A stretch of 7,767 nt of DNA from an uncultured Aquincola sp. (GTDB taxonomy: Bacteria > Pseudomonadota > Gammaproteobacteria > Burkholderiales > Burkholderiaceae), in NCBI GenBank assembly GCA_937883885.1, contig CAKZXL010000584.1:1-7767 (forward strand), read 5' to 3'. Positions 1-7,767 of the stretch are shown one piece after another; within the stretch, counting starts at the first letter, position 1; each line of letters opens with the position of its first letter. A model generated the notes under the pieces. It made no database searches. It was not told where the DNA came from and worked only from the letters and a program-made list of their open reading frames with translations. The position numbers were made by a program, and so were the translations under genes.

Positions 1-192
1 CGCTGCAGCATCCCCGACGTGGACCCGACGACGGCCCAGACCGGCCACGCCATCACCGACACGCTGCTGGGCTACCGCGCCGACCCGCGGCTGAACGGCG
101 CCCTCACCTTCGGCATGAACGCCATCATCGTCAGCGGCATCGACCATGTGTTGCAGGTCGGCGCGCGGGGCGAAGGGACGATTGCGTTTTAG
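1..192 (+). CDS. C-terminal end of an unidentified protein (5' truncated by the window)
   Basis: Only the last 63 codons are present, in the frame starting at base 1 and ending at TAG 190-192. Almost every codon ends in G or C, as in the certain genes nearby, so the frame is very probably real coding sequence. The peptide carries the segments GHAITDTLLGYRADPRLNG and FGMNAIIVSGIDHVLQVG and ends in GTIAF. I do not recognise the family and see no catalytic motif that would justify a function. The mix of glycine and branched hydrophobic residues suggests the last beta-alpha elements of a soluble globular enzyme, with no membrane segment; that is inference only. Its stop overlaps the stop of the convergent pirin gene by four bases (TTAG at 189-192), so there is no room for a separate terminator between the two. 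Confidence 0.8.
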   Translation, partial: RCSIPDVDPTTAQTGHAITDTLLGYRADPRLNGALTFGMNAIIVSGIDHVLQVGARGEGTIAF

Positions 193-1094
193 GCCGGCCT
201 TTTGTCTGGCAGCGGGATGAACTCGGTTTCCCCCGGCACTGGCGCAAAGCGCTGCGCCGCCCAGTCGTCGGCCGCCTGCACGATGCGCTCCTTGCGGCTG
301 GAGACGAAGTTCCACCACATGTAGCGGTGGCCCAGCGGGTCGCCGCCCACCAGCGCCAGGCGCGCTCCTTCAGGTGCGACGATCTCGCAGCTGGCGCCCG
401 CCGGCAGCACCGCCATGGTCTGAGCGGCCACCGGCTGGCCGTCCAGCGTGTAGCCACCTTCCACCGCGTACAGCGCCTGCTGCTTCGCCAGCGGCGGCAA
501 CGTGAGCCGCGCACCGGCCGCCAGCCGCAGGTCGATGTACAGCGTGGCCGAGCGCTGCGGCACCGGCGAGCTGACGCCAAAACCGCTGCCCATCAGCACC
601 CGCGCCACCACGCCGGGCGCGGGGGCCACTTCCGGAATGTCGGCCGCCGAGGTGTGCGAGAAGAAGCAGGGCATCTCTTCGTCCGCCTCCGGCAGCGCCA
701 GCCACAGCTGCAGGCCGTGGCGCAGGTCGGCCTGGCCGCGCAGTTCGTCCGGCATGCGCTCGGAATGGGTGATGCCGCTGCCGGCCACCATCAGGTTGAC
801 CGCGCCGGGCTCGATGCGCTGCACCGCGCCGGTGGAGTCACGGTGCACCATCACGCCCTGGTACAGGTAGGTGACGGTGGCCAGGCCGATGTGCGGATGG
901 GCACGCACGTCCTGGGTGTCGTGCGCCTGCACCGGCCCGAAGTGGTCGAAGAACACAAAGGGCCCCACCGCCGGCTGCGGCAGCGAAGGCAGCGAGCGCC
1001 GCACCAGAAAGCCGCCACCCAGGTCCTTGGTGTGCGGCGAGATGAGGGTGACGCCCTGCGGTGCGTCGTGGCTGGGCGTGCCTGGCTGCGTCAT
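189..1094 (-). CDS. Pirin family bicupin protein
   Basis: A 301-residue cytoplasmic protein when started at the ATG at 1094. Pirins are bicupins with a metal site in the N-terminal cupin, and some bacterial members have quercetin 2,3-dioxygenase activity or act as redox or metabolic regulators; the substrate of this one cannot be read from sequence. The metal ligands known from the family are all present: His66 and His68 in HPHIG, then His110 and Glu112 in THSE. The pirin N-terminal pattern is clear (GPFVFFDHFGPV, residues 44-55, then THSER), and the C-terminal cupin ends in the usual WWNFVSS motif near 260-266. Length matches full pirins (about 290-300 residues) rather than the shorter YhhW type. 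The start at 1094 follows a GGGGA ribosome site at 1101-1105 with six bases of spacing. A GTG at 1139 would add 15 residues, but the pirin pattern begins well after 1094. It is divergent from ychF and convergent with the upstream partial gene. Confidence 0.93.
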   Translation of the reverse strand: MTQPGTPSHDAPQGVTLISPHTKDLGGGFLVRRSLPSLPQPAVGPFVFFDHFGPVQAHDTQDVRAHPHIGLATVTYLYQGVMVHRDSTGAVQRIEPGAVNLMVAGSGITHSERMPDELRGQADLRHGLQLWLALPEADEEMPCFFSHTSAADIPEVAPAPGVVARVLMGSGFGVSSPVPQRSATLYIDLRLAAGARLTLPPLAKQQALYAVEGGYTLDGQPVAAQTMAVLPAGASCEIVAPEGARLALVGGDPLGHRYMWWNFVSSRKERIVQAADDWAAQRFAPVPGETEFIPLPDKRPA

Positions 1095-1112
1095 GTCGGA
1101 TCCCCGGTGCGG

Positions 1113-1131
1113 TACTGCGATGCGTGCAGTA
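1113..1131. promoter_or_regulatory. Inverted repeat upstream of the pirin gene, possible operator
   Basis: TACTGC (1113-1118) and GCAGTA (1126-1131) form a perfect 6+6 inverted repeat around a 7-base centre, 19 to 37 bases before the pirin start codon. On the minus strand the distal arm overlaps a weak -10-like GATACT. Size and position would suit a dimeric repressor or a LysR-type regulator. No such regulator lies in the window, so the role is inferred. Confidence 0.3.
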
Positions 1132-1182
1132 TCTGGCACCCGCCAGCGGCCGACTTAAACTTCACCCTCGTTTGTCTGCTGC

Positions 1183-1201
1183 CCGGCGCGTCCTGCGCCG
1201 G
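1183..1201 (+). promoter_or_regulatory. GC-rich hairpin in the presumed 5' leader of ychF
   Basis: CCGGCGC (1183-1189) pairs perfectly with GCGCCGG (1195-1201) across a 5-base loop GTCCT. The hairpin ends 17 bases before the ychF ATG and just ahead of a weak CGGA ribosome-binding stretch (1209-1212). No T-run follows and no + strand gene precedes it, so it is not an intrinsic terminator. It is more likely a leader structure affecting ychF translation or mRNA stability. The AT-richer patch at about 1154-1175 is the likeliest place for the ychF promoter, but I find no convincing -35/-10 pair there. Confidence 0.4.
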
Positions 1202-1218
1202 CACCTCCGGAATCCCCT

Positions 1219-2313
<1,095 letters not shown>

Positions 2314-2326
2314 CCCTCTTCCGCCC

Positions 2327-5300
2327 ATGTCCGTGCCGCAGTCCCGGGCGAACGGCTGGGCCTCTCGCTCGCTGCTGACGCTGGTGGCCTATCTGGCCAC
2401 CGGCGCCCTCGGCATGCTGGTGACCATCCCGCCCAGCTTCGCCTCGCCGCTGTACCCGGCTGCGGGCCTGGCGCTGGTGGCCGTGCTCACCTGGGGCAAG
2501 CCCGCTGCGCTGGCGGTGGCGCTGGGCTCGGCCTGCATCAACTTCTACCTCAGCGCAAAAACCAGCTTCTCGGCCGCCGCGCTGCTGATGCCGGCCTGCG
2601 CCGGCCTGGGCGCGATGCTGCAGGCGGTGGTGGGCGCCGGGCTGATCCGCCGCTTCGTGCGCCAGCCGCCGCTGCTGGCCGAGCCGCGCGACCTGCTGCG
2701 CTTTTACCTGCTGGCCGCGCTCAGCTGCCTGATCAGCGCCACCGTGGCGCTGGCGGCGCTGACGGCGGTGGGCATCCTGCCGCCGGGCATGCGCCTGGTG
2801 ACCTGGGGAACCTGGGCGGCCGGCGATGCTCTGGGCACGTTGGTGGGCGCGCCGATCGCGCTGACCCTGATCGGCCAGCCGCGCGCCGAATGGACCCGGC
2901 GCCGGCTGACCGTCGGCCTGCCGCTGCTGGTGGTCACGGTGCTGATGGCGCTGGGCATCCAGCAGATGGTGCGCCTGGACGCCGACCGCGAACGCGCCAT
3001 GTTCGAACGCGAGGCGTCCAGCGCCTCGGGCGCGATGCAGGCGCGGCTGCGCGAGCCGCTGCGCGCACTGGAAGCCGTGCACGGCGTGTTCCTCGCCTCG
3101 GATGACGTGACCCGCGCCGAATTCAAGCGCGCCACCGCCGCCTGGCTGTTGCCGGTGCTGGGCGTGGAAGCCCTGGGCTGGCACCAGCGGGTGATGCGCG
3201 CCGACCTGCCGCGCTTCGAGGCGCAGGTGCAGGCCGAAGGCGTGCCGCACTACCGCGTGTTCGACCGCACCGATACCGGCAGCACCGAAGCCGCCAGGCA
3301 CCCCGAGGTCATGGCCATGCGCTTCATCGAACCAGCGTCGGACAACGCCTCCGCGCTGGGCGTCAACGCGCTGTCCATTCCCGCAGCGCGCGATGCCATC
3401 GACGCCAGCACCCGCAGCGGCCTGCCGGTGGCCTCGCCCGGCTTCACGCTGACGCAGGGCGGCACGGGCATCGTGGTGTATCAGGCCGTCTACCACGGCG
3501 AGCCCACCTACGCGGCCGACCGCATCGCCGCCCTGCGCGGCAGCATCTTCGTCACCGTGAGCCTGGACAACCAGGTGCGCGCGGTCGAGGCCTCACTCAC
3601 GGCGCCGCTGGCGCTGTGCATCGTCGACAGGACGCCCGACGCCGCGCTGCCGCGCCTGGGCGGCGAACCGGGCTGCGAGCGGCCGGCGACCAAGCGCAGG
3701 CCGGTGCACGTGCGGCCCATCACCTTCGCCGGCCGGCAGTGGGAAATCCGCGTGCGGCAGAAAGCTGTCGCCGGTTCGGCAGACGCCGTGCTGGGCAACG
3801 CCTGGCCGTTTTCCATCGTCGGCCTGCTGGCCACCGCGATGGTGGGCGCGCTGCTGCTGACGATGACCGGACGCGCCCGCCGCATCGAGCTGGCGGTGAG
3901 CGAACGCACCGCCGACCTGCTGCGCGAGGTGGCCGAACGCAAGCGCACCGAAGCCGCGCTGCGCGAGAGCGAGCACCGCTTTCGCAACATGCTGGACCAC
4001 GTGCCCATCGGCGTGATTTACACCGACCTGGAAGGCCGCATCCGTGAGTCGAATCCGCGGCTGCGCGAGATGACCGGCTATACCGCGGAGGAGCTGGCCG
4101 GCATGGACGCCGCCCTGCTCACCCACCCCGACGACCGCGCCTTCGACCGCGAACTCAACGGCCGCCTGATCCGCGGCGAGATGCCGATGGTGCGGCGCCA
4201 GAAGCGCTACGTCACCCGCGACCAGCGGATGGTGTGGGTGTCGGTGGTGATCACGGTGCTGCGCGACGGCACCGGCGCGCCGCACCGCCTGGTGGGCGTG
4301 GTGGAAGACATCACCGAGCACCTGCGGCTGCAGGACGCCGAACGCGCCCGCGAGACGGCCGAGGCCGCCAACCGCGCCAAGAGCGACTTCCTCTCGCGCA
4401 TGAGCCATGAGCTGCGCACGCCGCTGAACGCGATGCTGGGCTTTGCGCAGCTGCTGGAGCTGGACCGCCAGCAGCCGCTGGCCGGCCACCAGACGGAGTG
4501 GACCGCGCAGATCCAGCAGGCCGGCTGGCACCTGCTGCACATGATCAACGACACGCTGGACCTCTCGCGCATCGAGGCCGGCACGCTGAAGCTGCAGACC
4601 GAGACGCTGGACGTGCCCGAGCTGCTGCGCGCCTGCCGCTCGCTGCTGGAGCACAACGCGCAGCGCCGCGGCGTGACGGTGCATGAGCAGCTCGACCCGC
4701 AGGCCCAGGTGGTGGCGGGCGACCTCACGCGGGTCAAGCAGATCATGACCAACCTGCTGTCCAACGCCATCAAGTACAACCAGCCGGGCGGCCGCGTCAC
4801 CCTCACCAGCGGCCTGGCCGACGCGCAGACGGTGCAGATCGAGGTCAGCGACACCGGCCTGGGCATGAACGAGCAGCAGCTGGCCGACCTGTTCCAGCCT
4901 TTCAACCGGCTGGGGCGCGAAAGCTCGGGCGAAGAAGGCACCGGCATCGGCCTGGTGATCAGCCAGCGGCTGGCCGAGCTGATGGGCGGCACGCTGCGCG
5001 CGCGCAGCGTCGAAGGCCAGGGCTCCACCTTCGTGCTGCAGCTGCCGCGCGGGCGCGCGGGCGCGGCCACCCGGCTGGTGCCGGAAGAAGACAGGCCGGC
5101 GGACGCCGCCTACCGCCGGCGCATCGTGCATTACGTGGAAGACAACGAGACCAATGCCGAGGTGATGCGCGGCATCCTGGCGCAGCGGCCGCAGATCCAG
5201 CTGCAGGTGTCCAGCACGGGCCTGGACGGGCTGGCCGCCATCCGCATCGAACGCCCCAGCCTGGTGCTGCTGGACATGCACCTGCCCGACATCGACGGTC

Positions 5301-5503
5301 TGGAACTGCTGCGCCACCTCAAGGCCGACGAAGGCACGGCAGCCATTCCGGTGGTGGTGGTGTCCGCCGACGCCACCTCGGCACGCATCCGCGAAGCCAT
5401 GGCGGCCGGCGCGGCGCAGTACCTCACCAAGCCGGTGAACGTGGGCGAGATCCTGGCCGTGCTGGACGAGCAGCTGGAAGCGCTGGACACACGCTTCGGC
5501 TAG
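2327..5503 (+). CDS. MASE1-CHASE-PAS hybrid sensor histidine kinase with C-terminal receiver
   Basis: A 1058-residue inner-membrane hybrid kinase. The N-terminal MASE1 domain (about 12-190) holds several hydrophobic helices with [18 protein letters not shown] near its start. One further helix (about 195-213) leads to an extracytoplasmic CHASE domain (about 235-480; [22 protein letters not shown] is characteristic), and helix 493-513 returns to the cytoplasm. A short coiled coil (515-548) precedes a PAS/PAC domain (about 550-670, ending VVEDITEH). HisKA contains SHELRTP with phospho-acceptor His694. The ATPase domain shows an N box (Asn809, Asn813), DTGLGM at 842-847 and GTGIGL at 871-876. The receiver has the acidic pair Glu938/Asp939, phospho-acceptor Asp983, Ser1013 and Lys1035. 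All catalytic residues are intact, so it should be active. A receiver fused to the kinase predicts a phosphorelay through a separate Hpt protein, which is not in this window. Ligands are unknown. The ATG lies 13 bases after ychF with no evident Shine-Dalgarno sequence (pyrimidine-rich spacer), so translation may depend on coupling. Confidence 0.95.
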
Positions 5504-5505
5504 GT

Positions 5506-5527
5506 GCATGCCGCACCGCGGCAGTGC
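5506..5527 (+). other. Bulged hairpin directly after the hybrid kinase stop
   Basis: GCA+TGCCGC (5506-5514) pairs with GCGGCA+TGC (5518-5527) around a 3-base ACC loop, giving nine base pairs with a single bulged G at 5524. It begins three bases after the kinase stop codon. No T-run follows (GAATTACAG), so it is not a textbook intrinsic terminator. It could still act as a 3'-end stabiliser or a Rho-assisted end. Confidence 0.4.
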
Positions 5528-5531
5528 GAAT

Positions 5532-5559
5532 TACAGAAAGCCACGACAAGGGCCGAAAG
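5532..5559 (+). promoter_or_regulatory. Possible sigma-28 (FliA-type) promoter for the chemoreceptor gene
   Basis: GCCGAAAG at 5552-5559 matches the flagellar sigma-28 -10 consensus GCCGATAA at six of eight positions. TACA at 5532-5535 matches the -35 core TAAA at three of four, but with a 16-base gap rather than the usual 15. Chemoreceptor genes are commonly sigma-28 dependent, which favours the call. The match is imperfect and could arise by chance. Initiation here would begin near 5566, leaving a leader of about 55 bases before the GTG at 5623. Confidence 0.25.
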
Positions 5560-5570
5560 CGCTGCATGAA

Positions 5571-5593
5571 GCCGGCCCCCACCGGGGCCTGGC
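5571..5593 (+). other. Second bulged hairpin, ahead of the chemoreceptor start
   Basis: GCC+GGCCCC (5571-5579) pairs with GGGGCC+GGC (5584-5593) around the loop CACC, with one bulged T at 5590. Like the hairpin at 5506 it has nine pairs and a single bulge on the 3' side. It lies 29 bases before the preferred GTG start and 15 before the AGGAG ribosome site. No T-run follows, so it is better read as a leader structure than a terminator. Confidence 0.4.
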
Positions 5594-5608
5594 ATGTCGT
5601 CGTCATCC

Positions 5609-5613
5609 AGGAG
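5609..5613 (+). promoter_or_regulatory. Ribosome binding site that decides the chemoreceptor start
   Basis: AGGAG, nine bases before the GTG at 5623, is the only strong Shine-Dalgarno sequence upstream of the chemoreceptor. The in-frame GTG at 5524 and ATG at 5566 have no comparable site. The residues they would add are not chemoreceptor-like, whereas the GTG at 5623 leads straight into a basic stretch and TM1. Confidence 0.6.
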
Positions 5614-5622
5614 CCCGCTGCC

Positions 5623-7248
5623 GTGATCCGCCCTGTGCGCAACTTGTCCGTGCGAACCCGCTTTTATCTGGTGATGGGCATCGTCAGCCTGTCCTTGCTG
5701 GTGCTGGGCGTCTGGAGCCTGCTGGACAGCCGAACGGCCAACGGCCCGGTGGCCCGGCTGTTCGACCAGGCGATGGCCGCCTCCGGCCAGGTGGGCGACC
5801 TGCGCGAATCGCTGTCGGCGCTGCGCCGCTTCGAGGCCGCGATGATCGCCACCGCCGTGTCCAATCCCACCGAGGTCGACCCGCTGCACCAGCAATGGAA
5901 AAAGCAGCTCGAACGGCTGAAATCCGCCGGCGCGCAACTGGTGAGCGACAACCCCGGCAACCCGCAGCTGGCCGAACTGATCGCCACCCAGGACAAGCTG
6001 CTGGGCGAGTACGCCGGCGCGATCGACCCCATCGCGGTGCAGCTGAAGGAGGCCAAGATGGACGCCTCGGCCGGCCTGGCCTACGCCCAGCGCGCCAACG
6101 ACACGCTGGAAGCGCTGCAGGCCAACGCCAGCGCGCTGCTGAAGGCCCAGCACGCCCATGCCGACCAGCTGCGCGCCGACATCGCGGCCGAAACCGCCGC
6201 CGCCGCCTGGGCCCGGCTGGCCCTGGTGGCTGCCACGCTGCTGGTGGTGCTGCCCTTGATGGTGGCCACGCTGCGCACCGTCTGCGGCCCGCTGGACCGC
6301 GCGGTGCTGGTCACCCGCCGCATTGCCGACGGCGACCTCACCAGCCGCATCGACACCCGCGGCAGCGACGAGCCGGCCCGGCTGCTGCAGGGCCTGGCCG
6401 ACATGCAGGCCGCGCTCAGCCGCCTGGTGGGCCAGGTGCGCGCGTCGTCGGCCAGCATCGAAGCCGCCTCGCGCGAGGTGGCCAGCGGCAACCTGGACCT
6501 GAGCCACCGCACCGAGCAGGCGGCCAAGCACCTGCAGAGCACCGCCTCGGCGATGGAAGAGCTGAGCGCCAAGGTGCGCCATTCGGCCGAGTCGGCCGCC
6601 ACCGCCAACCACCTGGCCGGTTCCGCCTCGTCGGTGGCCGAACGGGGCGGCACCGTGGTGGGCGACGTGGTGGCCACGATGACCGACATCCACGGCAGCT
6701 CCCAACGCATCGCCGACATCATCGCCACCATCGACGGCATCGCCTTTCAGACCAACATCCTGGCGCTCAATGCCGCGGTGGAGGCGGCCCGGGCCGGCGA
6801 GCAGGGCCGCGGCTTCGCCGTGGTGGCCGGCGAGGTGCGCAGCCTGGCCCAGCGCAGCGCCGGGGCGGCGCGCGAGATCAAGCAGCTGATCGGCGCCAGC
6901 GTCGAGCGGGTGGACGCGGGCACCCGGCTGGTCAACAACGCCGGCGGCACCATGGGCGAGATCGTGTCCAGCGTGCAGAAGGTGCGCGACATGATCGGCG
7001 GCATCACCGCCGTCAGCGGCACCCAGAGCCAGGACCTGGCGCAGATCAGCGGGGCCATCACCCAGCTCGACCAGGTGACGCAGCAGAACGCGGCGCTGGT
7101 GGAAGAGTCGGCCGCGGCGGCCGAATCGCTCAAGGCCCAGGCCGAGGCCTTGGCCGCGGTGGTGGCCACCTTCCGGCTGCAGGGCGAAGGTCACTCGGCG
7201 GCGGCCGCCGGGAACCAACACGTGAGCGCACACTCTCACGCGGAATGA
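5623..7248 (+). CDS. Methyl-accepting chemotaxis protein (Tsr-like 36H signalling class)
   Basis: A 541-residue transmembrane chemoreceptor when started at GTG 5623. Layout: basic N-terminus, TM1 (about 14-34), an extracytoplasmic helical sensor of about 160 residues (35-195) resembling a four-helix bundle, TM2 (about 197-218), HAMP (about 218-270), then the long antiparallel coiled-coil signalling domain. The hairpin tip is nearly identical to that of enterobacterial receptors: [20 protein letters not shown] starting at residue 370, then [16 protein letters not shown], the segment that contacts CheA and CheW. Methylation-helix features flank it (ASAMEEL on the descending helix, [17 protein letters not shown] on the ascending one). 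The C-terminus is Ala/His-rich and lacks an NWETF-type pentapeptide, so CheR/CheB tethering through that motif is not expected. The ligand is unknown. It follows the hybrid kinase on the same strand after a spacer with its own structures, so it is probably expressed at least partly on its own. Starting at 5566 or 5524 would give 560 or 574 residues. Confidence 0.95.
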
Positions 7249-7260
7249 GATGGGCGCTAG

Positions 7261-7293
7261 GGCCGACTGGCGCTATCGGCGCCATAGCCGGCC
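7261..7293 (+). terminator. GC-rich hairpin after the chemoreceptor, possible terminator without a T-run
   Basis: An inner stem TGGCGC (7268-7273)/GCGCCA (7279-7284) with loop TATCG sits inside an outer stem GGCCG (7261-7265)/CGGCC (7289-7293). It lies between the chemoreceptor stop (7248) and the CIRCE element (7297). The following bases (TCGTCAGC) are not T-rich, so a role as intrinsic terminator is tentative. The position is right for isolating rpoH from upstream transcription. Confidence 0.4.
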
Positions 7294-7296
7294 TCG

Positions 7297-7323
7297 TCAG
7301 CACTCTCGGACGCCGAGTGCTAA
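7297..7323 (+). promoter_or_regulatory. CIRCE element (HrcA operator) upstream of rpoH
   Basis: TCAGCACTC (7297-7305), nine bases, then GAGTGCTAA (7315-7323). The CIRCE consensus is TTAGCACTC-N9-GAGTGCTAA, so 17 of 18 arm positions match, with the exact 9-base spacer; only the second base differs (C for T). HrcA binds CIRCE as a dimer and represses transcription until heat shock or other protein damage ties up GroEL, which HrcA needs for activity. The element ends 40 bases before the rpoH ATG and overlaps the likely -10, so binding should block RNA polymerase. hrcA itself is not in the window. Confidence 0.92.
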
Positions 7324-7326
7324 TAT
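7318..7326 (+). promoter_or_regulatory. Probable extended -10 promoter for rpoH
   Basis: TGC-TAATAT, an extended -10 motif (TGn plus a TATAAT-like hexamer at 7321-7326), whose first bases are also the end of the CIRCE right arm. No good -35 is present at 16-18 bases upstream (the region is the left CIRCE arm), fitting an extended -10 promoter. Expected initiation is around 7332-7334, giving a leader of about 30 bases. No clear sigma-32 or sigma-E promoter is seen nearby. Confidence 0.5.
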
Positions 7327-7355
7327 CCTGGAACCTTCTGCGGAACACACTGTCT

Positions 7356-7360
7356 GAGGA
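7356..7360 (+). promoter_or_regulatory. Ribosome binding site of rpoH
   Basis: GAGGA, only three bases (ACC) before the ATG at 7364. The core is strong but the spacing is shorter than usual, which may lower basal initiation. In E. coli rpoH translation is thermally controlled by mRNA structure; I cannot establish whether that applies here. Confidence 0.6.
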
Positions 7361-7363
7361 ACC

Positions 7364-7767
7364 ATGACTTCTACCACTGCCTCTGCGATCGCCGTGCGTG
7401 ACCCGTGGGCGTTGGTGCCGCCGATCGGCAACCTCGACGCCTACATCTCGGCGGTGAACCGCATTCCCCTGCTCACGCAGGAAGAAGAAACCCGCTTCGC
7501 GCGCAAGCTGCGCGACGAAGCCGACGTGGAAAGCGCCGGCCGCCTGGTGATGAGCCACCTGCGCCTGGTGGTGTCGCTGTCGCGCCAGTACCTGGGCTAC
7601 GGCCTGCCGCAATCCGACCTGATCCAGGAAGGCAACGTTGGCCTGATGAAGGCGGTCAAGCGCTTCGACCCCGACCAGGGCGTGCGCCTGGTCAGCTACG
7701 CCATGCACTGGATCAAGGCCGAGATCCACGAGTACATCCTGAAGAACTGGCGCATGGTCAAGGTGGC
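7364..7767 (+). CDS. rpoH: RNA polymerase heat-shock sigma factor RpoH (sigma-32), 3' truncated by the window
   Basis: The first 134 residues of a sigma-70 group 3 factor that directs polymerase to heat-shock promoters (chaperones and proteases). The match to RpoH is colinear from the N-terminus: [18 protein letters not shown] (residues 20-37) corresponds to the PVGNLDSYIRAANAWPML region of E. coli RpoH. It is followed by [20 protein letters not shown] and [19 protein letters not shown] of region 2.1/2.2 (core-polymerase binding), then [20 protein letters not shown] of region 2.3/2.4 (-10 recognition and melting). The full protein is normally about 285-310 residues, so regions 3 and 4 lie beyond the window edge. 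The ATG at 7364 has GAGGA just upstream and gives an N-terminal extension of a few residues compared with E. coli. Its promoter region holds a CIRCE element, implying HrcA repression. Confidence 0.97.

Follow-up and report, generated by a model that had tools for sequence, protein, structure and literature searches.

A predicted CIRCE operator upstream of rpoH in Aquincola and its conservation in relatives that retain hrcA

A CIRCE repeat, the operator of the repressor HrcA, lies 40 bp before rpoH (sigma-32) in the stretch of Aquincola DNA analysed here, which comprises 7767 bases and is called the window below. The repeat is conserved before rpoH in most related genomes, its occurrence is tied to that of hrcA, and the two closest genomes possess just one further CIRCE, at groES. 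On this sequence evidence the repeat is very probably a working HrcA operator, through which HrcA would repress the transcription of rpoH and from which it would be released on folding stress.

The repeat at 7297-7323 and its surroundings

The window repeat is composed of TCAGCACTC-N9-GAGTGCTAA and differs from the CIRCE consensus at one arm base. The window was scanned with the inverted repeat TTAGCACTC-N9-GAGTGCTAA (18 arm bases, 9-base spacer), and a single match with up to three mismatches was found across its length, namely TCAGCACTCTCGGACGCCGAGTGCTAA at 7297-7323, with 1 of 18 arm bases off. None of 200 dinucleotide shuffles of the window yielded any match at the same threshold, and the chance expectation from the window composition (70% GC) is 7e-7 sites with at most one mismatch. 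The site shows two features expected of a CIRCE operator: an inverted repeat with 17 of 18 consensus arm bases around a 9-base spacer, and a position within a heat-shock promoter region. The preliminary description of this DNA had reported a near-consensus CIRCE here and 40 bases between the repeat and the rpoH ATG, and both statements were confirmed, the ATG being at 7364. The features of the region are as follows.

1219-2313: ychF GTPase gene (TIGR00092, over cut-off)
2327-5503: hybrid sensor kinase gene, 1058 aa, after ychF
5524-7248, + strand: methyl-accepting chemotaxis protein gene, start codon unsettled, upstream of rpoH
7297-7323, no strand: predicted CIRCE operator (HrcA site), with left arm 7297-7305, spacer 7306-7314 and right arm 7315-7323
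7364-7767, + strand: rpoH (sigma-32), first 134 codons, extending past the window end (profile match)

The operator sits inside the 115-bp gap between the end of the chemotaxis-receptor gene at 7248 and the start of the rpoH reading frame at 7364. This frame of 134 aa was identified as the N-terminus of sigma-32 by TIGR02392 (rpoH_proteo, E 1e-59), reaching 202 of the 323 cut-off bits. The full-length relative at an Aquincola tertiaricarbonis locus (L001), which is the best named match by RpoH residues, clears the TIGR02392 cut-off and is 96% identical to the window RpoH residues. Genome G258 is closer to the window than L001, with 11 differences in 402 rpoH bases versus 31. A stretch matching the chemotaxis gene of the window also precedes rpoH in L001, and in several relatives the rpoH locus has a ychF match as well.

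Conservation of CIRCE before rpoH

The search for a CIRCE up to 400 bp away from rpoH was positive in 79 of 80 related loci (the first set), 62 of the sites being perfect, 16 having one mismatch and 1 having two, and all 79 sites are located 24-66 bp upstream of the window-aligned rpoH start. A separate relatives search gave a CIRCE with at most one mismatch in 31 of the 32 further rpoH loci examined, the remaining locus being truncated by a contig end; L362, among the 31 positives, duplicates L001. This search left out G280 and G287, the order-sample genomes, the genomes of L002 and genomes without rpoH over the cut-off. The site is present at 88 of 98 rpoH loci in a sample drawn evenly from the order, and at 72 of 102 in a class-wide sample. 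The preliminary description had made its claim depend on conservation of the repeat upstream of rpoH in close relatives and had suspected a lineage trait; the counts in the related and order loci bear out the first point, and the second was right, the class loci extending the trait beyond the order.

The arms are near-invariant and the spacers variable across three sets of rpoH sites (first set, 79 sites; order, 88; class, 39). Likewise, the window and its closest relatives L001 and L370 have identical arms and different spacers, so conserved arms and a free spacer, as expected of a CIRCE among relatives, were observed. The only locus among the 80 with no CIRCE before rpoH is L076 (Allofranklinella). 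It keeps hrcA and a groES CIRCE, and GGAACTT remains upstream of position 2289, before rpoH. Since a CIRCE before rpoH is kept in most relatives that retain HrcA, the rpoH operator looks like an old working control and not a curiosity of one strain.

A second rpoH-like gene with a one-mismatch CIRCE was seen on another contig of G035 (L130), representing either a paralogue or a mixed assembly.

Co-occurrence with hrcA

In the order sample, a CIRCE with at most four mismatches was present at all 88 rpoH loci of genomes with intact hrcA and at none of the 10 loci of genomes without it (Fisher test 7e-14, kinship ignored). The ten loci without intact hrcA comprise nine genomes in which no hrcA was found and G241, which has an hrcA fragment with a stop. 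Among the 100 evenly drawn genomes, rpoH was over the cut-off in 98 and hrcA was found in 91, one of these broken. The 98 rpoH loci come from 97 genomes, G205 being counted twice; G001 had already entered the first set as L001, and G188 and G203 possess hrcA and no rpoH over the cut-off.

The association is looser in the class sample, where CIRCE was found at 68 of 75 rpoH loci with hrcA and at 4 of 27 without detected hrcA. This sample consists of 102 loci from 101 genomes (G076 twice; G001 and G137 excluded), rpoH being over the cut-off in 103 of 114 genomes. Class and order are as grouped by the search tool, the class presumably corresponding to GTDB Gammaproteobacteria. Confinement of the operator to HrcA-bearing genomes, another feature of CIRCE, was observed in the order sample and less strictly in the class sample, where the exceptions are the seven loci with hrcA and no site and the four sites in genomes without detected hrcA. 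Among the former, L337 has a half-site, L173 a version with an 8-base spacer, and L293 is one of two rpoH copies in its genome, the other of which does have a CIRCE.

To relate these patterns to descent, an RpoH tree was used. In the order sample it shows only four changes, with three pairs on supported branches, all agreeing; with so few, a sign test cannot reach 0.05. In the class tree one supported pair was obtainable, with agreement in 146 of 200 draws, too few for significance. The agreement between hrcA and CIRCE is clear, yet it rests on few separate events.

Decayed sites were also found. L250, of the hrcA-less genome G192, has a 5-mismatch remnant before rpoH and retains GGAACTT-N16-TCATA and TGATAAAAT. 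The same holds more generally for L250, L299 and L304, all without detected hrcA, in which a decayed operator-like sequence precedes rpoH and GAACTT-N16-TCNNA is kept; TGnTAAAAT is retained at the decayed sites of L250 and L299.

Each of the closest genomes, G258 and G001, possesses one intact hrcA. In G001 it is over the TIGR00331 cut-off and adjoins genes which, named by eye, are nadK- and recN-like. The check for an hrcA gene proposed in the preliminary description was made in these relatives and proved positive. Its proposal that HrcA would repress rpoH gains support from the presence of hrcA and the conservation of the repeat, both seen in relatives.

CIRCE sites elsewhere in the genomes

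Among 46 genomes scanned at up to two mismatches, 38 have two CIRCEs, 3 have one and 5 have three. The reversed-pattern control gave no match in any of the 46; in a set of eight genomes it gave one match each in G265 and G288. A looser pattern, which was used for no count given here, matched in its reversed form in 10 of 100 genomes. The checked loci numbered 61, a tally in which part of the 46 genomes are represented without their second site, and were distributed as 33 groES, 23 rpoH, 4 other and 1 undecided at a contig end.

G258 and G001 have two CIRCEs only, at rpoH and groES, and no third at up to three mismatches, hence none at hrcA or dnaK. Autoregulation of hrcA through CIRCE was also considered and set aside, as the closest matches across ten hrcA loci have 6 to 8 mismatches. 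The fixed CIRCE set is rpoH and groESL, without an hrcA site, and in G258 and G001 there is no other.

Upstream of the groES CIRCE, the consensus of 33 sites has GAAA followed by CCTTAT-like bases, resembling a sigma-32 promoter; from this resemblance, sigma-32 and HrcA would meet at groES too.

Promoter elements around the operator

Three candidate promoter elements were identified in the window.

7318-7326, + strand: TGCTAATAT, candidate sigma-70 extended -10 sharing the right arm of the operator (from sequence)
7330-7336, + strand: GGAACCT, putative -35 of a promoter of the sigma-E (RpoE) type, at a place common to relatives
7353-7357, + strand: TCTGA, candidate -10 of the same sigma-E-type promoter, separated by 16 bp from the -35 upstream and by 6 bp from the ATG downstream

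The motif TGCTAA[ACT]AT is completed just after the right arm at 76 of 79 rpoH sites in the first set, 68 of 88 in the order and 23 of 39 in the class, compared with 1 of 33 groES sites. Scanning found no TTGACA/TATAAT pair, and a sigma-70 promoter with a -35 was rejected on this ground; an extended -10 alone is proposed.

The other recurrent motif consists of a GAAC-type -35 followed 15-17 bases on, mostly 16 in the first set, by TCNNA. It agrees with the sigma-E consensus. It lies over the rpoH CIRCE at 44 of 79 sites in the first set, 50 of 88 in the order and 29 of 39 in the class, where promoter counts use the first 42 class loci with their 39 sites. The corresponding background windows contain it in 3 of 548, 5 of 606 and 1 of 272 cases, and it was found over none of the 33 groES CIRCEs. 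In the first set, which is mostly Comamonadaceae, the start of the -35 usually precedes the repeat by 12 bases, as in 39 of 44 motifs, and TCNNA falls within the spacer. TCNNA straddling the left arm and spacer was observed at 58 of 88 order sites and 31 of 39 class sites.

By eye, the window has no GGAACTT-N16-TCNNA at this usual place over the operator. Its sigma-E-like match, with the same spacing, is at 7330-7357, a position common to its clade. In the window only the extended -10 overlaps the operator, and the sigma-E-like motif is situated just downstream. GGAAC occurs at CIRCE +32 to +34 as in the window in L001, L010, L017, L020, L044, L047, L061 and L370. In the first set 12 sequences have GGAAC at this position, with TCNNA 16-17 bp on in 8 of the 12 and lacking there in L012, L038, L040 and L046. 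The ATG follows TCNNA by 5 to 7 bases in L001, L010, L017, L020, L044, L047 and L061, and L370 has the same arrangement as the window. Judged from these positions, the sigma-E-type promoter of the window clade would possibly give a leaderless or nearly leaderless rpoH mRNA. In L034 the start comes one base after TCNNA. An ordinary ribosome-binding purine run is seen by eye in this stretch of both L034 and L386, and the sigma-E-like match in these two is possibly due to chance.

Proposed mechanism and alternative explanations

We infer HrcA binding, the repression, its signal and the promoter used as follows. At rest, an HrcA dimer would occupy 7297-7323, including the -10-like element at 7318-7326, and would abut or crowd the sigma-E-like promoter at 7330-7357, lowering the transcription of rpoH. 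Once the chaperonin is taken up by unfolded protein, or HrcA itself is affected by heat, HrcA would leave both rpoH and groESL. The extra sigma-32 would then drive chaperone and protease genes, with sigma-32 and GroEL increasing together, and repression by HrcA would come back when GroEL is restored. The GroEL-titration step is taken over from the Bacillus model and would hold here by analogy.

Among the alternatives, the one that survives best keeps HrcA as repressor of rpoH and lets it sense temperature directly, with GroEL titration in a minor role. We regard this as rather unlikely, with a real share of the probability. An intrinsic-thermosensor HrcA has been described for Campylobacter jejuni (PMC8533110), and the sequence data presented here tell the direct-temperature and GroEL signals apart in no way. 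Against it, the second fixed target of CIRCE is groESL, which fits a GroEL feedback loop on HrcA as known in Bacillus.

It is very improbable that the repeat serves as a hairpin of the rpoH leader RNA, as a thermometer or stability element, instead of a DNA operator. The arms are able to pair, and CIRCE in mRNA influences stability in some Firmicutes. However, the arm changes among the 206 rpoH sites are mostly one-sided, 47 breaking a pair and 67 leading to G-U, and among the double changes 6 are paired and 2 unpaired. The occurrence of the site also follows the hrcA gene. Moreover, the predicted promoters would initiate within or past the repeat, in which case the transcript would lack at least part of the hairpin. 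The hairpin was set aside on the one-sided arm changes together with the lack of a match between the window and any Rfam family at gathering score.

A functionless relic, or a target of another factor, has about as little in its favour. L076 has lost the site while retaining hrcA, which means that the site is not always needed. On the other side, near-fixed arms with free spacers in three sets, together with joint loss with hrcA, are unlike a relic, and in the hrcA-less G192 the site is decayed while promoter-like elements are still present. Control chiefly of something besides rpoH, such as a transcript that lies upstream or is divergent, is the least credible explanation: a palindromic site has no inherent direction, but the distance of 24-66 bp to the aligned rpoH start (79 of 79) persists while the upstream neighbour varies (the ychF match of L010 ends at 5870, directly ahead of rpoH, where the window has kinase and receptor genes between), and the upstream gene of the window is on the same strand as rpoH.

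Teaching usually presents HrcA and sigma-32 as alternative routes to the heat-shock response. If HrcA controls rpoH across the group, the two form one cascade there, in which the repressor would set the amount of the activator and one chaperonin could report to both. Repression of rpoH by HrcA also gives a clear prediction for lineages without hrcA. As a tentative extension, which we consider somewhat doubtful, HrcA may gate a relay from sigma-E to sigma-32, with a leaderless rpoH in the window clade and mobile defence operons that have joined the rpoH and groESL regulon. With such a gate, rpoH of the relatives whose sigma-E promoter is threaded through the operator would fire from this promoter only when envelope stress and a short cytoplasmic folding capacity come together. 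One operator, two promoters and one reporter would provide an easy test bed for how the cell merges envelope and cytoplasmic stress.

Comparison with known systems

Classical CIRCE sites, in Bacillus and others, are situated before groESL and hrcA/dnaK. The sites described here resemble them in the 9-9-9 operator and in groESL as a common target. They differ in having a sigma-factor gene as additional target and in that G258 and G001 have no CIRCE at hrcA/dnaK (up to three mismatches).

Control of rpoH by sigma-E is known from the E. coli promoter rpoHP3. In Bordetella bronchiseptica, fam (rpoH) is transcribed by SigE in vitro (PMC3490749), and the words HrcA and CIRCE are absent from the text of that article. 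In likeness to the sigma-E-controlled rpoH of these two species, more than half of the relatives' sites carry a GGAACTT-N16-TCNNA-like motif. There it passes across the operator, whereas in the window clade it lies just downstream, with its -10 six bases before the ATG.

A CIRCE before rpoH is itself already known. In Rodionov et al. 2004 (PMC545781), a perfect CIRCE is predicted before rpoH of Geobacter sulfurreducens at position -51, and groESL is also a target, the same pair as here. There are two differences: hrcA-grpE-dnaK-dnaJ of G. sulfurreducens has a CIRCE, whereas the ten hrcA loci here have nothing better than 6 mismatches, and the table in PMC545781 gives an rpoH CIRCE in G. sulfurreducens only, compared with 88 of 98 rpoH loci in our order sample. 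An earlier report for the betaproteobacteria may exist, the most likely one, by its title, being Permina and Gelfand 2003 on beta-, gamma- and epsilon-proteobacteria. One table in PMC3135505 records one HrcA each in Laribacter and Chromobacterium and none in two Neisseria. PMC5343134 and PMC3840689 mention neither HrcA nor rpoH, and our searches of open-licence papers did not find the breadth of the rpoH CIRCE, the co-loss with hrcA or the interlock with sigma-E in print.

CIRCE at defence-type genes and in viral contigs

The four CIRCE loci of the 61 that are at neither rpoH nor groES precede two CD-NTase (CBASS cyclase) genes and two MBL-type genes. One-mismatch CIRCEs are located directly before the CD-NTase genes of two genomes (L139:1001-1027 and L143:1001-1027). 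These genes were identified by PADLOC Cyclase matches of 4.9e-110 in L139 and 6.7e-139 in L143, the latter also containing SMODS. Three plasmid homologues of the CD-NTase (L407-L409) showed no CIRCE.

The other two sites, L134:1001-1027 and L145:1001-1027, have two mismatches each and precede related MBL-type genes. The MBL-fold assignment of these genes is based on a THADxDHI-type motif and on RTasMBL and LmuA, both matched weakly by PADLOC; Pfam gave no match. On pPNAP01, a plasmid of Polaromonas naphthalenivorans, a perfect CIRCE (L403:5924-5950) is situated 38 bp before an MBL homologue, after which comes a ThiF/E1 gene, and a one-mismatch CIRCE precedes the homologue in G238 (L410:1434-1460). 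Five other MBL homologues (L404, L405, L406, L411 and the partial L412) showed no CIRCE. A close MBL homologue was present in only 3 of 399 genomes of the order and in none of the viral contigs or phage records. Phages often require GroEL, and for this reason a defence operon gated by HrcA would make sense; CIRCE control of some defence-type operons is a lead and not a result.

In viral contigs, 104 stretches with an exact CIRCE were found. Among the 80 of them listed, groES is within 1200 bp of the CIRCE in 8, with groEL as well in 6, and none matches hrcA, rpoH, the two CD-NTases or the MBL protein. One viral contig has three exact CIRCEs with 49-base spacing (L437:5424-5548), in a stretch where no relative of groES, hrcA or rpoH was found.

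The 5' region of rpoH

The first 72 bases of rpoH (7364-7435) show no difference to L370 and one to L001, and the next 330 bases show 11 differences to L370 and 30 to L001 (Fisher p 0.026 for L001). The RNA 7332-7560 folds better than its shuffles, with a z of -2.98. The 5' end of rpoH is possibly under constraint at the base level, for example as an rpoH mRNA thermosensor.
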